Below are positions 1-64,000 of a DNA stretch of 64,000 nt, in pieces; position 1 is the stretch's first letter; every line of letters starts with the position of its first letter. Where the stretch lies: contig NZ_WSQA01000014.1 in the NCBI RefSeq assembly GCF_009768885.1, positions 1-64,000 of the forward strand, in the 5' to 3' direction. The notes beneath the pieces were generated by a model. That model ran no database searches. It was not told where the DNA came from and was given only the letters and a program-made list of their open reading frames with translations. The position numbers were made by a program, and so were the translations under genes. The stretch comes from Sphingobacterium humi (GTDB lineage Bacteria > Bacteroidota > Bacteroidia > Sphingobacteriales > Sphingobacteriaceae).

Positions 1-60
1 CATAGGTGTAAAGGTTGAAAGACCAAAGCCAAGTGATACTAATAGCCCGAAGCTTTCCAA
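1..60 (+). rRNA. 23S ribosomal RNA, 3' end (partial)
   Basis: The first 60 bases match the conserved last stretch of bacterial 23S rRNA, including the motif AGGTGTAAAGGTTGA and ATACTAATAGCCCGAAGC. The rest of the gene lies before the window. The exact 3' end is not visible from sequence alone and is placed near base 60. It is followed by a spacer of about 150 bases and then the 5S gene, the normal 23S-5S order of a bacterial rrn operon. Confidence 0.9.
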
Positions 61-206
61 TGCGGATAGTTCTGTTGTCCTCTCTCTTTTTGAATCTTTT
101 CTTCCAATAACATGTCAATATCTAGATGATTAGATAGTAGATATGCGATTTGAGAACTGTATGGTTCTGCTAGCTCTATCTATTGTTAATGATCTTAAAA
201 AGATAT

Positions 207-317
<111 letters not shown>

Positions 318-326
318 TTTTATACG

Positions 327-357
327 AAAAGCCCGTGATCATTGATCATGGGCTTTT
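327..357 (+). terminator. Rho-independent terminator of the rRNA operon
   Basis: An inverted repeat GCCCGTGATCA / TGATCATGGGC (331-353) with a very small loop is followed by TTTTTT. It lies just after the 5S gene, so it ends the rrn transcript. Confidence 0.9.
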
Positions 358-501
358 TTGGTTTTGATAGAATTTTTAGATTGGGTAAATATAGTCCTTA
401 TTCATGCCAAAACGGCGTACAAAGAGGTCGAAACTTTAAAAAATTGCTTGGGTCACCTAAGTATAAGTACTAACCACGCAGTACTCAAAACTAAATTCTA
501 T

Positions 502-891
502 CTACTCCTCGTCTTCTTCGTAAAACTCCAAAAGAGATGCGATATAAGTATCATTCCACCCATCAACCATGTCATTGTAGTCTTCCTCTGGAATGTTTGT
601 TTGCTTTACCTCGAAAGAAGTTCCTTTTTTGTGTACATGTAATTTAAGGGTAACGATGGATGCTTCTTCTTGTTCGCCAAAGTACCATTGCTGAACAATC
701 TTTGAATAGGGTTCTAGTTCAAGGAATTTTCCTTGGATGGCGCCATCCCATAAAGAAAATTCACCTTCAGGTCTTGGGTCGATTTCAACTAGGTCACCAG
801 TCCATAAACGGATGGTTATTTCGGTTGTTAATGCACGGTATAGCTCTTCCGGGCTGGCTGGTATAATGTAATATTTCTTAAATTCTTTCAT
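502..891 (-). CDS. START-like (SRPBCC/AHSA1) domain protein
   Basis: A 129-residue protein that looks like a single SRPBCC-fold domain. It starts with the typical pattern of an AHSA1-like domain (YYIIPASPEELYRALT, then a tryptophan-containing segment with GEFSLWDGAIQGKFLELEP) and ends in a long C-terminal helix with an acidic tail. Proteins of this small family are widespread in Bacteroidota; the fold forms a hydrophobic pocket, but the ligand is not known. No signal peptide is visible, so it is probably cytoplasmic. It is divergent from the methyltransferase gene at 947, and the roughly 55 bases between them hold both promoters. The family call is firm but the function is not. Confidence 0.8.
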   Translation of the reverse strand: MKEFKKYYIIPASPEELYRALTTEITIRLWTGDLVEIDPRPEGEFSLWDGAIQGKFLELEPYSKIVQQWYFGEQEEASIVTLKLHVHKKGTSFEVKQTNIPEEDYNDMVDGWNDTYIASLLEFYEEDEE

Positions 892-946
892 TGTTATCCA
901 AAAAAAATGATAATTCCGTAAATTTACGCAGATTAATCAGCAAAGC

Positions 947-2314
947 ATGAGTAATTTTCTTCCAAATTCCTTAGTGAAACGATTAGGTGCGAATCCCTTA
1001 TTTAACAAAGAAGCTTTTATTAAAGCACATGAACCAGGGCAGGCTATCACTTCCATCCGATTAAACCCTTTTAAGCCAGTGGAGCTCGATTTTTATTTGG
1101 CAGATGCTGTACCTTGGAGTTCGGAAGGCTACTATCTGGCAAATCGTCCACAGTTTACCTTAGATCCCTTATTTCATGCTGGTGCATATTATGTGCAGGA
1201 AGCCTCTTCGATGTTTGTGGGGCATATTATTCAAAGTTTAGGTCTTAATAAAGAGCCTCTGATGGCTTTAGACTTGTGTGCTGCTCCTGGTGGTAAGTCT
1301 ACCTTATTGAATAGTACCTTGCATCCAGAGAGTTTGTTATTAGCCAATGAGATTATAAAAAGCCGTTCCATTATCCTGCTGGAAAATCTTACCCGATGGG
1401 GAACTGCCAATACTGTGGTCAGTAATAACGATCCTTCTGCCTTTCGGCGGCTGCCAGGTTTTTTTGATTTGGCTTTGGTGGATGCGCCCTGCTCAGGATC
1501 AGGGATGTTTCGGAAAGATGAAGATGCTATTGATGAGTGGTCGGAAGCGAATGTTAAGCTTTGTAGAGAACGGCAGCAGCGCATTCTCTCGGAAATGATG
1601 CCCTCCTTAAAAACCAATGGTTATTTAATCTATTCCACCTGTTCCTATTCTGAGGAAGAAAACGAAGCTATGTTAGATTGGTTAATTGATGAATATCATA
1701 TGGAATCTGTGCAAATCCCTTGTGACTCCACATGGGGAATGGAACATACTACTTCTAAAAAGTATAAGGCATCGGGATACCGTTTTTACCCTCACTTGGT
1801 TCAAGGTGAGGGATTTTTTGTAGGAGTGTTGAAGGTTCGTGATGTACAGCCCTCCTTTTCTTTGAAGAAATTGAAAGTAGAGAAAGTAGCCTTGCCTAAA
1901 GATGCTTTAAAAGGATGGGTGAAGGATTATTCCCAATTTGCAAGCCTTATGCATCAGGATACCGTTCATATCTGTGCGAAGGAACATGAGTTGGCGATTA
2001 AAGCATTTCAACAGGTGCTCTATTTAAAAGACGCAGGTACGACTGTCGGAAAATGGTTAGGGAAAGAATTACTGCCCAACCATGATCTTGCTTTGAGTGT
2101 ACACCTCGATCACAGGTTAAGTGCAGTGGAATTGAACCTGGATCTAGCACAGGACTATTTACGAAAAGAAGCTTTACCGATTGAATTATTTGATGGTATA
2201 GCGAAAGGATGGTGCCTTATTCAATATAAAAAGCTGCCGATTGGATGGATAAAGGTATTAGGAAACCGGATTAATAATTATTATCCGCGGGAAGTTAGAA
2301 TAGCCAATCTATAA
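947..2314 (+). CDS. RsmF/NOL1-type RNA m5C methyltransferase
   Basis: A 455-residue cytosine-5 RNA methyltransferase of the NOL1/NOP2/Sun family. The SAM-binding motif I is seen as DLCAAPGGKSTLL (about residues 108-120). The two catalytic cysteines lie in motif IV DAPCSGSGMF and motif VI YSTCSYSEEENE. The C-terminal 150 residues resemble the extra domain of E. coli RsmF (YebU), which modifies 16S rRNA; the length is also close to RsmF. The exact target base cannot be read from sequence. It converges on coaBC with only two bases between the stop codons, and no terminator is visible there. Confidence 0.88.
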   Translation: MSNFLPNSLVKRLGANPLFNKEAFIKAHEPGQAITSIRLNPFKPVELDFYLADAVPWSSEGYYLANRPQFTLDPLFHAGAYYVQEASSMFVGHIIQSLGLNKEPLMALDLCAAPGGKSTLLNSTLHPESLLLANEIIKSRSIILLENLTRWGTANTVVSNNDPSAFRRLPGFFDLALVDAPCSGSGMFRKDEDAIDEWSEANVKLCRERQQRILSEMMPSLKTNGYLIYSTCSYSEEENEAMLDWLIDEYHMESVQIPCDSTWGMEHTTSKKYKASGYRFYPHLVQGEGFFVGVLKVRDVQPSFSLKKLKVEKVALPKDALKGWVKDYSQFASLMHQDTVHICAKEHELAIKAFQQVLYLKDAGTTVGKWLGKELLPNHDLALSVHLDHRLSAVELNLDLAQDYLRKEALPIELFDGIAKGWCLIQYKKLPIGWIKVLGNRINNYYPREVRIANL

Positions 2315-2316
2315 GG

Positions 2317-3522
2317 CTATTTACGGGCTTGCTCTTGAACGATGAGTGCACAGATGTCTTTAGCTACCTCTTCTTTTGATTTAAGGTCGTAGGTGGTTAT
2401 TTTACCTGTTTTACGCACAACAGTAATCTTATTGGTGTTGTGTGCAAAGCCAGCACCTGGATCTTGCATCGAGTTGAGTACAATGAAATCAAGGTTTTTA
2501 CGCGTAAGCTTATCTTTGGCGTGCTCCAATTCATTATTGGTTTCTAATGCAAAACCTACTAGGGTTTGATTAGGCTGTTTTTGTTGCCCCAGATTCGCCA
2601 AGATGTCGGTTGTTTTTTTAAGGGTTATGCTAAAGTCTTCTGCTTTTTTCTTAATCTTTTGATCTGCTACTTCCACCGGGGTATAATCGGCAACGGCAGC
2701 ACTCATTACGGTAATATCAGCTGCTGAGAAGTGGGATTGACAAGCCTGAAACATCTCTTCAGCGGATTGTACATCAATGCGCTGTATGCCTGGAGCCGCT
2801 GTTAATGCGGTGGGACCTGACACTAAGGTTACTGCTGCACCTAATTCCTGGAGTTGCTTCGCAATGGCGTAACCCATTTTACCGCTGGAATGATTGCCAA
2901 TAAAACGTACAGGATCGATAGCCTCGTATGTGGGACCTGCACTAACCAGTGCTTTCTTGCCTGCTAAAGGTTTATTTGCGATGAGTTGTTGCTGAATAAA
3001 TGCTAAGATTTCTTCGGGTTCAGCCAAGCGGCCTTCCCCTACTAATCCACTGGCAAGCTCGCCATTTCCAGGAGGAATAATGGTATGGCCAAATGACGTT
3101 AATAGCTGGATATTGTGTTGAACTGCTGGATGCTTCCACATGTCTAAATCCATGGCCGGCGCAAAACTTACTGGTCCTTTAGCGGAAAGATAAACCGCCA
3201 ATAAAAGGTTATCACATAATCCTAACGCGCATTTTGCCAAAGTGTTGGCTGTGGCTGGTGCAATCAGGATAAGATCGGCTTGTTCGGCAATAAGGACATG
3301 GTTATTCCATTCCCCTGTTTTCTCTTGGTAGTAATCTACAAAAACGGGGTTGTTGGAAAGCGTGGAAAGCGTGAGAGGAGTGATGAATTGAGTGGCCTCT
3401 TCGGTCATTATGATCTGTACAGAAGCTTGCTCTTTACGCAGCAAACGAATTAAACTTGCAATTTTATAAGCGGCAATGCTGCCGCTTATACCAATTACAA
3501 TATATTTGCCTTGCAAGGACAT
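2317..3522 (-). CDS. coaBC: Bifunctional phosphopantothenoylcysteine decarboxylase / phosphopantothenate-cysteine ligase
   Basis: CoaBC makes 4'-phosphopantetheine, the precursor of coenzyme A, from phosphopantothenate and cysteine. The N-terminal flavoprotein half (CoaC, residues about 1-180) shows GISGSIAAYK, APATANTLAK and the substrate-clamp motif PAMDLDMW. The C-terminal half (CoaB) shows VSAGPTYEAIDPVRFIGN and SSGKMG, then SAAVADYTP and KIKK. In the mobile loop of the decarboxylase, the place where E. coli has a reactive cysteine reads LASGLVGEGR, with serine instead; this seems usual in the phylum. It is the last gene of bamD-rpoZ-coaBC, 12 bases after rpoZ. Confidence 0.96.
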   Translation of the reverse strand: MSLQGKYIVIGISGSIAAYKIASLIRLLRKEQASVQIIMTEEATQFITPLTLSTLSNNPVFVDYYQEKTGEWNNHVLIAEQADLILIAPATANTLAKCALGLCDNLLLAVYLSAKGPVSFAPAMDLDMWKHPAVQHNIQLLTSFGHTIIPPGNGELASGLVGEGRLAEPEEILAFIQQQLIANKPLAGKKALVSAGPTYEAIDPVRFIGNHSSGKMGYAIAKQLQELGAAVTLVSGPTALTAAPGIQRIDVQSAEEMFQACQSHFSAADITVMSAAVADYTPVEVADQKIKKKAEDFSITLKKTTDILANLGQQKQPNQTLVGFALETNNELEHAKDKLTRKNLDFIVLNSMQDPGAGFAHNTNKITVVRKTGKITTYDLKSKEEVAKDICALIVQEQARK

Positions 3523-3534
3523 CCAATACGAGAA

Positions 3535-3861
3535 TTAGTCTTGCTCTTTAGAAGGATTTCTAAAGTAAATCTTATCGTGTAAAAACTCATCAACAGCCAC
3601 CAAAGAGGGTTTTGGTAGACGCTCGTAATGTTTAGAGATCTCAATTTGCTCACGGTTTTCAAAAACTTCCTCTAAGTTGTCGTTGCTGCTTGCAAATTCA
3701 GATAGCTTTTGGTTCAATTCATCTTTCACGTCTACCGAAATCTGGTTCGCTCTTTTGCTGATTACAACGATAGACTCGTAAATGTTGTCCGTACCTTTGT
3801 CCAACTCTCTTAAATCACGAGTTACGGTGCTGTTTGGAATTGAATTTTTATTCTGGTTCAT
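3535..3861 (-). CDS. rpoZ: DNA-directed RNA polymerase omega subunit, Bacteroidota type
   Basis: A 108-residue protein of the RpoZ/omega family in its Bacteroidota form. Omega helps fold and assemble the beta' subunit. The recognisable part is NIYESIVVISKRANQIS near residues 27-43, followed by an acidic, glutamate-rich middle and the conserved end segment LPKPSLVAVDEFLHDKIYF. It sits between bamD and coaBC in the same direction with short gaps (27 and 12 bases), a common arrangement in this phylum. Confidence 0.88.
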   Translation of the reverse strand: MNQNKNSIPNSTVTRDLRELDKGTDNIYESIVVISKRANQISVDVKDELNQKLSEFASSNDNLEEVFENREQIEISKHYERLPKPSLVAVDEFLHDKIYFRNPSKEQD

Positions 3862-3888
3862 ATATCAAAAAATATAATGTGCAAATGA

Positions 3889-4827
3889 TTACTTGTTTTT
3901 CGTGCTTTCTTCCGTTTCCGTTTTTTCAGTTTGTCCGGAAATGGATGTCGAGATTCCTAACTCTTCTTCTTGTTGCTTACGTAGTTTTTTATCTTCTTCT
4001 ACGCGTTTAATGGCGAAAGCAATTTTCTTTTCTGCGCTCGAGCGTAAGCCGGTAAGCTCGTTTCTGTATTTACTTTCTGGGAAATGTTCCGAGAAGGTTT
4101 CATAATAATCCAACATTTGGTTGAAACGTTCTTCTTGGCGGTGCGCATAACTATTATCGGCGAATAGATACTGCGATTTAATCAGTAAATATTCGATATC
4201 TTCAGCATGTTTGGTGTCCGGATATTGCTTTAACACATTCTCTAATGCAATAACTGCGGCACGGTAATCATCCGGTAATCCCATGTTATAATATAGCTTG
4301 GCATTATCGAATGCTTTTTTCTCTAATTTATCTCGTAAATTCTGGATAAGATCAGAAGCTTCCTTGGCGCGTTCAGACTCCGGATATAGATTGACAAATA
4401 ACTGTAATTCATCAATTGCTTTTCTTGTATTCTCTTGATCTAAGTTCGATCGAGGCGAATCTAGGTAGAAACAATAAGCCGTCATAAACCTACACTCTTC
4501 AGCACGTTGGCTATTTGGATAGTTCTGCGCAAACTGTTTAAAGTGAAAACGTGCAGAAATATAGTCTTTTAAACGATAACTGGCATAGGCCGTATAATAG
4601 GCTAGATCTTCTGCATCCGCAGTTCCCCGATAGCGCGATAATAGGTCTTCAAATAAAGTTAAGGCTTTCGCATACTTCCCTTTTTCGTAGTACTTGATGG
4701 CCTCCTGGTACTTCATCTGTATATTATTGCTGGCGCGTAATTTTTCGAATTTACTCTTACAACTTCCAAAGAAGAAAAGCAACGATACGCCGACAATTAG
4801 GCTAAATACATGATTCTTTAAAAACAT
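3889..4827 (-). CDS. bamD: Outer membrane protein assembly factor BamD (lipoprotein)
   Basis: BamD is the essential lipoprotein of the BAM complex that inserts beta-barrel proteins into the outer membrane. The chosen start gives a lipoprotein signal, MFLKNHVFSLIVGVSLLFFFGSC, with lipidation at Cys23 (shown here only as a motif). Five TPR-like helix pairs follow, seen as repeated patterns such as YYEKGKYAKALTLFEDLL and ARFHFKQFAQNYPNS, as expected for the roughly 250-residue BamD fold. A longer frame begins six codons earlier, but that start overlaps the promoter -7 element at 4832-4839, so the ATG at 4827 is preferred. The C-terminus is lysine/glutamate rich. It is first in the operon with rpoZ and coaBC. 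Confidence 0.9.
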   Translation of the reverse strand: MFLKNHVFSLIVGVSLLFFFGSCKSKFEKLRASNNIQMKYQEAIKYYEKGKYAKALTLFEDLLSRYRGTADAEDLAYYTAYASYRLKDYISARFHFKQFAQNYPNSQRAEECRFMTAYCFYLDSPRSNLDQENTRKAIDELQLFVNLYPESERAKEASDLIQNLRDKLEKKAFDNAKLYYNMGLPDDYRAAVIALENVLKQYPDTKHAEDIEYLLIKSQYLFADNSYAHRQEERFNQMLDYYETFSEHFPESKYRNELTGLRSSAEKKIAFAIKRVEEDKKLRKQQEEELGISTSISGQTEKTETEESTKNK

Positions 4828-4831
4828 CCCA

Positions 4832-4862
4832 CAAAGATACGTCAATTAAAACTAATTTTCAA
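4832..4862 (-). promoter_or_regulatory. Bacteroidota-type promoter of bamD
   Basis: On the minus strand, TTG (4860-4862), 20 bases, then TATCTTTG (4832-4839) fit the TTG / TAnnTTTG promoter consensus. Only four bases (TGGG) separate the -7 element from the bamD ATG at 4827, so the transcript would start at or next to the start codon. Confidence 0.65.
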
Positions 4863-5041
4863 TTAAAATTCCCCGCTAAAATAACGGAAATCCACATTCA
4901 AGAAGCTTTGTTATCATGCTTTTAACAATCTTTAACGAGCCTGGGAACAAAAGTCAGCAAAATGTTGAATTGTCATGCGCGTCCGAGTGATTTATTAAAA
5001 AATAACTATATTTACGTTTATTATAAATTATCGATATTAAA

Positions 5042-5317
5042 ATGACCTTATTAGAGAGAGTAGAGCAGGCATTGGATTCTATCAGACCATATTTGGAAAC
5101 TGACGGGGGAAACGTTTCTATCGAAGAAATTACGCCAGACAATGTTGTAAAACTTAAATTGTTGGGCACATGCGCCAGTTGCTCCATGAGTATCATGACT
5201 TTCAAAGCTGGACTAGAACAGGCTATTAAAAAGGCTGTTCCAGAGATCGTTTCTGTAGAAGCTATCAACCTGACGGATATCAATGACCCTAATGCCATTA
5301 CTCCAAACCAATTGTAA
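5042..5317 (+). CDS. NifU-type iron-sulfur scaffold protein
   Basis: A 91-residue single NifU C-terminal-like (Nfu) domain. The hallmark is the CxxC motif in LLGTCASCSMSIMTFKAGLEQ (Cys43 and Cys46 by my count), preceded by the conserved IRPYLETDGGNVSIEEI. Such proteins carry or deliver 4Fe-4S clusters; here it could serve the many cluster-containing subunits of complex I in the window, but that is inference. The protein is cytoplasmic and complete. It diverges from bamD across a 200-base AT-rich region. Confidence 0.9.
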   Translation: MTLLERVEQALDSIRPYLETDGGNVSIEEITPDNVVKLKLLGTCASCSMSIMTFKAGLEQAIKKAVPEIVSVEAINLTDINDPNAITPNQL

Positions 5318-5372
5318 TAAATTTGATAACGATTGTTAACACAATTTAACAGCGTCTATACTGTGATTTCAG

Positions 5373-5380
5373 TAGTTTTG
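5373..5380 (+). promoter_or_regulatory. Promoter -7 element before the 5387 gene
   Basis: TAGTTTTG fits TAnnTTTG and lies six bases before the ATG at 5387. No good -33 element is seen, but two TTAACA hexamers (5336-5341 and 5346-5351) lie 10 bases apart in the region just upstream. Confidence 0.45.
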
Positions 5381-5386
5381 TGGGTA

Positions 5387-6043
5387 ATGAAAAGATACCT
5401 GAAATTTATATGTCTTCCTTTATTGTTGTGTCTAGCCTTGTTCGGTTATGCGCAGGAGAAACATATTATCCAATTTTCAGGCTACATTGTTGCCGCGGAT
5501 ACCGATGTGGCTGTACCTTATGTTACGCTGCGGAATTCAAGTTATGGCAATGATACCTATTCAGCTAACCATGAGGGCTATTTTTCTTTCGTTGTTCATG
5601 CCGGTGATGTGATTGAACTATCCTCTATTGGATATGCCACTATTCAGATTACTATTCCTAAAGTGTCTGGCGATAAATATAGCACCAAGGTGGAACTGAC
5701 GCCTTTGGTGGAAGAATTACCCGTGGTTACCATCGGGCGACCCCTGCCCTGGGCAAGTATTGAAGAGTTTAATCGGGAATTCTTAGCCTTAAATGTGGGT
5801 AATGACGATATTTTATCGGCTAAGCGTAATCTATCACCGCAAGCTTTGGCTTCATTGTCGAAGATTGTTCCGCGTAGTGCAGAAGAAATTCAAGCGTATA
5901 ATAACTTCCAGCGTCATATTAACATGTCCAATAAGGCAATCAACCAGAATTTTGCCAACCCATTGCTTAATCCATTTGCATGGGGACAGTTGATCAATCA
6001 AATTAAGCGTGGTGATTATAGCCGCGAACGCCTGAAATACTAG
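5387..6043 (+). CDS. Secreted protein with carboxypeptidase-like regulatory domain
   Basis: A 218-residue exported protein. The start at 5387 gives a clean signal peptide (MKRYLKFICLPLLLCLALFGYAQ); the frame extends 18 codons further upstream but that part overlaps the promoter. After the signal there is a CarboxypepD_reg-like beta-sandwich (FSGYIVAADTDVAVPYVTLRN..., GYFSFVVHAGDVIELSSIGYA), of the kind found at the start of many Bacteroidota outer membrane proteins. The C-terminal half (asparagine-rich, NINMSNKAINQNF-like helices) has no recognised domain. It probably sits in the periplasm or outer membrane; its role is unknown. Its stop codon shares the palindrome CTAG with the stop of the convergent FtsX gene. 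Confidence 0.72.
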   Translation: MKRYLKFICLPLLLCLALFGYAQEKHIIQFSGYIVAADTDVAVPYVTLRNSSYGNDTYSANHEGYFSFVVHAGDVIELSSIGYATIQITIPKVSGDKYSTKVELTPLVEELPVVTIGRPLPWASIEEFNREFLALNVGNDDILSAKRNLSPQALASLSKIVPRSAEEIQAYNNFQRHINMSNKAINQNFANPLLNPFAWGQLINQIKRGDYSRERLKY

Positions 6044-7269
6044 TTGGAATCTAGCACCTCAACCTTATCGAATCCCTTAATACTTAATTTTGATGCCACG
6101 TAGGATACGATGGTAGAAACCAGCATAACGGTTAGGAAAATAATGATAAAGTCGGTATAGCGAATGTCTACCGGGTAAGCATCAAATAACGACCCTTCGT
6201 TGGTTTGAATGAAACCATAGCGTTCCTGCAACATGCAGAAGAGGAGACCGAGCACCCCGCCTACAAGACTTCCTATGAGCGCGATTAGTACGCCTTGGTA
6301 AAAGAAGATGTGTTGAATTAAGCTTTTGTTCGCACCTAAGCTTTTCAATACCACCATATCTTGTTTCTTATCGATAACAAGCATGGTCAAGGATCCAATA
6401 ATATTGAAAATAGCGATGATGCCAATGATGGTGACAATAAAGAATACGATCCACTTTTCTGAGCGTACTGTTTTGTATAAAGTAGGATTTTGCTGCTCGC
6501 GGTTTTTGACGAGGTAATCATTTCCTACTAATTCTTGGATATCCTTCTGAAGCGTTTTTGAATTATCGTTTTCGCCAAAGAGTTCAATGGCTGAAATGGC
6601 ATCATATTCATTTAATAAGTCTTTGGCAAAGTCTATGGGTACTAATATGAGGTCGTCAAAGCCCGGTTGAAATTTAAGAATAGCACTGGAAGGAATCTTT
6701 CGCGTACGAATATCGTCGAGCGGATTGATGCTGCTTGCTGGTGCGTTTTTATCGGGGATATTTAAGCTCAAGAAGTTGTCGAAGCCTTGTAGTGGCACTT
6801 GCAAATTGGCTTGCACCTGCGCCCCTAAAATAGCGTAATTAACACTATCCATTTCCACTTCCAATTTGCCCGCAAATAACATCTCCTGAGAAGCATGGGT
6901 ATGGATGCTTTCAGGCTCAATCCCTTTTAATCGCCCAATAAATTGCTGATGATTATATTCCGCTAAGATCTTATCTTCTAGAACTTCGGTATAGGACTTT
7001 ATTTTTGGGTGTTTCCGTAAAGCCTTGAAGGTTTCATTCTGGGTTGAAAAGACTTTCCCTGTGCCAGGCTCAATGCGTAATTCAGGGGAGAAGATGCTGT
7101 ATTGAGAGAGGATGAACTTTTCTAAGCCATTATAAAACGTTAAAACGATAACCAAGGCTGCAGTACTCACAAGTACACCGATAACGCTTATCGAGGAGAT
7201 AATGTTTATGGCGTTTACTGATTTCTTGGAAAACAAATAGCGCTTGGCGAAAAAAAGTGCTAACCTCAT
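6040..7269 (-). CDS. FtsX/LolC-E type ABC transporter permease
   Basis: A 409-residue inner membrane protein with the topology of the LolC/LolE/MacB permeases. One membrane helix near residues 20-45 is followed by a periplasmic domain of about 220 residues, then three helices with the FtsX domain (WIVFFIVTIIGIIAIFNIIGSLTMLVIDKKQDMVVLKSLGA, seen here in two parts around residues 275-310). LolCDE-type systems release lipoproteins from the inner membrane; the ATPase partner is not in the window. It is the last gene of the TPR-aroE-gldD-MBL operon, four bases after the MBL gene. Confidence 0.85.
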   Translation of the reverse strand: MRLALFFAKRYLFSKKSVNAINIISSISVIGVLVSTAALVIVLTFYNGLEKFILSQYSIFSPELRIEPGTGKVFSTQNETFKALRKHPKIKSYTEVLEDKILAEYNHQQFIGRLKGIEPESIHTHASQEMLFAGKLEVEMDSVNYAILGAQVQANLQVPLQGFDNFLSLNIPDKNAPASSINPLDDIRTRKIPSSAILKFQPGFDDLILVPIDFAKDLLNEYDAISAIELFGENDNSKTLQKDIQELVGNDYLVKNREQQNPTLYKTVRSEKWIVFFIVTIIGIIAIFNIIGSLTMLVIDKKQDMVVLKSLGANKSLIQHIFFYQGVLIALIGSLVGGVLGLLFCMLQERYGFIQTNEGSLFDAYPVDIRYTDFIIIFLTVMLVSTIVSYVASKLSIKGFDKVEVLDSN

Positions 7270-7273
7270 TTAC

Positions 7274-7915
7274 TTAGGCTCTAATGAACGGATTGTTTTG
7301 CTTTTCTTCTCGAATAGTCGTGGTTGGGCCATGTCCAGGATATACTACCGTATCTTCTGGAAGGCTATAAATTTTGGTCGCAATGCTATCCAGCAATTGC
7401 TGATGGTTTCCACCAGGAAGATCAGTTCGGCCTATGCTGTTTTTAAATAGTACATCGCCACCAATAAGGAATTTATACTTCTCGCTATACAAGCATAAAT
7501 GGCCAGGAGAATGTCCGGGAGCTAAGATTAACTCAAGTTTATCGTCTCCGATCTGAATCTTATCACCTTCACTTAGGAAGGTCTCCGGAATGGGCGATGG
7601 CTCATAACGAATACCCATCTGTGGCGCATAATTCTGAACCTGTACGACCAAAGGAAGTTCTTTTTCGTGAAATTGAGGAATGAGATTATAGGTGTCGGCT
7701 ACATATTTATTGCCTAATACATGGTCGATATGGCCATGGGTATTGATTAAGGAAATAGGGGTTAATCCTTCGCTTTGGATATAGGCAGATAGAGCTTCTT
7801 CTTCCTTATAATGGTGCATACCTGGATCAATGATGATGCAGTTTTTGTAATCGTCATAAATGATATAACTATTTTCCTGATACGGATTGAAGACAAAACT
7901 TTGAATATGTAGCAT
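7274..7915 (-). CDS. MBL-fold metallo-hydrolase (glyoxalase II-like)
   Basis: A 213-residue metallo-beta-lactamase-fold hydrolase. The metal-binding motif THGHIDH is near residues 58-64, a later histidine is in APGHSPGH, an aspartate in IGGDVLF, and the last histidine in VYPGHGP. This pattern and length match the glyoxalase II/YcbL-like group of thioester or persulfide hydrolases. The ATG at 7915 is used; the longer frame opens with TTG two codons earlier. It follows gldD by 15 bases in the same operon. The substrate is unknown. Confidence 0.9.
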   Translation of the reverse strand: MLHIQSFVFNPYQENSYIIYDDYKNCIIIDPGMHHYKEEEALSAYIQSEGLTPISLINTHGHIDHVLGNKYVADTYNLIPQFHEKELPLVVQVQNYAPQMGIRYEPSPIPETFLSEGDKIQIGDDKLELILAPGHSPGHLCLYSEKYKFLIGGDVLFKNSIGRTDLPGGNHQQLLDSIATKIYSLPEDTVVYPGHGPTTTIREEKQNNPFIRA

Positions 7916-7930
7916 AGTCAAAAATAGAAA

Positions 7931-8521
7931 TTATTTCCATTCCAAACTATGGATAAGCTGTTTTATATCGGCTTTTATAAATTCGAGAACCGGTTGGATC
8001 GAATCGAGCTGTGGTTTCTCATTAAAATAGAGTGCCCCTCTTAAGTAATGTTTGCTGCTATCGGTCAGGTAGAATTGGTAATTCGAAGCGGTATTTCCAC
8101 CTATGATATATTGGAGACCATGAACCTTGTGTTCGGGGATGCTGATTTTGCTTTGATCGATAGCCGTTGCTTTCGTGCTATGCTTAAAAGCAAAAGTTCT
8201 GGCATCTTCCGTAAGTTGTGCGAGTGTGCTTTCTTTGCTGATGGGGAAATAACTCAGGTGTAGTCGTGCATTAAATGCCGGGAAGTCTATGTTTTTCCAG
8301 CAAGGATGCTGCTGATTGATGCCCTCATCATTATAGCTTGCATAATCGGGGATTTCAAACTGAAATGGACAGCCATTGGGTATTTGATGATAGGACTTTT
8401 CCGGAAAATTAATGCGGAAATATCCGCGGGGTTTAGGACTATAATCAGCTTGCCCGCAACTTGTGATAAGCAGGATGAAAGCCAAAATAAAGCTATATTT
8501 TACTGGTTCCAGATTTCCCAA
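7931..8521 (-). CDS. gldD: Gliding motility lipoprotein GldD
   Basis: A 196-residue lipoprotein of the GldD family, known from gliding and type IX secretion studies in Flavobacterium. The N-terminus has a lipoprotein signal ending in LITSC (Cys22). The family signature follows: YSPKPRGYFRINFPEKSYH. The only usable start is TTG at 8521 (TTG GGA AAT), as there is no in-frame ATG before the signal peptide, so the gene overlaps the 3' end of aroE by 22 bases and is probably translated by coupling. GldE, which often neighbours GldD, is absent here. GldD is also found in non-gliding Sphingobacteriaceae, so it does not by itself prove motility. Confidence 0.85.
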   Translation of the reverse strand: MGNLEPVKYSFILAFILLITSCGQADYSPKPRGYFRINFPEKSYHQIPNGCPFQFEIPDYASYNDEGINQQHPCWKNIDFPAFNARLHLSYFPISKESTLAQLTEDARTFAFKHSTKATAIDQSKISIPEHKVHGLQYIIGGNTASNYQFYLTDSSKHYLRGALYFNEKPQLDSIQPVLEFIKADIKQLIHSLEWK

Positions 8522-9240
8522 TTTTTTTCCGCTTGTAATACTAACATTTCTAATCCGTTTTTGATGCTTGCTCCACGTTCTTTTCCTTTTTTAAGGAATA
8601 GGGTTTCTGCAGGATTATAGATTAGATCGTAAAGGAGGTGATCGGCAGTAATACCTTCGTAAGGAAGATTAGGGCAGGCATCCACCTGAGGAGCCGTACC
8701 TACGGGCGAGCAATTAATCAAGAGCTTGTTTTCCCGAATCAGGTCGATGGTGAGTTCATCATAATTAATTGTATCCGCAGTCTTTGTTCTGCTCACAATT
8801 TGATAGGCGATGCCGAGTTTATCCAAGGCATAGCAAACTGCTTTTGTGGCACCGCCATTGCCGAAAATGAGGGCCTTTTGATGATGCGATTTCAAAAGAG
8901 GTTGTAAGGAATTCTTAAAACCGAGGACGTCAGTATTGAATCCGATAAGGTAGGGCTTGGCGTCCTTTTGTTCTATTCGAATGCAGTTAACTGCGCCTAT
9001 GCTTTCTGCTTCCGGAGAGAGCTCATCTAGAAATGGAATAACACTTTGCTTATAAGGAATCGTTACATTGACTCCATAAAAGGCAGGATCTTGAATGATA
9101 TCGCTGAAATCCTCGATTTGAGGTAAAGGGTATAGATCGTAATCTATACCCACTATGTATTCTTTAATAAATTTATCTTGGTAATACTTTTTGGAAAAAG
9201 AGTGTCCAAGTGGATACCCAATCAGGCCTAATTTCCTCAT
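8500..9240 (-). CDS. aroE: Shikimate dehydrogenase
   Basis: AroE reduces 3-dehydroshikimate to shikimate with NADPH in aromatic amino acid synthesis. The 246-residue protein begins with the shikimate-binding motif GYPLGHSFSKKYY, followed by NVTIPYK (catalytic lysine) and IGAVNCI. GFNTDVLGF carries the catalytic aspartate, and the nucleotide-binding turn is FGNGGATKAV. The length is slightly short compared with E. coli AroE (272), as is common in this phylum. The ATG shares a base with the stop of the TPR gene (TAATG), and the end overlaps gldD, so translation of the three genes is tightly coupled. Confidence 0.95.
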   Translation of the reverse strand: MRKLGLIGYPLGHSFSKKYYQDKFIKEYIVGIDYDLYPLPQIEDFSDIIQDPAFYGVNVTIPYKQSVIPFLDELSPEAESIGAVNCIRIEQKDAKPYLIGFNTDVLGFKNSLQPLLKSHHQKALIFGNGGATKAVCYALDKLGIAYQIVSRTKTADTINYDELTIDLIRENKLLINCSPVGTAPQVDACPNLPYEGITADHLLYDLIYNPAETLFLKKGKERGASIKNGLEMLVLQAEKNWEIWNQ

Positions 9241-10646
9241 TATTTCTCCGTAAACTTCTTAATAATATCAATAATAATCTTGTTGCCCTGTAATTGAGGA
9301 AGGTATTCAAACAAGATATGATGTTTGTCTGGATTACTGTCCAACGCAAGCTCCAGGAAGTTCAGGGCTTCATTGTATTGACCTGCAGCAAATAGATATG
9401 CTACTAAACGGTAATACAATAGGGCCTCATCAGGATTGCATTTGATGGCTTCCGATATCACTTCAATCGCTTCTTGCAATTTGGCTTGTTCATATAGCAA
9501 GGATGAATAGTCTAACCAAGCTTCTATATCGGTACTGTTTAGTTCGACAACCTTGCTGTAGGCCTCTAAGGATTCGTCAAATTGTTTTAACTTATAACGG
9601 GCATCCGCAATTGCAAACCAATAATCCGGATTTTCATCATCTATTTCTAGGGCTTTTTTATAGAAGTGTAAGGATTCGAAGTATCGTTCCTCAAAATCTA
9701 AAGTTACACCTATACCAAACCAAGCATCGCTCTGATTGGCATCCAGTTTAACCGCCTTTTTATAGTATTGACGAGCCTCATCCATCTGCTCTAATTTCTC
9801 ATAGCATTCGCCAATTGCACAATAGGTGTCGGCCGTTGGTGGTTCGTATTCGAATGTTTGTTTATAAACTTCAATAGCTTCTGAATACCGATCCAGATTA
9901 ACCAAGGCATTCCCCTTGTTAAAATAAGCTGATGAGAAGGTGTCTTTAATTAAGATCGAATAATCGTAAGCATCAATTGCCGCATCGAATTGCTCAAGCT
10001 TATGGTATGCATTACCTAGATTATACCAAGCCGTAAATGAATAAGGATCTGAGTCGATATATTTTAGATAGAAGGCCACGCTTTCTTCTTGAAGCTCTAA
10101 TACATCATAGCAAAATGCAATCTCGTACAGCGCATCTTGATTTTCCTGATTTAACTTCAAGCATTTCTGCAAATAGTCAATCGCTTTTTGATAAGCTCCT
10201 TGGATTTGATACAGGCCAGCGATTTGATAATATACCTCATCAGGGCTATCGGTTAGCTCCAAAGCCTTAAAGAAATTCTCCTCCGCTAAGCTATGCTCTT
10301 GCAGGGAAGATAAAATTGTACCCTTGATAAGGTAAATGTCACCTTCAGATGGTTCAAGCATTTCTGCCTTAGCCAGGGCTTCAAGAGCTTGCTCGTATTG
10401 AAGTGTGCTGGCCAACAATTGCGCTTTCTTCAGCATAAAGCTGGTCTCAAAAGGGTGTTGGGCAGCAGCAAAGTCAACAACTTGAAGAGCTTTGATGGGG
10501 TCATTTTTGCTGATATAATAGTCGATGATGCTTTCGAAGGCCTTGCTGTCAAAGAAATATTGATCCTCATTGCGCAGCATTTCCTCATAACGATCTACAG
10601 AAACTTTTTGTTCTTCTGGTGATCCAAATTCAAAATCTTCTTCCAT
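9240..10646 (-). CDS. Tetratricopeptide repeat protein
   Basis: A 468-residue protein made almost entirely of about eleven TPR units. Typical repeats are AWYNLGNAYHKLEQFDAAIDAY, AYFNKGNALVNLDRYSEAIEVY and YCAIGECYEKLEQMDEARQYY (each listed in part). No signal peptide is present, so it is cytoplasmic and probably a protein-protein scaffold. The partner is unknown. It is the first gene of a five-gene operon with aroE, gldD, the MBL hydrolase and the FtsX permease. A purine-rich GAGGAG sits four bases before the ATG, a rare case of a Shine-Dalgarno-like site in this window, and the mRNA leader is about 120 bases. Confidence 0.88.
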   Translation of the reverse strand: MEEDFEFGSPEEQKVSVDRYEEMLRNEDQYFFDSKAFESIIDYYISKNDPIKALQVVDFAAAQHPFETSFMLKKAQLLASTLQYEQALEALAKAEMLEPSEGDIYLIKGTILSSLQEHSLAEENFFKALELTDSPDEVYYQIAGLYQIQGAYQKAIDYLQKCLKLNQENQDALYEIAFCYDVLELQEESVAFYLKYIDSDPYSFTAWYNLGNAYHKLEQFDAAIDAYDYSILIKDTFSSAYFNKGNALVNLDRYSEAIEVYKQTFEYEPPTADTYCAIGECYEKLEQMDEARQYYKKAVKLDANQSDAWFGIGVTLDFEERYFESLHFYKKALEIDDENPDYWFAIADARYKLKQFDESLEAYSKVVELNSTDIEAWLDYSSLLYEQAKLQEAIEVISEAIKCNPDEALLYYRLVAYLFAAGQYNEALNFLELALDSNPDKHHILFEYLPQLQGNKIIIDIIKKFTEK

Positions 10647-10650
10647 TATG

Positions 10651-10656
10651 CTCCTC
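10651..10656 (-). promoter_or_regulatory. Shine-Dalgarno-like site of the TPR gene
   Basis: The minus strand reads GAGGAG, then CATA, then ATG (10646). Strong Shine-Dalgarno sequences are rare in Bacteroidota, whose ribosomes hide the anti-SD, so this one stands out. Confidence 0.5.
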
Positions 10657-10770
10657 TCTCTTTTTTATTCAACCAATTTCCAAAATTCTATGTTGAAAAT
10701 AATGTTTTTTAAACTTTTTAATTCCATAATCTTATCAACATATCCACACTTATTAGACTTTAACTCTGCG

Positions 10771-10778
10771 CAAAGGTA
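10771..10778 (-). promoter_or_regulatory. Promoter -7 element of the TPR-aroE-gldD operon
   Basis: The minus strand reads TACCTTTG (TAnnTTTG). No clear -33 box is seen. Initiation just after it would give a leader of about 115-120 bases. Confidence 0.5.
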
Positions 10779-10811
10779 AAGGAATATTTGTTAAGTGTGT
10801 GTAAAATAGGA

Positions 10812-10835
10812 AAGCCGGTCCAAAAGGACCGGCTT
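10812..10835 (-). terminator. Rho-independent terminator of ompA
   Basis: A perfect 10-bp stem, AAGCCGGTCC / GGACCGGCTT, with a four-base loop lies 29 bases after the ompA stop. It is followed on the minus strand by TCCTATTTT. Confidence 0.85.
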
Positions 10836-10863
10836 CCGTATTGTGAATAATTGTTAATAACAA

Positions 10864-12246
10864 TTATCTTTTGATCTCAACACGACGGTTTTGAACGCGA
10901 CCTTCTTCAGTATCGTTAGAAGCAATTGGGTTAGCTTCTCCGTATCCTGTAGCAGAGATGCTTGATGCAGATACTCCAGCGTTAACTAGGTATTGTTTTA
11001 CTGCATTAGCACGGTCTTTAGACAAGTTCATGTTGTAAGCTTCAGTACCTTCAGCAGATGCATAACCATCTAATGCTACTGTACCATTGCTATCACGTAA
11101 GTCTTTTGCTAATTTATCTAAAGTAGCGTAAGATTCAGTTTTTAATACAGAGCTATCGAATTCGAATTGAATTGGAGCAAAGTATCCAGAACCAGTCTCA
11201 GTTAATTGTTGTTGCTCTGGGAATTTGATTGGACATCCAGAACCATCAACTACTGTACCAGCAGGAGTTCCAGGACATTTATCGAATTTATCAGATACAC
11301 CGTCACCATCAGAGTCTTTGCTTAATTGATCAACAGTACCTTCTAAAGTAGATACACGTTGTTTTAAAGCTTCAACTTCGTTACGTAATGAAGGGTCTTT
11401 CAACTCATCATATAACGTAGCAACTGGGTTAGTGAAAGTTAAACTTTCTTTATCACGAGAACCTAAAGTGAATTCTAAACCACCATATAAGTTAGCAAAT
11501 TTCCCTTTAGCATCTTGTCTAGCTGGTCCGTATAATAAGTTATCATCAGTGAAGTTCATCGTGTAACCTAAGTTCAGTGCAACAACTTCAGATAATTTGA
11601 ATTTAACACCAACACCAACAGGTACATATCCAGTTAAACGGTTGTCGCGATCCCCTACAGCTTCACGATCCCCGAAAACTTCATCACCCCATTTTCCTTC
11701 ATTGTTGAACACTTCTGTTCCAGTGAAGTCATTGTTAGCAAATTGAACTGGGTTATGAGCCATAACACCTAAACCAACTTTTGCATAGAAATTAACTGCA
11801 TTTTCTCTTCTCATGAAGTCGATAGTTCCTAATTGGAAAACACCATTTAAGCTACCAGCCCAGTTAACTGAAGTTTCAGCAGATTTTGCTAATAAACTGT
11901 TTTCAATACCACCGTTTTGCGCTAAGTCATGGTTGTAAGTTTTGATACGACCACGGTTTCCTTCTAATTCTAAACCGAATAGGTGAGAGAATTGTTTACG
12001 GATAGTTAAACCATAGTACTCACCAACTTTATTTTGGAAGTAACCAACTTTTTGACCAAAAGCATTGGAACCTCCCAAAATAGTGTTAGGAGTAGTGATA
12101 CCACCTTGAACACCAATTGACCAAGTTCTGTATTGTGATCTACCACCAAATACAGTTGGGGTTTGTGCTTGTGCAGTTTCAGCGAAACCTAAAGCGGCTA
12201 CTAAAGAAGCTGCAACAGCTGTTTTTTTAATTGTAGAATAGTTCAT
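10864..12246 (-). CDS. OmpA-family outer membrane protein
   Basis: A 460-residue major outer membrane protein that anchors the membrane to peptidoglycan. A signal peptide (MNYSTIKKTAVAASLVAALG, cut after AQA near residue 27) leads into a beta-barrel of about 240 residues. A short coiled coil (LRNEVEALKQRVSTLEGTVD) follows, then a thrombospondin type 3-like calcium motif (DSDGDGVSDKFDKCP) and a C-terminal OmpA/MotB domain with NMNLSKDRANAVKQYL and QNRRVEI, the peptidoglycan-binding pattern. Codon use is strongly biased toward a small set of codons, unlike its neighbours, which suggests very high expression. It has its own terminator and a 236-base upstream region, so it is monocistronic. Confidence 0.93.
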   Translation of the reverse strand: MNYSTIKKTAVAASLVAALGFAETAQAQTPTVFGGRSQYRTWSIGVQGGITTPNTILGGSNAFGQKVGYFQNKVGEYYGLTIRKQFSHLFGLELEGNRGRIKTYNHDLAQNGGIENSLLAKSAETSVNWAGSLNGVFQLGTIDFMRRENAVNFYAKVGLGVMAHNPVQFANNDFTGTEVFNNEGKWGDEVFGDREAVGDRDNRLTGYVPVGVGVKFKLSEVVALNLGYTMNFTDDNLLYGPARQDAKGKFANLYGGLEFTLGSRDKESLTFTNPVATLYDELKDPSLRNEVEALKQRVSTLEGTVDQLSKDSDGDGVSDKFDKCPGTPAGTVVDGSGCPIKFPEQQQLTETGSGYFAPIQFEFDSSVLKTESYATLDKLAKDLRDSNGTVALDGYASAEGTEAYNMNLSKDRANAVKQYLVNAGVSASSISATGYGEANPIASNDTEEGRVQNRRVEIKR

Positions 12247-12359
12247 ACTCTTTTTTTTTAAGGTTATTAAAATTTTTAATTGTTTCTAGTTGTTCAAAAA
12301 AATCAATTTAACATAACTTAACAATAACGATGCCAAAAAATGTTAAGCGATTAAAACGC

Positions 12360-12380
12360 GGCTTTTATTTATTTAAAGCC
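12360..12380 (-). terminator. Possible weak terminator of the DUF47-pit operon
   Basis: The inverted repeat GGCTTT / AAAGCC has a nine-base AT loop and is followed on the minus strand by GCGTTTTAA. It lies about 100 bases after pit, and the six-bp stem is short. The rest of the 236-base gap (12247-12482) is AT-rich and should hold the ompA promoter; I see no convincing TAnnTTTG there. Confidence 0.35.
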
Positions 12381-12482
12381 CTCGTATTGACGCGTAAAAA
12401 TAATTATTATCTGCTGATAACGCAAATTTTTTATCAATTCTTTATTATATAACAATAAAATACAATGCCCTATAGGAATTTA

Positions 12483-13499
12483 CTACAGGATATAATGAAT
12501 AACGGCTAAAGTAAGGCCTCCTAAAATTGCGCTCACTGGAATGGTCAGAATCCAAGCCCACAGTAAACTAATGGTAACTCCCCAGCGAACGGCTGATACT
12601 CTTTTTACTACACCAACACCGATAATAGAACCGGTAATGGTATGCGTTGTAGATGCTGGAATACCGAAGTGTTCTGTAATGCCTAAGGTTAATGCCCCTG
12701 CAGTTTCTGCACTGACACCCTCTAAAGGCGTAACTTTAGTAATCTTGGTACCCATTGTCTTTACAATCTTCCAACCCCCACTCATGGTACCCGCAGCTAT
12801 GGCCGCATAACACGCTAAAGGCACCCATTCAGGCATCTGCTCAAAATTCTGAATTACATTTTCTGCAATTAAAGCGGTAGCAATAATACCCATTACCTTT
12901 TGGGCATCATTTCCACCATGGGCAAAACTTAATGCGGCAGATGAAATTAATTGTAAGATTTTAAACCAGCGCTCGGCGATACTTGGTCTTGCCTTTTTGC
13001 AGATATTAATAATGATTAATGTGATAATAATAGCAATCGTCATTCCGATGATAGGAGCCAATACGATAAAAGAAAGAATCTTTAATGTCGCATTTAAGTT
13101 AATTGCCTCTAATGGATTTGCCCCTAAGAAAAGCGCATATGCCATACCTGAACCTGCAAAACCACCGATTAAGGTGTGACTGGAACTGGATGGAATGCCG
13201 TAATACCAGGTAAATAGGTTCCAGCAGATTGCGGCCACTAAACCGGCAAAAATAACTTCCAATGTAATATATTGTTCAATAACCGTTTTGGCAATGGTAT
13301 TTGCCACCTTATGGTCGGTGAATACGAAATAGGCTACGAAGTTAAATAGGGCTGCCCATAAAACCGCCATAAATGGCGTAAGCACCTTCGTAGATACAAT
13401 TGTTGCAATTGAGTTGGCCGCATCGTGGAAGCCGTTGATATAATCAAAGGCGATGGCCAAAACGACCACAACAATTAATAATGTTGAAACTGTAAGCAT
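12483..13499 (-). CDS. pit: Inorganic phosphate transporter (PiT family)
   Basis: A 338-residue inner membrane protein of the PiT family (PF01384), low-affinity phosphate:cation symporters. Both halves of the internal repeat show the family signature: DYINGFHDAANSIATIVSTKVL near the N-terminus and SFAHGGNDAQKVMGIIATAL in the middle (each longer segment is conserved in the family), with about ten membrane helices. It is shorter than E. coli PitA (499), like many bacterial PiT proteins paired with DUF47. It follows the DUF47 gene by 33 bases, the usual arrangement, and both are probably controlled by the repeat at 14215-14236. Confidence 0.93.
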   Translation of the reverse strand: MLTVSTLLIVVVVLAIAFDYINGFHDAANSIATIVSTKVLTPFMAVLWAALFNFVAYFVFTDHKVANTIAKTVIEQYITLEVIFAGLVAAICWNLFTWYYGIPSSSSHTLIGGFAGSGMAYALFLGANPLEAINLNATLKILSFIVLAPIIGMTIAIIITLIIINICKKARPSIAERWFKILQLISSAALSFAHGGNDAQKVMGIIATALIAENVIQNFEQMPEWVPLACYAAIAAGTMSGGWKIVKTMGTKITKVTPLEGVSAETAGALTLGITEHFGIPASTTHTITGSIIGVGVVKRVSAVRWGVTISLLWAWILTIPVSAILGGLTLAVIHYIL

Positions 13500-13532
13500 A
13501 TATTGATGATGTTTTAAGCGAACGGTAAATCC

Positions 13533-14180
13533 TTACGCGTTCTTAACAAGTATACTTTCTAATACATTGGCAACATCTTCACATTTATCCGTTGCATCTT
13601 CCATAGCCGATAGTACCTCTTTGTTTTTGATAAGGTTAATCGCGTCTTTTTCATATTCGAATAATTCAGCTACGGCTTTGTCGAAAATATAATCCGCTTT
13701 ATTTTCCACGCTGTTGATTCTTACACAAGAATCGGTGATGTTACGAATGTTTTTCAAATCTTTTAATTCAAATAATGCTTTAGCAACATGTTCGGTTGCT
13801 TCCAAGATTAAGCTCGAAATTTCTTTCATCGCTTCGCTAGGCTCTGTTACTTTATATAATTCCATACGGTTTGAGGCACCATGGATAAAGTCAGCAACAT
13901 CATCTAAAGAGCTTGCTAAGGCGTGAATATCTTCGCGATCAAATGGCGTAATAAAGTTTTTTCCAAGTTCTAAATGGATCTGGTGGGTTAGGTTATCCCC
14001 TTTATGTTCCAAATCTTCTAACAATTTAGAGTTATTTTTTCTTAATTGCAGGTCAGAGGTATGAACACTTTCCTTCAATAGCTTAGCCATGTCGATTAAA
14101 TTCGAGCCTGCTTGCTCAAATAAAGGAAAGAATTTTTTGTCCTTAGGGACAAAATACTGAAAAATGCTGTTCAAAGACAT
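13533..14180 (-). CDS. DUF47 (PhoU-like) protein, regulator of Pit
   Basis: A 215-residue all-helical protein of the DUF47/TIGR00153 family, related to PhoU. It begins MSLNSIFQYFVPKDKKFFPLF, the usual start of the family. The helices contain DREDIHALASSLDDVADFI with its acidic pattern, typical of PhoU-type metal-binding helices. Members are coded next to PiT transporters and are thought to modulate phosphate uptake. It is first in the operon with pit. It has a TATTTTTG -7 element at 14202-14209 and a tandem 11-base repeat just upstream. Confidence 0.9.
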   Translation of the reverse strand: MSLNSIFQYFVPKDKKFFPLFEQAGSNLIDMAKLLKESVHTSDLQLRKNNSKLLEDLEHKGDNLTHQIHLELGKNFITPFDREDIHALASSLDDVADFIHGASNRMELYKVTEPSEAMKEISSLILEATEHVAKALFELKDLKNIRNITDSCVRINSVENKADYIFDKAVAELFEYEKDAINLIKNKEVLSAMEDATDKCEDVANVLESILVKNA

Positions 14181-14201
14181 ATACTTTTAATTTTAGTAGC
14201 G

Positions 14202-14209
14202 CAAAAATA
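14202..14209 (-). promoter_or_regulatory. Promoter -7 element of DUF47-pit
   Basis: The minus strand reads TATTTTTG, a perfect TAnnTTTG, 21 bases before the DUF47 ATG. The place where a -33 box should be is occupied by the 14215-14236 tandem repeat, as in promoters that need an activator. Confidence 0.65.
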
Positions 14210-14214
14210 TGGAC

Positions 14215-14236
14215 TTAATGTTAAGTTAATGTTAAG
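14215..14236 (-). promoter_or_regulatory. Tandem 11-bp repeat, probable Pho box
   Basis: Two perfect, adjoining copies of TTAATGTTAAG (plus strand) lie at 14215-14225 and 14226-14236. On the minus strand this gives TTAACA, five bases, TTAACA, the layout of PhoP sites in Bacillus (TTAACA-like hexamers 11 bases apart) and close in design to the E. coli Pho box. It sits five bases upstream of the -7 element of the phosphate transporter operon. Confidence 0.6.
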
Positions 14237-14256
14237 TTTTGTATTACAGTCACTTA

Positions 14257-15282
14257 TTAGGCTTTTTCAATGGTAAATGAGAAGGTTGTGCCAATGCCTT
14301 CAGTGCTTCTAACATGTACATTTTGTTGATGGGCTTCGATTATATGTTTTACAATGGCGAGGCCTAATCCAGAGCCTCCAACTTCCCGAGAACGGCTTTT
14401 GTCCGCTCTAAAAAAGCGCTCAAAAACACGGGGAAGGTTCTTTTCTTCAATGCCTTGACCATTGTCGGTAATTTCAATTAGAATCTGATCGATTAAGGGG
14501 ATGGTCTTGATTTGGGTCTGACCACCTCGATTCCCATACTTAATGGAGTTGTCAATTAAGTTGACCAGCACCTGTTGGATTTTTTTTCGATCTCCACGTA
14601 CATATATCGGGTTATTCCCTTTTGTATTAAAATTGAGTTTTATATTAGCGGTATTTGCTTTATCCTCTAAATCGTCAATTGTTTCTTTAACCAAGGTTTG
14701 GATATCAAATTTTTCTTTGTTTAAGACAATTTGTCCAGATTCTAACTTAGCTATTTCATCCAAATCGTGAATGAGGTAGCTTAAACGATCCAGATTACGG
14801 GAAGCTTTTTTCAAAAAAGAAGCGGCCATTTCCGGATTTTCCTCAATCATGCCATCCTGCAAGGTTTCAATATAACCCTGAATAGCAAATAAGGGCGTCT
14901 TAAACTCATGCGAGATATTGGAAAGGAACTCCTTTCTAAACTTTTCCTGGGCTTTTAATTGATTGATCTCCGTCGTTTTTTGTTTGGCCCAATCGCGAAC
15001 CTCGCGTTCAGCATCACCAATGGGGTCATCCGACTTATGATCTCCTAAGGCGTCTTTTAATTCTTTTCCAAGCTTTAAATTATGGATAAGCTTGTATACC
15101 GCTTTAATTCTTTCGTACACAAACTTTTGAAACACATAGTTTAAGAGCGAAAAAGAAAGCACAAAACCTATAACACTGATAAAGATAAGGGTGGGTAAAT
15201 GGCGTTCGTAATAATAGTTCATACCTGCTAGAAGCAAGGAAAAAACTAAACTAATAACCAAAATGAGGGTGCGAAAATTCAT
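14257..15282 (-). CDS. Sensor histidine kinase, PhoR-like
   Basis: A 341-residue membrane histidine kinase. Two membrane helices (about residues 5-21 and 30-50) are joined by only a short loop, so there is no periplasmic sensor domain, as in PhoR. A linker leads to the HisKA domain with ISHEFKTPLFAIQGYIETL (phospho-acceptor His125) and the HATPase domain with NLIDNSIKYG, ITDNGQGI and GSGLGLAIVKH. No response regulator is next to it in the window. Its place beside the DUF47-pit phosphate operon and the Pho-like repeat makes a PhoR role likely but not proven. Confidence 0.88.
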   Translation of the reverse strand: MNFRTLILVISLVFSLLLAGMNYYYERHLPTLIFISVIGFVLSFSLLNYVFQKFVYERIKAVYKLIHNLKLGKELKDALGDHKSDDPIGDAEREVRDWAKQKTTEINQLKAQEKFRKEFLSNISHEFKTPLFAIQGYIETLQDGMIEENPEMAASFLKKASRNLDRLSYLIHDLDEIAKLESGQIVLNKEKFDIQTLVKETIDDLEDKANTANIKLNFNTKGNNPIYVRGDRKKIQQVLVNLIDNSIKYGNRGGQTQIKTIPLIDQILIEITDNGQGIEEKNLPRVFERFFRADKSRSREVGGSGLGLAIVKHIIEAHQQNVHVRSTEGIGTTFSFTIEKA

Positions 15283-15308
15283 AATTGCACGCAGTTTTGT
15301 TGATGTCT

Positions 15309-15920
15309 TTAGGATGTAAGCTTGGCAAGTACCGTAGTTCCGGCGGCAACCTGGTCGCCAACTTTTACGTTTGCTAGGGCTGTCGGTGGTAAAAATAGAT
15401 CTAATCGACCTCCGAATCGCAAGAAGGCAAGTTCTTCCCCTTGCTTGATGGATTGTTTCTCTTTAATATAATAGCTTGTACTTCCGGGAACAGAAGCACT
15501 GGCAATGTTCATGGCAATTCTGCTGCTGTCTTTAGCTACTAAAATTAGGCGGGATGGATTGCCGGATGTTTGTTGGAAGCTAACAACCTCCCCACTAAGC
15601 GGGCTTCTATAGCTATGCACATCCAAAGGAGAGGTTAAAATAGAGACTTTTAGTCTTCGATCTTGATTCGCCTCCTCCACTTCTTCCATGGCCACTATCT
15701 TGCCATCTGCCGGACTCAATAATACGTTATCATTGGGTTTAAGCAAACGGGAGGGGCTTCTGAATAGGAATAAAACAACAAGCAAGAGTACCGCGCACAG
15801 AATATAAATCAACCATTTTACACCAGCTCCCCCATCATAATAATGGGCTATTGCGCTTAATAAAAAAAACAAAAGAACCACGAGGGCTAAACTGGTATAT
15901 CCTTCTTTATGGAATTTCAT
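15309..15920 (-). CDS. Phosphatidylserine decarboxylase-like protein lacking the self-cleavage serine
   Basis: A 203-residue member of the short (archaetidylserine/phosphatidylserine decarboxylase) family. The start MKFHKEGYTSLALVV is as in relatives, two membrane helices cover residues 9-26 and 36-53, and LSPADGK holds the expected Asp72. VDVHSYRSP-like (DVHSYRSP) keeps His102. The self-cleavage motif, normally FGSRVD(L), reads FGGRLDL: Gly171 (codon GGT at 15408-15410) replaces the serine that becomes the pyruvoyl group. The segment HPKSSTENERT-like and the LARRIV-like segment of active relatives are also absent. It may be inactive or have another job. The TTG-started longer frame overlaps its promoter, so the ATG at 15920 is used. 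Confidence 0.8.
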   Translation of the reverse strand: MKFHKEGYTSLALVVLLFFLLSAIAHYYDGGAGVKWLIYILCAVLLLVVLFLFRSPSRLLKPNDNVLLSPADGKIVAMEEVEEANQDRRLKVSILTSPLDVHSYRSPLSGEVVSFQQTSGNPSRLILVAKDSSRIAMNIASASVPGSTSYYIKEKQSIKQGEELAFLRFGGRLDLFLPPTALANVKVGDQVAAGTTVLAKLTS

Positions 15921-15935
15921 ACATGTTGATTTACG

Positions 15936-15943
15936 CAAATATA
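15936..15943 (-). promoter_or_regulatory. Promoter -7 element of the Psd-like gene
   Basis: The minus strand reads TATATTTG, a perfect TAnnTTTG, 15 bases before the ATG at 15920. No clear -33 box is seen. The kinase gene may be co-transcribed from here. Confidence 0.5.
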
Positions 15944-15977
15944 AATATTCTGATGGGTCTGACCTATTTCGATTTGC

Positions 15978-17084
15978 TTAATTTTGTTCCGCAGGGCGCT
16001 CAATACGAATGCTATGAAAATTGAGTTTCCCTTCTGCAGTCAGCATGGCCTTGCCATGAATGCTAATTTCATCAGCCACATATTCCCCATTCTTAAAGGA
16101 AGGCTGATAATATTCTACTGCATTCGCCACAAAGATTAATGCTTTGCTCAATTCTTGATTGTTAGGATCTAATTCAATCTGCAAGTCAACCTTTCTCACG
16201 GCTCCATTCTTTGTCAGCTGCACTATTACACTAAAGTCTTCCGAAGGCAATGATTCAACTTGAAAGGTATTAAAGGAATTATTAAAGAAATCACGCAAAT
16301 AGACCAAGAAGCCTGAGAAATCATCGTACGTACAACCTTTCGCCAAAATGGATTCTGCTTGGATAAAACTTTCCACCGGAATCAAAGGATATTTCGGCGT
16401 TTTATAGGGCTCGCCGGTATAGAAATCTTCCCCTGCAACGAGTCTGCCATTGCGATACTCTTCCTGACCTGCAATCTGTCTTTTCTTATCATTTTCAAAG
16501 AAAATCTGCCAAACACCCTCCGGATATCCATCTTCAAACCGGCCTTTATACCTAATAAACGGATAGCCATATGGATTATATCCCGGGTAAGGAACTTTAA
16601 AATCATAATTCCCTGTTCCTTCTTTAATGCGCTGGTTGCCCATTTGATCCCAATAACTTTGCAGCTTAGAGCGACCTTCGAAATAAAGAACCTGCATTAA
16701 AGGTTTGCCGTCCGGATAAAAGTAATTCCATTCGCCGACAGGCACATTATCTTGATAAGTAACCGTCCATTTTACTTGGCCATTGGGGTGAAACGCCTGA
16801 AAGAAACCTTCTTTTTTACCCTCCTGATAATTTCCTTCCAGCATTTTTCGGCCATTAGGATAATAATCGCTGAACTTCCCAATAAAATTAGTCGTCTTGG
16901 CTTCAAATTCAGCAAGGCGCTCAATACTTTTGAATTCACAGTTTTTATCCACCAAAAAATAATTCATATCATAATAGAAACGAACCAGGCTATCGTCAGC
17001 GCGTTCAAAATAAACCGGCTTTTCTGATTGTGCAGATAAACTAAACCAAAGGCTAGTAAATAAAAGGATCAAGCTGTATCGCAT
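15978..17084 (-). CDS. Secreted protein with MORN/YwqK-type repeats
   Basis: A 368-residue exported protein with a signal peptide (MRYSLILLFTSLWFSLSAQ). The middle carries repeats of the YwqK/MORN kind, each with a G-x-Y/F and an NG or DG turn: YPNGRKMLEGNYQEGKKEG, HPNGQVKWTVTYQDNVPVGEW and YPDGKPLMQVLYFEG (partial forms). The last 110 residues (VQLTKNGAVRKVDLQIELD and following) resemble a TonB C-terminal-like beta fold. Such proteins are common in Bacteroidota but their role is unknown. It lies 9 bases after polA and is probably co-transcribed with it. Confidence 0.65.
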   Translation of the reverse strand: MRYSLILLFTSLWFSLSAQSEKPVYFERADDSLVRFYYDMNYFLVDKNCEFKSIERLAEFEAKTTNFIGKFSDYYPNGRKMLEGNYQEGKKEGFFQAFHPNGQVKWTVTYQDNVPVGEWNYFYPDGKPLMQVLYFEGRSKLQSYWDQMGNQRIKEGTGNYDFKVPYPGYNPYGYPFIRYKGRFEDGYPEGVWQIFFENDKKRQIAGQEEYRNGRLVAGEDFYTGEPYKTPKYPLIPVESFIQAESILAKGCTYDDFSGFLVYLRDFFNNSFNTFQVESLPSEDFSVIVQLTKNGAVRKVDLQIELDPNNQELSKALIFVANAVEYYQPSFKNGEYVADEISIHGKAMLTAEGKLNFHSIRIERPAEQN

Positions 17085-17093
17085 ATACTCTAA

Positions 17094-19892
17094 TTAATGG
17101 GCTTCAAGCCAGTTTTTTCCTTCGCCAATTTCAATTTCAATCGGAACGCGCAAAGGAATTGCTTTCTTCATACGCTCGCTGATGATGGCCCTAAAGGTAT
17201 CCACTTCGTGTTCAGGAACATCGAAAACTAACTCATCATGAACCTGCATAATCATTTTGCCGGTCAAATTGTTGGCTTCAATATCCGCTTGGATATTAAT
17301 CATCGCGATTTTTATTAAATCGGCGGCCGATCCTTGTATCGGCGCATTAATCGCATTTCGCTCCGCAAAACCACGAACCGTCATATTGGCGGAATTGATG
17401 TCGCGTAAATAGCGACGACGCTTCAATATGGTTTCCACATAACCTTTTTCCTTAGCGAATTCAATGATATCCCCCATATATTTCCGGATGCCGGTATACT
17501 GTGTAAAATATTGATCGATAATGGCAGCGGCTTCTTTTCTAGATATGCCCAGGTTTTGCGACAAGCCAAAAGCCGATTGACCGTAGATAATACCAAAGTT
17601 TACCGCCTTGGCATTGCGGCGCATGTCGGAAGTTACCTCCTCCAAGGCCACATTATAGACCTTCGCAGCCGTCGCCCGGTGAATATCTAAACCTTGTTCA
17701 AAGGCGTCCAACATATTTTTATCCTGACTCAATTCAGCCATCAAGCGAAGCTCAATCTGCGAATAATCCGCAGAAAGCAATACCCAACCCGCTTGTCTTG
17801 GGATAAATGCCTTGCGAACCTCCCGTCCTCGTTCGGTACGAATAGGGATGTTCTGTAAGTTCGGATTGGTCGAGCTTAATCGACCGGTCGCTGCAACAGC
17901 TTGATTATAGGACGTATGGATTAAGCCTGTGTTTGGGTTCACCAAACTTGGCAGCGCATCCACATAGGTTGATTTTAATTTCTGTAATTGACGGAAGGTC
18001 AAGATGTCTTGAACGATATCAGATTTTGAAGCCAAGGCCAATAACACATCTTCACCGGTTTTATATTGACCGGTTTTGGTTTTCTTAGCCTTCGGATCAA
18101 GCTGCAACTTGTCAAATAAAACCTCTCCTAATTGTTTTGGAGAAGCAATATTAAAAACCACGCCGGCTTTCTCATAAATGCTGGCTTCCATTTCAGCTAC
18201 ATCCTTTTCTATTTCTTTAGAAAATTGCTTTAAGGTCGCTTCGTCAATCTTAACCCCATTTTGTTCAATCGCTGCCAATACATAGACTAGGGGGAATTCC
18301 ACATCCTCAGCCAACTTCATCGTTGCTGTTTCTGTTAGTAATGGCGTTAGTTTTTCTTTCAGTTGCAAAGTCACATCCGCATCTTCCCCTGCGTACTCCT
18401 TAATTTTGTCGAGTTCCACATCCCGCATATTCCCTTGGTTTTTGCCCTTGGCACCAATAAGTTCTGTAATAGAAACGGGGGTATAGTTTAAGTAGGTCTC
18501 CGCCAGGATATCCATGTTATGGCGCGTATCCGGATCGATCAAGTAATGCGCAAGCATGGTGTCAAATAAAGGACCTTTAATCTTAACAGCATAACGCGCT
18601 AAAATCAATAAGTCATACTTTATATTCTGACCAATTTTCATGATGTTGGCATCTTCAAAAACCGGTTTGAAGATATCTACGGTTTGTTGCGCGGCTGTTT
18701 GATCGGCAGAAACCGGAATGTAATACGCTTCGCCGGATTGAAAGGAAAAAGAAATCCCAACTAATTCTGCCGTCATTGCATCCAAACCAGTCGATTCTGT
18801 ATCAAAGCAAAAGGAACTCAAGCCTGCCAATTGTTTCGCTAAGGCTTGCTGTGCTTCAACTGTATCTACCAAAGTGTAGTGATGCGTTGTATTTGCTATG
18901 GTATTTAATGCGACAGGCTCTGAAGCTTGAGCAAGCTGCGAGGGGGCTACTTCATCCGCAGCCATAGGCGCAAACAAATCCATTTGAGCCGATTTGGCAA
19001 CCGCTGATTCCCCAACGGAAAAACCATCCCCAAATACCCGCTTCCCTAAGGTACGGAACTCCAACTCCATAAATAACGCTTCCAAATGCTCCCGGTTCGG
19101 ATCATCCAACACAAGGGCTTTTTCATCAAGATCAATCGGCACATCCAATAAAATAGTCGCCAATTTCTTCGAGATTAAGCCTTGCTCCGCATAATTCTCT
19201 ACATTTTCTTTTAATTTCCCTTTTAGCTGATCGCTGTTTTGAATCAGGTTCTCCATAGATCCAAATTCCTTAACCAACTTCTTGGCGGTTTTTTCGCCCA
19301 CACCAGGAATTCCAGGGATATTATCAACAGCATCTCCCCACAATCCTAAAATATCAATGACCTCATGTACATTATTGATTTCCCATTTCTCCAGAATTTC
19401 AGGAACGCCCAGTACTTCAGCACCATTACCCATACGGGCCGGTTTATAAATAAAGATGTTATCCGAAACCAACTGCGCAAAATCCTTATCCGGCGTCATG
19501 CAATACACCGTATAGCCTTCCTTTTCTCCTTTCTTCGCTAGCGTACCGATAATATCATCGGCCTCATAGCCATCCATGGTAATAATGGGGATGTTAAAGC
19601 CTTCAATTAGGCGATGAATATAAGGAATGGAAGCTGCCAGATCCTCCGGCATTTTCTCCCGGTGAGCCTTATACTGTTCAAATTCAATATGACGATTGGT
19701 GGGTGCTGCAGTATCGAATACAACAGCTATATGACTAGGTTTTTGATTATTCAATACATCCAAAAGGGTGTTGGTAAAACCCATAATGGCACCGGTATTT
19801 AATCCGTAGGAGGTCAATCTAGGGGTCTTGCTTAAGGCAAAGTAGGCCCGGTAGATCAATGCCATCCCATCTAATAGAAATAATTTTTTCAA
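17094..19892 (-). CDS. polA: DNA polymerase I
   Basis: PolA repairs DNA and replaces RNA primers. The 932-residue protein has all three domains. The 5' nuclease runs from LFLLDGMALIYRAYFAL to the helix-hairpin-helix GIPGVGEKTAKKLVKEFG. The 3'-5' exonuclease keeps its acidic motifs (FDTESTGLD, GQNIKYDLLIL, YAGEDADVT), so proofreading looks intact. The polymerase has motif A LLSADYSQIELRLMAEL, the O-helix RRNAKAVNFGIIYG and motif C MQVHDELVF. The start is TTG at 19892; the longer frame (TTG at 19934) would begin upstream of the promoter -7 element, so it cannot be used from that promoter. It diverges from rsgA. Confidence 0.96.
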   Translation of the reverse strand: MKKLFLLDGMALIYRAYFALSKTPRLTSYGLNTGAIMGFTNTLLDVLNNQKPSHIAVVFDTAAPTNRHIEFEQYKAHREKMPEDLAASIPYIHRLIEGFNIPIITMDGYEADDIIGTLAKKGEKEGYTVYCMTPDKDFAQLVSDNIFIYKPARMGNGAEVLGVPEILEKWEINNVHEVIDILGLWGDAVDNIPGIPGVGEKTAKKLVKEFGSMENLIQNSDQLKGKLKENVENYAEQGLISKKLATILLDVPIDLDEKALVLDDPNREHLEALFMELEFRTLGKRVFGDGFSVGESAVAKSAQMDLFAPMAADEVAPSQLAQASEPVALNTIANTTHHYTLVDTVEAQQALAKQLAGLSSFCFDTESTGLDAMTAELVGISFSFQSGEAYYIPVSADQTAAQQTVDIFKPVFEDANIMKIGQNIKYDLLILARYAVKIKGPLFDTMLAHYLIDPDTRHNMDILAETYLNYTPVSITELIGAKGKNQGNMRDVELDKIKEYAGEDADVTLQLKEKLTPLLTETATMKLAEDVEFPLVYVLAAIEQNGVKIDEATLKQFSKEIEKDVAEMEASIYEKAGVVFNIASPKQLGEVLFDKLQLDPKAKKTKTGQYKTGEDVLLALASKSDIVQDILTFRQLQKLKSTYVDALPSLVNPNTGLIHTSYNQAVAATGRLSSTNPNLQNIPIRTERGREVRKAFIPRQAGWVLLSADYSQIELRLMAELSQDKNMLDAFEQGLDIHRATAAKVYNVALEEVTSDMRRNAKAVNFGIIYGQSAFGLSQNLGISRKEAAAIIDQYFTQYTGIRKYMGDIIEFAKEKGYVETILKRRRYLRDINSANMTVRGFAERNAINAPIQGSAADLIKIAMINIQADIEANNLTGKMIMQVHDELVFDVPEHEVDTFRAIISERMKKAIPLRVPIEIEIGEGKNWLEAH

Positions 19893-19916
19893 AATTGTAT
19901 TGTTTATGCTGTCTAA

Positions 19917-19945
19917 CAAAGTTAACAAAATCAAATAGACCCAAA
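19917..19945 (-). promoter_or_regulatory. Bacteroidota-type promoter of polA
   Basis: On the minus strand, TTTG (19942-19945), 17 bases, then TAACTTTG (19917-19924) fit the consensus. The -7 element lies 24 bases before the TTG start at 19892, which supports that start. Confidence 0.6.
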
Positions 19946-20011
19946 GATTAATAAATTTTTTCCATTTTTGCGTAGATATTTCACAGTAATAATGGTAATG
20001 GGGGATTTTTT

Positions 20012-20932
20012 ATGCGTGGTTTAGTGACGAAATCTACAGGGAGTTGGTATCAAGTGGTAGACGAACAAGGGAATCGCTATGAATGTAGGATTAAAGGAAA
20101 GTTTCGTACGCACGGTATCAAAAGCACAAACCCTGTAGCGGTAGGCGACTGGGTAGATTTTGAATTGGAACCTGGCCAGCAAAATGGCTTGATTACCGAG
20201 TTAGAACCTCGTAAAAACTACATCATCCGCAAGTCGGTCAACTTATCGAAGCAAACTCAGATTATCGGTGCCAACCTCGATCAAGCGCTATTAGTCGTGA
20301 CTTTAGCTTCGCCACCCACCTCCACTGGGTTTATTGACCGTTTCTTGGTAACAGCAGAAGCCTATAGCATCCCTGCGGTTCTGATTTTTAACAAACTGGA
20401 TCTGTTTTCGGAGGAAGGGCTGGAAGTCCTAGCCGAATACATGGCGATCTATGAAAACTTAGGCTACCCTTGTTATGCTGTTTCTGCTTTAGAAGGCGAT
20501 CATATTGAAGAATTACGGGACTTGCTAACGGATAAAATAAGCTTGGTATCCGGACATTCCGGCGTAGGGAAATCCACGTTGGTAAATGCCATAGTTCCGG
20601 GGATGGCCTTGAAGACAGGAGAAATATCAGACTGGTCAGATAAAGGAAAGCACACCACCACCTTTGCGGAGATGATCGACCTGCCTTTTGGCGGGAAGCT
20701 GATCGATACCCCTGGTATCCGCGAATTAGGCATTGTTGATATCGAAAAGCAGGAATTATCTCATTTCTTCCCCGAGATGCGCGCCTTATTAAATCAATGT
20801 AAGTTTCACAACTGTCGCCATATCAATGAGCCCGGCTGTGCCGTCTTAACAGCGGTAGAGGAGGGGGAGATTGAACCCTCACGCTATGAAAGTTACATCA
20901 GCATCTACAACAACGAAAATAATCGGAATTAA
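20012..20932 (+). CDS. rsgA: Small ribosomal subunit biogenesis GTPase RsgA
   Basis: RsgA is a circularly permuted GTPase that helps mature the 30S subunit. Over 306 residues it shows the N-terminal OB domain (GNRYECRIKGKFR), then GTPase motifs in permuted order: G4 FNKLDLF, G1 GHSGVGKSTLVNAI and G3 DTPGIREL. The C-terminal zinc finger is CKFHNCRHINEPGCAV. All key residues are present. It diverges from polA. Confidence 0.96.
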   Translation: MRGLVTKSTGSWYQVVDEQGNRYECRIKGKFRTHGIKSTNPVAVGDWVDFELEPGQQNGLITELEPRKNYIIRKSVNLSKQTQIIGANLDQALLVVTLASPPTSTGFIDRFLVTAEAYSIPAVLIFNKLDLFSEEGLEVLAEYMAIYENLGYPCYAVSALEGDHIEELRDLLTDKISLVSGHSGVGKSTLVNAIVPGMALKTGEISDWSDKGKHTTTFAEMIDLPFGGKLIDTPGIRELGIVDIEKQELSHFFPEMRALLNQCKFHNCRHINEPGCAVLTAVEEGEIEPSRYESYISIYNNENNRN

Positions 20933-20999
20933 ATAAACATATTTTCTATATTATTGTTTTTGCTAAGAGTAATTATGGCAAAAACATGTATGTGATGAT

Positions 21000-22805
21000 A
21001 TGAGAAAGTCTGTTTGGAAATGGATTTTAGGGATTTTCTTGCTACTGGTACTGCTTGTAGTAGGAGTCGCTTGGTATTACAGTAGAAACTGGAAACCCAT
21101 CGTGGAAACGAAGCTGAAAGAAGTCGTTACAAATTCAACGAACGGCTTATATGCGTTGATCTACGATGATTTAGATCTCAATGTGGCCCTAGGAAATGTA
21201 ACCCTGAAAAATGCAGCGCTCATTCCCGACTCTGCCATTTACAGGAAAATGGTCGACCAAAAACTAGCACCCAACAGCCGCTATCATATTAAACTAAAGG
21301 CCTTAAAGGTCCGCCGGTTTAATATCTGGGATGTTATCAAAAATAGAACCCTTTTTATTAAGTCTATCGATTTTGAGTCGCCGGATGTGCACATGATATC
21401 CGAGTATCATGCCTACAATGATACCATTGTTGATAAAAAGAATAAAACCCTTTACGATAATATCAAGGATATATTCAGTGCCATTAACGTGCGGGATATC
21501 AAGATTGATAATGTAAAATTTAAATTCTCTAAAATCGAAGAGGGGAAATCCAGTGATATCCTGTTGGATAGTATAGGCATTAAGGTTCACGATGTACTGG
21601 TAGATGAAACGTCCATGCATGATTCCACCCGCTTATTCTACACTAAAATGGTGGAGATCGATGTTCCCGGCTTTAAATACGACCTCTCCAATGGTATCTA
21701 TCAGGCCAAATTCGATCACTTGAAAATAAATACCCAGGAAGAGAATGTCCTGCTCACCAAGGTCGAATATGCACCGAAGATGAGTAAGGCCAATTACTTT
21801 AAAACTCGGGGCCAGAACGTCACCATGGCGGTCTTAAAGTTTGATACCCTGCGGTTTGAAAAGCTCAATTTTAAACAGTTGATCGATGATCAGCAGACCA
21901 TAGCACAGCATGTGCAGATTAAGAATGGTTCGGTATCTCTTTACAACGATAAGCGATATCCGAAAAAAACAGTCTCTAAAATCGGGAGTTCCCCACATCA
22001 GCAACTCATGAAGGTGCAAAAGCTCATCCGTATTGATACGGTTTTTGTGGATAACATCGACGTGCTCTACGGCGAACATAGTGCCAAATTCAATAGAGAA
22101 GGGGTCATTACCTTCAATAATGCACGCGGAACACTTACGAATGTTACAAACGATAGCCTCAGCCTGGTAAAAAATAACCTCATGAAGGCAGACCTACAGG
22201 CAAAAATTATGAATGCTGGGCAGTTGAAGATTCAATTTGGCTTCAATATGCTGAGTAAAGACGGTGCACATACCTATAAAGGCTCCTTAGGACCGATGCA
22301 GGCCACCGCCTTTAATAATATATTACGGCCATTGTTAAATGTAGAGATCGCTTCTGGGAATATCCGCAAGATCAACTTCAATATGAGTGCAAACGATTAT
22401 CGAAATTGGGGAGATTTCCGATTCGACTACGACCATTTGAAAATTAGCCTCCTCAATGCGCCCGATTCGGATAGCAAGAAATCTAAAAAAGGCGTAGTAT
22501 CCTTCTTGGTTAATCAGATCCTGATCAATGATTCCAATCCCGACGCCAATGAGAAGTACCACATCGGGAAAGTCAATTACCGCCGTGTGCCGGAACATAC
22601 CTTCTTCAAAACCCTATGGCAAAGCTTGCTGGAGGGGATCAAACAAACTGCAGGAATCTCCAAAGAACGCGAGGCCAAACTCATGGGGACTGCCGAGGAA
22701 GCTAAAAATATAATTCAAGGATCGAAGAACGTCATTAAAAAAACAGGTAATTTCTTTAAGGGCATATTAAAGAAAAAAGATAAGGAAGAGGAAAAACAAG
22801 ACTAG
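21000..22805 (+). CDS. AsmA-like membrane-anchored protein
   Basis: A 601-residue protein with one N-terminal membrane helix (WKWILGIFLLLVLLVVGVAWYY). A long region follows that looks like the repeated beta-strand pattern of AsmA/DUF748 proteins (for example LNVALGNVTLKNAALIPDSAIY and FDTLRFEKLNFKQLIDD). AsmA-like proteins form periplasmic bridges that move lipids between membranes; this role is an inference from the fold pattern. The C-terminus is very rich in lysine (GILKKKDKEEEKQD). It starts 67 bases after rsgA and is followed by the parS-like palindrome at its stop codon. Confidence 0.65.
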   Translation: MRKSVWKWILGIFLLLVLLVVGVAWYYSRNWKPIVETKLKEVVTNSTNGLYALIYDDLDLNVALGNVTLKNAALIPDSAIYRKMVDQKLAPNSRYHIKLKALKVRRFNIWDVIKNRTLFIKSIDFESPDVHMISEYHAYNDTIVDKKNKTLYDNIKDIFSAINVRDIKIDNVKFKFSKIEEGKSSDILLDSIGIKVHDVLVDETSMHDSTRLFYTKMVEIDVPGFKYDLSNGIYQAKFDHLKINTQEENVLLTKVEYAPKMSKANYFKTRGQNVTMAVLKFDTLRFEKLNFKQLIDDQQTIAQHVQIKNGSVSLYNDKRYPKKTVSKIGSSPHQQLMKVQKLIRIDTVFVDNIDVLYGEHSAKFNREGVITFNNARGTLTNVTNDSLSLVKNNLMKADLQAKIMNAGQLKIQFGFNMLSKDGAHTYKGSLGPMQATAFNNILRPLLNVEIASGNIRKINFNMSANDYRNWGDFRFDYDHLKISLLNAPDSDSKKSKKGVVSFLVNQILINDSNPDANEKYHIGKVNYRRVPEHTFFKTLWQSLLEGIKQTAGISKEREAKLMGTAEEAKNIIQGSKNVIKKTGNFFKGILKKKDKEEEKQD

Positions 22806-22819
22806 TTTCACGTGAAAAG
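22804..22819. other. parS-like palindrome
   Basis: The perfect 12-base palindrome TTTCACGTGAAA at 22806-22817 sits in the 13-base core GTTTCACGTGAAA, which is the core of the ParB site parS (TGTTTCACGTGAAACA). Thirteen of 16 positions match the consensus; position 1 and the last two differ. It adjoins the stop codon of the AsmA-like gene and could instead be part of a transcript-end hairpin (GTTTC / GAAAC followed by CGCGTTTTT). Confidence 0.4.
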
Positions 22820-22860
22820 GAAACCGCGTTTTTCCCAAGATATGCCTAAGTTTGTAGCCC

Positions 22861-24645
22861 ATGGATTCTTTATTTCGATTTCTGAAGTTTATTTTTCGAT
22901 ACCATAACAAGGCGGTAGACCAAGTCTTATTTTACATCAGCTTAATCTGTGCCGTAACAATGGTATTCCATGTCGGCTATACCACCGATCCGGAACTTGC
23001 AGAAATAACCAAGAAAACTGTCGTATTCATGTACTATGGCCTCTTTTTATTTGAGGCCTTCAGAACCGTTTCCTCCATTTGGGTGGCCCGAAGAATCAAT
23101 GTTTCCCATTATTCAGGCGTTTTCATCACAGGTTATTTCCTTATTGTCACCCTGGCGCGGCATTCCGGCGGTCTCTTAGAAACCTTCGCCAAAGACGAAT
23201 GGCTCTATATGGGCATTGCCATTATGTTCCTTTCGGAATTATCGCGCAGCAGCCTCTTTTTCGACAATTTTTATTTTAACCCCACCATCCTCTTTGTGGT
23301 GTCCTTCCTGGGATTGATCATTCTGGGTGCCGTCTTATTGATGCTGCCCCGAACCACCATTGAAGCCCCCCTTAGTTTTGTGGATGCCTTCTTTATGGCC
23401 ACCAGTGCCGTATGTATCACAGGCCTATCGGTAACCGATATTTCCACCAACTTTTCCTTTTTCGGACAAGCCGTCATCATGGCCTTGATTCAAGTCGGAG
23501 GACTCGGCATTATGACCTTTACCGGATTCTTCGGTTACTTTTTCTCGGGTGGTTTCTCCTTTAAAAACCAACTCATGTTTGGCGAAATATTAGGAGAAAA
23601 TAAACTCAATTCCGTAATATCAACCCTGATGACCATCATACTGATCACCTTTCTCTTTGAGTTTATCGGTGGCTTGTTGATCTTTTTCTCCCTCGATCCG
23701 AAACTTTTCGAAAGCCTCGGTGAACGCGTGTTCTTCGCGGCCTTTCATGCCATTTCAGGATTCTGTAACTCTGGGTTTACCATCATCAAAGACGGTGTTA
23801 CCAATGAAAATTACCGCTTTAATTACCATTTTCAGCTGGCCGTTTCCTCCATGTTTATCATCGGTAGCTTAGGCTTCGGAACCATCTTTAACTTCTATAC
23901 CTTTATTAAAACCAAGGGCGATGCCCTCATTCATAAGTATATCTTGCAGCGTAATTTCCGCCATAAGCCGCAGGTGTTCACCTTCAATTCACGCTTTATT
24001 GTCCTGTGTAACCTGATCGTGATTGTGCTAGCAACCGTTTCCTTCTTTGTGTTGGAGCGAAATCATAGCTTAATGGATGATAAGTCTGTTTTCGGTGAGT
24101 GGGTAACCTCCATTTTTATGGCCAATTCCTCCCGATCGGCAGGATTTAACAGTGTCGATCTAAACTTTATCAGTATTCCAACGTTAATTATGTTGGTCAC
24201 GCTAATGTGGGTAGGGGTGTCCCCGGGATCCACAGGGGGAGGGGTAAAAGTCACAACCGTAGCTATCGCGCTGATGAATATTGTGGCCTTAGCCCGCGGT
24301 AAGGAGTCTATCGAGATCTTTAAACGTAAAATTGCGTCAGAATCGGTGAACAAGTCCTTCGCTATTATTTTACTGTCGGTGCTTACCATCACCTTCAGCT
24401 TTATTCTGCTCAATTTCACCGACCCCAACCAGCAAATGATCCCTTTGTTGTTTGAAACGGTCTCCGCCTACACCACCTGTGGCCTATCCTTAGGGATTAC
24501 AGCAAATCTTACCGCTACCAGTAAGATTATCCTGATGCTGACCATGTTCGTCGGACGCGTAGGCATGCTGACCCTCTTGGTAGCCTTTATTAAGAATACA
24601 CAAAACAAAAGTTATATTTATCCAACGGAAAAAATACTGTTCTAA
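22861..24645 (+). CDS. trkH: TrkH/KtrB potassium uptake channel with extra N-terminal membrane domain
   Basis: A 594-residue inner membrane protein that forms the K+ path of a Trk/Ktr system. The four pore loops with their glycines are visible: TSAVCITGLSVTD, ISGFCNSGFT, SSRSAGFNSVD and SAYTTCGLSLGI. About 130 residues with four membrane helices precede the TrkH core, which is why it is longer than E. coli TrkH (483). The gene overlaps nothing and is followed after 2 bases by trkA, so the two are translated together. Confidence 0.92.
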   Translation: MDSLFRFLKFIFRYHNKAVDQVLFYISLICAVTMVFHVGYTTDPELAEITKKTVVFMYYGLFLFEAFRTVSSIWVARRINVSHYSGVFITGYFLIVTLARHSGGLLETFAKDEWLYMGIAIMFLSELSRSSLFFDNFYFNPTILFVVSFLGLIILGAVLLMLPRTTIEAPLSFVDAFFMATSAVCITGLSVTDISTNFSFFGQAVIMALIQVGGLGIMTFTGFFGYFFSGGFSFKNQLMFGEILGENKLNSVISTLMTIILITFLFEFIGGLLIFFSLDPKLFESLGERVFFAAFHAISGFCNSGFTIIKDGVTNENYRFNYHFQLAVSSMFIIGSLGFGTIFNFYTFIKTKGDALIHKYILQRNFRHKPQVFTFNSRFIVLCNLIVIVLATVSFFVLERNHSLMDDKSVFGEWVTSIFMANSSRSAGFNSVDLNFISIPTLIMLVTLMWVGVSPGSTGGGVKVTTVAIALMNIVALARGKESIEIFKRKIASESVNKSFAIILLSVLTITFSFILLNFTDPNQQMIPLLFETVSAYTTCGLSLGITANLTATSKIILMLTMFVGRVGMLTLLVAFIKNTQNKSYIYPTEKILF

Positions 24646-24647
24646 TC

Positions 24648-25334
24648 ATGAAATATATTGTACTCGGACTCGGACATTTTGGTAGATCCTTAGCTATTCA
24701 CCTCACAGAATTAGGACATGAAGTTATTGCAGCCGATAAAAACCTGAATATCGTAGAACAAACCAAAGATAAAATTACCCATACCGTATGCCTGGATTCC
24801 ACCGATAAGGAAGCCGTTAGCTCTTTGCCACTACGCGACAGCAATGCCGTTATTGTGGCTATTGGCGAAGAAGAAGGCGCGAGTTTGCTGACCGTGGCCC
24901 TCTTGAAGCAGTTGAAAGTGAAACGCATCATCGGGAGGGTAGTTTCTGACTTGCAGAAAACCGTATTGGAGGCCATGAATATCGACGAATACATTATGCC
25001 GGAAGAGGAAGCGGCCGAACGCTTAGCGATGCGCCTCGACAATATCGATATTGTAGACTCTTTTAAGATCTCGGATAAATACAGCATCATTGAAACCAAA
25101 GTACCCAGCAAATATATCGGCAAAACCCTCAAAGAAGCCGATCTAACCAATAAATACAAGGTCATCGTCTTAACCACGGTACAGTTGGAAACAAGTACCC
25201 ACAACGATGGAAGTTCGAAGACAAGAAAAGAAGCCTCCGGCATCGCAAAATCTGATACCGTCCTGCGTGAAAACGACTTATTAGTGCTATTTGGTGAATT
25301 GTCAAACATTAAAGAACTCATTCAAAAAGGCTAA
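24648..25334 (+). CDS. trkA: Potassium uptake regulatory protein TrkA/KtrA
   Basis: A 228-residue cytoplasmic RCK protein that gates the TrkH channel. The N-terminal Rossmann domain opens with the nucleotide-binding GLGHFGRSLAIHL and has the acidic end of strand 2 (IAADKN). The C-terminal RCK_C domain starts near residue 135. It is a single-RCK KtrA form, not the double TrkA of E. coli. It begins two bases after trkH. Confidence 0.92.
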   Translation: MKYIVLGLGHFGRSLAIHLTELGHEVIAADKNLNIVEQTKDKITHTVCLDSTDKEAVSSLPLRDSNAVIVAIGEEEGASLLTVALLKQLKVKRIIGRVVSDLQKTVLEAMNIDEYIMPEEEAAERLAMRLDNIDIVDSFKISDKYSIIETKVPSKYIGKTLKEADLTNKYKVIVLTTVQLETSTHNDGSSKTRKEASGIAKSDTVLRENDLLVLFGELSNIKELIQKG

Positions 25335-25411
25335 TAGCCCATATTTTGCAGTTTTTTAAGGTGCAATTCTCAAAACTCAAATCTCCTGTCTATTATTTGA
25401 AATCAATTCTA

Positions 25412-25419
25412 TATTTTTG
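25412..25419 (+). promoter_or_regulatory. Promoter -7 element of the YfhO gene
   Basis: TATTTTTG fits TAnnTTTG, 29 bases before the ATG. A TTTG at 25396-25399 is only 12 bases away, which is too close for a normal -33 box. Confidence 0.4.
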
Positions 25420-25448
25420 GGGCTATATCTAATAATCCTATACTGTAC

Positions 25449-27935
25449 ATGAAAAATTGGTTTAAGGAAAATTCAACCCACCTAACTATTATAGGGATCT
25501 TCCTCTTATTAGTTGTATTTTATTTTACACCGGTTTGGCAAGGGAAAACCTTGTTGCAAAGCGATGTAATGCAAGCAAGAGGAAGTCAAAAAGAAATTTT
25601 CGACTATCGGGAAAAGGATGGTAAAACACCGTTATGGACCAACTCCATGTTCGGGGGGATGCCAACCTACCAAATATGGTATGACCATGCCAACAACATC
25701 ACCAGCCACATCGGCCCTGCTATCCGTGCGGTATTTCCGCCACCATCCGATGTGCTGCTTTTATTCCTCCTTGGAGGCTATTTCCTGTTTAGCGTCTTAA
25801 AGATTAGGCCCTGGCTCGCTGCACTTGGTGCCGTCGCCATAGCCTTCTCCTCCTATAACCTCATTTATGTCGAGGCCGGCCACATCAATAAGGCCTATGC
25901 CATCGCCTATATGGCACCTATCATCGGAGCCGTAATCTTATGTTATAGAGGCAGTAAGTTCTGGGGACCCGCCTTATTGGCCTTATTCCTTGCCCTGGAA
26001 ATTCGTGCCAACCACATTCAAATGACCTATTACCTCTTCCTAGCTTTACTGGTTTTGGTAGGCTTTGAACTGTATTACGCCATCAAGGATAAAAAAGTAA
26101 AGGAATTTGTACAGGCCACCGGACTACAGTTGATAGGTGTTGTAATCGCGGTATTAATCAATGCCTCGGTCTTATTCCCAACCTACGAATACTCCAAAGA
26201 AACCATCCGTGGTAAAGCCAATATTAGCAAAACGGATGAGTCTGGGAAATCAGGCTCCGGTCTGGAAAAAGAATACGCCTATGCCTGGAGTCAGGGGATA
26301 GGTGAAAACTTAACCTTCCTGATTCCGAACGCCTACGGCGGTCGCTCTACAGGGGTATTAGATGAAAATTCAAATGTCGTAAAAGCCCTGACCAAAGTGG
26401 GAGCGCCACAAGGCGAGGCCCTACAATTAGCCAGATCCTACTTCCCAACCTATTGGGGCGAGAAGTCCTTTACTTCCGGACCTTGGTATTTCGGTGCTGG
26501 CATCGTATTCTTAGCTATACTAGGGTTATTTATCGTCAATAATCGGTTGAAATGGTGGATTGTTGCAGCAACCCTGCTGACTATCTTATTATCGTTTGGA
26601 CGCCATTTCCCATTAATATCGGATTTGTTCTTCGATTATTTCCCGATGTACAACAAGTTCAGAGCCGTGGAATCCATCTTGGTAATTCCATCGGTATTGA
26701 TTCCTATGCTTGCCGTTATGGCGGTAAATGAGTTGCTGGTACGTGGAACTCAAATCCCGAACCTTGATAAAAAAGTATTATATACCGGTGGAGCAGTAGC
26801 TGCGGTATGTTTGCTTTTTGCTTTGATGCCTAGTATGCTTGATTTGCGGACCTCGGAACATCAGCAATATGTTGGTGCCCTACAGCAAATGGTGCAAGAT
26901 CAAAATATGGCCAACGAGTTAGCAAACGCCTTGTTAAAAGACCGTGCTTCCTTAGTTTCTAAAGATGCATGGCGTTCTTTCTTTATCGTGGCCTTAACCC
27001 TGGGTTTGGTCTGGTTTTTCTTAAAGAAAAAACTCAACGCAACCGTATTGATCGCTGCATTAGCCGTTATTACCTTAGTAGACCTGTGGACAGTAGATAA
27101 GCGTTATTTGAATAATGAGTCTTTTGTAGATAAAAGCACCTACGATCGTCCGATTCCGGAACGCGAAGTAGATCAGTTAATCCATATGGATAAAGATCTT
27201 TCCTACCGTGTATTCGATTTAACAACCAGTCCGTTCCAGGATGCCAGTGCATCGTATTTCCATAAAAGCATCGGTGGCTACCATGCAGCCAAGCTGATGC
27301 GATTCCAAGAAGTATTGGAACAACAGTTCAACAACAACATTAACGAAGATGTATTGGATATGTTGAACGTACGTTATGTGATTACCAAAGACCCGAGCAA
27401 TAAATCCGACAAGATCCAACGCCGCAGTTCGGCACTTGGAAATGCTTGGTTTGTAGAGTCTGTAAATTTCGTGAACAGCAATAATGCCGAAATGGAAGCC
27501 CTAGGCACCATCGATCCGAAAAAAGTGGCCATTGTAAACGAAGGCTTTAAAAATAAGTTTAGCGATAAAGGGGTTACGAAATCAGCGAATGCTGAAATTA
27601 CATTGACTTCTTACCATCCAGATACCTTGAAATACGAATATACATCACCTGCTGAAGGGTTTGCCGTATTCTCGGAAATCTATTACGATAAGGGCTGGAA
27701 GGCTTATATCGATGGCGAAGAAGCACCTATTATCCGTGCGGATTATTTATTGCGTGGCTTGCAATTGCCAGGCGGAAACCATAAAGTGGAGTTTGTTTTC
27801 GCACCGGATTCCATGCGAATCAGCAACATCATTTCCTTGATTGCTTCTATTGTATTAGTAATCGGATTGGCTTTTGCCGCTTGGATGGGCTATAAGCAAC
27901 ATAAAAACAAGCCTGTTGTAAAACAGAACAATTAA
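25449..27935 (+). CDS. YfhO-family membrane protein
   Basis: An 828-residue inner membrane protein of the YfhO family (PF09586). About thirteen membrane helices follow an N-terminal FYFTPVWQGKTLLQSDVMQA segment, and a soluble C-terminal part (YEYTSPAEGFAVFSEIYY, then KGWKAYIDGE) precedes a last helix. YfhO proteins resemble GT-C-fold glycosyltransferases and in Gram-positives are linked to glycosylation of teichoic acids. In Bacteroidota the substrate is unknown; glycosylation at the outer face of the inner membrane is a reasonable guess. Confidence 0.85.
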   Translation: MKNWFKENSTHLTIIGIFLLLVVFYFTPVWQGKTLLQSDVMQARGSQKEIFDYREKDGKTPLWTNSMFGGMPTYQIWYDHANNITSHIGPAIRAVFPPPSDVLLLFLLGGYFLFSVLKIRPWLAALGAVAIAFSSYNLIYVEAGHINKAYAIAYMAPIIGAVILCYRGSKFWGPALLALFLALEIRANHIQMTYYLFLALLVLVGFELYYAIKDKKVKEFVQATGLQLIGVVIAVLINASVLFPTYEYSKETIRGKANISKTDESGKSGSGLEKEYAYAWSQGIGENLTFLIPNAYGGRSTGVLDENSNVVKALTKVGAPQGEALQLARSYFPTYWGEKSFTSGPWYFGAGIVFLAILGLFIVNNRLKWWIVAATLLTILLSFGRHFPLISDLFFDYFPMYNKFRAVESILVIPSVLIPMLAVMAVNELLVRGTQIPNLDKKVLYTGGAVAAVCLLFALMPSMLDLRTSEHQQYVGALQQMVQDQNMANELANALLKDRASLVSKDAWRSFFIVALTLGLVWFFLKKKLNATVLIAALAVITLVDLWTVDKRYLNNESFVDKSTYDRPIPEREVDQLIHMDKDLSYRVFDLTTSPFQDASASYFHKSIGGYHAAKLMRFQEVLEQQFNNNINEDVLDMLNVRYVITKDPSNKSDKIQRRSSALGNAWFVESVNFVNSNNAEMEALGTIDPKKVAIVNEGFKNKFSDKGVTKSANAEITLTSYHPDTLKYEYTSPAEGFAVFSEIYYDKGWKAYIDGEEAPIIRADYLLRGLQLPGGNHKVEFVFAPDSMRISNIISLIASIVLVIGLAFAAWMGYKQHKNKPVVKQNN

Positions 27936-27961
27936 TCGCGCAAAGCGCATACATTAAAGGG

Positions 27962-28012
27962 AAACCTTCAGAATAAGGTCAATTGTGGATCGGTAATTCT
28001 GAAGGTTTTTCT
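27962..28012 (+). terminator. Terminator of the YfhO gene embedded in the end of rnhB
   Basis: A 13-bp perfect inverted repeat, AAACCTTCAGAAT (27962-27974) / ATTCTGAAGGTTT (27996-28008), encloses a 21-base loop and is followed by TTC. Read on the plus strand it ends in GGTTTTTC. It overlaps the last codons of the opposite rnhB gene. Confidence 0.6.
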
Positions 28013-28573
28013 ATGATGTTCTGTTATGCCTAACCGAATTACCGCTTCCCGGTGTTTAAGGGTCGGATAGCCTTTATTGCTTAGCCAATCGTAATCCGGA
28101 AAGTCGGCCGCCAGGGCATTCATATACTCATCACGGTAGGTTTTGGCTAAAATAGACGCCGCAGCAATCGATAGGTATTTCCCATCGCCCTTCACGATGC
28201 AGGAATAAGGGGTTTCGCCATAGGGAATGAACTTATTGCCATCGATAATCAAATATTCAGGTTTAACCTGCAATAGATCCAATGCTCGATGCATGGCCAA
28301 GTACGAGGCTTTGTGGATATTAATTTTATCAATCTCTTCCGCAGAAACACTGGCAACAGCATAGGCTAGGGCTTCCTGCTCGATAATAGGGCGCAGGGCC
28401 ATCCGTTTCTTCTCCGATAATTTCTTCGAATCATTCAGAACCGCATTATGGTAGTCGGCCGGAAAAATAACAGCCGCAGCGAAAACAGGACCGGCCAAGC
28501 AGCCACGACCCGCTTCATCGCAGCCTGCCTCTACAAAAGCCTGTTGATAAGTTGATAATAGGGGTGCTAACAT
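27968..28573 (-). CDS. rnhB: Ribonuclease HII
   Basis: RNase HII cuts RNA in RNA-DNA hybrids and removes single ribonucleotides. The 201-residue protein has the catalytic acidic motif [13 protein letters not shown] (Asp and Glu), [19 protein letters not shown] and the later YRDEYM segment. The ATG at 28573 ([10 protein letters not shown]) is preferred. The longer frame, 13 codons upstream, would start before the promoter element at 28581-28588. Confidence 0.94.
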
Positions 28574-28580
28574 CTTCAAA

Positions 28581-28612
28581 CAAAGATAGGGAAAGATTCC
28601 CGGCCCTGGCAA
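28581..28612 (-). promoter_or_regulatory. Bacteroidota-type promoter of rnhB
   Basis: On the minus strand, TTG (28610-28612), 21 bases, then TATCTTTG (28581-28588) fit the consensus. Seven bases separate the -7 element from the ATG at 28573, so the 5' leader must be very short or absent. Confidence 0.6.
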
Positions 28613-28739
28613 TGTAACTTCTCTGTGATACGCCCTACTTTACATTTATTTACACTTCTTCTTTATTTCTTTGCAGGAGATTAGTTGATAAACTTTTCGT
28701 AACGCATACTGTCCAAATAAGACAAGACTTAGCAATCAC

Positions 28740-29477
28740 ATGAAAACAATCATTCTTAGTACCCTCATGCTCTTCCTTTGTACCGGTCTGTTGGCGCAGA
28801 AAAAAACAGAATATCAGCTAACACCCGCTTTTCCCGTAACCGTGGACGGCGATTTAAGCGAATGGCGTAACAAGCTAACCCCGGTAGATGCGGATTCCAG
28901 TTGGAGCTTCGCCGTAAGCCAGGATGCCGACTTTTTTTACATCGCCATTCAAGTGAAAGACAAAATGTTGCAACAAGATGCAGCCAGACATGGCTTTATC
29001 GTCAACATCAATACCGAAGGAAAGAAAAAGGAGGGCGCACAGCTGTTCTACCCCATCCCCGATAGTGAATCCATTCGTGCCTTGTCTAGAGATGACAATT
29101 TAGCGCATATGAATATCCGGGAGGAGTTGATCAAGCGTAGCCGTGGCTATGGCCTGAAAGGCTTTGCACACATCGTCGACGGGCTTTTATCCTTCGAAAA
29201 TACCTATGATGTGAAGGCATTTGCAAAATTGAACGAACAAGATCAACTGCTGTATGAAGCGATGATTCCCATCAAGGCCATCGGCTTCAAGCGCAATCAG
29301 GAGAAGTTCGCTTTGCAGCTGGCCATCAATAATCGCTTTGCCCAATTGCAAAAGGCCATGCGCAAAGCACCGCCCCAACGCGTAGGCATTTATGGAATGC
29401 AACCGCAAACATCCTTAAAAAACCCTTATAAAGTGAAAACAGAGGTTTGGATGCAGGGGCAACTGAACAAGAATTAG
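28740..29477 (+). CDS. Secreted CBM9/DOMON-like domain protein
   Basis: A 245-residue exported protein with a signal peptide (MKTIILSTLMLFLCTGLLAQ). The rest resembles a CBM9-like sugar- or heme-binding beta sandwich: FPVTVDGDLSEWRNKLTPV, then FFYIAIQVKDKML. Such domains bind carbohydrates, and in Bacteroidota they often accompany outer membrane receptors. It lies 14 bases before the large outer membrane barrel gene, so the two are probably one operon and may work together. Function unknown. Confidence 0.72.
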   Translation: MKTIILSTLMLFLCTGLLAQKKTEYQLTPAFPVTVDGDLSEWRNKLTPVDADSSWSFAVSQDADFFYIAIQVKDKMLQQDAARHGFIVNINTEGKKKEGAQLFYPIPDSESIRALSRDDNLAHMNIREELIKRSRGYGLKGFAHIVDGLLSFENTYDVKAFAKLNEQDQLLYEAMIPIKAIGFKRNQEKFALQLAINNRFAQLQKAMRKAPPQRVGIYGMQPQTSLKNPYKVKTEVWMQGQLNKN

Positions 29478-29491
29478 TTTAAAAATTATAT

Positions 29492-32317
29492 ATGGATAAA
29501 TTGCTAAGAGCCATCGTCTGCTTTTGCTTGATGGTGATAGGTACACAGGGTTTTGCGCAAAGCAAACGAACCGTACAAGGGATGTTACTCGATACCGAGT
29601 CGCGTCCGATTTCGGGTGCTTCTGTTCGGTTAATTTCCGCAGAAGACTCCATGGGCACCAGTAGTTCACAAGCGGGGTTTTACACCTTTGAGCAAGTAAA
29701 GGCTGAAAAATTTAAAATTAGAGTAAGTAGTTTAGGTTTTGATGCCGTCGAACGGGAATATGAATTCCCGGCAGGAAAGACCGAATTGAATATCCCTAGC
29801 TTCGTCTTGAAGGTGAATGAAAACATGATTGAGGAAGTGGTAGTGAAAGGGGTGCTGACCGTTCAGGTGAAAGGCGATACAGTAGAGTATAGCACCAAAG
29901 ACTTAAAATTGCGGGAAGGTTCTGTAGCGGAGGATGCCTTGAAGAAATTGCAAGGCGTGGAAGTGGATAAAGACGGGAATGTAACAGCCCAAGGCGAAAC
30001 GGTAACCAAGGTACGTATCAATGGTAAGGATTTCTTTGGTGGCGATGTGAAAACAGCAACCAAAAACCTGCCGGCAAATATTATCGAAAAAATTCAGGTC
30101 GTAGACGATTATGGCGATATGGCCAACATCACCGGAAACAAATCCGGCGATTCCGAGAAGATTATCAATATCCAGATCGATCCGAAGTATAATAAGGGCT
30201 ATATGACCACCTTACGGGCTGGTTATGGTACAGAAGAAAGATACCAGGCCACGGCGATGTGGATGGGCATGACCGATAAGACGCAAGTTTCCGTATTAGG
30301 GAATTTAAATAACATCAATGCGCCTTTATTCGACTTTAATACCATGGGTGGTGGCGCACGCCGACGCTCAGGTGGTGGTGGTCGCGGTGGTGGTATGTTT
30401 GGTGGCTCCACAGGACTCACCGATCTAGGATCCATTGGTTTGAACATACGCCACGATTTCTCCGAAAAATTAAAAGTATACGGTAGTTATTCCTATGGTA
30501 GAGATGATAATACCACCTTGACCAATAGCTTGACCCAGTATTACTTCGAAACGGGCGATCAGAAACAATCTTCCGATTCCACGGCTAATAATATTTTGTC
30601 AAGCCACCGTTTTGAAGGAAACTTGGAATGGAATATTACCGATAAAGATTATATCAAATTAACTCCACAGTTTGGATTCAACGGATCCACCGGAAATTCA
30701 AAGTCCTTAGGACAATTGTTTGCTGAAAATGATGTCTTGGTGAACAGCGATGATCGCGTCGAGCAAACCAGTTCAGATGTTCCACGTTTTGGTATCAGCG
30801 GACTTTATAACCGTAAATTAAGCGATAAGGGGCGAAACCTCTTCATGAACTTTAATTACGATAATGCCTCCACAACAAGCGATTATGAAGGAATATTAAA
30901 CCGCTTATTGGAAGATCCGGCCAACGCGGAAACCAGTATGGGCGAAATCTATGAACGCACCGTACGGGAAATGAACAATAAAAGCTGGAATGCAGGCGCT
31001 AGTGTTTCGTATTTAGAACCTGTTTCGCAGTACGGAAAATTAGAGATTGCCTACGATTTCAATAAAAACAATTACAACAATAAGCAATATCAAGATGCAT
31101 TTGATGAAGACGGTACAGGTTTACCTAATACCGATGAGCGTTTATTGAATTACCATTACGATCAGGATTATTCCTTTACCACGCATCGTATCGGCGCAAG
31201 CTATGCTTTTGAAAACGATAAAATCAAGTATTCATTAGGGGCGGCGGTGCAACCTTCACTACTACGCGGTAATGCTTCCGACGACGACAATCATGCCATT
31301 ATCGACCGTACAAACTTAAACTGGATGCCGATTGCACGATTTGAGTATAAGTTCTCCCGCCAGAAGAATATCAGTATCAACTATTCCGGATCATCTAGCG
31401 AGCCGTCCATCAATCAGATATTACCGTATGCGGTAGGAAATACCTCCACCAATATTGTGTATGGTAATCCGGATCTGAATCCAGAGTTTCGCCATAGCAT
31501 GAACCTACGGTATCGTGGGGGCGATTTCCAAAAAGGGAATACCTTCTTTGCCATGTTAAATGGTAACCTGACGCAGGATAAGATCGTGACCTTTAACAAG
31601 AGAGAGGTAAGCGCGGAAAATGGACTATTGGCCGAAACGCATTACTTGAATGAGTCCGATCCGGTGTATAGCATGCGTTCGTTCTACCATTACGGTAAAT
31701 CTTTAAAAGAGAAAACCTACAACTTGATGTTGATGGGAGGGGTAACTTACAATAAGAACATTTCATACACCTCGAACGACCTGGCTGCCATAGAAGGGGT
31801 GAAGAACATTGCCAATAACTATGTATTTATGCAAGGGCTTATGTTCCGCTATAACCCGTCTGAAAATCTGGAAATCAACCCTGGTGTGCGTTATTCTTAT
31901 AACTATACGCGCAATACCTTGGGTACCAACAACAATAATGTGTCTACCTGGACGCCGAGCTTAATCGGATCGGTAAACATTACCCCAAGCACGATTTTCG
32001 GCGCCGATTTATCCAAGAACTTCAATACCGGGTACGGTCCATTGACCAATGCAAACCCTTTCATCATCAATACCTATATCGAGCAAAAGATGTTGAAAGG
32101 ACAGCGCGGAACCATTCGTTTGCAAGCATTCGATTTGCTGAACGAGCAAACCAACCTCTCGCGTACCGTACAGGAAAACATGATGTTGGATAGACAGACC
32201 AACCGCTTAGGCCGTTATTTCTTGTTGACCTTCACCTTTAAATTACAGAAATTCTCCGGCGTAGCACCCGTAGAAGACAATCATTACCCGGGAGGCATGA
32301 GACGCCCACGGATGTAA
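29492..32317 (+). CDS. Outer membrane beta-barrel protein with carboxypeptidase-regulatory and plug-like domains
   Basis: A 941-residue outer membrane protein. A signal peptide (MDKLLRAIVCFCLMVIGTQG, cut near AQ) is followed by a CarboxypepD_reg domain (GMLLDTESRPISGASVRLIS) and a plug-like part (VVVKGVLTVQVKGDTVEYST, then KKLQGVEVDKDGNVTAQGE). The C-terminal 700 residues are rich in aromatic alternating strands, as in the OMP_b-brl_3 family. A short loop near residues 285-303 is very rich in glycine and arginine. It is probably a transporter or surface protein rather than a classic SusC receptor, as it has no visible TonB box. A strong terminator follows. Confidence 0.8.
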   Translation: MDKLLRAIVCFCLMVIGTQGFAQSKRTVQGMLLDTESRPISGASVRLISAEDSMGTSSSQAGFYTFEQVKAEKFKIRVSSLGFDAVEREYEFPAGKTELNIPSFVLKVNENMIEEVVVKGVLTVQVKGDTVEYSTKDLKLREGSVAEDALKKLQGVEVDKDGNVTAQGETVTKVRINGKDFFGGDVKTATKNLPANIIEKIQVVDDYGDMANITGNKSGDSEKIINIQIDPKYNKGYMTTLRAGYGTEERYQATAMWMGMTDKTQVSVLGNLNNINAPLFDFNTMGGGARRRSGGGGRGGGMFGGSTGLTDLGSIGLNIRHDFSEKLKVYGSYSYGRDDNTTLTNSLTQYYFETGDQKQSSDSTANNILSSHRFEGNLEWNITDKDYIKLTPQFGFNGSTGNSKSLGQLFAENDVLVNSDDRVEQTSSDVPRFGISGLYNRKLSDKGRNLFMNFNYDNASTTSDYEGILNRLLEDPANAETSMGEIYERTVREMNNKSWNAGASVSYLEPVSQYGKLEIAYDFNKNNYNNKQYQDAFDEDGTGLPNTDERLLNYHYDQDYSFTTHRIGASYAFENDKIKYSLGAAVQPSLLRGNASDDDNHAIIDRTNLNWMPIARFEYKFSRQKNISINYSGSSSEPSINQILPYAVGNTSTNIVYGNPDLNPEFRHSMNLRYRGGDFQKGNTFFAMLNGNLTQDKIVTFNKREVSAENGLLAETHYLNESDPVYSMRSFYHYGKSLKEKTYNLMLMGGVTYNKNISYTSNDLAAIEGVKNIANNYVFMQGLMFRYNPSENLEINPGVRYSYNYTRNTLGTNNNNVSTWTPSLIGSVNITPSTIFGADLSKNFNTGYGPLTNANPFIINTYIEQKMLKGQRGTIRLQAFDLLNEQTNLSRTVQENMMLDRQTNRLGRYFLLTFTFKLQKFSGVAPVEDNHYPGGMRRPRM

Positions 32318-32338
32318 GGAGAGCATATCGATTTTTAG

Positions 32339-32376
32339 AAGCGGTTACCTGCATTGTGCAGGTAACCGCTTTCTTT
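32339..32376 (+). terminator. Rho-independent terminator of the outer membrane barrel gene
   Basis: A perfect 15-bp stem, AAGCGGTTACCTGCA (32339-32353) / TGCAGGTAACCGCTT (32357-32371), has a three-base loop and is followed by TCTTTT. It lies 22 bases after the stop codon. Confidence 0.92.
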
Positions 32377-32399
32377 TACCCAATATCAGCCCTATTCCT

Positions 32400-32407
32400 T
32401 ACCTTTG
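32400..32407 (+). promoter_or_regulatory. Promoter -7 element of the M16 peptidase gene
   Basis: TACCTTTG fits TAnnTTTG, 17 bases before the ATG at 32425. No clear -33 element is seen. Confidence 0.5.
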
Positions 32408-32424
32408 CATACCTATCAAGTACT

Positions 32425-33654
32425 ATGGATCATAAAATATTCCAGTTGGATAATGGCTTACGAATTCTGCTGCATCAACAAGATTCACCGATTACGCATG
32501 CCTGTTTAATTGTAGATGTAGGTTCCCGCCATGAACAACATGGAAAATTCGGAACCGCACATTTTATTGAACACCTGCTGTTCAAACGCACCACAAGACG
32601 CAATACCAATCAGATATTAAATCGATTGGAAGCCGTTGGTGGCGATTTAAATGCCTATACCACCAAAGAATATACCTGCATACAGGCCTCCTTTCTGAAT
32701 CCTTATTTAGACCGCGCCTTAGACCTCTTTGAGGACATCATCTTCCACTCGGTATTTCCGGAAGATGAAATGGAAAAGGAAAAAGGCGTCATCCTCGATG
32801 AAATGGCCTCCTACCTCGATAGCCCGGAAGAATCTATTATGGATGATTTCGAAGACCTTATTTTTGAAGGCTCTGGCCTTGGCCATAATATTCTAGGCTT
32901 AGAGAATGACCTGAAAGCCATTGAGAAAGAAGATATCAAAACCTTTATTTCGCAGCATTATGCCACCTCCAAGATGGTGATTGCCATTGCCGGCAATTAC
33001 TCGGAAGCCAAGGTACATCGATTGGCCAATAAGCTGTTTGGGCAGGTGCAAGTGTATGAATGGGACCATGCCGAGGAAGAGGTACAGTTTAGCGGCAACC
33101 AACATAAAACGCTGGAAAAACCCATTAATCAGGTGCACTATGTACTGGGAAGTACCGGCTATAGTATTTATGATGAACGTAAAACCGGATTGCTCTTGCT
33201 GAATAGCCTCTTGGGCGGTTTCGGCATGGCGTCTATCTTGAACCTGAACATCCGCGAGAAATACGGCATCGCCTATACCATTGAGTCAAACTACAGCTTA
33301 TACAGCGATACAGGCCTATTTAGCATTTACTTTGGTACCGATGAGGAAAAGGCAGAAAAGGCCTTAAAACTCGTGTATAAGGAGCTGAACAAGCTGCGGG
33401 AGCAGCCCTTGAGCCTCGGCTTTTTAGATCGGGCAAAAACCAAGTTCAAAGGGCAGATTGCCTTGGCCGAAGAAAACAGAATGAGTATGATTATTGCCGA
33501 AGCAAAAAACCTACTCGACTATAATCGTGTTGTAAGCTTACAGGAGGTGTTTGATAAAATCGACCGCGTCAGTTTAACCGAGATTCAGGAAATCGCCAAT
33601 GAGCTCTTTGCGCCTGAAAAAATATCATCATTAACATTTGTACCTGAAGATTAA
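32425..33654 (+). CDS. M16-family zinc metallopeptidase
   Basis: A 409-residue insulinase/processing-peptidase family protein. The inverted zinc motif HFIEH (HxxEH) lies in GTAHFIEHLLFK near residues 45-55, and the distal glutamate in EKGVILDEMASYLDSPEE. Both halves of the M16 fold are present; the C-terminal half has GGFGMASILNLNIREKYGIAYTI (family motif near the active site). The ATG at 32425 is used; the longer frame starts inside the terminator of the previous gene. Cytoplasmic or periplasmic location is not clear; no signal peptide is seen. Substrate unknown. Confidence 0.9.
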   Translation: MDHKIFQLDNGLRILLHQQDSPITHACLIVDVGSRHEQHGKFGTAHFIEHLLFKRTTRRNTNQILNRLEAVGGDLNAYTTKEYTCIQASFLNPYLDRALDLFEDIIFHSVFPEDEMEKEKGVILDEMASYLDSPEESIMDDFEDLIFEGSGLGHNILGLENDLKAIEKEDIKTFISQHYATSKMVIAIAGNYSEAKVHRLANKLFGQVQVYEWDHAEEEVQFSGNQHKTLEKPINQVHYVLGSTGYSIYDERKTGLLLLNSLLGGFGMASILNLNIREKYGIAYTIESNYSLYSDTGLFSIYFGTDEEKAEKALKLVYKELNKLREQPLSLGFLDRAKTKFKGQIALAEENRMSMIIAEAKNLLDYNRVVSLQEVFDKIDRVSLTEIQEIANELFAPEKISSLTFVPED

Positions 33655-33671
33655 CTATATATTTATATTTG
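33637..33671 (+). promoter_or_regulatory. Promoter of fabD
   Basis: TTTG (33637-33640), 23 bases, then TATATTTG (33664-33671) fit the Bacteroidota consensus, with spacing at the upper limit. The -7 element lies 17 bases before the fabD ATG. Confidence 0.5.
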
Positions 33672-33688
33672 CGTAAAATAGAATTCAA

Positions 33689-34579
33689 ATGAAGACAGCT
33701 TATATTTTCCCAGGTCAGGGTGCTCAGTTTGTAGGCATGGGCCAAGATTTGTATAACTTTAATGAAGAAAGCAAGGCCTTGTTCGAAAGAGCAAACGATA
33801 TTTTAGGATTCCGCATCACCGATTTGATGTTCAACGGAACCGAAGAAGATTTGAAACAAACCAAAGTGACCCAACCGGCCATCTTCTTACACTCGGTGAT
33901 CTTAGCGAAAGCCTTAGGTGCTAACTTTAAGCCGGATATGGTGGCAGGGCACTCCTTAGGCGAGTTCTCGGCCTTAGTAGCGGCAGGAGCCTTAAGCTTT
34001 GAAGACGGTTTACGCTTGGTGGCAAAACGTGCCAATGCCATGCAAGAAGCCACAGAAGCAGAGCCGGGTACGATGGCAGCTATTTTAGGACTGGAAGATG
34101 TGATCGTGGAAGAGAAATGTGCAGAAGTGGATGACGTGGTTGTTCCGGCAAACTATAACTGCCCCGGACAATTGGTGATCTCGGGTTCGGTAAGTGGCGT
34201 AGATAAAGCCTGCGAAAAACTATTGGAGGCCGGCGCCAAGCGTGCCTTAAAATTAAACGTGGGTGGAGCTTTTCACTCGCCATTAATGGAAGCCGCTAAG
34301 CAGGAATTGCAACAAGCAATCCTGGAAGTAGATATTCAGATTCCCGTTTGTCCAATCTACCAGAATATCGATGCCAATCCTTACCAAGATCCAGTAGCGA
34401 TTAAAGAAAACCTTATTGCTCAATTAACCGGCGCAGTACGTTGGACCCAAACCATACAAACCATGCTCGCAGACGGCGCAGAAGCCTTCGTAGAAGTAGG
34501 ACCAGGCGCGGTATTGCAAGGATTAGTAAAAAAAGTAGATCGCCAAATCCCGACTTCCTCCGCGAAGATCGGAGAATAA
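33689..34579 (+). CDS. fabD: Malonyl-CoA:ACP transacylase
   Basis: FabD moves malonyl from CoA to acyl carrier protein to start each round of fatty acid synthesis. The 296-residue protein begins IFPGQGAQFVGMGQDL and has the nucleophile elbow VAGHSLGEFSALVAAGAL (active serine in GHSLG). Catalytic histidine is in GGAFHSPLM, and the C-terminal part has EVGPGAVLQGLVKK. The length is normal (E. coli 309). It has its own promoter and ends at a shared terminator with metK. Confidence 0.96.
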   Translation: MKTAYIFPGQGAQFVGMGQDLYNFNEESKALFERANDILGFRITDLMFNGTEEDLKQTKVTQPAIFLHSVILAKALGANFKPDMVAGHSLGEFSALVAAGALSFEDGLRLVAKRANAMQEATEAEPGTMAAILGLEDVIVEEKCAEVDDVVVPANYNCPGQLVISGSVSGVDKACEKLLEAGAKRALKLNVGGAFHSPLMEAAKQELQQAILEVDIQIPVCPIYQNIDANPYQDPVAIKENLIAQLTGAVRWTQTIQTMLADGAEAFVEVGPGAVLQGLVKKVDRQIPTSSAKIGE

Positions 34580-34597
34580 CCATAGACGTACATACTA

Positions 34598-34632
34598 AAA
34601 GGGAGTTTCTATTTAGAAGCTCCCTTTTTTTT
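34598..34632. terminator. Bidirectional terminator between fabD and metK
   Basis: The hairpin AAAGGGAG...CTCCCTTT, with TTTCT/AGAAG extension and a short loop, has an A-run before it and TTTTTTTT after it. It can end both converging transcripts. Confidence 0.8.
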
Positions 34633-34635
34633 ATT

Positions 34636-35889
34636 TTAAATGCCGAAAGCGACTTTTATTTGATCTACGTAGTCTAGTTTTTCCCAGGTAAACAGCTCCA
34701 CTTCCACCGTTTTGCTATCGCCATTTGACGATTCAAAGGTTTTGCTTACTGTTTTCGGGGTTCTGCCCATATGGCCGTAAGCTGCGGTTTCTGAGTAGAT
34801 TGGTTTTCGCAGGCCTAAACGGGTTTCAATTCCGTAAGGGGTCATATCGAAGAGCTCCGTGATGATTGCAGCAATCTCACCGTCGGTTTTGTTGACTTTG
34901 CTAGTTCCGAAGGTATTCACATAGATACCCATTGGATCTTTCACGCCGATGGCGTAAGAAATTTGAACCAATAGTTCGTCGGCAACACCTGCCGCAACAA
35001 GGTTCTTAGCGATATGGCGGGTGGCATAGGCTGCAGAACGGTCCACTTTCGAAGGATCTTTTCCGGAGAAGGCACCACCACCGTGCGCACCTTTACCACC
35101 GTAGGTATCCACGATGATCTTACGTCCTGTTAATCCGGTATCACCATGCGGTCCACCAATTACAAACTTCCCGGTAGGGTTGATGTGGTATTTAATCTGA
35201 TCGTTAAATAAAGCCTGTAGTTCTGGCTTCAACTGAGCTTTTACACGTGGAACCAGGATATTAATAATATCAGCTTTAATTTTCGTTTGCATGTCGGCTT
35301 CGCTTCCGAAGTCATCATGCTGCGTAGAGATAACGATGGTATCAATACGAACCGGCTTGTGGTTATCATCATACTCTAAGGTCACCTGCGATTTAGCATC
35401 CGGGCGTAGGTAGGTGATTTCCTTATTCTCGCGACGTAAGGCGGCTAGTTCATATAATAAACGGTGGGAAAGGTCTAATGCCAGTGGCATGTAGTTTTCT
35501 GTTTCGTTGCTGGCATAGCCGAACATAATACCTTGGTCACCGGCACCTTGCTCTTGTTTCGTTTTCCGATCTACCCCTTGGTTGATGTCGGCCGATTGCT
35601 CGTGAATGGCCGATAGGACCCCACAAGAATTGGCTTCAAACATATACTCCGACTTGGTGTAACCGATGCGCTCGATTACTTGACGGGTAATTTTCTGTAC
35701 ATCAAGGTAGATATTCGATTTAACTTCCCCGGCAAGCACCACTTGACCAGTGGTTACTAGGGTTTCAATTGCAACACGGGCATCTTCGTCCCATGCCAAG
35801 AAATTGTCGATTAATGCGTCCGAAATTTGGTCTGCGATTTTATCAGGATGTCCCTCTGACACAGATTCGGATGTAAATAAATAGGCCAT
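34636..35889 (-). CDS. metK: S-adenosylmethionine synthetase
   Basis: MetK makes S-adenosylmethionine from methionine and ATP. The 417-residue protein has [17 protein letters not shown] at the start, the [12 protein letters not shown] motif, the phosphate-binding [16 protein letters not shown] and [12 protein letters not shown]. Length and motifs are as in active enzymes. Its leader of about 150 bases contains a probable SAM-II riboswitch (35947-36030), so product feedback is likely. It converges with fabD. Confidence 0.97.
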
Positions 35890-35946
35890 ATATATTTAAA
35901 CGAATTGAGGGAAAAGGCGAGCACAGCGAGTGGAAAAACACGGATA

Positions 35947-36030
35947 ATGATAGTTTTAGCACTTTTTTACTGTGGTTGCAATCTCCCATTTACATTAAAA
36001 ATAATGCAAAATGCAAATCAGTCCACATTT
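35947..36030 (-). ncRNA. Probable SAM-II riboswitch in the metK leader
   Basis: The metK leader (minus strand) fits the SAM-II H-type pseudoknot. P1 is UGUGG (36027-36023) with CCACA (35975-35971). The first conserved loop reads CUGAUUUG, the second UUGCAACCAC, and the tail AGUAAAAAAGUGCUAAAAC with the hallmark GCUAAAA. P2 would form between AUUGC and GCUAA, with AG/CU pairs beyond. An extra hairpin (CAUUUUGCAUU / AAUGUAAAUG) is inserted in the first loop. The RNA begins right after the promoter -7 element, 140 bases before the ATG. The family is known mostly from Alphaproteobacteria; the assignment rests on motif matching by eye. Confidence 0.72.
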
Positions 36031-36038
36031 TGTGTGCA

Positions 36039-36046
36039 CAAAGCTA
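36039..36046 (-). promoter_or_regulatory. Promoter -7 element of metK
   Basis: The minus strand reads TAGCTTTG (TAnnTTTG). It puts the transcript start immediately before the SAM-II-like element. No clear -33 box is seen. Confidence 0.5.
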
Positions 36047-36114
36047 CGATACTTTGCAATATTTAAAAAGTATTTCCTTCAAATTATTATCTTTAGCGGA
36101 ATTTAGAGATTGAG

Positions 36115-36990
36115 ATGACAAAAAAGCGCATTCTGTTTGTAGTGAACCCGGTTTCAGGCGGTAAGAAAAAAACAGCATTCAATAAACAAGTGCTGGAAGT
36201 GCTGGATATGAGTCGCTTTGAGCCGACCTTTAAAACCACAAACCATGTAAACCATGCGTACGAATTGGCCCAGCAGGCCATCGAAGAAAAGTATGATGCC
36301 GTGGTTGCCGTGGGGGGAGATGGGACTATTAATGAGATTGGCTCGGCCTTAGCTGGATCCAATACCCCCTTGGGAATTATCCCGGAGGGTTCGGGCAATG
36401 GCTTGGCGCTTTATTTAGGGATTCCGATGAATGAGTCTGCAGCTTTACGCCGGATTAATCGCTTTGAGTCGATTGCGGTAGACTGCGCCCGGGTTGGGGA
36501 ACGCCGCTTTTTTAATATCGCCGGTATTGGCTTCGATGCCTCGGTGAGTGATAAGTTCGCCAATGAAACCTTCCGAGGCCCTGTAGGGTACCTACGTACC
36601 GCTATCAATGTGCTGAGTAAGTATAAGCCTAAGAAATATAAATTGTTGATTGACGGTAAAGAATACGAACGAGAAGCCTTTATGATTTCCGTAGCCAATT
36701 CTCCGCAGTATGGCAACAACGCCTATATCGCCCCAAATGCGTCCATTACAGATGGTATGCTCGATGTTTGTATAGTGCATAAGTTCCCTTTATACAGCTT
36801 ACCTTTAATGTTATTCCATTTGTTCAATAAAACGGCCGACCAATCAGAGTATGTGGAAATCATACCAGGTAAGAAGATCAGCATCTTTCAGGAAGGGAAC
36901 GATCCGGTGCATTTAGATGGGGAACCGAAAGATTTAGGCAACTGTGTTGAAATAGAAGTGATGGAAAAGGCGTTAAATATTATATGTTAA
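36115..36990 (+). CDS. Diacylglycerol kinase-family lipid kinase (YegS/BmrU-like)
   Basis: A 291-residue cytoplasmic lipid kinase of the DAGK_cat family. The N-terminal domain has VVNPVSGGKKK and the nucleotide-binding VAVGGDGTINEIGSAL, then GIIPEGSGNGLALYLGIP. The C-terminal beta-sandwich has FNIAGIGFDASVSDKF and ends with PVHLDGEPKDLG. It could phosphorylate diacylglycerol, ceramide or a sphingoid base; Sphingobacteriaceae make sphingolipids, so the last two are plausible but unproven. It is followed after three bases by the SUI1-type gene. Confidence 0.9.
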   Translation: MTKKRILFVVNPVSGGKKKTAFNKQVLEVLDMSRFEPTFKTTNHVNHAYELAQQAIEEKYDAVVAVGGDGTINEIGSALAGSNTPLGIIPEGSGNGLALYLGIPMNESAALRRINRFESIAVDCARVGERRFFNIAGIGFDASVSDKFANETFRGPVGYLRTAINVLSKYKPKKYKLLIDGKEYEREAFMISVANSPQYGNNAYIAPNASITDGMLDVCIVHKFPLYSLPLMLFHLFNKTADQSEYVEIIPGKKISIFQEGNDPVHLDGEPKDLGNCVEIEVMEKALNIIC

Positions 36991-36993
36991 CAG

Positions 36994-37344
36994 ATGAGCA
37001 AGCAGAAGAAACAACGATTTGAAGGAATTGTCTATTCCACCGACTCGGATTATAGCTATTCCGACGCCGATGGTTTTCAGGAAGAAGATACCCTGCCTAA
37101 GGAAAAGCAGCGCTTAAAAGTGGGCCATGACCGCAAGGCACGCAAGGGGAAAGTAGTGACTTTAATTACCGGATTCGTCGGAAAACAAGAAGATTTAGAC
37201 GTTTTAGCCAAGCTTTTGAAGCAAAAATGTGGCGTTGGAGGTACGGCGAAAGACGGCGAGATATTGATACAAGGTGAATTTAAAGTGAAAATTATCAGCT
37301 ACCTACAAGGCGAAGGATATCAGGTAAAAGGTTTTGGTGGCTAA
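36994..37344 (+). CDS. SUI1/eIF1-family translation factor (YciH-like)
   Basis: A 116-residue protein with a SUI1 domain in its C-terminal two thirds. The signature is GKVVTLITGFVGKQEDLDVLAK, followed by KQKCGVGGTAKDGEILIQGEF, matching YciH/eIF1 (KxLKxxxxGGxxK region). The N-terminal 35 residues are acidic and low complexity. Bacterial YciH affects start-site choice in stress; its exact role here is unknown. It starts three bases after the lipid kinase stop. Confidence 0.9.
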   Translation: MSKQKKQRFEGIVYSTDSDYSYSDADGFQEEDTLPKEKQRLKVGHDRKARKGKVVTLITGFVGKQEDLDVLAKLLKQKCGVGGTAKDGEILIQGEFKVKIISYLQGEGYQVKGFGG

Positions 37345-37430
37345 AGAAGATAATCAGCCCTAAAGGGTTAAAAAACAAAGAAATACTTGCCCTATTGGCT
37401 CAAGAACGGCAGAAAATGCCTTCCTATTTT

Positions 37431-37446
37431 GTGAGTGAACGCTCAC
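37431..37446. promoter_or_regulatory. TetR-type operator-like inverted repeat
   Basis: GTGAGTGAACGCTCAC has five-base arms GTGAG / CTCAC plus one inner match, similar in look to operators of TetR-family regulators of fatty acid and efflux genes. It lies about 200 bases upstream of the exbB promoter; no TetR gene is in the window. Confidence 0.35.
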
Positions 37447-37639
37447 TTAAATTTTACATTTAACGATTTGATAATTTGCATATCAAAAAAAAAATGGTTT
37501 TCATTGTAAAAAATATGACAGGAATATTCAACCGTTATGTGACAAACAAGAGAAGGCATTGATTAGAGACTGCTGAAGTATATCAATGGAAAACATAACA
37601 CAGCCTAAAAGGTGACTTATCAGATATCTTCAAATTAAT

Positions 37640-37668
37640 TTTGTTTTTAACAGAAAATGCTATATTTG
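37640..37668 (+). promoter_or_regulatory. Promoter of the exbB-exbD-tonB operon
   Basis: TTTG (37640-37643), 17 bases, then TATATTTG (37661-37668) form a near-ideal Bacteroidota promoter. Transcription would start near 37675, giving a leader of about 90 bases before exbB. Confidence 0.7.
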
Positions 37669-37763
37669 TTTTGAATTAATGTAATATAACGGCATTTGGA
37701 TTGCATTAAATTGAATTTAACTTAATAATTAAACAACAGTAAAAAATCTAAAAATTAGTAAAA

Positions 37764-38597
37764 ATGGCAAACGCACCAAAAACTACAACAGCCCCAGCTA
37801 AACAAGACAGTGGCAATGCGGGTAATTTATTTGCGAGTTTAGCAATTATCATTTGTTTAATCATTGGTTTCTTGGTTTATAAGTTTGTAATGGGTGATCC
37901 TAGCAACTTTATCGACAATAACCCTGAAAATCAACCAAAACCAGGTAACTACTACGGTATGGTGTACCATGCTGGATACGTTGTACCAGTACTTCTTGGA
38001 TTATTCTTAATGGTATGGGTATTTTCAATCGAGCGTTTTATCGTAATTGGTAAAGCTTCTGGAACTGGAAATGTAGGTAACTTTGTAAGAAAAGTACAAG
38101 GTCTTTTGAGAACTGGAAACATCGACTCCGCTATCCAAGAGTGTGATAAACAAAAAGGTTCTGTAGCAAACGTAATCAAAGCGGGTCTTTTAAAATACAA
38201 AGACGTAGAAGCGCACCCAGGTTTAGATACTGAAAAATCAGTATTAGCCATTCAAAAAGAAATTGAAGAAGCAACAACTTTAGAAATGCCAATGTTAGAG
38301 AAAAACTTAACAGTTATCGCTACATTAGTATCTATCGGTACGTTGACAGGTCTATTAGGAACAGTAACAGGTATGATCAAGGCCTTCTCGGCATTGGCAA
38401 CTGGTGGTGCTCCGGATTCAGCAAAATTAGCAAACGGTATTTCTGAGGCCCTTATCAACACGGCTACAGGTATCGGTACATCTACTATCGCCATTATCTT
38501 CTATAACATCTTAACTTCTAAGATCGATACTTTAACTTACTCTATCGACGAGGCTGGTTTCTCCATCGTACAAACTTACGCGGCGAACCATAAATAA
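37764..38597 (+). CDS. exbB: ExbB/TolQ/MotA-type proton channel subunit
   Basis: A 277-residue inner membrane protein that forms the proton channel of a TonB system with ExbD. Membrane helices lie near residues 25-43, 70-90, 185-210 and 230-250. The MotA/TolQ/ExbB domain shows EKNLTVIATLVSIGTLTGLLGTVTGMIKAF and ALINTATGIGTSTIAIIFYN (each conserved in part). A glycine- and alanine-rich N-terminal segment of about 25 residues is unusual compared with E. coli ExbB. Codon use is strongly biased, so it is well expressed. It opens the seven-gene operon. Confidence 0.92.
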   Translation: MANAPKTTTAPAKQDSGNAGNLFASLAIIICLIIGFLVYKFVMGDPSNFIDNNPENQPKPGNYYGMVYHAGYVVPVLLGLFLMVWVFSIERFIVIGKASGTGNVGNFVRKVQGLLRTGNIDSAIQECDKQKGSVANVIKAGLLKYKDVEAHPGLDTEKSVLAIQKEIEEATTLEMPMLEKNLTVIATLVSIGTLTGLLGTVTGMIKAFSALATGGAPDSAKLANGISEALINTATGIGTSTIAIIFYNILTSKIDTLTYSIDEAGFSIVQTYAANHK

Positions 38598-38697
38598 GAA
38601 GCCTCACTGTTTTGTGAAAATTTTTTATGGAATCTTTCACAGCAGTGCATCTTTACTATAAGAAAGCAATAGAGTAATCATTTAAAGAAGTATAGAA

Positions 38698-39354
38698 ATG
38701 GGAAAAGCAAAAGTAAAAAGAGCCAGTACCACCATCGACATGACGGCGATGTGTGACGTATCTTTCCTGCTGCTTACTTTCTTCGTATTGACAGCAACAG
38801 CGCGTCAACCAGAAGTGATGCCCGTAGATACTCCTGCATCAACTACACTCGATAAGTTACCAGACGATAACTTATCTGTGATTACAGTTGGTAACAATGG
38901 AAAAGTGTTCTTCGGGGTGAAAAACCCGGAGGTTAGAAAACTAACCTTAAAGAACATGTCTGCGAAATATGGCGTTGGCTTCTCGGAAGAAGATTATGAG
39001 AAGTTCAAAGGACTAGATGAATTTGGCGTGCCTTTTAAACAATTACGTGCCCTTCTTTCGCTAGAAAATGACAAACGTACCTTAGAAATCCAACCCGGTA
39101 TTCCGGTGGATAGTACGGAAGAAACTTCGAACGAATTGTACCACTGGGTACAGCAAGCACGTTTAGCAACGGTGGAATTCAATCGTGATCAGGAAACCAA
39201 AGTGAAAAACTATCAGGATCCAGGACCGATGAAAGTAGCCATTAAAGCAGACGCTGAAGAGAAGTATTCAATAATGAATTTGATCATTGAAACCTTACGT
39301 AACCAGAAACAAAACAAGTTTAGCTTTGTAACCGGTTTACGTCAGGAAAATTAA
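38698..39354 (+). CDS. exbD: ExbD/TolR-type biopolymer transport protein (first copy)
   Basis: A 218-residue ExbD with a single N-terminal membrane helix. The protonatable aspartate is in TIDMTAMCDVSFLLLTFFVLT, the hallmark of ExbD/TolR. The periplasmic part is longer than in E. coli ExbD (141). The 100-base gap after exbB holds no clear feature. A second ExbD follows, as is usual in Bacteroidota. Confidence 0.9.
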   Translation: MGKAKVKRASTTIDMTAMCDVSFLLLTFFVLTATARQPEVMPVDTPASTTLDKLPDDNLSVITVGNNGKVFFGVKNPEVRKLTLKNMSAKYGVGFSEEDYEKFKGLDEFGVPFKQLRALLSLENDKRTLEIQPGIPVDSTEETSNELYHWVQQARLATVEFNRDQETKVKNYQDPGPMKVAIKADAEEKYSIMNLIIETLRNQKQNKFSFVTGLRQEN

Positions 39355-39362
39355 TAAGGAAA

Positions 39363-39923
39363 ATGGCAGAATTAAATTCAGACTCCGGTGGAGGTAAAAA
39401 AGGTGGCAAAGTAAGGTCGAAGAAAAACGGCGGACGGGTAGATTTAACAGCGATGGTGGATCTTGCCTTCCTTCTGATCACCTTCTTCATGCTTACCACG
39501 TCTTTAAATAAGCCTCAAGCAATGGACGTTGCGATGCCTGATAAAAACAAAGACTGGAACGAAAAAGAACCAGAGATTGAAATCGCGGATAACCGCTCAA
39601 TCACCTTGTTATTAGGTTCAGATAACAAAATTGCCTGGTATTACGGTCAGTTGGCAAGCCCGATTACACCTCCAACTGTAGTAGACTACAGTAAAGAGGG
39701 AATCCGTCAAGTCCTTTTAGAGAAAAAGGCGCAGGTTCCAAAAGTGTCAGGTGGTAAAGACTTAATCGTCGTTATCCGTCCAAGTGATCTGTCAGTTCAA
39801 CGTAACCTCGTTGACATATTAGATGAAATGAAAATCACTGATATTAAACGTTATATGATTTCTAAAATCAAAGCCGAAGAGGTGGAGGTTTTAAAAACAA
39901 ACGGAATCTATAACGACAAATAG
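39363..39923 (+). CDS. exbD: ExbD/TolR-type biopolymer transport protein (second copy)
   Basis: A 186-residue ExbD with a basic, glycine/lysine-rich N-terminus and one membrane helix with the conserved aspartate in VDLTAMVDLAFLLITFFML. It is eight bases after the first ExbD. The two differ enough (periplasmic parts not alike) to suggest that a hetero-ExbD complex forms. It leads into tonB after 23 bases. Confidence 0.9.
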   Translation: MAELNSDSGGGKKGGKVRSKKNGGRVDLTAMVDLAFLLITFFMLTTSLNKPQAMDVAMPDKNKDWNEKEPEIEIADNRSITLLLGSDNKIAWYYGQLASPITPPTVVDYSKEGIRQVLLEKKAQVPKVSGGKDLIVVIRPSDLSVQRNLVDILDEMKITDIKRYMISKIKAEEVEVLKTNGIYNDK

Positions 39924-39946
39924 TCACTGATAAAAATTGGAAAAAC

Positions 39947-40828
39947 ATGATAGGTTCAAAATTAGATTTATTTAAGAAAGAATGGCTAGATGTCGTTTTC
40001 GAGAATAGAAATAAAGAATATGGAGCTTATGCATTACGTAAATATGCACCAATCGCTACCAATATCGCTTTATTCTCCGTATCGACTGTTGTTCTTTTGT
40101 TCATAGCTGTAAAAGCTTTCGATATCAAGATTTTTCCTGAGAAAAAGATTGAGGAAGCACCAGTCGTGACCGAGGTTACCTTGGAAGACTTGGAGATTCC
40201 TGAACCAGAGGAAGAGGAAGAACCAATCCCTCAGGAAGAAGAACCACCTCAACGTATTGCCGAAGAACCACCGGCGGAAGACTTAATCCGCTTCCCAGAG
40301 CCGAAGGTTGTTGATGCAAGACAGGTAAAAGAAGAAGTGGTATCTCAGGAAGAGATTAAAGAGAAAAATGCAACACCTGCAAGGATTACCTTGAAAGGTA
40401 CACCAGGCGCGGCGGGCGTTCCTACAGGAGAGTTCGGTCCGAAGAAAGTCGAAGGAGCCATTACAGGTAGTACCAAAGGAGTAGAAGGTGGTGATGCCAA
40501 TAAGGTTTATGATTTCGAAGCCATTGAGGTTCAACCAGAATACCCAGGAGGGGTGAATGCCTTCCGTACATGGGTACAAAACAACTACTCTTACCCACAA
40601 GCAGCAATTGATGCCGGGGTAAAAGGTACAGTGGAAGCATCTTTCGTAATCGATAAGTCTGGAAATGTAACAGACATTAAGATTAACAAAGATTTATCCT
40701 ATGGTACGGGTCAAGCATTGATCAATACCTTGAAAAAATCAAAAAAATGGAGCCCTGGTATTCAGAACGGTCGTCCAGTTCCGGTACGCTATTCAATACC
40801 ATTGCGCTTAGACTTGTCACAAATGTAA
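39947..40828 (+). CDS. tonB: Energy transducer TonB
   Basis: TonB carries energy from the inner membrane ExbB/D motor to outer membrane receptors. The 293-residue protein has the Bacteroidota N-terminus (FENRNKEYGAYALRKY), one membrane helix (about 36-57), and a proline/glutamate-rich spacer (EEEEEPIPQEEEPP and onward). The C-terminal TonB domain covers residues 200-290 (QPEYPGGVNAFRTWV, KGTVEASFVIDKSGNVTDIK, PVPVRYSIPLRL). It follows the second exbD closely. Confidence 0.93.
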   Translation: MIGSKLDLFKKEWLDVVFENRNKEYGAYALRKYAPIATNIALFSVSTVVLLFIAVKAFDIKIFPEKKIEEAPVVTEVTLEDLEIPEPEEEEEPIPQEEEPPQRIAEEPPAEDLIRFPEPKVVDARQVKEEVVSQEEIKEKNATPARITLKGTPGAAGVPTGEFGPKKVEGAITGSTKGVEGGDANKVYDFEAIEVQPEYPGGVNAFRTWVQNNYSYPQAAIDAGVKGTVEASFVIDKSGNVTDIKINKDLSYGTGQALINTLKKSKKWSPGIQNGRPVPVRYSIPLRLDLSQM

Positions 40829-40834
40829 TTCGAT

Positions 40835-41071
40835 ATGTCGAATCATTCAACAAGAAATAACTTCAGACAGAAATCGCCCACACAGCGATTTCTGTCCATT
40901 TTAGGACTATTCATGTTCGCCTTTTATTTCATATTAGGGCTCTTGATTATCTTTTGGAATAACTTCCCTTTAGAAATAGATCCTACGTATAAAAAGCTGT
41001 TCGGAATTCTCCTCATTGTTTATTCCTTTATGCGTTTTGCCCGCCTGTGGCAAAATAACTTTAGGAATTAA
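40835..41071 (+). CDS. Small two-helix membrane protein of the TonB operon
   Basis: A 78-residue protein with two membrane helices (FLSILGLFMFAFYFILGLLI and KLFGILLIVYSFMRFARL) and a basic N-terminus. It lies six bases after tonB and 35 bases before the PstS-like gene, so it belongs to the operon. Close matches are expected in related genomes at the same place, but I recognise no domain. It may be a small partner of the ExbB/D/TonB complex; that is only a suggestion from its place. Confidence 0.65.
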   Translation: MSNHSTRNNFRQKSPTQRFLSILGLFMFAFYFILGLLIIFWNNFPLEIDPTYKKLFGILLIVYSFMRFARLWQNNFRN

Positions 41072-41106
41072 TTAATCCTTAGTCCTTAACTACAATCTAA
41101 TTGGAT

Positions 41107-42054
41107 ATGATGAAGCATCGCATGTATTCCATGGTTTTGTTATGCCTGAGCCTGTTGGCCTTCGCTTCTTGTTCGCAGCAGAAGAAGAACGAGGCAAACC
41201 ATACAGGCACTGCTGACAGCACCGTGGCCAAAGACGATATCTTGACCGGAGAAATGGCCATCATTGTAGATGAGGCCGTGTACCCTTTGATTCAGGAACA
41301 AATTCAGGTTTTTAAAGATAGTTATGTATCGGCCAACCTGAAGGTAAAGGCCCTGCCAGAGCGGGAAGCCATCAATGCTTTATTGAAAGGTGAGGGCGCG
41401 ATGGCGATTTTGAATCGCACCTTAACCAAAGAAGAAAGCGCGGGTTTTGATCAACGTAAAATTACGCCCCGTGTTTTTCCAATCTTCTATGATGGCGTAG
41501 TTTTTGTAAATAATATTGCAGAAGCAGATACTTCAGTAACGGTAAATACGTTATCATCATTACTGAAGGGCGAATTAAAGGATAAAACCTTGGTCTTTGA
41601 CAACGTGAATTCCAGCACCTTCAGGCAAGTGAAAGAATGGGCAAAAGTGCAGAAGGTATCGGGTGCCGCAGTAAAAGGGATGAAAAATACGCAGGAAGTA
41701 TTTAAGTACCTTTTGGAAAACAAGAATGCCATTGGCGCAATTTCATACGGTCAATACATAGATTACAGAAGGAAATTTGGAGAAGAAAATAAAATTCGTA
41801 TCTTAAGCCTTCAAAATATGGAAACTGCTGAAAAATCAGGGTATTTCAAGCCTTCGCAATCGACCTTTGCAACCGGTGAATACCCCCTAAAAACGGAATT
41901 CTATGTTTTGAACTATCAACCAAACATGGGATTAGGTATTGGGTTTTCGGCATTTTTAACGGGTGATCGTGGACAGCGTATTGTGTTAAAGTACGGGCTG
42001 CTGCCAACCACCATGCCAGGACGAGAAATTATAATTAGGGATAATATAAATTAG
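41107..42054 (+). CDS. PstS-like substrate-binding lipoprotein in the TonB operon
   Basis: A 315-residue lipoprotein (signal MMKHRMYSMVLLCLSLLAFASC, lipidated near Cys22) with a periplasmic binding-protein fold of the PstS/SBP_bac_11 kind: GEMAIIVDEAVYPLIQEQI, FDNVNSSTFRQVKEW, and AISYGQYIDYR. The phosphate-binding residues of PstS (arginine, aspartate and the GSG/GT turn) are not clearly present. No pstCAB genes are nearby. It therefore probably has a role in the TonB complex and not in phosphate import. The start at ATG 41107 is used; the longer frame begins with TTG two codons before. Confidence 0.75.
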   Translation: MMKHRMYSMVLLCLSLLAFASCSQQKKNEANHTGTADSTVAKDDILTGEMAIIVDEAVYPLIQEQIQVFKDSYVSANLKVKALPEREAINALLKGEGAMAILNRTLTKEESAGFDQRKITPRVFPIFYDGVVFVNNIAEADTSVTVNTLSSLLKGELKDKTLVFDNVNSSTFRQVKEWAKVQKVSGAAVKGMKNTQEVFKYLLENKNAIGAISYGQYIDYRRKFGEENKIRILSLQNMETAEKSGYFKPSQSTFATGEYPLKTEFYVLNYQPNMGLGIGFSAFLTGDRGQRIVLKYGLLPTTMPGREIIIRDNIN

Positions 42055-42081
42055 TTTATAACAAAGAGTAAATAATAGATT

Positions 42082-43827
42082 ATGACAAAAAGCAAATTAT
42101 TTTTAAGTCTTTTGTTTGCAGGTGCTGTAGGGACAGTGAGTGCGCAAAGTTTGAAAGACGCGAAAGCTGCCATTGAAGCTGAGCAATATGATAAGGCGAA
42201 AACCATGTTGCAACAGTTGGTGCAGAAGAAAGCAAAAGATGGTGAAAACTATTTTTATTTAGGTCAGATTCATTTAGTGAATGATAAAATCGACTCTGCG
42301 GCTTATGTTTTCCAACAAGGGGTAACCAATGCTCCAAAGGAAAAATTAAACCAAGTAGGTTTGGGTATTGTTGAACTTGAAAAAGGGAACGTTAGTGCTG
42401 CCGAATCTAAATTCGCCGAAGCAACAACGGGCTTAGGTAAAAAAGATTACTTGCCTTTGTACTACATCGGTAGAGCTTATATCGATGCGCCAAAACCTGA
42501 CTTCAAAAAAGCAGTGGAGTATTTAACAAAAGCAAAAGAAGGAAATGCTAAAGATCCGTTAGTGCCTACCGCATTAGGTGATGCTTACGCTGGATTACGC
42601 GAAAGTAGCCCTGCATATGTAGCCTACCGTGACGCTTTAACATTGAACGATAAATTATTAGCACCGAAAATCGGTCAAGCAATTATCAGTCGTAGAGCGC
42701 AGGCTTATGATGTGGTATTAGAGCAATTGACAACTTTAGCGGGCGAGAATCCTGAATACGGACCGATCTACCGTGAGTTGGCAGAAACCTATTACCTGTC
42801 CTCTAAAAAAGCGCCAGAAGATCAGTACCGTGAAATTAACCAAAAGGCAGTAGAAAACTATAAAAAATACTTGTCTCTAACTGGTGATGCTTCCATTGAC
42901 GCGAAAGTACGTTACGCTGACTTCTTGGTTTACTCGGGTAACTACGATGAGTTGAAAACCGTTTCTCAAGAATTATCAACCGTACAAGGTGTAGATGCGA
43001 AAGTGTTCCGTTACTTAGGATATATTGCTTTCATGCAGGATAAGGATTACAACAAATCTTTGGAATACATGAACCAATTATTCTCTAAAGTGGATACAAG
43101 CCGTTTAATCGGACGTGACTTCTTCATCATTGGTATGGACGAGTTAATCGTTGGTGATGCCGCAAAAGGTAATGAATACTTGAAACAAGCCGTTGCGAAA
43201 CAAACAGAAGATGAGGATATCGATGGCGAGATCGCAGAAACTGCTTTTGCTAAATTGCAAGACGGTGAAGCGGATGTAGCACGTAAATTATTCGCTTTCC
43301 CTGCAGCTAACCCTGAGTCTGATTATTACTACGACTCTAACTACTACTTAGGTACAGGCGAATACGGTGTAGGTTCGAAATTAATTACCATTCCGGAAGG
43401 TGAAGCAACACCAGAAGTGATTGCCGCTAAATTTGCAGAGGCAAAACCACACCTGGAAAGTGCTGTGAAGTCTTTGGACTTAGTAGCAAAAGCGACAAAA
43501 CAAGAGGTAATTGACAAATACAAAGTAAATGCACTTTACTTTAAAGGTCTTTCTGAATTGGCATTGGATAACGTAATGTACGATCCGGAGAACGCAAAAG
43601 GATTGTTCATCGATTCATTCACCCAATTGTTAGCGGCGATTCAATCGGCAACTAACTTGACAGAAGATCAAAAAGCTTACGCCGGTGATGCACATAACTA
43701 CATTGGTTACTATGCATACTTAAAAGGTGATAACGCCAAAGCGAAACAACATTTTGCAGAAACATTAAAAGTGAAGCCAGAAGATCCATTCGCCAAACAA
43801 ATGGTGGATGCCCTCGGAGCCAACTAA
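42082..43827 (+). CDS. Exported TPR protein ending the TonB operon
   Basis: A 581-residue exported protein with a signal peptide (MTKSKLFLSLLFAGAVGTVSA). It is made of TPR-type repeats (for example AIEAEQYDKAKTMLQQLVQK, DGENYFYLGQIHLVNDKI, and AHNYIGYYAYLKGDNAKAKQ). The codon use is strongly biased as in exbB and ompA, so it is well expressed. It is the last gene of the operon and precedes a strong terminator. It may be a periplasmic scaffold for the TonB machinery; the function is not known. Confidence 0.78.
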   Translation: MTKSKLFLSLLFAGAVGTVSAQSLKDAKAAIEAEQYDKAKTMLQQLVQKKAKDGENYFYLGQIHLVNDKIDSAAYVFQQGVTNAPKEKLNQVGLGIVELEKGNVSAAESKFAEATTGLGKKDYLPLYYIGRAYIDAPKPDFKKAVEYLTKAKEGNAKDPLVPTALGDAYAGLRESSPAYVAYRDALTLNDKLLAPKIGQAIISRRAQAYDVVLEQLTTLAGENPEYGPIYRELAETYYLSSKKAPEDQYREINQKAVENYKKYLSLTGDASIDAKVRYADFLVYSGNYDELKTVSQELSTVQGVDAKVFRYLGYIAFMQDKDYNKSLEYMNQLFSKVDTSRLIGRDFFIIGMDELIVGDAAKGNEYLKQAVAKQTEDEDIDGEIAETAFAKLQDGEADVARKLFAFPAANPESDYYYDSNYYLGTGEYGVGSKLITIPEGEATPEVIAAKFAEAKPHLESAVKSLDLVAKATKQEVIDKYKVNALYFKGLSELALDNVMYDPENAKGLFIDSFTQLLAAIQSATNLTEDQKAYAGDAHNYIGYYAYLKGDNAKAKQHFAETLKVKPEDPFAKQMVDALGAN

Positions 43828-43852
43828 TTTATAATGATTCAAAATAAGAAAA

Positions 43853-43886
43853 AAGGAGCCGTTGCTGACAACGGTTCCTTTTTTTT
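43853..43886 (+). terminator. Rho-independent terminator of the TonB operon
   Basis: The stem AAGGAGCCGTTG (43853-43864) / CAACGGTTCCTT (43869-43880), with one G-T pair and loop CTGA, is followed by TTTTTT. It separates the TonB operon from nuoA. Confidence 0.9.
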
Positions 43887-43900
43887 ATGACATATTTTTT

Positions 43901-43908
43901 TATTTTTG
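43901..43908 (+). promoter_or_regulatory. Promoter -7 element of the nuo operon
   Basis: TATTTTTG fits TAnnTTTG, 30 bases before the nuoA ATG. No clear -33 box is seen in the T-rich tract before it. Confidence 0.5.
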
Positions 43909-43938
43909 CTAAACTACTAATATTCTTAAACCAACGAT

Positions 43939-44319
43939 ATGAATGAGCTAGCGGGTCAAAGTACCCCCATTGATTATATCCCTATTTTAATCCAATTAAT
44001 TGTGGCAATTGGTTTTGGTGTGGTGACCATTATTGGTACCCACTTAATCGGTCCTAAGGTGCGTACCGAAAAGAAATTAGGCGCATTCGAATCGGGGGTA
44101 GAAGTTATTGGGAATGCCCGACAGCCCTTTTCCATTAAGTATTTTTTAGTGGCAATCCTCTTTGTCATCTTCGATATAGAAGTCATCTTTATGTACCCTT
44201 GGGCCGTTAATTTCCGCGAATTTGGCTGGCAAGGTCTCATCGAGATGTTTGTGTTTATGGGCTTGCTGTTGTTGGGCTTTATTTATATCATCAAAAAGAA
44301 AGCACTGGACTGGGACTAA
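43939..44319 (+). CDS. nuoA: NADH-quinone oxidoreductase subunit A
   Basis: A 126-residue subunit with three membrane helices. The family motif KLGAFESGVEVIGNARQPF (loop) and the acidic FDIEVIFMYPW are clear. It opens the 14-gene nuo operon of complex I, which oxidises NADH and pumps ions. Confidence 0.94.
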   Translation: MNELAGQSTPIDYIPILIQLIVAIGFGVVTIIGTHLIGPKVRTEKKLGAFESGVEVIGNARQPFSIKYFLVAILFVIFDIEVIFMYPWAVNFREFGWQGLIEMFVFMGLLLLGFIYIIKKKALDWD

Positions 44320-44355
44320 TCCCATCGCCTTCTTTTTCTAGAAAAAAAACAAGAA

Positions 44356-44910
44356 ATGAGCAATGTAACCTTATCAGAAGCGCCTCCGGGTGTTGAAGGA
44401 GCAGGATTTTTCGCAACAACGCTGGATAAAGCCATTGGATTAGCACGTGCGAACTCTCTATGGCCGCTCCCTTTTGCGACCTCCTGCTGTGGGATTGAAT
44501 TTATGGCAACCATGGGATCCACCTATGATTTGGCAAGGTTCGGCGCCGAGCGACCTAGTTTCTCGCCCCGTCAAGCCGATATGTTGCTGGTAATGGGAAC
44601 CATAGCCAAGAAAATGGCACCCGTACTGAAACAAGTATATATTCAAATGGCCGAACCTCGTTGGGTGATCGCTGTTGGCGCCTGTGCCTCCTCCGGCGGT
44701 ATCTTTGATACCTACTCCGTGTTACAAGGCATCGACGAGATTATTCCCGTGGATGTGTATGTTCCGGGTTGCCCGCCGCGACCAGAAGCCATCCTCGATG
44801 GCGTACTACGCCTGCAGGATATCGTGAAAAATGAATCCCTGAATAGAAGAAATACACCGGAGTACAAAGCCTTATTGGAAAAGTACGGAATAGCAACAGA
44901 CAATGGATAA
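44356..44910 (+). CDS. nuoB: NADH-quinone oxidoreductase subunit B
   Basis: A 184-residue subunit carrying the 4Fe-4S cluster N2. Ligands are visible as the CC pair in ATSCCGIEFMA, the cysteine in VGACASSGG and the one in VPGCPPRPEAI. It overlaps nuoC by eight bases. Confidence 0.96.
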   Translation: MSNVTLSEAPPGVEGAGFFATTLDKAIGLARANSLWPLPFATSCCGIEFMATMGSTYDLARFGAERPSFSPRQADMLLVMGTIAKKMAPVLKQVYIQMAEPRWVIAVGACASSGGIFDTYSVLQGIDEIIPVDVYVPGCPPRPEAILDGVLRLQDIVKNESLNRRNTPEYKALLEKYGIATDNG

Positions 44911-45406
44911 GTTGACGAATCAGCAGGTTCTTGAAAAATTGCAAGCGCAATTCGCTGATCATATTCGGAATATAAGCGAACCAAAGGGTTTGTTAACCTT
45001 TGAAACGGACAAGGACGTCGTTATTGATATACTCCGCCTTTTAAAAGAAGATAATACCCTTCAGTTTATCTATCTTACAGATATTACCGCCGTGCATTAT
45101 CCGGAGTTGGCAAAACCTTACGCCGTGGTTTATCATGTGCACAGCTTGGTATTTAATGTGCGCGTGCGGATCAAGGTGTTCTTGGAGAAAGAACAACTGA
45201 ACATCCCTACGGCTACCCTGCTGTGGCAAGGCGCCAATTGGATGGAACGCGAAACCTATGATTTCTTCGGAATCATCTTCGATGGCCATCCGGATTTGAG
45301 AAGAATCTTAAACATGGATGACCTGGGCGTTTTCCCAATGCGGAAGGAATATCCGTTGGAAGATCCTAACCGTGTAGATAAGAAGGATTTTTATTTTGGA
45401 CGTTAA
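44903..45406 (+). CDS. nuoC: NADH-quinone oxidoreductase subunit C
   Basis: A 167-residue 30-kDa-type subunit, with the family signature ERETYDFFGIIFDGHPDLRRIL near residue 115 and DLGVFPMRKEYPL. It is a separate gene from nuoD (not a CD fusion). It starts inside the nuoB end. Confidence 0.94.
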   Translation: MDKLTNQQVLEKLQAQFADHIRNISEPKGLLTFETDKDVVIDILRLLKEDNTLQFIYLTDITAVHYPELAKPYAVVYHVHSLVFNVRVRIKVFLEKEQLNIPTATLLWQGANWMERETYDFFGIIFDGHPDLRRILNMDDLGVFPMRKEYPLEDPNRVDKKDFYFGR

Positions 45407-45420
45407 GTGAAATCGTAATC

Positions 45421-46656
45421 ATGAGCAAACCTATCACCCGTATATCATCCAATATGCCCGTTTATGAGGATAACGATCCTCAAGACGAGTTGGTGACCCT
45501 CAATATCGGACCTACCCACCCCGCCACACACGGTGTATTCCAGAATGTGGTGCAGATTGATGGGGAAAGGATCGTAAGCGGCGTCTCTACCATTGGCTAT
45601 ATTCACCGGGCTTTCGAAAAAATTGCAGAACATAGACCCTTCTACCAGATTACGCCCCTGACAGACCGCTTGAACTACTGTTCATCGCCCATCAATAACA
45701 TGGGATGGCATATGACCGTAGAGAAGCTTTTGGATATTGAAATTCCGAAACGCGTGCAATATATGCGTGTTATCGTCATGGAATTGGCCCGCATTGCGGA
45801 TCATATCATCTGTAACGGAATCTTAGGGGTAGATACTGGTGCATTCTCGGGCTTCTTGTATGTGATGCAGGAGCGTGAGTTTATCTATGAGATTTACGAG
45901 GAGATCTGCGGTGCCCGTTTAACGACCAATATTGGCCGTATCGGGGGCTTTGAGCGCGACTTCAATGAGGTTGCCTTCGAGAAGATCCGCGAGTTCTTAA
46001 AGCGCTTCCCACCGGTATTAACGGAGTTCCAAGAGCTATTCGATAGAAACCGGATTTTTATCGAACGTACTTCGAATGTGGCCTCAGTAACCGCTGAAGA
46101 AGCATTGGACTATAGCTGGTCGGGCCCTATATTGCGGGCAACTGGCGTAGATTACGATGTTAGAGCACATAACCCGTATTGCTCGTACGAAGAATTTGAT
46201 TTTGATGTGCCTGTAGGAACCAATGGCGATGTTTATGATCGCTTTATGGTGCGTAATGAGGAGATGTGGCAATCCATGCGCATTATCGAACAGGCGCTTG
46301 AGAAAATAGAAAAGGAACCTAAAGGCATTTTCCATGCCGATGTTCCTGACTTTTACTTGCCACCAAAAGAGCAGGTATATACCAATATGGAAGCATTGAT
46401 TTACCATTTCAAGATTGTAATGGGCGAATGGGATGCGCCGAAAAGTGAAGTATACCATGCCGTAGAAGGTGCAAACGGTGAATTGGGTTTCTACCTGGTT
46501 CATGATGGGGGCAGAACACCCTACCGTCTGCATTTTAGAAGACCATCCTTTATCAACTATCAGATGTTCGCGCCAATGAGCAGCGGCATGTTGATCTCGG
46601 ATGCGATTATTAATATGAGTAGTTTAAATGTAATTGCAGGAGAATTAGATGCTTAG
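45421..46656 (+). CDS. nuoD: NADH-quinone oxidoreductase subunit D
   Basis: A 411-residue 49-kDa-type subunit. LNIGPTHPATHGVFQ and RGGFERDFNEV-like (IGGFERDFNE) motifs are present, as are RADYDVRAHNPYCSY-like segments; it forms the quinone site with NuoB. It overlaps nuoE by eight bases. Confidence 0.95.
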   Translation: MSKPITRISSNMPVYEDNDPQDELVTLNIGPTHPATHGVFQNVVQIDGERIVSGVSTIGYIHRAFEKIAEHRPFYQITPLTDRLNYCSSPINNMGWHMTVEKLLDIEIPKRVQYMRVIVMELARIADHIICNGILGVDTGAFSGFLYVMQEREFIYEIYEEICGARLTTNIGRIGGFERDFNEVAFEKIREFLKRFPPVLTEFQELFDRNRIFIERTSNVASVTAEEALDYSWSGPILRATGVDYDVRAHNPYCSYEEFDFDVPVGTNGDVYDRFMVRNEEMWQSMRIIEQALEKIEKEPKGIFHADVPDFYLPPKEQVYTNMEALIYHFKIVMGEWDAPKSEVYHAVEGANGELGFYLVHDGGRTPYRLHFRRPSFINYQMFAPMSSGMLISDAIINMSSLNVIAGELDA

Positions 46657-47176
46657 TGTTAAAGAAAACCTTATTGTCGATTTTTCGGCAGACCTGCTGA
46701 AAAAGTTTGCTGAAGTCGTAAGTCGCTATCCGGAAGGAAAGCAGAAGTCGGCATTGCTACCTCTTTTGCACTTGGTGCAAGAAGAATACGGCTGGCTAAG
46801 TGTAGATGCCATGGATAAAGTGGCCTTGTTCTTAAACATACAGCCTATCGAAGTCTACGAAGTAGCTACATTTTACACGATGTTTTTACTGCAGCCTCAA
46901 GGCAAATACCTGTTGGAAATATGCCGTACAGGACCTTGTTGCTTAGTGGGCGCAGAACGCATCATGCAGCATATTGAAAACAAGTTGGGCGTAAAAGAAG
47001 GCGAAGTGACGCCTGATGGCCTATTTTCATGGCGTGGCGTGGAATGTTTGGCAGCCTGTGGCTTCGGCCCGGTCTTACAAATCGGACCTGCCTATACCTT
47101 CTATGAGAATCTGACCGAAGAAAGCGTCGACAAATTGATTAATGAATTAAAAGAGAAAGCTAAAACCGAGGCTTAA
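46649..47176 (+). CDS. nuoE: NADH-quinone oxidoreductase subunit E
   Basis: A 175-residue subunit with the 2Fe-2S cluster N1a. Ligands lie in ICRTGPCCLVGAE (C-x4-C) and ECLAACGFGPV (C-x3-C). The thioredoxin-like fold begins EVYEVATFYTMF. It starts inside the nuoD end. Confidence 0.95.
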   Translation: MLSVKENLIVDFSADLLKKFAEVVSRYPEGKQKSALLPLLHLVQEEYGWLSVDAMDKVALFLNIQPIEVYEVATFYTMFLLQPQGKYLLEICRTGPCCLVGAERIMQHIENKLGVKEGEVTPDGLFSWRGVECLAACGFGPVLQIGPAYTFYENLTEESVDKLINELKEKAKTEA

Positions 47177-47180
47177 CGAT

Positions 47181-48536
47181 ATGGGACGTAAATTATTATT
47201 AGAACATATTCATGTACCAGGTATCAATACCCTGGCGGTTTACCGCGAAAAGGGTGGATACAGAGCCGTGGAGAAGGCCCTGAAAACCATGTCGCCAGAC
47301 GATGTGCTGGAAGAGGTGAAGAAATCAGGTCTTCGTGGACGTGGGGGAGCAGGCTTCCCGACAGGCATGAAATGGAGCTTCTTGGCTAAACCGGAAGGCG
47401 TGCCACGCTATTTGGTATGCAATGGGGATGAGTCGGAACCCGGTACCTTTAAAGATCGTTTCTTAATGACGCATATTCCGCATGCCTTAATCGAAGGGAT
47501 GATTGTGTCCAGCTATGCTTTAGGTGCTAAAACCTCTTACATCTATATCCGTGGCGAAATGATGCCACAGATCCGTATTATTGAAAACGCCATCCAGGAA
47601 GCGAAAGCTGCTGGATTATTAGGGAAAAATATTTTAGGCTCGGGCTATGACCTGGAGATCTATGTGCAACCGGGTGGTGGTGCATACATCTGTGGGGAAG
47701 AAACAGCCTTATTAGAGTCATTGGAAGGAAAACGTGGGAATCCAAGGATTAAACCTCCTTTCCCGGCGGTAGCTGGTTTATACGGCTGTCCAACGGTAGT
47801 GAACAACGTGGAGTCTATTGCCGCAGTGGTGCCTATCGTAAATGATGGCGGGGAAGAATACGCGAAGATCGGTATTGAACGCAGTACCGGTACTAAATTG
47901 ATCTCAGCCTCGGGAAACCTCGTGAAACCGGGGGTGTATGAAATCGAGATGGGATTGCCGGTAGAGGAGTTCATCTATTCAGATGAATACTGTGGGGGCA
48001 TAGCCAACGGCAAGAAGCTTAAGGCTGTGGTGGCCGGTGGTTCTTCGGTGCCTATCCTTCCTGCAAACTTAATTACAAAGACGATTCAGGGAAATCCGCG
48101 ATTGATGACCTACGAATCACTAGCTGATGGCGGATTTGTATCCGGTACAGCCATGGGATCCGGTGGTTTTATCGCCTTTGATGAAGATCAGTGTATTGTG
48201 CGCAATACCTGGAACTATACCCGTTTCTATAGACATGAAAGCTGTGGACAATGCTCGCCTTGCCGCGAGGGAACCGGCTGGATGGAGAAATTGCTATACC
48301 GTATTGAAACCGGAACCGGAAACCTGGAAGATATTGACCTCCTTTGGGATATTCAACGTCGGATTGAAGGCAATACCATTTGTCCATTGGGCGATGCAGC
48401 AGCATGGCCGGTGGCCGCGGCAATTCGTCACTTTAGAGATGAGTTCGAGTGGCATATCATGAATCCGCAGGAAGCCCAAACTAGAAATTATGGATTGGCG
48501 CAATATGCCGACCCGCTGGAGCCTGTGGTTTCCTAG
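47181..48536 (+). CDS. nuoF: NADH-quinone oxidoreductase subunit F
   Basis: A 451-residue NADH- and FMN-binding subunit. GLRGRGGAGFPTGMKW binds the nucleotide, NGDESEPGTFKDR is near FMN, and the 4Fe-4S cluster N3 ligands are in ESCGQCSPCREG with the last in NTICPLGDAA. It follows nuoE by four bases. Confidence 0.96.
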   Translation: MGRKLLLEHIHVPGINTLAVYREKGGYRAVEKALKTMSPDDVLEEVKKSGLRGRGGAGFPTGMKWSFLAKPEGVPRYLVCNGDESEPGTFKDRFLMTHIPHALIEGMIVSSYALGAKTSYIYIRGEMMPQIRIIENAIQEAKAAGLLGKNILGSGYDLEIYVQPGGGAYICGEETALLESLEGKRGNPRIKPPFPAVAGLYGCPTVVNNVESIAAVVPIVNDGGEEYAKIGIERSTGTKLISASGNLVKPGVYEIEMGLPVEEFIYSDEYCGGIANGKKLKAVVAGGSSVPILPANLITKTIQGNPRLMTYESLADGGFVSGTAMGSGGFIAFDEDQCIVRNTWNYTRFYRHESCGQCSPCREGTGWMEKLLYRIETGTGNLEDIDLLWDIQRRIEGNTICPLGDAAAWPVAAAIRHFRDEFEWHIMNPQEAQTRNYGLAQYADPLEPVVS

Positions 48537-48560
48537 GGCTAATTGTTAAAGAAAGCAAAG

Positions 48561-49577
48561 ATGGCAGACGAAATTCAAAAATTTAAAGTAAGTATTGACG
48601 GGATAACCATTGAGGTAGATCCCGGAACAACGATATTGAATGCAGCACGCAAAATTGGCGGTGATATTGTACCTCCTGCCATGTGCTACTATTCGAAGCT
48701 GGAAGGAAGTGGCGGAAAATGCCGCACCTGTTTGGTGAAGGTAAGCAAGGGCTCTGAAAAAGACCCACGCCCAATGCCTAAGCTGGTCGCTTCCTGCCGT
48801 ACCACTGTTATGGATGGAATGGAGGTGATGAACATCACCTCGCCAGAGGTGCTAGATGCACGGAAAGGCGTAGTGGAGATGTTGCTGATCAACCACCCCT
48901 TAGATTGTCCGGTTTGTGATCAGGCGGGAGAATGTAAATTACAGGACTTAAGCTACGAGCATGGAACCGAGCAAACGCGCTATGAGTTTGAACGCCGTTC
49001 TTTCGAGCGCATCGATATCGGTGATAAGATTCAGCTGCATATGAATCGTTGTATTTTATGCTACCGTTGTGTGTATACAGCAAATCAATTAACGGGTAAA
49101 CGTGAGCACGGCATTATCTATCGTGGCGATCATGCAGAGATCTCGACCTTCATTGAGAATGCCCTGGACAACGACTTTATCGGCAATGTGATCGACGTAT
49201 GTCCGGTAGGCGCTTTGACGGATAAAACCTTCCGTTTTAAGAACAGGGTTTGGTTTACTAAACCGGTGGATGCGCATCGCGATTGTCCGTCCTGTTCAGG
49301 AAAAGTAACCCTATGGTACAAAGGAACCGATGTGATTCGGGTGACAGGCCGTAAGGATGAATATGATGAGGTGGATGAGTTTATCTGTAATACCTGTAGG
49401 TTTGAGAAAAAGCATACCGACGATTGGGTGCTGGAACATCCAACAGATGTAAGCGACCAATCGGTTATTGCTTCCAATCACTACCATGCTTTCAACCCGC
49501 CGCCAGTAATTAAGGAAGATGCGCAGTTGAAAGAAGCAAATATTGAGCAGTTGGCTCGTTCAGAAAAATTAAAATAA
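48561..49577 (+). CDS. nuoG: NADH-quinone oxidoreductase subunit G, short form
   Basis: A 338-residue NuoG, much shorter than the 900-residue E. coli form because the molybdopterin-like domain is missing. The N-terminal clusters are complete: 2Fe-2S ligands Cys42, 54, 57, 79; the His112-Cys116-119-125 set; and Cys164, 167, 170, 214. Four further cysteines remain after residue 240 (Cys242, 245, 276, 279). The ATG at 48561 (MADEIQKF) is used; the longer frame opens with TTG six codons before. It is followed by nuoH after 12 bases. Confidence 0.92.
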   Translation: MADEIQKFKVSIDGITIEVDPGTTILNAARKIGGDIVPPAMCYYSKLEGSGGKCRTCLVKVSKGSEKDPRPMPKLVASCRTTVMDGMEVMNITSPEVLDARKGVVEMLLINHPLDCPVCDQAGECKLQDLSYEHGTEQTRYEFERRSFERIDIGDKIQLHMNRCILCYRCVYTANQLTGKREHGIIYRGDHAEISTFIENALDNDFIGNVIDVCPVGALTDKTFRFKNRVWFTKPVDAHRDCPSCSGKVTLWYKGTDVIRVTGRKDEYDEVDEFICNTCRFEKKHTDDWVLEHPTDVSDQSVIASNHYHAFNPPPVIKEDAQLKEANIEQLARSEKLK

Positions 49578-49589
49578 CAGGAAGGGAAG

Positions 49590-50630
49590 ATGGAAACAGC
49601 CTTTATTTTAGAGAAATTAATATTAGTAGTCATCGTATTTGTTGTGACCCTGGTCATTGCGATGTACTCCACCTTGGCCGAGCGTAAGATTGCAGGCTTT
49701 ATGCAAGATCGCTACGGACCAGATAGAGCCGGAATTGCCGGAATTTTACAACCGCTATGTGACGGTGGTAAGTTCTTTTTCAAAGAAGAGATCATCCCTG
49801 CAGGAGCTCATAAACCCTTATTTATTCTAGGACCAACCCTGGCCATCATTACAGCCTGTATCAGTTCCGCGGTGATTCCATGGGGACAAAACCTAACCAT
49901 TGGCGATAAAGTGATTACCTTACAAGTGGCGGATGTAAATATCGGCGTGCTTTATATCTTCGGGGTTATTGCCTTAGGCGTATATGGCATCATGTTAGGC
50001 GGTTGGGCGTCCAATAACAAGTTCTCCTTGATGGGGGCAATCCGTGCGGCATCGCAAAGTATCAGCTATGAGATTGCCATGGGCCTTTCCATTATTGCCT
50101 TATTGATGGTGACTCAGTCGCTTTCTATTGGTGATATCGTAGCGCAGCAAAAGGGATTTGTAAACTGGAATATCTGGGTGCAACCCCTTGGATTCTTGAT
50201 TTTCATGACATGTGCTTTCGCCGAATGTAACCGGGTTCCTTTCGACCTTCCGGAATGTGAAACAGAATTAGTAGGTGGGTATCATACAGAGTATTCTTCC
50301 ATGAAGTTGGGGCTTTACATGTTCTCTGAGTATATCAACATGTTTGTGTCCTCGGCTTTGATGGCGGCATTATATTTTGGTGGTTATAACTTCCCATTCA
50401 TGTATGATTTAGGGCTATCCGAAAACTGGATCACCATTATCGGTGTGATCGTGTTCTTTTTGAAGATCTTCGGATTTATCTTCTTCTTCATGTGGGTAAG
50501 ATGGACTTTACCAAGGTTCCGTTATGACCAATTAATGAATTTAGGATGGAAGATGTTAATTCCATTGGCCATTGCGAATATCGTATTGACCGGTGTGATT
50601 ACCATTATTGTTGAAGAATATTTTAAATAA
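49590..50630 (+). CDS. nuoH: NADH-quinone oxidoreductase subunit H
   Basis: A 346-residue membrane subunit that links the peripheral arm to the membrane arm. Motifs AERKIAGFMQDRYGPDRAG and AFAECNRVPFDLPECETELV are those of the family. The N-terminal helix is typical. It leads into nuoI after six bases. Confidence 0.95.
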   Translation: METAFILEKLILVVIVFVVTLVIAMYSTLAERKIAGFMQDRYGPDRAGIAGILQPLCDGGKFFFKEEIIPAGAHKPLFILGPTLAIITACISSAVIPWGQNLTIGDKVITLQVADVNIGVLYIFGVIALGVYGIMLGGWASNNKFSLMGAIRAASQSISYEIAMGLSIIALLMVTQSLSIGDIVAQQKGFVNWNIWVQPLGFLIFMTCAFAECNRVPFDLPECETELVGGYHTEYSSMKLGLYMFSEYINMFVSSALMAALYFGGYNFPFMYDLGLSENWITIIGVIVFFLKIFGFIFFFMWVRWTLPRFRYDQLMNLGWKMLIPLAIANIVLTGVITIIVEEYFK

Positions 50631-50636
50631 GCGCGT

Positions 50637-51164
50637 ATGCAATCCTTATCCAATAGAAAGAAAGTCCTGGAACAAAAGCCGATGAGCTTTTGGGAAAGAA
50701 TATATTTACCGGCTATTGCCAAAGGCTTGTCCATTACGATCAAGCACTTCTTTAAGAAAATCCCGACGGTGAAATATCCGGAGGAAATCCGCCCCTACTC
50801 TAAAAACTTCCGTGGACAGCATTCCTTGAAACGTGATGAGTTAGGCAGAGAGCGTTGTACAGCTTGTGGGCTTTGTGCCCTGTCTTGTCCTGCAGAAGCC
50901 ATCACCATGACGGCTGCGGAGCGTAAGAAAGGGGAGGAACTGCTTTATCGGGAAGAAAAGTACGCGGTAGTTTATGAAATTAATATGTTGCGTTGTATTT
51001 TCTGCGGCCTTTGTGAAGAGGCTTGTCCAAAAGAAGCCATCTACCTAGATGGCAAACACGTAACGGCTGATTACCTACGGAAAGACTTTATTTATGGAAA
51101 AGATAAGTTGTTGGAACCAAAATTCGATATCACGAAGTTAAATCAACAATCCACTAGCAATTAA
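50637..51164 (+). CDS. nuoI: NADH-quinone oxidoreductase subunit I
   Basis: A 175-residue subunit with two 4Fe-4S ferredoxin motifs: CTACGLCALSCPAEAI and CIFCGLCEEACPKEAI. They form clusters N6a and N6b. It has a basic N-terminus and an amphipathic helix for contact with the membrane arm. Confidence 0.96.
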   Translation: MQSLSNRKKVLEQKPMSFWERIYLPAIAKGLSITIKHFFKKIPTVKYPEEIRPYSKNFRGQHSLKRDELGRERCTACGLCALSCPAEAITMTAAERKKGEELLYREEKYAVVYEINMLRCIFCGLCEEACPKEAIYLDGKHVTADYLRKDFIYGKDKLLEPKFDITKLNQQSTSN

Positions 51165-51167
51165 GAA

Positions 51168-51674
51168 ATGACGATATTTTATTTTGTAGCATTTTTATCA
51201 ATATTCTTTGCGTTGATGACCATCTTCACGAAGAATCCGGTACATAGCGTATTGTACTTAGTGATAACCTTTGCCACCTTTACCGTACATTACATCCTAT
51301 TGAATGCGCAGTTCTTGGCTGCTGTAAACTTTATTGTTTACATGGGCGCCATTATGGTGTTATTCCTCTTTGTATTGATGTTATTGAATCTCAACAAGGA
51401 AAGTGAACCTATGAAATCTAATCTGGTGAAGATTATGGGCGTTATTGCCGGTATGTGCCTCATCGTAACCTTCCTGGGGGCCTTCCGTTTGTTGGAGAGC
51501 AATAATGCCATGGTGCAAGGGCATGAGAACATTGGATTGGTGAAGAACCTGGGCAAGGTACTCTTTAGTGACTTCTTATTGCCATTTGAGATATCATCCA
51601 TCCTGTTGTTGACGGCGATGGTAGGAGCAGTATTATTAGCGAAAAAAGAAACTCGAGTAAAACAGCATGGATAG
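51168..51674 (+). CDS. nuoJ: NADH-quinone oxidoreductase subunit J
   Basis: A 168-residue membrane subunit with five helices; family motif is AAVNFIVYMGAIMVLFLFVLML. It overlaps nuoK by eight bases. Confidence 0.92.
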   Translation: MTIFYFVAFLSIFFALMTIFTKNPVHSVLYLVITFATFTVHYILLNAQFLAAVNFIVYMGAIMVLFLFVLMLLNLNKESEPMKSNLVKIMGVIAGMCLIVTFLGAFRLLESNNAMVQGHENIGLVKNLGKVLFSDFLLPFEISSILLLTAMVGAVLLAKKETRVKQHG

Positions 51675-51996
51675 TCTTATTCAAAATATGCAGGGGATTC
51701 CCCTCAATCATTATTTGATTTTTTGCAGCATTATTTTCGCCATTGGCGTTACGGGTGTATTAATTCGGCGTAATGTCATCATTATTATGATGTCCATTGA
51801 ATTGATGTTGAACTCGGTAAACCTTTTATTAGCCGCTTTTTCAGCCTACCGTGGCGATGCTAGCGGACAAGTATTTGTATTCTTTATTATGGCTTTGGCC
51901 GCAGCCGAAGTGGCTGTAGGTTTGGCCATCATCATTATGGTGTATCGCAATACCAAATCCGTGGATATTGAATCCCTAAGTAAATTAAGGTGGTAA
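51667..51996 (+). CDS. nuoK: NADH-quinone oxidoreductase subunit K
   Basis: A 109-residue membrane subunit with three helices. The conserved acidic residue is in IMMSIELMLNSVNLLL and a second in ALAAAEVAVGLAII. A later Met (at 51688) would avoid the overlap with nuoJ and could be the real start, as NuoK often begins close to IPLNHYL. Confidence 0.93.
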   Translation: MDSLIQNMQGIPLNHYLIFCSIIFAIGVTGVLIRRNVIIIMMSIELMLNSVNLLLAAFSAYRGDASGQVFVFFIMALAAAEVAVGLAIIIMVYRNTKSVDIESLSKLRW

Positions 51997-52024
51997 TTAG
52001 ATAAGCATTTAGATAAAACTAGAT

Positions 52025-53947
52025 ATGATAGAATTAATTTGGACCATACCACTTATCCCTTTTCTAGGATTCGTGATTTTGGGATTGCTCAGAAACACAC
52101 TCCCAAAACCCTTGGTATCCATTATAGGTTGTGGTGTTATCCTGACTTCTTTTTTGTTGAGCTGTGGGGTATTTATGGAAGTAAGTGCTGCACGTGAAGC
52201 TGGACAAGATGCGATTTTTACGAAAGAAATCTTTAACTGGTTTACGGTAGGATCCTTTTCCGCAGATATTAAATTCCTTGTTGACCCCTTAAGTTCATTA
52301 ATGCTGTTGATTATTACAGGCGTGGGTTTCCTCATTCACCTGTATTCAGCATGCTATATGGCAGGTGATGATGGGTTTGGAAAATACTTTGCCTACTTAA
52401 ACCTGTTTGTGTTCTTCATGCTTTTATTGGTGTTAGGATCCAACTATCTGGTGATGTTTATCGGCTGGGAAGGGGTAGGATTATGTTCATACCTGCTTAT
52501 TGGTTTCTGGTATAAGAACAGTACCTATGCAAAGGCAGCGAAGAAAGCATTTGTGATGAACAGAATCGGTGACTTAGGCTTGCTAATTGCCCTGTTCTTC
52601 ATCATCTTCAACTTCGGATCCTTAGAATTTGCGACTGTACTTCCTGCAGCGGCACAATTACCGATGGGCGATATCACCTTATTGACCATTACCCTATTGC
52701 TGTTTATTGCTGCTACCGGTAAATCGGCGCAGATTCCATTGTTTACTTGGTTACCGGATGCGATGGCGGGACCAACGCCCGTTTCAGCCTTAATCCACGC
52801 GGCCACCATGGTAACGGCCGGGATCTATATGATTGCGCGCTCCAATATCATGTTTACCCTATCGCCAGTCACCATGCAGATTATCGCGATCATCGGTATT
52901 GCGACCGCATTAATTGCAGCCTTTATTGCGATTACACAAAACGATATTAAAAAAGTATTGGCCTATTCAACGGTATCTCAATTAGGCTATATGTTCTTAG
53001 GGCTTGGCGTTGGTGCATTTACGGGGGCTTTCTTCCACGTATTAACGCACGCCTTCTTCAAAGCCCTTTTATTCTTGGGTGCAGGGTCGGTGATTCATGC
53101 CATGAGCAATGATCAGGATATGCGTTCCATGGGAGGCTTGAAGAAGTATATGCCTATAACCTACATCACGATGTTATTGGGAACAGTTGCTATTTCCGGT
53201 ATTCCGCCTTTATCGGGTTTCTTCTCCAAAGATGAAATATTGGCGCATGCCTTTGTGGCCAACCCATTCTTCTGGGGCTTAGGTTTCCTAGGTGCCTTAT
53301 GTACGGCCTTTTATATGTTCCGCTTGTTATACTTAACTTTCTTTGGTGAGTTCCGCGGAACAGCAGATCAGAAACATCACTTACATGAATCCCCTTGGCA
53401 GATGACGGTGCCATTAATTATCTTGGCGATATTATCCGTTGTTGGTGGTTTATTAAATATTCCGGAAGCCTTAGGTGGCGGCCATTGGTTGGCGAATTTC
53501 TTAAGCCCGGTATTTGCGCAGACCAATGCGATTGCCGAGCCATTCCACCTCGACCATAGCACGGAATTCATCTTAATGGGAGCTTCCGCTGTTGGAGCTA
53601 TCGTCATGGCCTTCTTCGCTTACAATAAATACGTGAAGAAAGTGGAGGTTCCAGAAGAAGAGGGGGCATTGCCACATACCGGATTGTACAACCTTTCCTA
53701 TCAAAAGCTTTACATCGACCAGCTATATAACGCTTTATTTGTTCGCCCCTTGAACGGCTTATCCAAATTCTTACACCGTAGCGTAGAACGCTCGGGTATT
53801 GATAATTTGGTGAATGGCATTGGCGAGCTGTTTTATTCCTCCGGAAAGGGAATCCGACAGTTGCAAAGCGGCCATGTAGGGTTTTATATTTTTATGATGG
53901 TGATCGGCGTTATTGCGATCATGCTTTATGGATTATTTATCGTCTAG
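52025..53947 (+). CDS. nuoL: NADH-quinone oxidoreductase subunit L
   Basis: A 640-residue antiporter-like subunit. Proton-path residues are visible in FIGWEGVGLCSYLLIGFW and in GKSAQIPLFTWLPDAMAGP and ALIHAATMVTAGIYMI. The long C-terminal part is the lateral helix that runs along the membrane arm. It is followed by nuoM after 16 bases. Confidence 0.95.
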   Translation: MIELIWTIPLIPFLGFVILGLLRNTLPKPLVSIIGCGVILTSFLLSCGVFMEVSAAREAGQDAIFTKEIFNWFTVGSFSADIKFLVDPLSSLMLLIITGVGFLIHLYSACYMAGDDGFGKYFAYLNLFVFFMLLLVLGSNYLVMFIGWEGVGLCSYLLIGFWYKNSTYAKAAKKAFVMNRIGDLGLLIALFFIIFNFGSLEFATVLPAAAQLPMGDITLLTITLLLFIAATGKSAQIPLFTWLPDAMAGPTPVSALIHAATMVTAGIYMIARSNIMFTLSPVTMQIIAIIGIATALIAAFIAITQNDIKKVLAYSTVSQLGYMFLGLGVGAFTGAFFHVLTHAFFKALLFLGAGSVIHAMSNDQDMRSMGGLKKYMPITYITMLLGTVAISGIPPLSGFFSKDEILAHAFVANPFFWGLGFLGALCTAFYMFRLLYLTFFGEFRGTADQKHHLHESPWQMTVPLIILAILSVVGGLLNIPEALGGGHWLANFLSPVFAQTNAIAEPFHLDHSTEFILMGASAVGAIVMAFFAYNKYVKKVEVPEEEGALPHTGLYNLSYQKLYIDQLYNALFVRPLNGLSKFLHRSVERSGIDNLVNGIGELFYSSGKGIRQLQSGHVGFYIFMMVIGVIAIMLYGLFIV

Positions 53948-53963
53948 AAGAACTTAGGAATCA

Positions 53964-55412
53964 ATGGATAACCTTTTTATACTGCTGTTATTACCTGTAT
54001 TGAGTGCTATTATCTTAGCCTTTATCAAGTCTTCATCCGCTCGATGGGCAGCATTGCTTTTTTCAATCGTACAATTGGGCCTTACCATCCCTTTTATCTG
54101 TCAATTTGTTCCTGATGCCAGCATACAGTTTGCGCAGTCCTATACCTGGATTCCAAGCTTAGGCATCAACTTCCAGATTGGCCTCGATGGTATATCCCTG
54201 CCGATGTTGATCTTGACGAACGGCTTAATCCCTTTAATTATCCTGGCAAGTTTTGCCCACGATATAAAGGGCGACTTCTACGCCTTGATCGCATTTATGC
54301 AAGCCGGTTTGGTGCTTGTCTTCATTTCATTGGATGCCTTCTCCTTCTATGTAGGATGGGAAGCTGCGTTAATCCCGATTTATTTTATCTGTGCCCTTTG
54401 GGGTGAGGGCGATCGCATCCGCATCAACTTGAAATTCTTTATCTATACCTTCTTTGGAAGTTTATTAATGCTGATTGCGATTATCTATTTATATCAGCAA
54501 ACCGGATCGAACGATCTATCTTGGGCTAAACTGACACAGCTAACCTTAACAGACGCAGCACAGCGCTATGTATTCTGGGCCTTCTTTATTGCCTTTGCGA
54601 TTAAGATTCCTTTATTCCCATTCCATAGCTGGCAGCCTGATACCTATACGCATGCGCCGGCGGCCGGAACCATGTTGTTATCCGGTATAATGTTGAAGAT
54701 GGGCTTATTTGGACTTTTACGCTGGTTACTACCTTTAACACCAGAAGCGGTAAGCCAATATGGAACACTAGCCTTGCTACTAGGAGTCATTGGCGTTGTA
54801 TACGGCTCATTGATTGCTTTTAAAATGAATGATGCCAAGCGTTTAATCGCTTATTCATCTATAGCGCACGTTGGCCTTATTGCTGCCGGTATCTTTTCTT
54901 TTACCCAAGAAGGCTTACAAGGAGCCATCCTACAATCGATTAATCACGGTATTTCAGTTATCGGTTTATTCTTTATTATCGATATTATCCAACAGCGGAC
55001 CGGAACGCGCAACCTGTCCGAGTTAGGTGGCTTAGCGTCCAAAATGCCAATATTAGCGGCTTGCTTCCTGATCATTATTATGGGAGCTATCGGTTTACCA
55101 TTAACCAATGGTTTTATCGGTGAGTTCTTATTATTAAAAGGATTATTCAATGCACCGGCATACGGAGTTTGGTTTGCCGTAGCGGCAGGAACAACCTTAA
55201 TCTTTGGAGCGGTTTACATGTTGCGTTTATACCAAAAGACCATGCTGGGCACGATTCACGATACCCATTCCGGCGTAAGCGATATAAAAGGAACCGAAGT
55301 GTTGGTTTTAGGCATTATTGTCCTTTTGGTCCTTATCATCGGTATTTTACCAAACTACTTGTTGCACCTGTCGGAAGCATCAGTAAGTCAATTATTACAA
55401 CAAATTAAATAG
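53964..55412 (+). CDS. nuoM: NADH-quinone oxidoreductase subunit M
   Basis: A 482-residue antiporter-like subunit with about fourteen membrane helices; the key glutamate is in YVGWEAALIPIYFIC and the lysine-containing helix in AIKIPLFPFHSWQPDTYTHA. GFIGEFLLLKG is conserved in the family. Confidence 0.95.
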   Translation: MDNLFILLLLPVLSAIILAFIKSSSARWAALLFSIVQLGLTIPFICQFVPDASIQFAQSYTWIPSLGINFQIGLDGISLPMLILTNGLIPLIILASFAHDIKGDFYALIAFMQAGLVLVFISLDAFSFYVGWEAALIPIYFICALWGEGDRIRINLKFFIYTFFGSLLMLIAIIYLYQQTGSNDLSWAKLTQLTLTDAAQRYVFWAFFIAFAIKIPLFPFHSWQPDTYTHAPAAGTMLLSGIMLKMGLFGLLRWLLPLTPEAVSQYGTLALLLGVIGVVYGSLIAFKMNDAKRLIAYSSIAHVGLIAAGIFSFTQEGLQGAILQSINHGISVIGLFFIIDIIQQRTGTRNLSELGGLASKMPILAACFLIIIMGAIGLPLTNGFIGEFLLLKGLFNAPAYGVWFAVAAGTTLIFGAVYMLRLYQKTMLGTIHDTHSGVSDIKGTEVLVLGIIVLLVLIIGILPNYLLHLSEASVSQLLQQIK

Positions 55413-55431
55413 AACGAGTTAACGATATATT

Positions 55432-56814
55432 ATGGGTGCGATTATTACGCTTTCTTTACTAGGTATTCTGATTTTGTATTTAGGCTTATACAAAGCCAAG
55501 AATGCATTGTTACCAGTAAGCATATTGGGATTGCTTGGAGCCTTGGCCTACGAGCTTTACTATTGGCAAAGTGATGCCGTGCCAATGTACAAAGGAATGG
55601 TCCTGTTTGACCACTTTGCGCTGGCTTTCTCTATGCTATGTATTGTGTTAACAATACTAATCTTATTATTATCTAAAGAGTATTTCAAGAGTATTTCGGA
55701 GAATATTGCCGAATACTATACCCTGATTATCTTCTCCTTAACCGGAGCGTTGATGGTTTGTGCCTACCATAACTTCGCTATGCTGTTTATTGGCTTAGAA
55801 ATTATGTCTGTGGCCTTATACATCTTAGTGGGTATTCGTCGGAAAGACAAGGCCTCAAATGAGGCTTCCTTAAAGTACTTCCTGATGGGGGCATTCTCCA
55901 CCGGATTCCTATTATTCGGTATCACCTTACTTTACGGTGCTACAGGAACCTTCGACCTCGCTGTCTTGAAAGAATATATTATTGCCAACCCAACCGAAGT
56001 ATCGCCATTATTTTATGGAGGTATCCTTTTGCTGTTGGTAGGCTTATGTTTTAAAGTAGGCGTTGCACCTTTCCACTTCTGGACTCCCGATGTGTATGAT
56101 GGTGCGCCAATCCTAATTACCACCTTTATGAGTACGGTAGTAAAGATTGCCTCCTTCGCCGGCTTCCTGAAATTATTCAGCATGGTCTTAATTCCATTGA
56201 ATGAATTCTGGACTCCCGTATTATTAACCATCGTCATTATCACCCTCTTTGTGGGTAATATTACAGCCTTGATGCAAACCAGCTTCAAGCGCATGATGGC
56301 CTATTCCAGTATCTCTCATGCGGGTTATATGCTATTTGCGATCTTATCCATCGGCGCAAACTCTGCCTCGGGCATCTTGACCTATGCCATTGCCTATGGC
56401 TTATCTTCCATCGTAGCCTTTGGATCCTTGATGTTGGTGAAGCGCCATATCGGTTCCGATCAGTTTGAGTCCTTTAATGGATTAGGCAAAACAAACCCAG
56501 GCTTAGCATTTGCCATTACGGTCGCCATGTTGTCTTTGGCCGGTATTCCATTAACTGCCGGATTTATCGGTAAGTTTATGATGTTTACCACGGTTATGAA
56601 CGATTACCATACGGTGTTGTTGCTATTAGCCGCCATCAATGCCGCCATCGGTATCTACTATTATTTCCGTGTCATTGTCCACATGTATTTTATGAAGGGC
56701 GAAGGCGAGGAGCCGGTGCAACTATCCATTAACTTTAAATTGGTGTTTGGATTGGCCGTTTTACTGACCATTATTATAGGAATATACCCGGATATAATTG
56801 TAAGTTTGATTTAA
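55432..56814 (+). CDS. nuoN: NADH-quinone oxidoreductase subunit N
   Basis: A 460-residue antiporter-like subunit. The conserved glutamate is in LFIGLEIMSVALYILVG, the lysine helix in FKVGVAPFHFWTPDVYDGAP, and a further segment is MAYSSISHAGYML. It ends the operon, and a terminator follows after 28 bases. Confidence 0.95.
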   Translation: MGAIITLSLLGILILYLGLYKAKNALLPVSILGLLGALAYELYYWQSDAVPMYKGMVLFDHFALAFSMLCIVLTILILLLSKEYFKSISENIAEYYTLIIFSLTGALMVCAYHNFAMLFIGLEIMSVALYILVGIRRKDKASNEASLKYFLMGAFSTGFLLFGITLLYGATGTFDLAVLKEYIIANPTEVSPLFYGGILLLLVGLCFKVGVAPFHFWTPDVYDGAPILITTFMSTVVKIASFAGFLKLFSMVLIPLNEFWTPVLLTIVIITLFVGNITALMQTSFKRMMAYSSISHAGYMLFAILSIGANSASGILTYAIAYGLSSIVAFGSLMLVKRHIGSDQFESFNGLGKTNPGLAFAITVAMLSLAGIPLTAGFIGKFMMFTTVMNDYHTVLLLLAAINAAIGIYYYFRVIVHMYFMKGEGEEPVQLSINFKLVFGLAVLLTIIIGIYPDIIVSLI

Positions 56815-56842
56815 GGCATATTTCTTTTTAAAAAAATAGATG

Positions 56843-56869
56843 AGCACAACATATTTGTTGTGCTTTTTT
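56843..56869 (+). terminator. Rho-independent terminator of the nuo operon
   Basis: A perfect stem AGCACAACA (56843-56851) / TGTTGTGCT (56856-56864) with a four-base loop is followed by TTTTT. A run of A residues precedes it. Confidence 0.9.
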
Positions 56870-56879
56870 CGTTTAATAA

Positions 56880-56909
56880 TTTGAAGATTCGCAACAAATT
56901 GTATCTTTA
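56880..56909 (+). promoter_or_regulatory. Promoter of the DUF5686 gene
   Basis: TTTG (56880-56883), 18 bases, then TATCTTTA (56902-56909) fit the promoter consensus with one mismatch. It lies just after the nuo terminator and 19 bases before the ATG. Confidence 0.5.
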
Positions 56910-56928
56910 TAAATACCCAAAGTTGATT

Positions 56929-59451
56929 ATGAGAATTGGACGGATTTTGTGCTTATTGTTTCTTGGATTACTATCCTTTCTGGGCAACAATAGCATATTA
57001 TATGCACAATCAAAGATTTCAGGAAAGATTATTGCCAAGGATACGAGAAAGCCTTTGGCTGGCGCCACTATACTCTGCTTAGCGGATAATAATGCTACAT
57101 CTACCGATAGTTTAGGGAATTTTTCTATTAACGTGAAGGCGGGCACCCATGAGGTGCAGATCCGCGCCATGGGCTATAAGGAATTGCGAAGAAGCTTTAC
57201 GACCGAAGATACCAGCTTGATGATTGCCTTAGAGCATGAGTCGAACACCCTCGAGGCCATCTCCATTACCCACCGCGCGAAATATAGAAACCGTGGAAAT
57301 AAAGCCGTCGAATTAATAGACCTTGTTGTTAAGCATAAGAACCAAAACCGATTAAAGGGAAAAGATAGCCTATCCTTCGAGCAGTACGACAAGTTGAAGT
57401 TTGGGATGGTCAATCCCAAGCCTATTTTCAAAATGGGACTGTCGGAATTGAATTTCTTCTTCGATAATGTGGATACCCTGCAATATCCCGATAAGAAATT
57501 GCTGACTATCTTTATGGAAGAGAGCAATGCCAAGGTCTATAACCAGCGCAATCCGGCGAAATATAAAAAGCAGATCTACAGCCAGAAGAAAACAGAATTC
57601 GATAAACGCTATATCAATAACCACAATATTCAGTCGTATCTCAACTATGTTTTTCAGCCCATTGATGTATATGACGAGAGTATCTTCATCCTGAATAAGC
57701 AGTTCTTAAGTCCGATTGCCGATAATGGCAAGCATTTTTATAAGTACTATATCGTCGATACGATCTTTAATAAAGAGGGTTATTTTATTCAGCTGGCCTT
57801 TGAGCCTCGCAATACAACCGACCTATTGTTTAAGGGCAAGCTACAGGTAAGCATGGATGGTAGCTATGCCGTTAAGCAGGCCTTTCTATCCATCGATAAG
57901 CAGGCGAACCTAAACTGGGTCAACCAGGGCGATCTGCGATTCCATTACCGCAAGAATGAAGAAGGTGTCATGCTCTTGGATACTGCTCATGCCTTTATAT
58001 CCTTTGGAACCAAGCGAGGTGACGCGGTCTTTGCCGATCGCCTGAGTGTGCATACGGATTACGAGCTGCCGGCAGCAATCCCGAGTGGAACTTTCCAGGG
58101 TGCTCCGGTGGAAATCCTGGCTTCAGCCGAGCAAACCCCACCCAAGCGGGCGGTAGACTTGAACCCCTTTGAACAGGCCACCTATTCCAATATCGAACAG
58201 CTAAACCATAAGGGTAGTTTTAAGACCCTATTGGCCGTCGGCTATTTGATTGCTCAGGGTTATCATAACCTTGGGAAATTTGAACTGGGGCCCTTGGAGT
58301 ATCTATACAGCCGAAATAACATCGAAGGAAATCGCTTCCGTATTGGCGGGCGTTCTACGCAGGAGCTAACCGATAAGGCCTATGTGGAAGCCTATGCAGC
58401 CTATGGAACCGATGATCAGCGTTGGAAATATTATGTCAGCACGGCGGTCTCTCTGAACGGTAAATCAGTCGTTACGTTTCCCGCACATTATTTGGAAGCC
58501 ACGGTCCAGAATGATATTATGGAACCCGGACAGAATCTTTCTTTCCTTAAAGGGGATAGCTTTTTCCGATCCATTCGCAAGAACAGGCCTACAAAATGGT
58601 TCGATATGCAGGGCTATCAATTGCAGCATGTCATAGAATTCGGAAATCACATCAGCCTGACGACAGGTTTCACCCATCAGGATCGGCATACCGTAGGCGA
58701 TTTATTATTAATCAACTCCGGCAATCCCGATGAGCTGTTAACCCAGATCACGACGAACGAGGCGCATGTTGATCTACGCTGGGCACCCAATGAGAAGTTC
58801 TACTACCGAAACCTGACCCGCCGTAGTATCATCGAGCGCTATCCGGTATTCAATGTAAAGTATACCAAATCCATCGATGGATTCTGGGGCAGCAGCTATG
58901 CCTACGATAAATTGGCAGTAGCTGCATCCAAGCGCTTATTCCTGAATCAGCTGGGCTTTATGGATATGAAGTTGTCCGGAGGAAAGATCTGGGGAACCCT
59001 GCCTTATACCTTGTTGGAGCTGCCGAATGTGAAACAGCCGGATGACCGGCATACCATTGACTTCAGTATGATGAACCCGATGGAGTTTGCTGCCGATGAG
59101 TATATTAAGTTCAGTGTATTTCATCAGATGCAGGGATTCCTGTTTAATAAAATCCCCCTCCTGAAGCGGTTGAACCTTCGGGAAATATGGGGAGCCAACA
59201 TGTTCTACGGCCGGATGAATGATAAAAACAATCCTTACCTTAGTGATAAAGTCGTTGAGTTTGATAAAAATGCCGACGGAGAAGTTTTGACCTACGTGCT
59301 AAACGATAAAGCCCCGTATTGGGAAGGATCGGTTGGCATCGATAATATTTTAAATTGCCTACGCGTTGAGTATGTGAAACGATTAACCTATGAACAACTA
59401 CCTCGTGTAGATCAAGATCGTTTCCGAGTTTCTATAAATATCAATTTTTAA
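56929..59451 (+). CDS. DUF5686 outer membrane protein with carboxypeptidase-regulatory domain
   Basis: An 840-residue outer membrane protein of the DUF5686/PF18939 type. A signal peptide (MRIGRILCLLFLGLLSFLGN, cut near YAQ) is followed by a CarboxypepD_reg domain (SGKIIAKDTRKPLAGATILC). A middle domain contains the family pattern SILIEAIS-like (LEAISITHRAKYRNRGNKAV) and the C-terminal half forms the barrel, ending in RFRVSININF with a terminal aromatic residue. The ATG at 56929 is used; the longer frame begins with GTG inside the terminator of nuoN. Function unknown. Three bases separate it from the next gene. Confidence 0.85.
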   Translation: MRIGRILCLLFLGLLSFLGNNSILYAQSKISGKIIAKDTRKPLAGATILCLADNNATSTDSLGNFSINVKAGTHEVQIRAMGYKELRRSFTTEDTSLMIALEHESNTLEAISITHRAKYRNRGNKAVELIDLVVKHKNQNRLKGKDSLSFEQYDKLKFGMVNPKPIFKMGLSELNFFFDNVDTLQYPDKKLLTIFMEESNAKVYNQRNPAKYKKQIYSQKKTEFDKRYINNHNIQSYLNYVFQPIDVYDESIFILNKQFLSPIADNGKHFYKYYIVDTIFNKEGYFIQLAFEPRNTTDLLFKGKLQVSMDGSYAVKQAFLSIDKQANLNWVNQGDLRFHYRKNEEGVMLLDTAHAFISFGTKRGDAVFADRLSVHTDYELPAAIPSGTFQGAPVEILASAEQTPPKRAVDLNPFEQATYSNIEQLNHKGSFKTLLAVGYLIAQGYHNLGKFELGPLEYLYSRNNIEGNRFRIGGRSTQELTDKAYVEAYAAYGTDDQRWKYYVSTAVSLNGKSVVTFPAHYLEATVQNDIMEPGQNLSFLKGDSFFRSIRKNRPTKWFDMQGYQLQHVIEFGNHISLTTGFTHQDRHTVGDLLLINSGNPDELLTQITTNEAHVDLRWAPNEKFYYRNLTRRSIIERYPVFNVKYTKSIDGFWGSSYAYDKLAVAASKRLFLNQLGFMDMKLSGGKIWGTLPYTLLELPNVKQPDDRHTIDFSMMNPMEFAADEYIKFSVFHQMQGFLFNKIPLLKRLNLREIWGANMFYGRMNDKNNPYLSDKVVEFDKNADGEVLTYVLNDKAPYWEGSVGIDNILNCLRVEYVKRLTYEQLPRVDQDRFRVSININF

Positions 59452-59453
59452 TT

Positions 59454-60224
59454 ATGAGCTTTCAACACATTATTTTGAGCCAAGCTGGCCATACCGCTAC
59501 CATAACCATAAACAGGGAGGCAAAATTAAATGCCTTGAATAAAGATACCATTGGCGAACTCAAAGAAGCCTTCGCTCAAGTAGCGCAACAGGCAGATGTT
59601 AAAGGTGTTATCCTGACGGGGGCCGGTGCAAAAGCATTTGTGGCCGGGGCTGATATTCAGGAATTCCTGGAGAAGTCGCGGGAGGAAGCAACAGCGCTTT
59701 CAGCCTTTGGGCATGAATTAATGGATACGATTGCCATGTTTCCAAAACCTGTTATTGCCGCCATCAATGGCTTTGCCTTAGGTGGAGGCTTGGAACTCGC
59801 CTTGGCCTGTCATATCCGCTTAGCGGCAGATAACGCCAAAATGGGCTTGCCAGAGGTGTCCCTAGGCCTTATTCCGGGCTATGGTGGTACACAGCGCTTA
59901 CGCGAATTGGTAGGCAAGGGCAAAGCGTTAGAAATGGTGCTAACGGGAGATATGATCGATGCACAGGATGCCTATCAATGGGGATTGGTGAACAACGTCG
60001 TATCGCAAGAAGAATTGTTAGACACAGCCAACAGCTTATTGGCGAAAATGTACAGTCGTTCTTCCACAGCCATTACGGCGGCCATTAAAGCCGTGAATGC
60101 CGGGCTGGAAAAGGCCGTAAATGGCTACCAGATTGAGATGGAATCCTTTGGCGAATGCTTCGGTTCGGAAGATTTTAAAGAAGGTGTCAGCGCATTTTTA
60201 GAGAAAAGAAAACCAAACTTCTAA
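59454..60224 (+). CDS. Enoyl-CoA hydratase/isomerase family protein
   Basis: A 256-residue crotonase-fold enzyme. The oxyanion-hole segments are GAGAKAFVAGADIQEF and INGFALGGGLELALACHIRLA, and the catalytic glutamates are in GLPEVSLGLIPGYGGTQRL, so it is probably an active enoyl-CoA hydratase or 3-hydroxybutyryl-CoA dehydratase. The length is standard. It lies two bases after the DUF5686 gene, so it is translated in the same transcript. Confidence 0.92.
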   Translation: MSFQHIILSQAGHTATITINREAKLNALNKDTIGELKEAFAQVAQQADVKGVILTGAGAKAFVAGADIQEFLEKSREEATALSAFGHELMDTIAMFPKPVIAAINGFALGGGLELALACHIRLAADNAKMGLPEVSLGLIPGYGGTQRLRELVGKGKALEMVLTGDMIDAQDAYQWGLVNNVVSQEELLDTANSLLAKMYSRSSTAITAAIKAVNAGLEKAVNGYQIEMESFGECFGSEDFKEGVSAFLEKRKPNF

Positions 60225-60256
60225 TTTTATTGTTACTCATAAAATAAGCTTAATTT

Positions 60257-61312
60257 ATGAGTAACAATGATGTCTTTTCGCAACGCGAGCGAAATATAAT
60301 AATCCTGATTATTGTTGTGATTTTAGGGGGCATAATTCTCTACGCCACCCGCGGAATCTTTGGCGCCTTTCTGGGCACTATGGTAATGTATACCTTATTC
60401 CGTAACCTCAATATTTTCCTCATTGAAAAATGGCGATGGCCGAAGCCGGTATCCTCCGTTTTCATTATTATCCTGTCTATTTTCATCATTGTGCTCCCCT
60501 TCGTAGGTATTGGCAAAATGCTGTTTGACAAGGCGATCGAGCTGCAGCAAAATCCGCAATGGATAAAACGCATTATGGATGCGGTGGATCATTTTGCCGG
60601 CGATAAGTTAGGGCAACCCGACCTAATTGAGAAACAGCTGGAAGCCAGTTCCACCTATTTGGGAGGCTTATTGACATCGGCTCTAGGCGGTGCTGCCAAT
60701 GCCTTCCTGGTCATCACCGTGATGTATTTCTTGCTTTACTTCCTGTTTGTCAATTATAAAGGATTTGAAGGCGGGCTCATCCATTACTTGCCTTTTGATG
60801 ATGAAAGCGCCGTCGTTTTCGGGGAGGAGTTAAAAAATATCACCTATTCCAATATCATTGGACAAACCATCATCGCCATAATCCAAGGAGCTTGTTTGGC
60901 CTTGGGCTTTGTCATCTTCGGGGCTAAGGATCCCTTATTCTGGGGCGTCATCACGGCTATCCTCTCGTTTATCCCACTGTTGGGGCCGCCCTTAATTTTT
61001 GTGCCTGCAGCCGTGGTGCTCTTGGCTAATGGCCAAAGCTGGCAGGGGATAGGCCTCTTGATCTGGGGATTCGGACTGGTGATTAATATCGATAACGTAC
61101 TACGCCTGATTATCGCGAAACGCATCGGCGATATTCACCCCATTATTACCGTCGTGGGGGTAATCATCGGTATTCCTTTGTTCGGCTTGATGGGTTTGGT
61201 GTATGGTCCGCTTTTGTTGGCCTATTTCTTAATTGCCGTACGCATCTATAAAGCCAATAAACGACTTTCCCTGAAGAAAGATCGAATTCAAGATCAGCTG
61301 GAAGAGGGTTAG
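60257..61312 (+). CDS. AI-2E family transporter (PerM-like)
   Basis: A 351-residue inner membrane protein of the UPF0118/AI-2E family with about eight membrane helices. The conserved region PLLGPPLIFVPAAVVLLANGQ and the C-terminal GDIHPIITVVGVIIGIPLFGLMGLVYGP are typical (in part). Despite the name, the substrate is rarely AI-2. Its stop (TAG) overlaps the stop of the convergent PPTase gene. Confidence 0.88.
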   Translation: MSNNDVFSQRERNIIILIIVVILGGIILYATRGIFGAFLGTMVMYTLFRNLNIFLIEKWRWPKPVSSVFIIILSIFIIVLPFVGIGKMLFDKAIELQQNPQWIKRIMDAVDHFAGDKLGQPDLIEKQLEASSTYLGGLLTSALGGAANAFLVITVMYFLLYFLFVNYKGFEGGLIHYLPFDDESAVVFGEELKNITYSNIIGQTIIAIIQGACLALGFVIFGAKDPLFWGVITAILSFIPLLGPPLIFVPAAVVLLANGQSWQGIGLLIWGFGLVINIDNVLRLIIAKRIGDIHPIITVVGVIIGIPLFGLMGLVYGPLLLAYFLIAVRIYKANKRLSLKKDRIQDQLEEG

Positions 61313-61947
61313 GCCGTTACATAGCCCAACATATATTCGTTAAAGCGCTCGTAGTATACCTGGAAGCTTTGCTGGCTGCCTTCTTTTTCCAAATGGGCGG
61401 TCATTACCCCTTGTGGGAAGTAAGGAAATGGATCGATACGGATATGGTGCAAAAAGGAAACACCTCTATTGCCTTGCAGCTTATACACGGCTTCTTTGGC
61501 GCACCAACAGGCATACAATTGGTCCACCTCATTCTCCGGGTCTATAAAGGCTAATTCTTCAGGTTTTAGGAATTTATCTTTGATGCGTGTTACCTTGTCT
61601 TTCACAATTTCCAGGTCGATACCGCAGTAGCCTTTGGTACTGAGCATCACGCCGGCATAATCGTAGGAATGGGTCAATGAAATTTCATAGGGGAAGTCGG
61701 GTAAGTAGGGCTTGCCGTTGGCATCCGAAGGGCAGTTGATGTATTCCTTGGTTCCCAGCAAATAGCGTAATACCACCCGTGTCGCTAACCAATGCAGCGT
61801 ACGTTTGCCTTTCGCTAGGCTCTTCAGCTTGGCACGCTCGGCATCATCCAACTGCAAGAAGCTCAACAGCTCTTCTTCGGTTTCTTCAATCTTCCATAGG
61901 GCAATGCGACTTTCCGCATCTATTTCTTTCAGGTATGCTAAGGCCAT
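61309..61947 (-). CDS. 4'-phosphopantetheinyl transferase (Sfp type)
   Basis: A 212-residue phosphopantetheinyl transferase that turns apo carrier proteins into holo form. GIDLEIVKDKV (metal-binding aspartate and glutamate) and WCAKEAVYKLQG (family motif) are clear. The ATG at 61947 is used; the longer frame opens with TTG two codons before. The protein might serve a carrier protein of fatty acid synthesis or of a secondary metabolite; the context does not decide. Confidence 0.9.
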   Translation of the reverse strand: MALAYLKEIDAESRIALWKIEETEEELLSFLQLDDAERAKLKSLAKGKRTLHWLATRVVLRYLLGTKEYINCPSDANGKPYLPDFPYEISLTHSYDYAGVMLSTKGYCGIDLEIVKDKVTRIKDKFLKPEELAFIDPENEVDQLYACWCAKEAVYKLQGNRGVSFLHHIRIDPFPYFPQGVMTAHLEKEGSQQSFQVYYERFNEYMLGYVTA

Positions 61948-62070
61948 ATCCAAAAGTAGAAGATTTTAATTTTATTCCCTAAAATCGAACCTAGTTTATC
62001 CACCTGCACCCTTATTTTTTTTATTAAGCCAGCCTCGCTGTACCAAATCCATAAACTATGCAGCTTAATT

Positions 62071-62102
62071 TGCTTGATTTCCAGTAATAACGTATTTTTG
62101 AA
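62071..62102 (+). promoter_or_regulatory. Promoter of dcd
   Basis: TTTG (62071-62074), 20 bases, then TATTTTTG (62095-62102) match the Bacteroidota consensus. It lies 31 bases before the dcd ATG at 62134. Confidence 0.6.
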
Positions 62103-62133
62103 TCCCGCTATTAACCAGCAGGTCACACTCGGT

Positions 62134-62670
62134 ATGATATTATCAGATAAAAGAATTTTAGAGGAAATCGAAAAAGGGAGCATTGTTATTGAACCTTTCG
62201 ATCGTAAATGTTTAGGAACAAACTCCTATGATGTGCATTTAGGCAAATACTTGGCTACCTATAAAGAGCAGGAATTAGATGCCAAGAAGCACAATGAAAT
62301 TACCCATTTCGAAATCCCTGAATCTGGATTTGTATTACAACCCGGAACCCTATACTTGGGCGTAACGCTTGAATATACCGAAACACATGGCCACGTACCA
62401 TTCCTAGAAGGAAAGTCTAGCACCGGACGCTTGGGTATTGACATCCACGCGACAGCCGGTAAAGGCGATGTAGGATTTTGTAACACCTGGACCCTGGAAA
62501 TTTCCGTCGCACAACCCGTGCGTGTCTATGCCGGCATGCCAATCGGACAATTGATTTATTTCGTTGTAGAAGGCGACATCGAAACCTTGTATAACACCAA
62601 AGGAAACGCCAAATACAACAATAAAACCATTCGCCCGGTAGAAAGCATGATGTGGAAGAACCCGTTTTAG
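62134..62670 (+). CDS. dcd: dCTP deaminase
   Basis: Dcd deaminates dCTP to dUTP for dTTP synthesis. The 178-residue protein has LSDKRILEEIEKGSIVIEPFD, the substrate motif GKSSTGRLGID, the later TAGKGDVGF and the catalytic glutamate in TWTLEISVAQP. The ATG at 62134 matches the usual start of the family; the longer frame begins upstream of the promoter. Length is close to the E. coli enzyme (193). Confidence 0.95.
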   Translation: MILSDKRILEEIEKGSIVIEPFDRKCLGTNSYDVHLGKYLATYKEQELDAKKHNEITHFEIPESGFVLQPGTLYLGVTLEYTETHGHVPFLEGKSSTGRLGIDIHATAGKGDVGFCNTWTLEISVAQPVRVYAGMPIGQLIYFVVEGDIETLYNTKGNAKYNNKTIRPVESMMWKNPF

Positions 62671-62689
62671 AAAAATTTCGTAATTTTTC
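62670..62689 (+). terminator. Weak AT-rich terminator after dcd
   Basis: The perfect 8-bp inverted repeat GAAAAATT / AATTTTTC has loop TCGT and directly overlaps the stop codon. It is AT-rich, so its strength is doubtful. Confidence 0.35.
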
Positions 62690-62740
62690 ATCTTATTCCA
62701 ACTATTACACTGCTCAGGTGTTTATAATAAAAAATATAGT

Positions 62741-63196
62741 ATGGAAAACATTGAGAATAAAATCGATCTACTGCACCGCGCTATTATTATTAACAATGAT
62801 AGAATTGAAGGTTATGAAAAGGCTATAGAGCTTGCTGAACCTGATCATTTAAGAGAGTTGCAACATATTTTTCACAGTTATGTTGATCAATCTTCCGGGT
62901 TCGTGGCAGAGCTAAATCAGTTAAATATACAAATGGGCGGAGAACCTGAAGATGACACCAAATTCACAGGAAAAATTTATCGCATGTGGATGGAAGTGAA
63001 AACAGCTTTATCTTCGTCAAATTCTCAATCCCTTTTAGAGCTTTGTGAAAAAGGTGAGGATGAATTTAAGAAAACTTATGATGATATAATTTCTGAGGCC
63101 TCCGAGGTATATCCAGAACTTGTTAGCGTTCTTCATATTCAGCTAGTGGAACAGAATAGTGCGCATAAAAAAATAAAGGAACTACGAGATTTATAG
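62741..63196 (+). CDS. DUF2383/PA2169-family four-helix-bundle protein
   Basis: A 151-residue helical protein of the PA2169/DUF2383 family, whose fold resembles ferritin-like four-helix bundles. Patterns such as LLHRAIIINNDRIEGYEKAI, ELQHIFHSYVDQS and LLELCEKGEDEFKKTYDD are typical. Members are often induced by stress and have no known metal site. The codon use is less biased than in ompA. It converges on prfB, separated by a bidirectional terminator. Confidence 0.85.
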   Translation: MENIENKIDLLHRAIIINNDRIEGYEKAIELAEPDHLRELQHIFHSYVDQSSGFVAELNQLNIQMGGEPEDDTKFTGKIYRMWMEVKTALSSSNSQSLLELCEKGEDEFKKTYDDIISEASEVYPELVSVLHIQLVEQNSAHKKIKELRDL

Positions 63197-63221
63197 TTTT
63201 TAGGTTTATGATAATTTTTTT

Positions 63222-63249
63222 AATCCCCCAAAGGAAACTTTGGGGGATT
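63222..63249. terminator. Bidirectional terminator between DUF2383 gene and prfB
   Basis: A perfect 12-bp stem AATCCCCCAAAG (63222-63233) / CTTTGGGGGATT (63238-63249) has a GAAA loop. T runs on both sides (on the plus strand TTTTG, on the minus strand TTAAAAAAAT) allow use in both directions. Confidence 0.85.
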
Positions 63250-63254
63250 TTGTA

Positions 63255-64000
63255 TTAAAACTCCATTAAATATGCTTTCAGGAAAGCATCCAGATCTCCA
63301 TCCAGGACAGCTTGCGTATTTGATGTTTCGTAATTTGTTCGTAAATCTTTGATAAGCTTATAAGGATGCAACACATAATTCCGAATTTGCGAGCCCCATT
63401 CTATCTTCTTTTTTGATCCTTCGATTGCTGCGGTTGCCTCTTGGCGCTTGCGCATTTCAATTTCGTAGAGCTGCGATTTCAATAGACGCATGGCGTTCTC
63501 TTTATTTTGTAGCTGTGACCGTGACTCCTGGTTCTTGATAATAATACCAGTTGGTTTATGGTGCAGGCGTACGGCCGTTTCCACCTTATTTACGTTTTGG
63601 CCACCGGCGCCACCGGAGCGGAAGGTGTCCCATTCGATTTCTGCATCTTTCACCTCGATTTCGATATTATCATCCACTAAGGGATAAACATAGACTGAAG
63701 CGAAAGAGGTATGGCGTTTCGCATTTGAGTCGAACGGAGAAATGCGCACCAGGCGGTGAACACCATTTTCACCCTTTAAATAACCATAGGGGAAGTTACC
63801 GGAAAACTGCAGCGTGACGGACTTAATGCCGGCAACATCACCTTCCTGATAATCTTGTTCTGTTACTTTGCAGCCATGCTTTTCTCCCCACATAATATAC
63901 ATACGCATCAACATGGCGGCCCAGTCGCAAGATTCTGTTCCACCAGCGCCGGCCGTAATTTGTAAGATTGCATCTAGCTGATCTTCCTCCGCACTTAGCA
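63255..64000 (-). CDS. prfB: Peptide chain release factor 2 (partial)
   Basis: RF2 releases the chain at UGA and UAA. The visible C-terminal 248 residues run out of the window at base 64000 with no stop, so the 5' part is missing. It has [16 protein letters not shown], the stop-codon recognition tripeptide SPF in [16 protein letters not shown], and the catalytic GGQ in [12 protein letters not shown]. The usual programmed frameshift site is upstream of the window and cannot be checked. Confidence 0.96.

Follow-up and report, generated by a model that had tools for sequence, protein, structure and literature searches.

A SAM-II long-loop aptamer and a candidate anti-aptamer strand in the metK leader of Sphingobacterium humi

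The window analysed here is a stretch of 64,000 nucleotides from Sphingobacterium humi, and all coordinates are positions in it. The gene for S-adenosylmethionine synthetase, metK (34636-35889), lies on the minus strand together with its leader and the aptamer described below. It is an open reading frame of 417 aa with the MetK motif GHPDK, begins with an AUG at 35889, and has counterparts in relatives that are 59-92% identical. Divergent from metK is an open reading frame of 291 aa (36115-36990, plus strand); it starts about 70 nt away from the promoter box of metK and, by reading only, looks like a YegS-type lipid kinase.

Judged by its match to the RF01726 (SAM-II long loop) covariance model, the metK leader carries a SAM-II aptamer, a presumptive SAM-binding RNA. 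The match runs from 36032 to 35946 on the minus strand and covers the model end to end (1-60 of 60), with a score of 55.6 bits against a curated cut-off of 44 and E values of 6e-8 over the whole window and 1.0e-9 over the whole genome, where the metK-leader match alone exceeds the cut-off and the runner-up reaches 22.9 bits. The P1 helix is formed by UGUGG (36023-36027) and CCACA (35971-35975), of which GUGG and CCAC are invariant in 40 aligned sequences. Downstream of UGUGG lie GAUUUG (36014-36019), which is both a conserved box and the 5' strand of P2a, and GAUUGCAACC (35974-35983), which comprises the 3' strand of P2a, the 5' strand of P2b (UUGCA) and the start of the P1 3' strand. The tail UGCUAAAA (35954-35961), in which GUGCUAAA is invariant, would supply the 3' strand of the P2b pseudoknot. 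The P1 helix and the GAUUUG, GAUUGCAACC and UGCUAAA boxes are thus all present and invariant in the 40 aligned sequences; the invariant P1 core yields no covariation, and the P2b strands, UUGCA and the UGCUAA tail, are both present with an invariance that cannot show pairing.

A preceding sequence-only reading of this leader had recognized the motifs of SAM-II in their order, and all of them are located on the minus strand where it had placed them, within the 55.6-bit match. Loss of the conserved segments in relatives had been named as evidence against the assignment; the carriers keep these segments, invariant in the 40 aligned sequences. Two bases described as added before GAUUU belong instead to the RF01726 consensus, against which the alignment shows none added. 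The Rfam model proposed for the check was also the wrong one: even at E 10, RF00521 (SAM_alpha) finds nothing at the locus, which led to its rejection as the identity of the element, and the right model is RF01726. The overall interpretation of the earlier reading is supported; it had not included the promoter, the anti-aptamer strand or the C-rich platform treated below.

A hairpin had likewise been described within the aptamer, with a stem of about 10 bp; the hairpin is borne out by prediction, whereas its stem is 9 bp and not quite 10. It occupies the P2a loop (35987-36013, minus strand), with predicted stem strands at 36010-36002 and 35997-35989, pair probabilities of 0.44-0.99 and a z of -3.3 for the insert. 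The gap between GAUUUG and GAUUGCAACC is 3-5 nt in several relatives, and 16-39 nt are inserted in Sphingobacterium and many others, although a pattern search that required inserts supplied many of them, so that their frequency is not an unbiased estimate. The stem sequence differs among relatives, and the folding of 68 distinct inserts is stronger than that of shuffled sequences (mean z -1.81; p<=0.05 in 33). Covariation among gapless inserts of equal length is weak to modest, with four double compensations against none when the alignment is slid by one and 35 broken cells, and support for the predicted hairpin comes mainly from the folding z-scores. Variable riboswitch insertions are ordinary stem-loops that leave the core intact, according to Barrick and Breaker (PMC2258182). 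The extra hairpin represents a variable P2a-loop insertion and would act as structural filler on P2a. The hairpin and the spacing had been presented as unusual, but 'long loop' is part of the family's very name, and relatives often carry inserts; the RF01726 consensus has few bases in the P2a loop, compared with the hairpin of about 27 nt here, and the model scores the locus without trouble.

The distribution of the aptamer is wide. An RF01726 match is present in 32 of the 37 genomes of the genus, including that of S. humi, and, at E 0.001, in 382 of 400 genomes and 20 of 22 genera of the order, with 270 above the cut-off. metK lies directly downstream of 110 of 112 motif matches, a count in which a few contigs appear twice; of the two remaining matches, one is at a truncated locus and the other in an unrelated Desulfobacterales sequence. 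Named matches to the long-insert form are mostly Sphingobacterium species. Weinberg et al. 2010 (PMC2864571) list RF01726 under Bacteroidetes and marine sequences, and the S. humi element resembles that family in its full-length match, its phylum and its conserved boxes and their order. The aptamer itself is therefore not novel but of the known RF01726 kind, since it was described in Bacteroidetes in 2010 and is matched in 382 of the 400 genomes of the order; a search of the available literature found no joint treatment of SAM-II and Sphingobacterium. What the present analysis adds to the known aptamer is the expression platform, with its recurring anti-aptamer strand and C-rich leader.

Bacteroidota promoters have TAnnTTTG as their -7 box, and the metK leader carries such a box, TAGCTTTG (36039-36046, minus strand), which ends about 12 nt before P1. 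TAnnTTTG occurs in 90 of 97 metK leaders against 31 of 118 other leaders, its end lies most often 12 nt before the GUGG of P1, and it is retained in relatives without the riboswitch. This frequency and position suggest that the mRNA probably starts at the aptamer, just before P1, as has been reported for SAM-II of alpha-proteobacteria (PMC1273637).

Downstream of the aptamer, the strand GUUUUUCCACUCGCUGUG (35922-35939, minus strand) is predicted to pair with 35974-35953, which contains the P1 3' strand and the P2b tail, with probabilities of 0.83-0.99. In the pseudoknot-free fold, CACAGU (35974-35969) pairs with 35927-35922, the AGUG that begins at 35963 (35963-35960) pairs with CACU (35932-35929), and AAAAC (35957-35953) pairs with GUUUU (35939-35935). 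Because these bases also build the 3' strand of P1 and the tail of P2b, the modelled anti-aptamer stem and the SAM-bound aptamer are mutually exclusive. The duplex energy in the window has a p of 0.003 against 2000 dinucleotide shuffles of the leader. Across 50 non-redundant leaders the anti-aptamer pairing has a mean z of -1.43 (SE 0.19), with p<=0.05 in only 19 leaders taken individually, the 50 being related to each other. Controls with a reversed query (mean z 0.03; 1 of 50 significant) and with unrelated leaders (mean z 0.21; 2 of 50) lack this shift. A control with swapped aptamers is also shifted (mean z -0.91), as expected from the shared core, so that the signal cannot be called strictly pair-specific. 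The platform pairs weakly with the 5' half of the aptamer over the same 50 leaders (mean z -0.36).

The complementary segments differ among genera: GUUUUUCCACUU against AAGUGCUAAAAC in Sphingobacterium, UUUUUUUAC..GCAAUCC against GGAUUGC..GUAAAAA in Mucilaginibacter, and UUUUUAGC against GCUAAAA in Chryseobacterium. Because the genera complement different parts of the same core, the comparison argues for repeated selection of the pairing and not for inheritance of one sequence.

The expression platform (35890-35950, minus strand) is C/U-rich and G-poor. Its C minus G is 0.16, a value reached by less than 1% of unrelated leaders, and the window leader ranks in the top 1% for C over G. C exceeds G in the platform of all 50 leaders, compared with 48% of 118 background leaders (p 4e-17), the latter taken from the window and the retrieved loci; in metK leaders that lack the riboswitch, C over G is less extreme. 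A general riboswitch signature of Bacteroidota was considered and rejected, as TPP and cobalamin leaders from the family are not clearly rich in C over G (p 0.10 and 0.31; n=8 and 9), and in this small sample the feature looks metK-specific. Complementarity to the aptamer could account for part of the C-richness. Without the aptamer, the modelled unpaired fraction of the platform is higher by 0.18; for unrelated leaders fused to these aptamers the corresponding rise is 0.03.

These observations are best accounted for by a SAM-off switch that exerts feedback control on metK through the mutual exclusion of aptamer and anti-aptamer stem, a reading to which a probability of about 70% is assigned and in which SAM binding and the direction of control are inferred. 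Transcription would begin just before P1. At high SAM, P1 and the P2 pseudoknot would be stabilized, the downstream C/U-rich stretch would be single-stranded and metK would be off. At low SAM, 35939-35922 would capture the 3' strand of P1 together with the P2b tail; the aptamer would then come apart, the C/U-rich stretch would be hidden and metK would be expressed. Composition and pairing are consistent with a Rho loading site, in that a C-rich, G-poor stretch would be exposed in the SAM state, and the genome has a rho gene. Among the possible output steps, loading of Rho on the exposed leader is put forward as the likeliest, at somewhat less than even odds, because the modelled accessibility of the start codon is unchanged between states. 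More tentatively, metK SAM-II elements across Bacteroidota may use neither Shine-Dalgarno masking nor an intrinsic terminator, SAM instead blocking an anti-aptamer and exposing a C-rich leader to Rho, with genera having evolved anti-aptamers against different parts of the core.

Direct masking of a Shine-Dalgarno sequence is unlikely, since UGCUAAAA ends 64 nt before the AUG and the ribosomes of Bacteroidia fail to recognize such sequences (PMC9976891, PMC6847099); no ribosome site was found at the locus within or next to the aptamer tail. The earlier suggestion that control here differs from simple Shine-Dalgarno masking is accordingly plausible, the aptamer ending 56 nt before the AUG and the ribosomes being blind to the signal. 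Masking of the start codon by local pairing would be compatible with the need of Bacteroidota initiation for adenines and little structure around the AUG (PMC6847099), with the 48% A of the last 20 nt before the AUG, and with the Sinorhizobium metA SAM-II, which acts on a start 74 nt away (PMC9373788). In the window model, the region from -20 to +12 is less open when the aptamer is bound (0.37 vs 0.53), but the nearer region from -10 to +6 is more open (0.49 vs 0.25). Over the 50 leaders, modelled accessibility of the start region is alike in both states (0.541 vs 0.537) and the direction is inconsistent between genomes. As no consistent difference separates the states, this output was rejected as the preferred one and is considered improbable, with RNA decay or another output making up the rest beside it and Rho.

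An intrinsic terminator, as in many alpha-proteobacterial SAM-II leaders, is a far weaker candidate. Proteobacterial SAM-II aptamers are often followed by terminators (PMC2258182, PMC1273637), but a reading of the 56 nt after the aptamer reveals no G+C-rich hairpin with a U run, and the only strong stem after the aptamer forms in the SAM-free state, which is the wrong sense for metK. The downstream complementarity may alternatively be due to chance or be a by-product of a pyrimidine-rich leader, in which case the pseudoknot alone would act, as a roadblock or RNA-decay switch, for instance. The 31 of 50 leaders that are not individually significant and the shifted swap control are in keeping with that explanation, but dinucleotide shuffles preserve composition, the reversed-query and unrelated-leader controls are flat, and different parts of the core are complemented in different genera, all of which make chance an unlikely source of the pairing.

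RF00521, including the metA SAM-II of alpha-proteobacteria (PMC1273637), shares P1, the P2 pseudoknot and a promoter just before P1; it controls methionine genes, often with terminators or Shine-Dalgarno masking, whereas the gene here is metK and neither device is evident. The metA SAM-II of Sinorhizobium (PMC9373788) likewise has its true start codon tens of nucleotides downstream of the aptamer, but it possesses a Shine-Dalgarno sequence in the aptamer and a terminator, none of which is evident here. In riboswitches that control Rho (Hollands et al. 2012, cited in PMC12121620), the ligand state likewise exposes or hides a Rho-binding leader, as is proposed here; those riboswitches use other aptamers, and Rho action at metK would follow from composition and pairing only.

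Little is known of how riboswitches act in Bacteroidota, with their ribosomes blind to Shine-Dalgarno sequences. This locus offers a clean test case, in that its recurring anti-aptamer strand, its C-rich platform and the natural losses of the element specify which bases to mutate and clearly separate transcriptional from translational control. In several relatives both aptamer and platform are missing, with the promoter kept. In the metK leader L156, from the one-contig genome G004, both are gone and just 23 nt separate the promoter box from the AUG, whereas in L157 (G035) only AAAAATGTGGAC of P1 is left before the distal leader of metK. Because their remains differ, G004 and G035, which belong to the same genus and both retain the promoter box and start codon of metK, look like separate losses. 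The promoter box and a short leader without an RF01726 match are also found in genera g35 (four genomes) and g39 (two genomes). Since metK is normally essential, tolerated loss would fit a repressing element rather than one needed for expression.

Other genomes depart from the typical arrangement in different ways. In G023 the element is at a contig end, and G231, G382, G402 and G398 have degenerate forms or forms missed by the search. In the metK leader of G231 (L229), a sequence containing the palindrome CCCGATAGCTATCGGG stands in place of the upstream part of the core and GCAACCACGTAAAAAAGTGCTAA is kept, as if a repeat element had inserted into the riboswitch. The small, incomplete genome G033 has no SAM-II match, and its metK leader (L159) contains an 8-bp CAGACTAC/GTAGTCTG stem with no meaningful match in Rfam. 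Two TPP riboswitch matches of 122-132 nt fall below the cut-off (G000:C2:52955-53086 and G000:C28:89319-89440), and similar long sub-threshold TPP forms recur across the family, perhaps as an extended variant.
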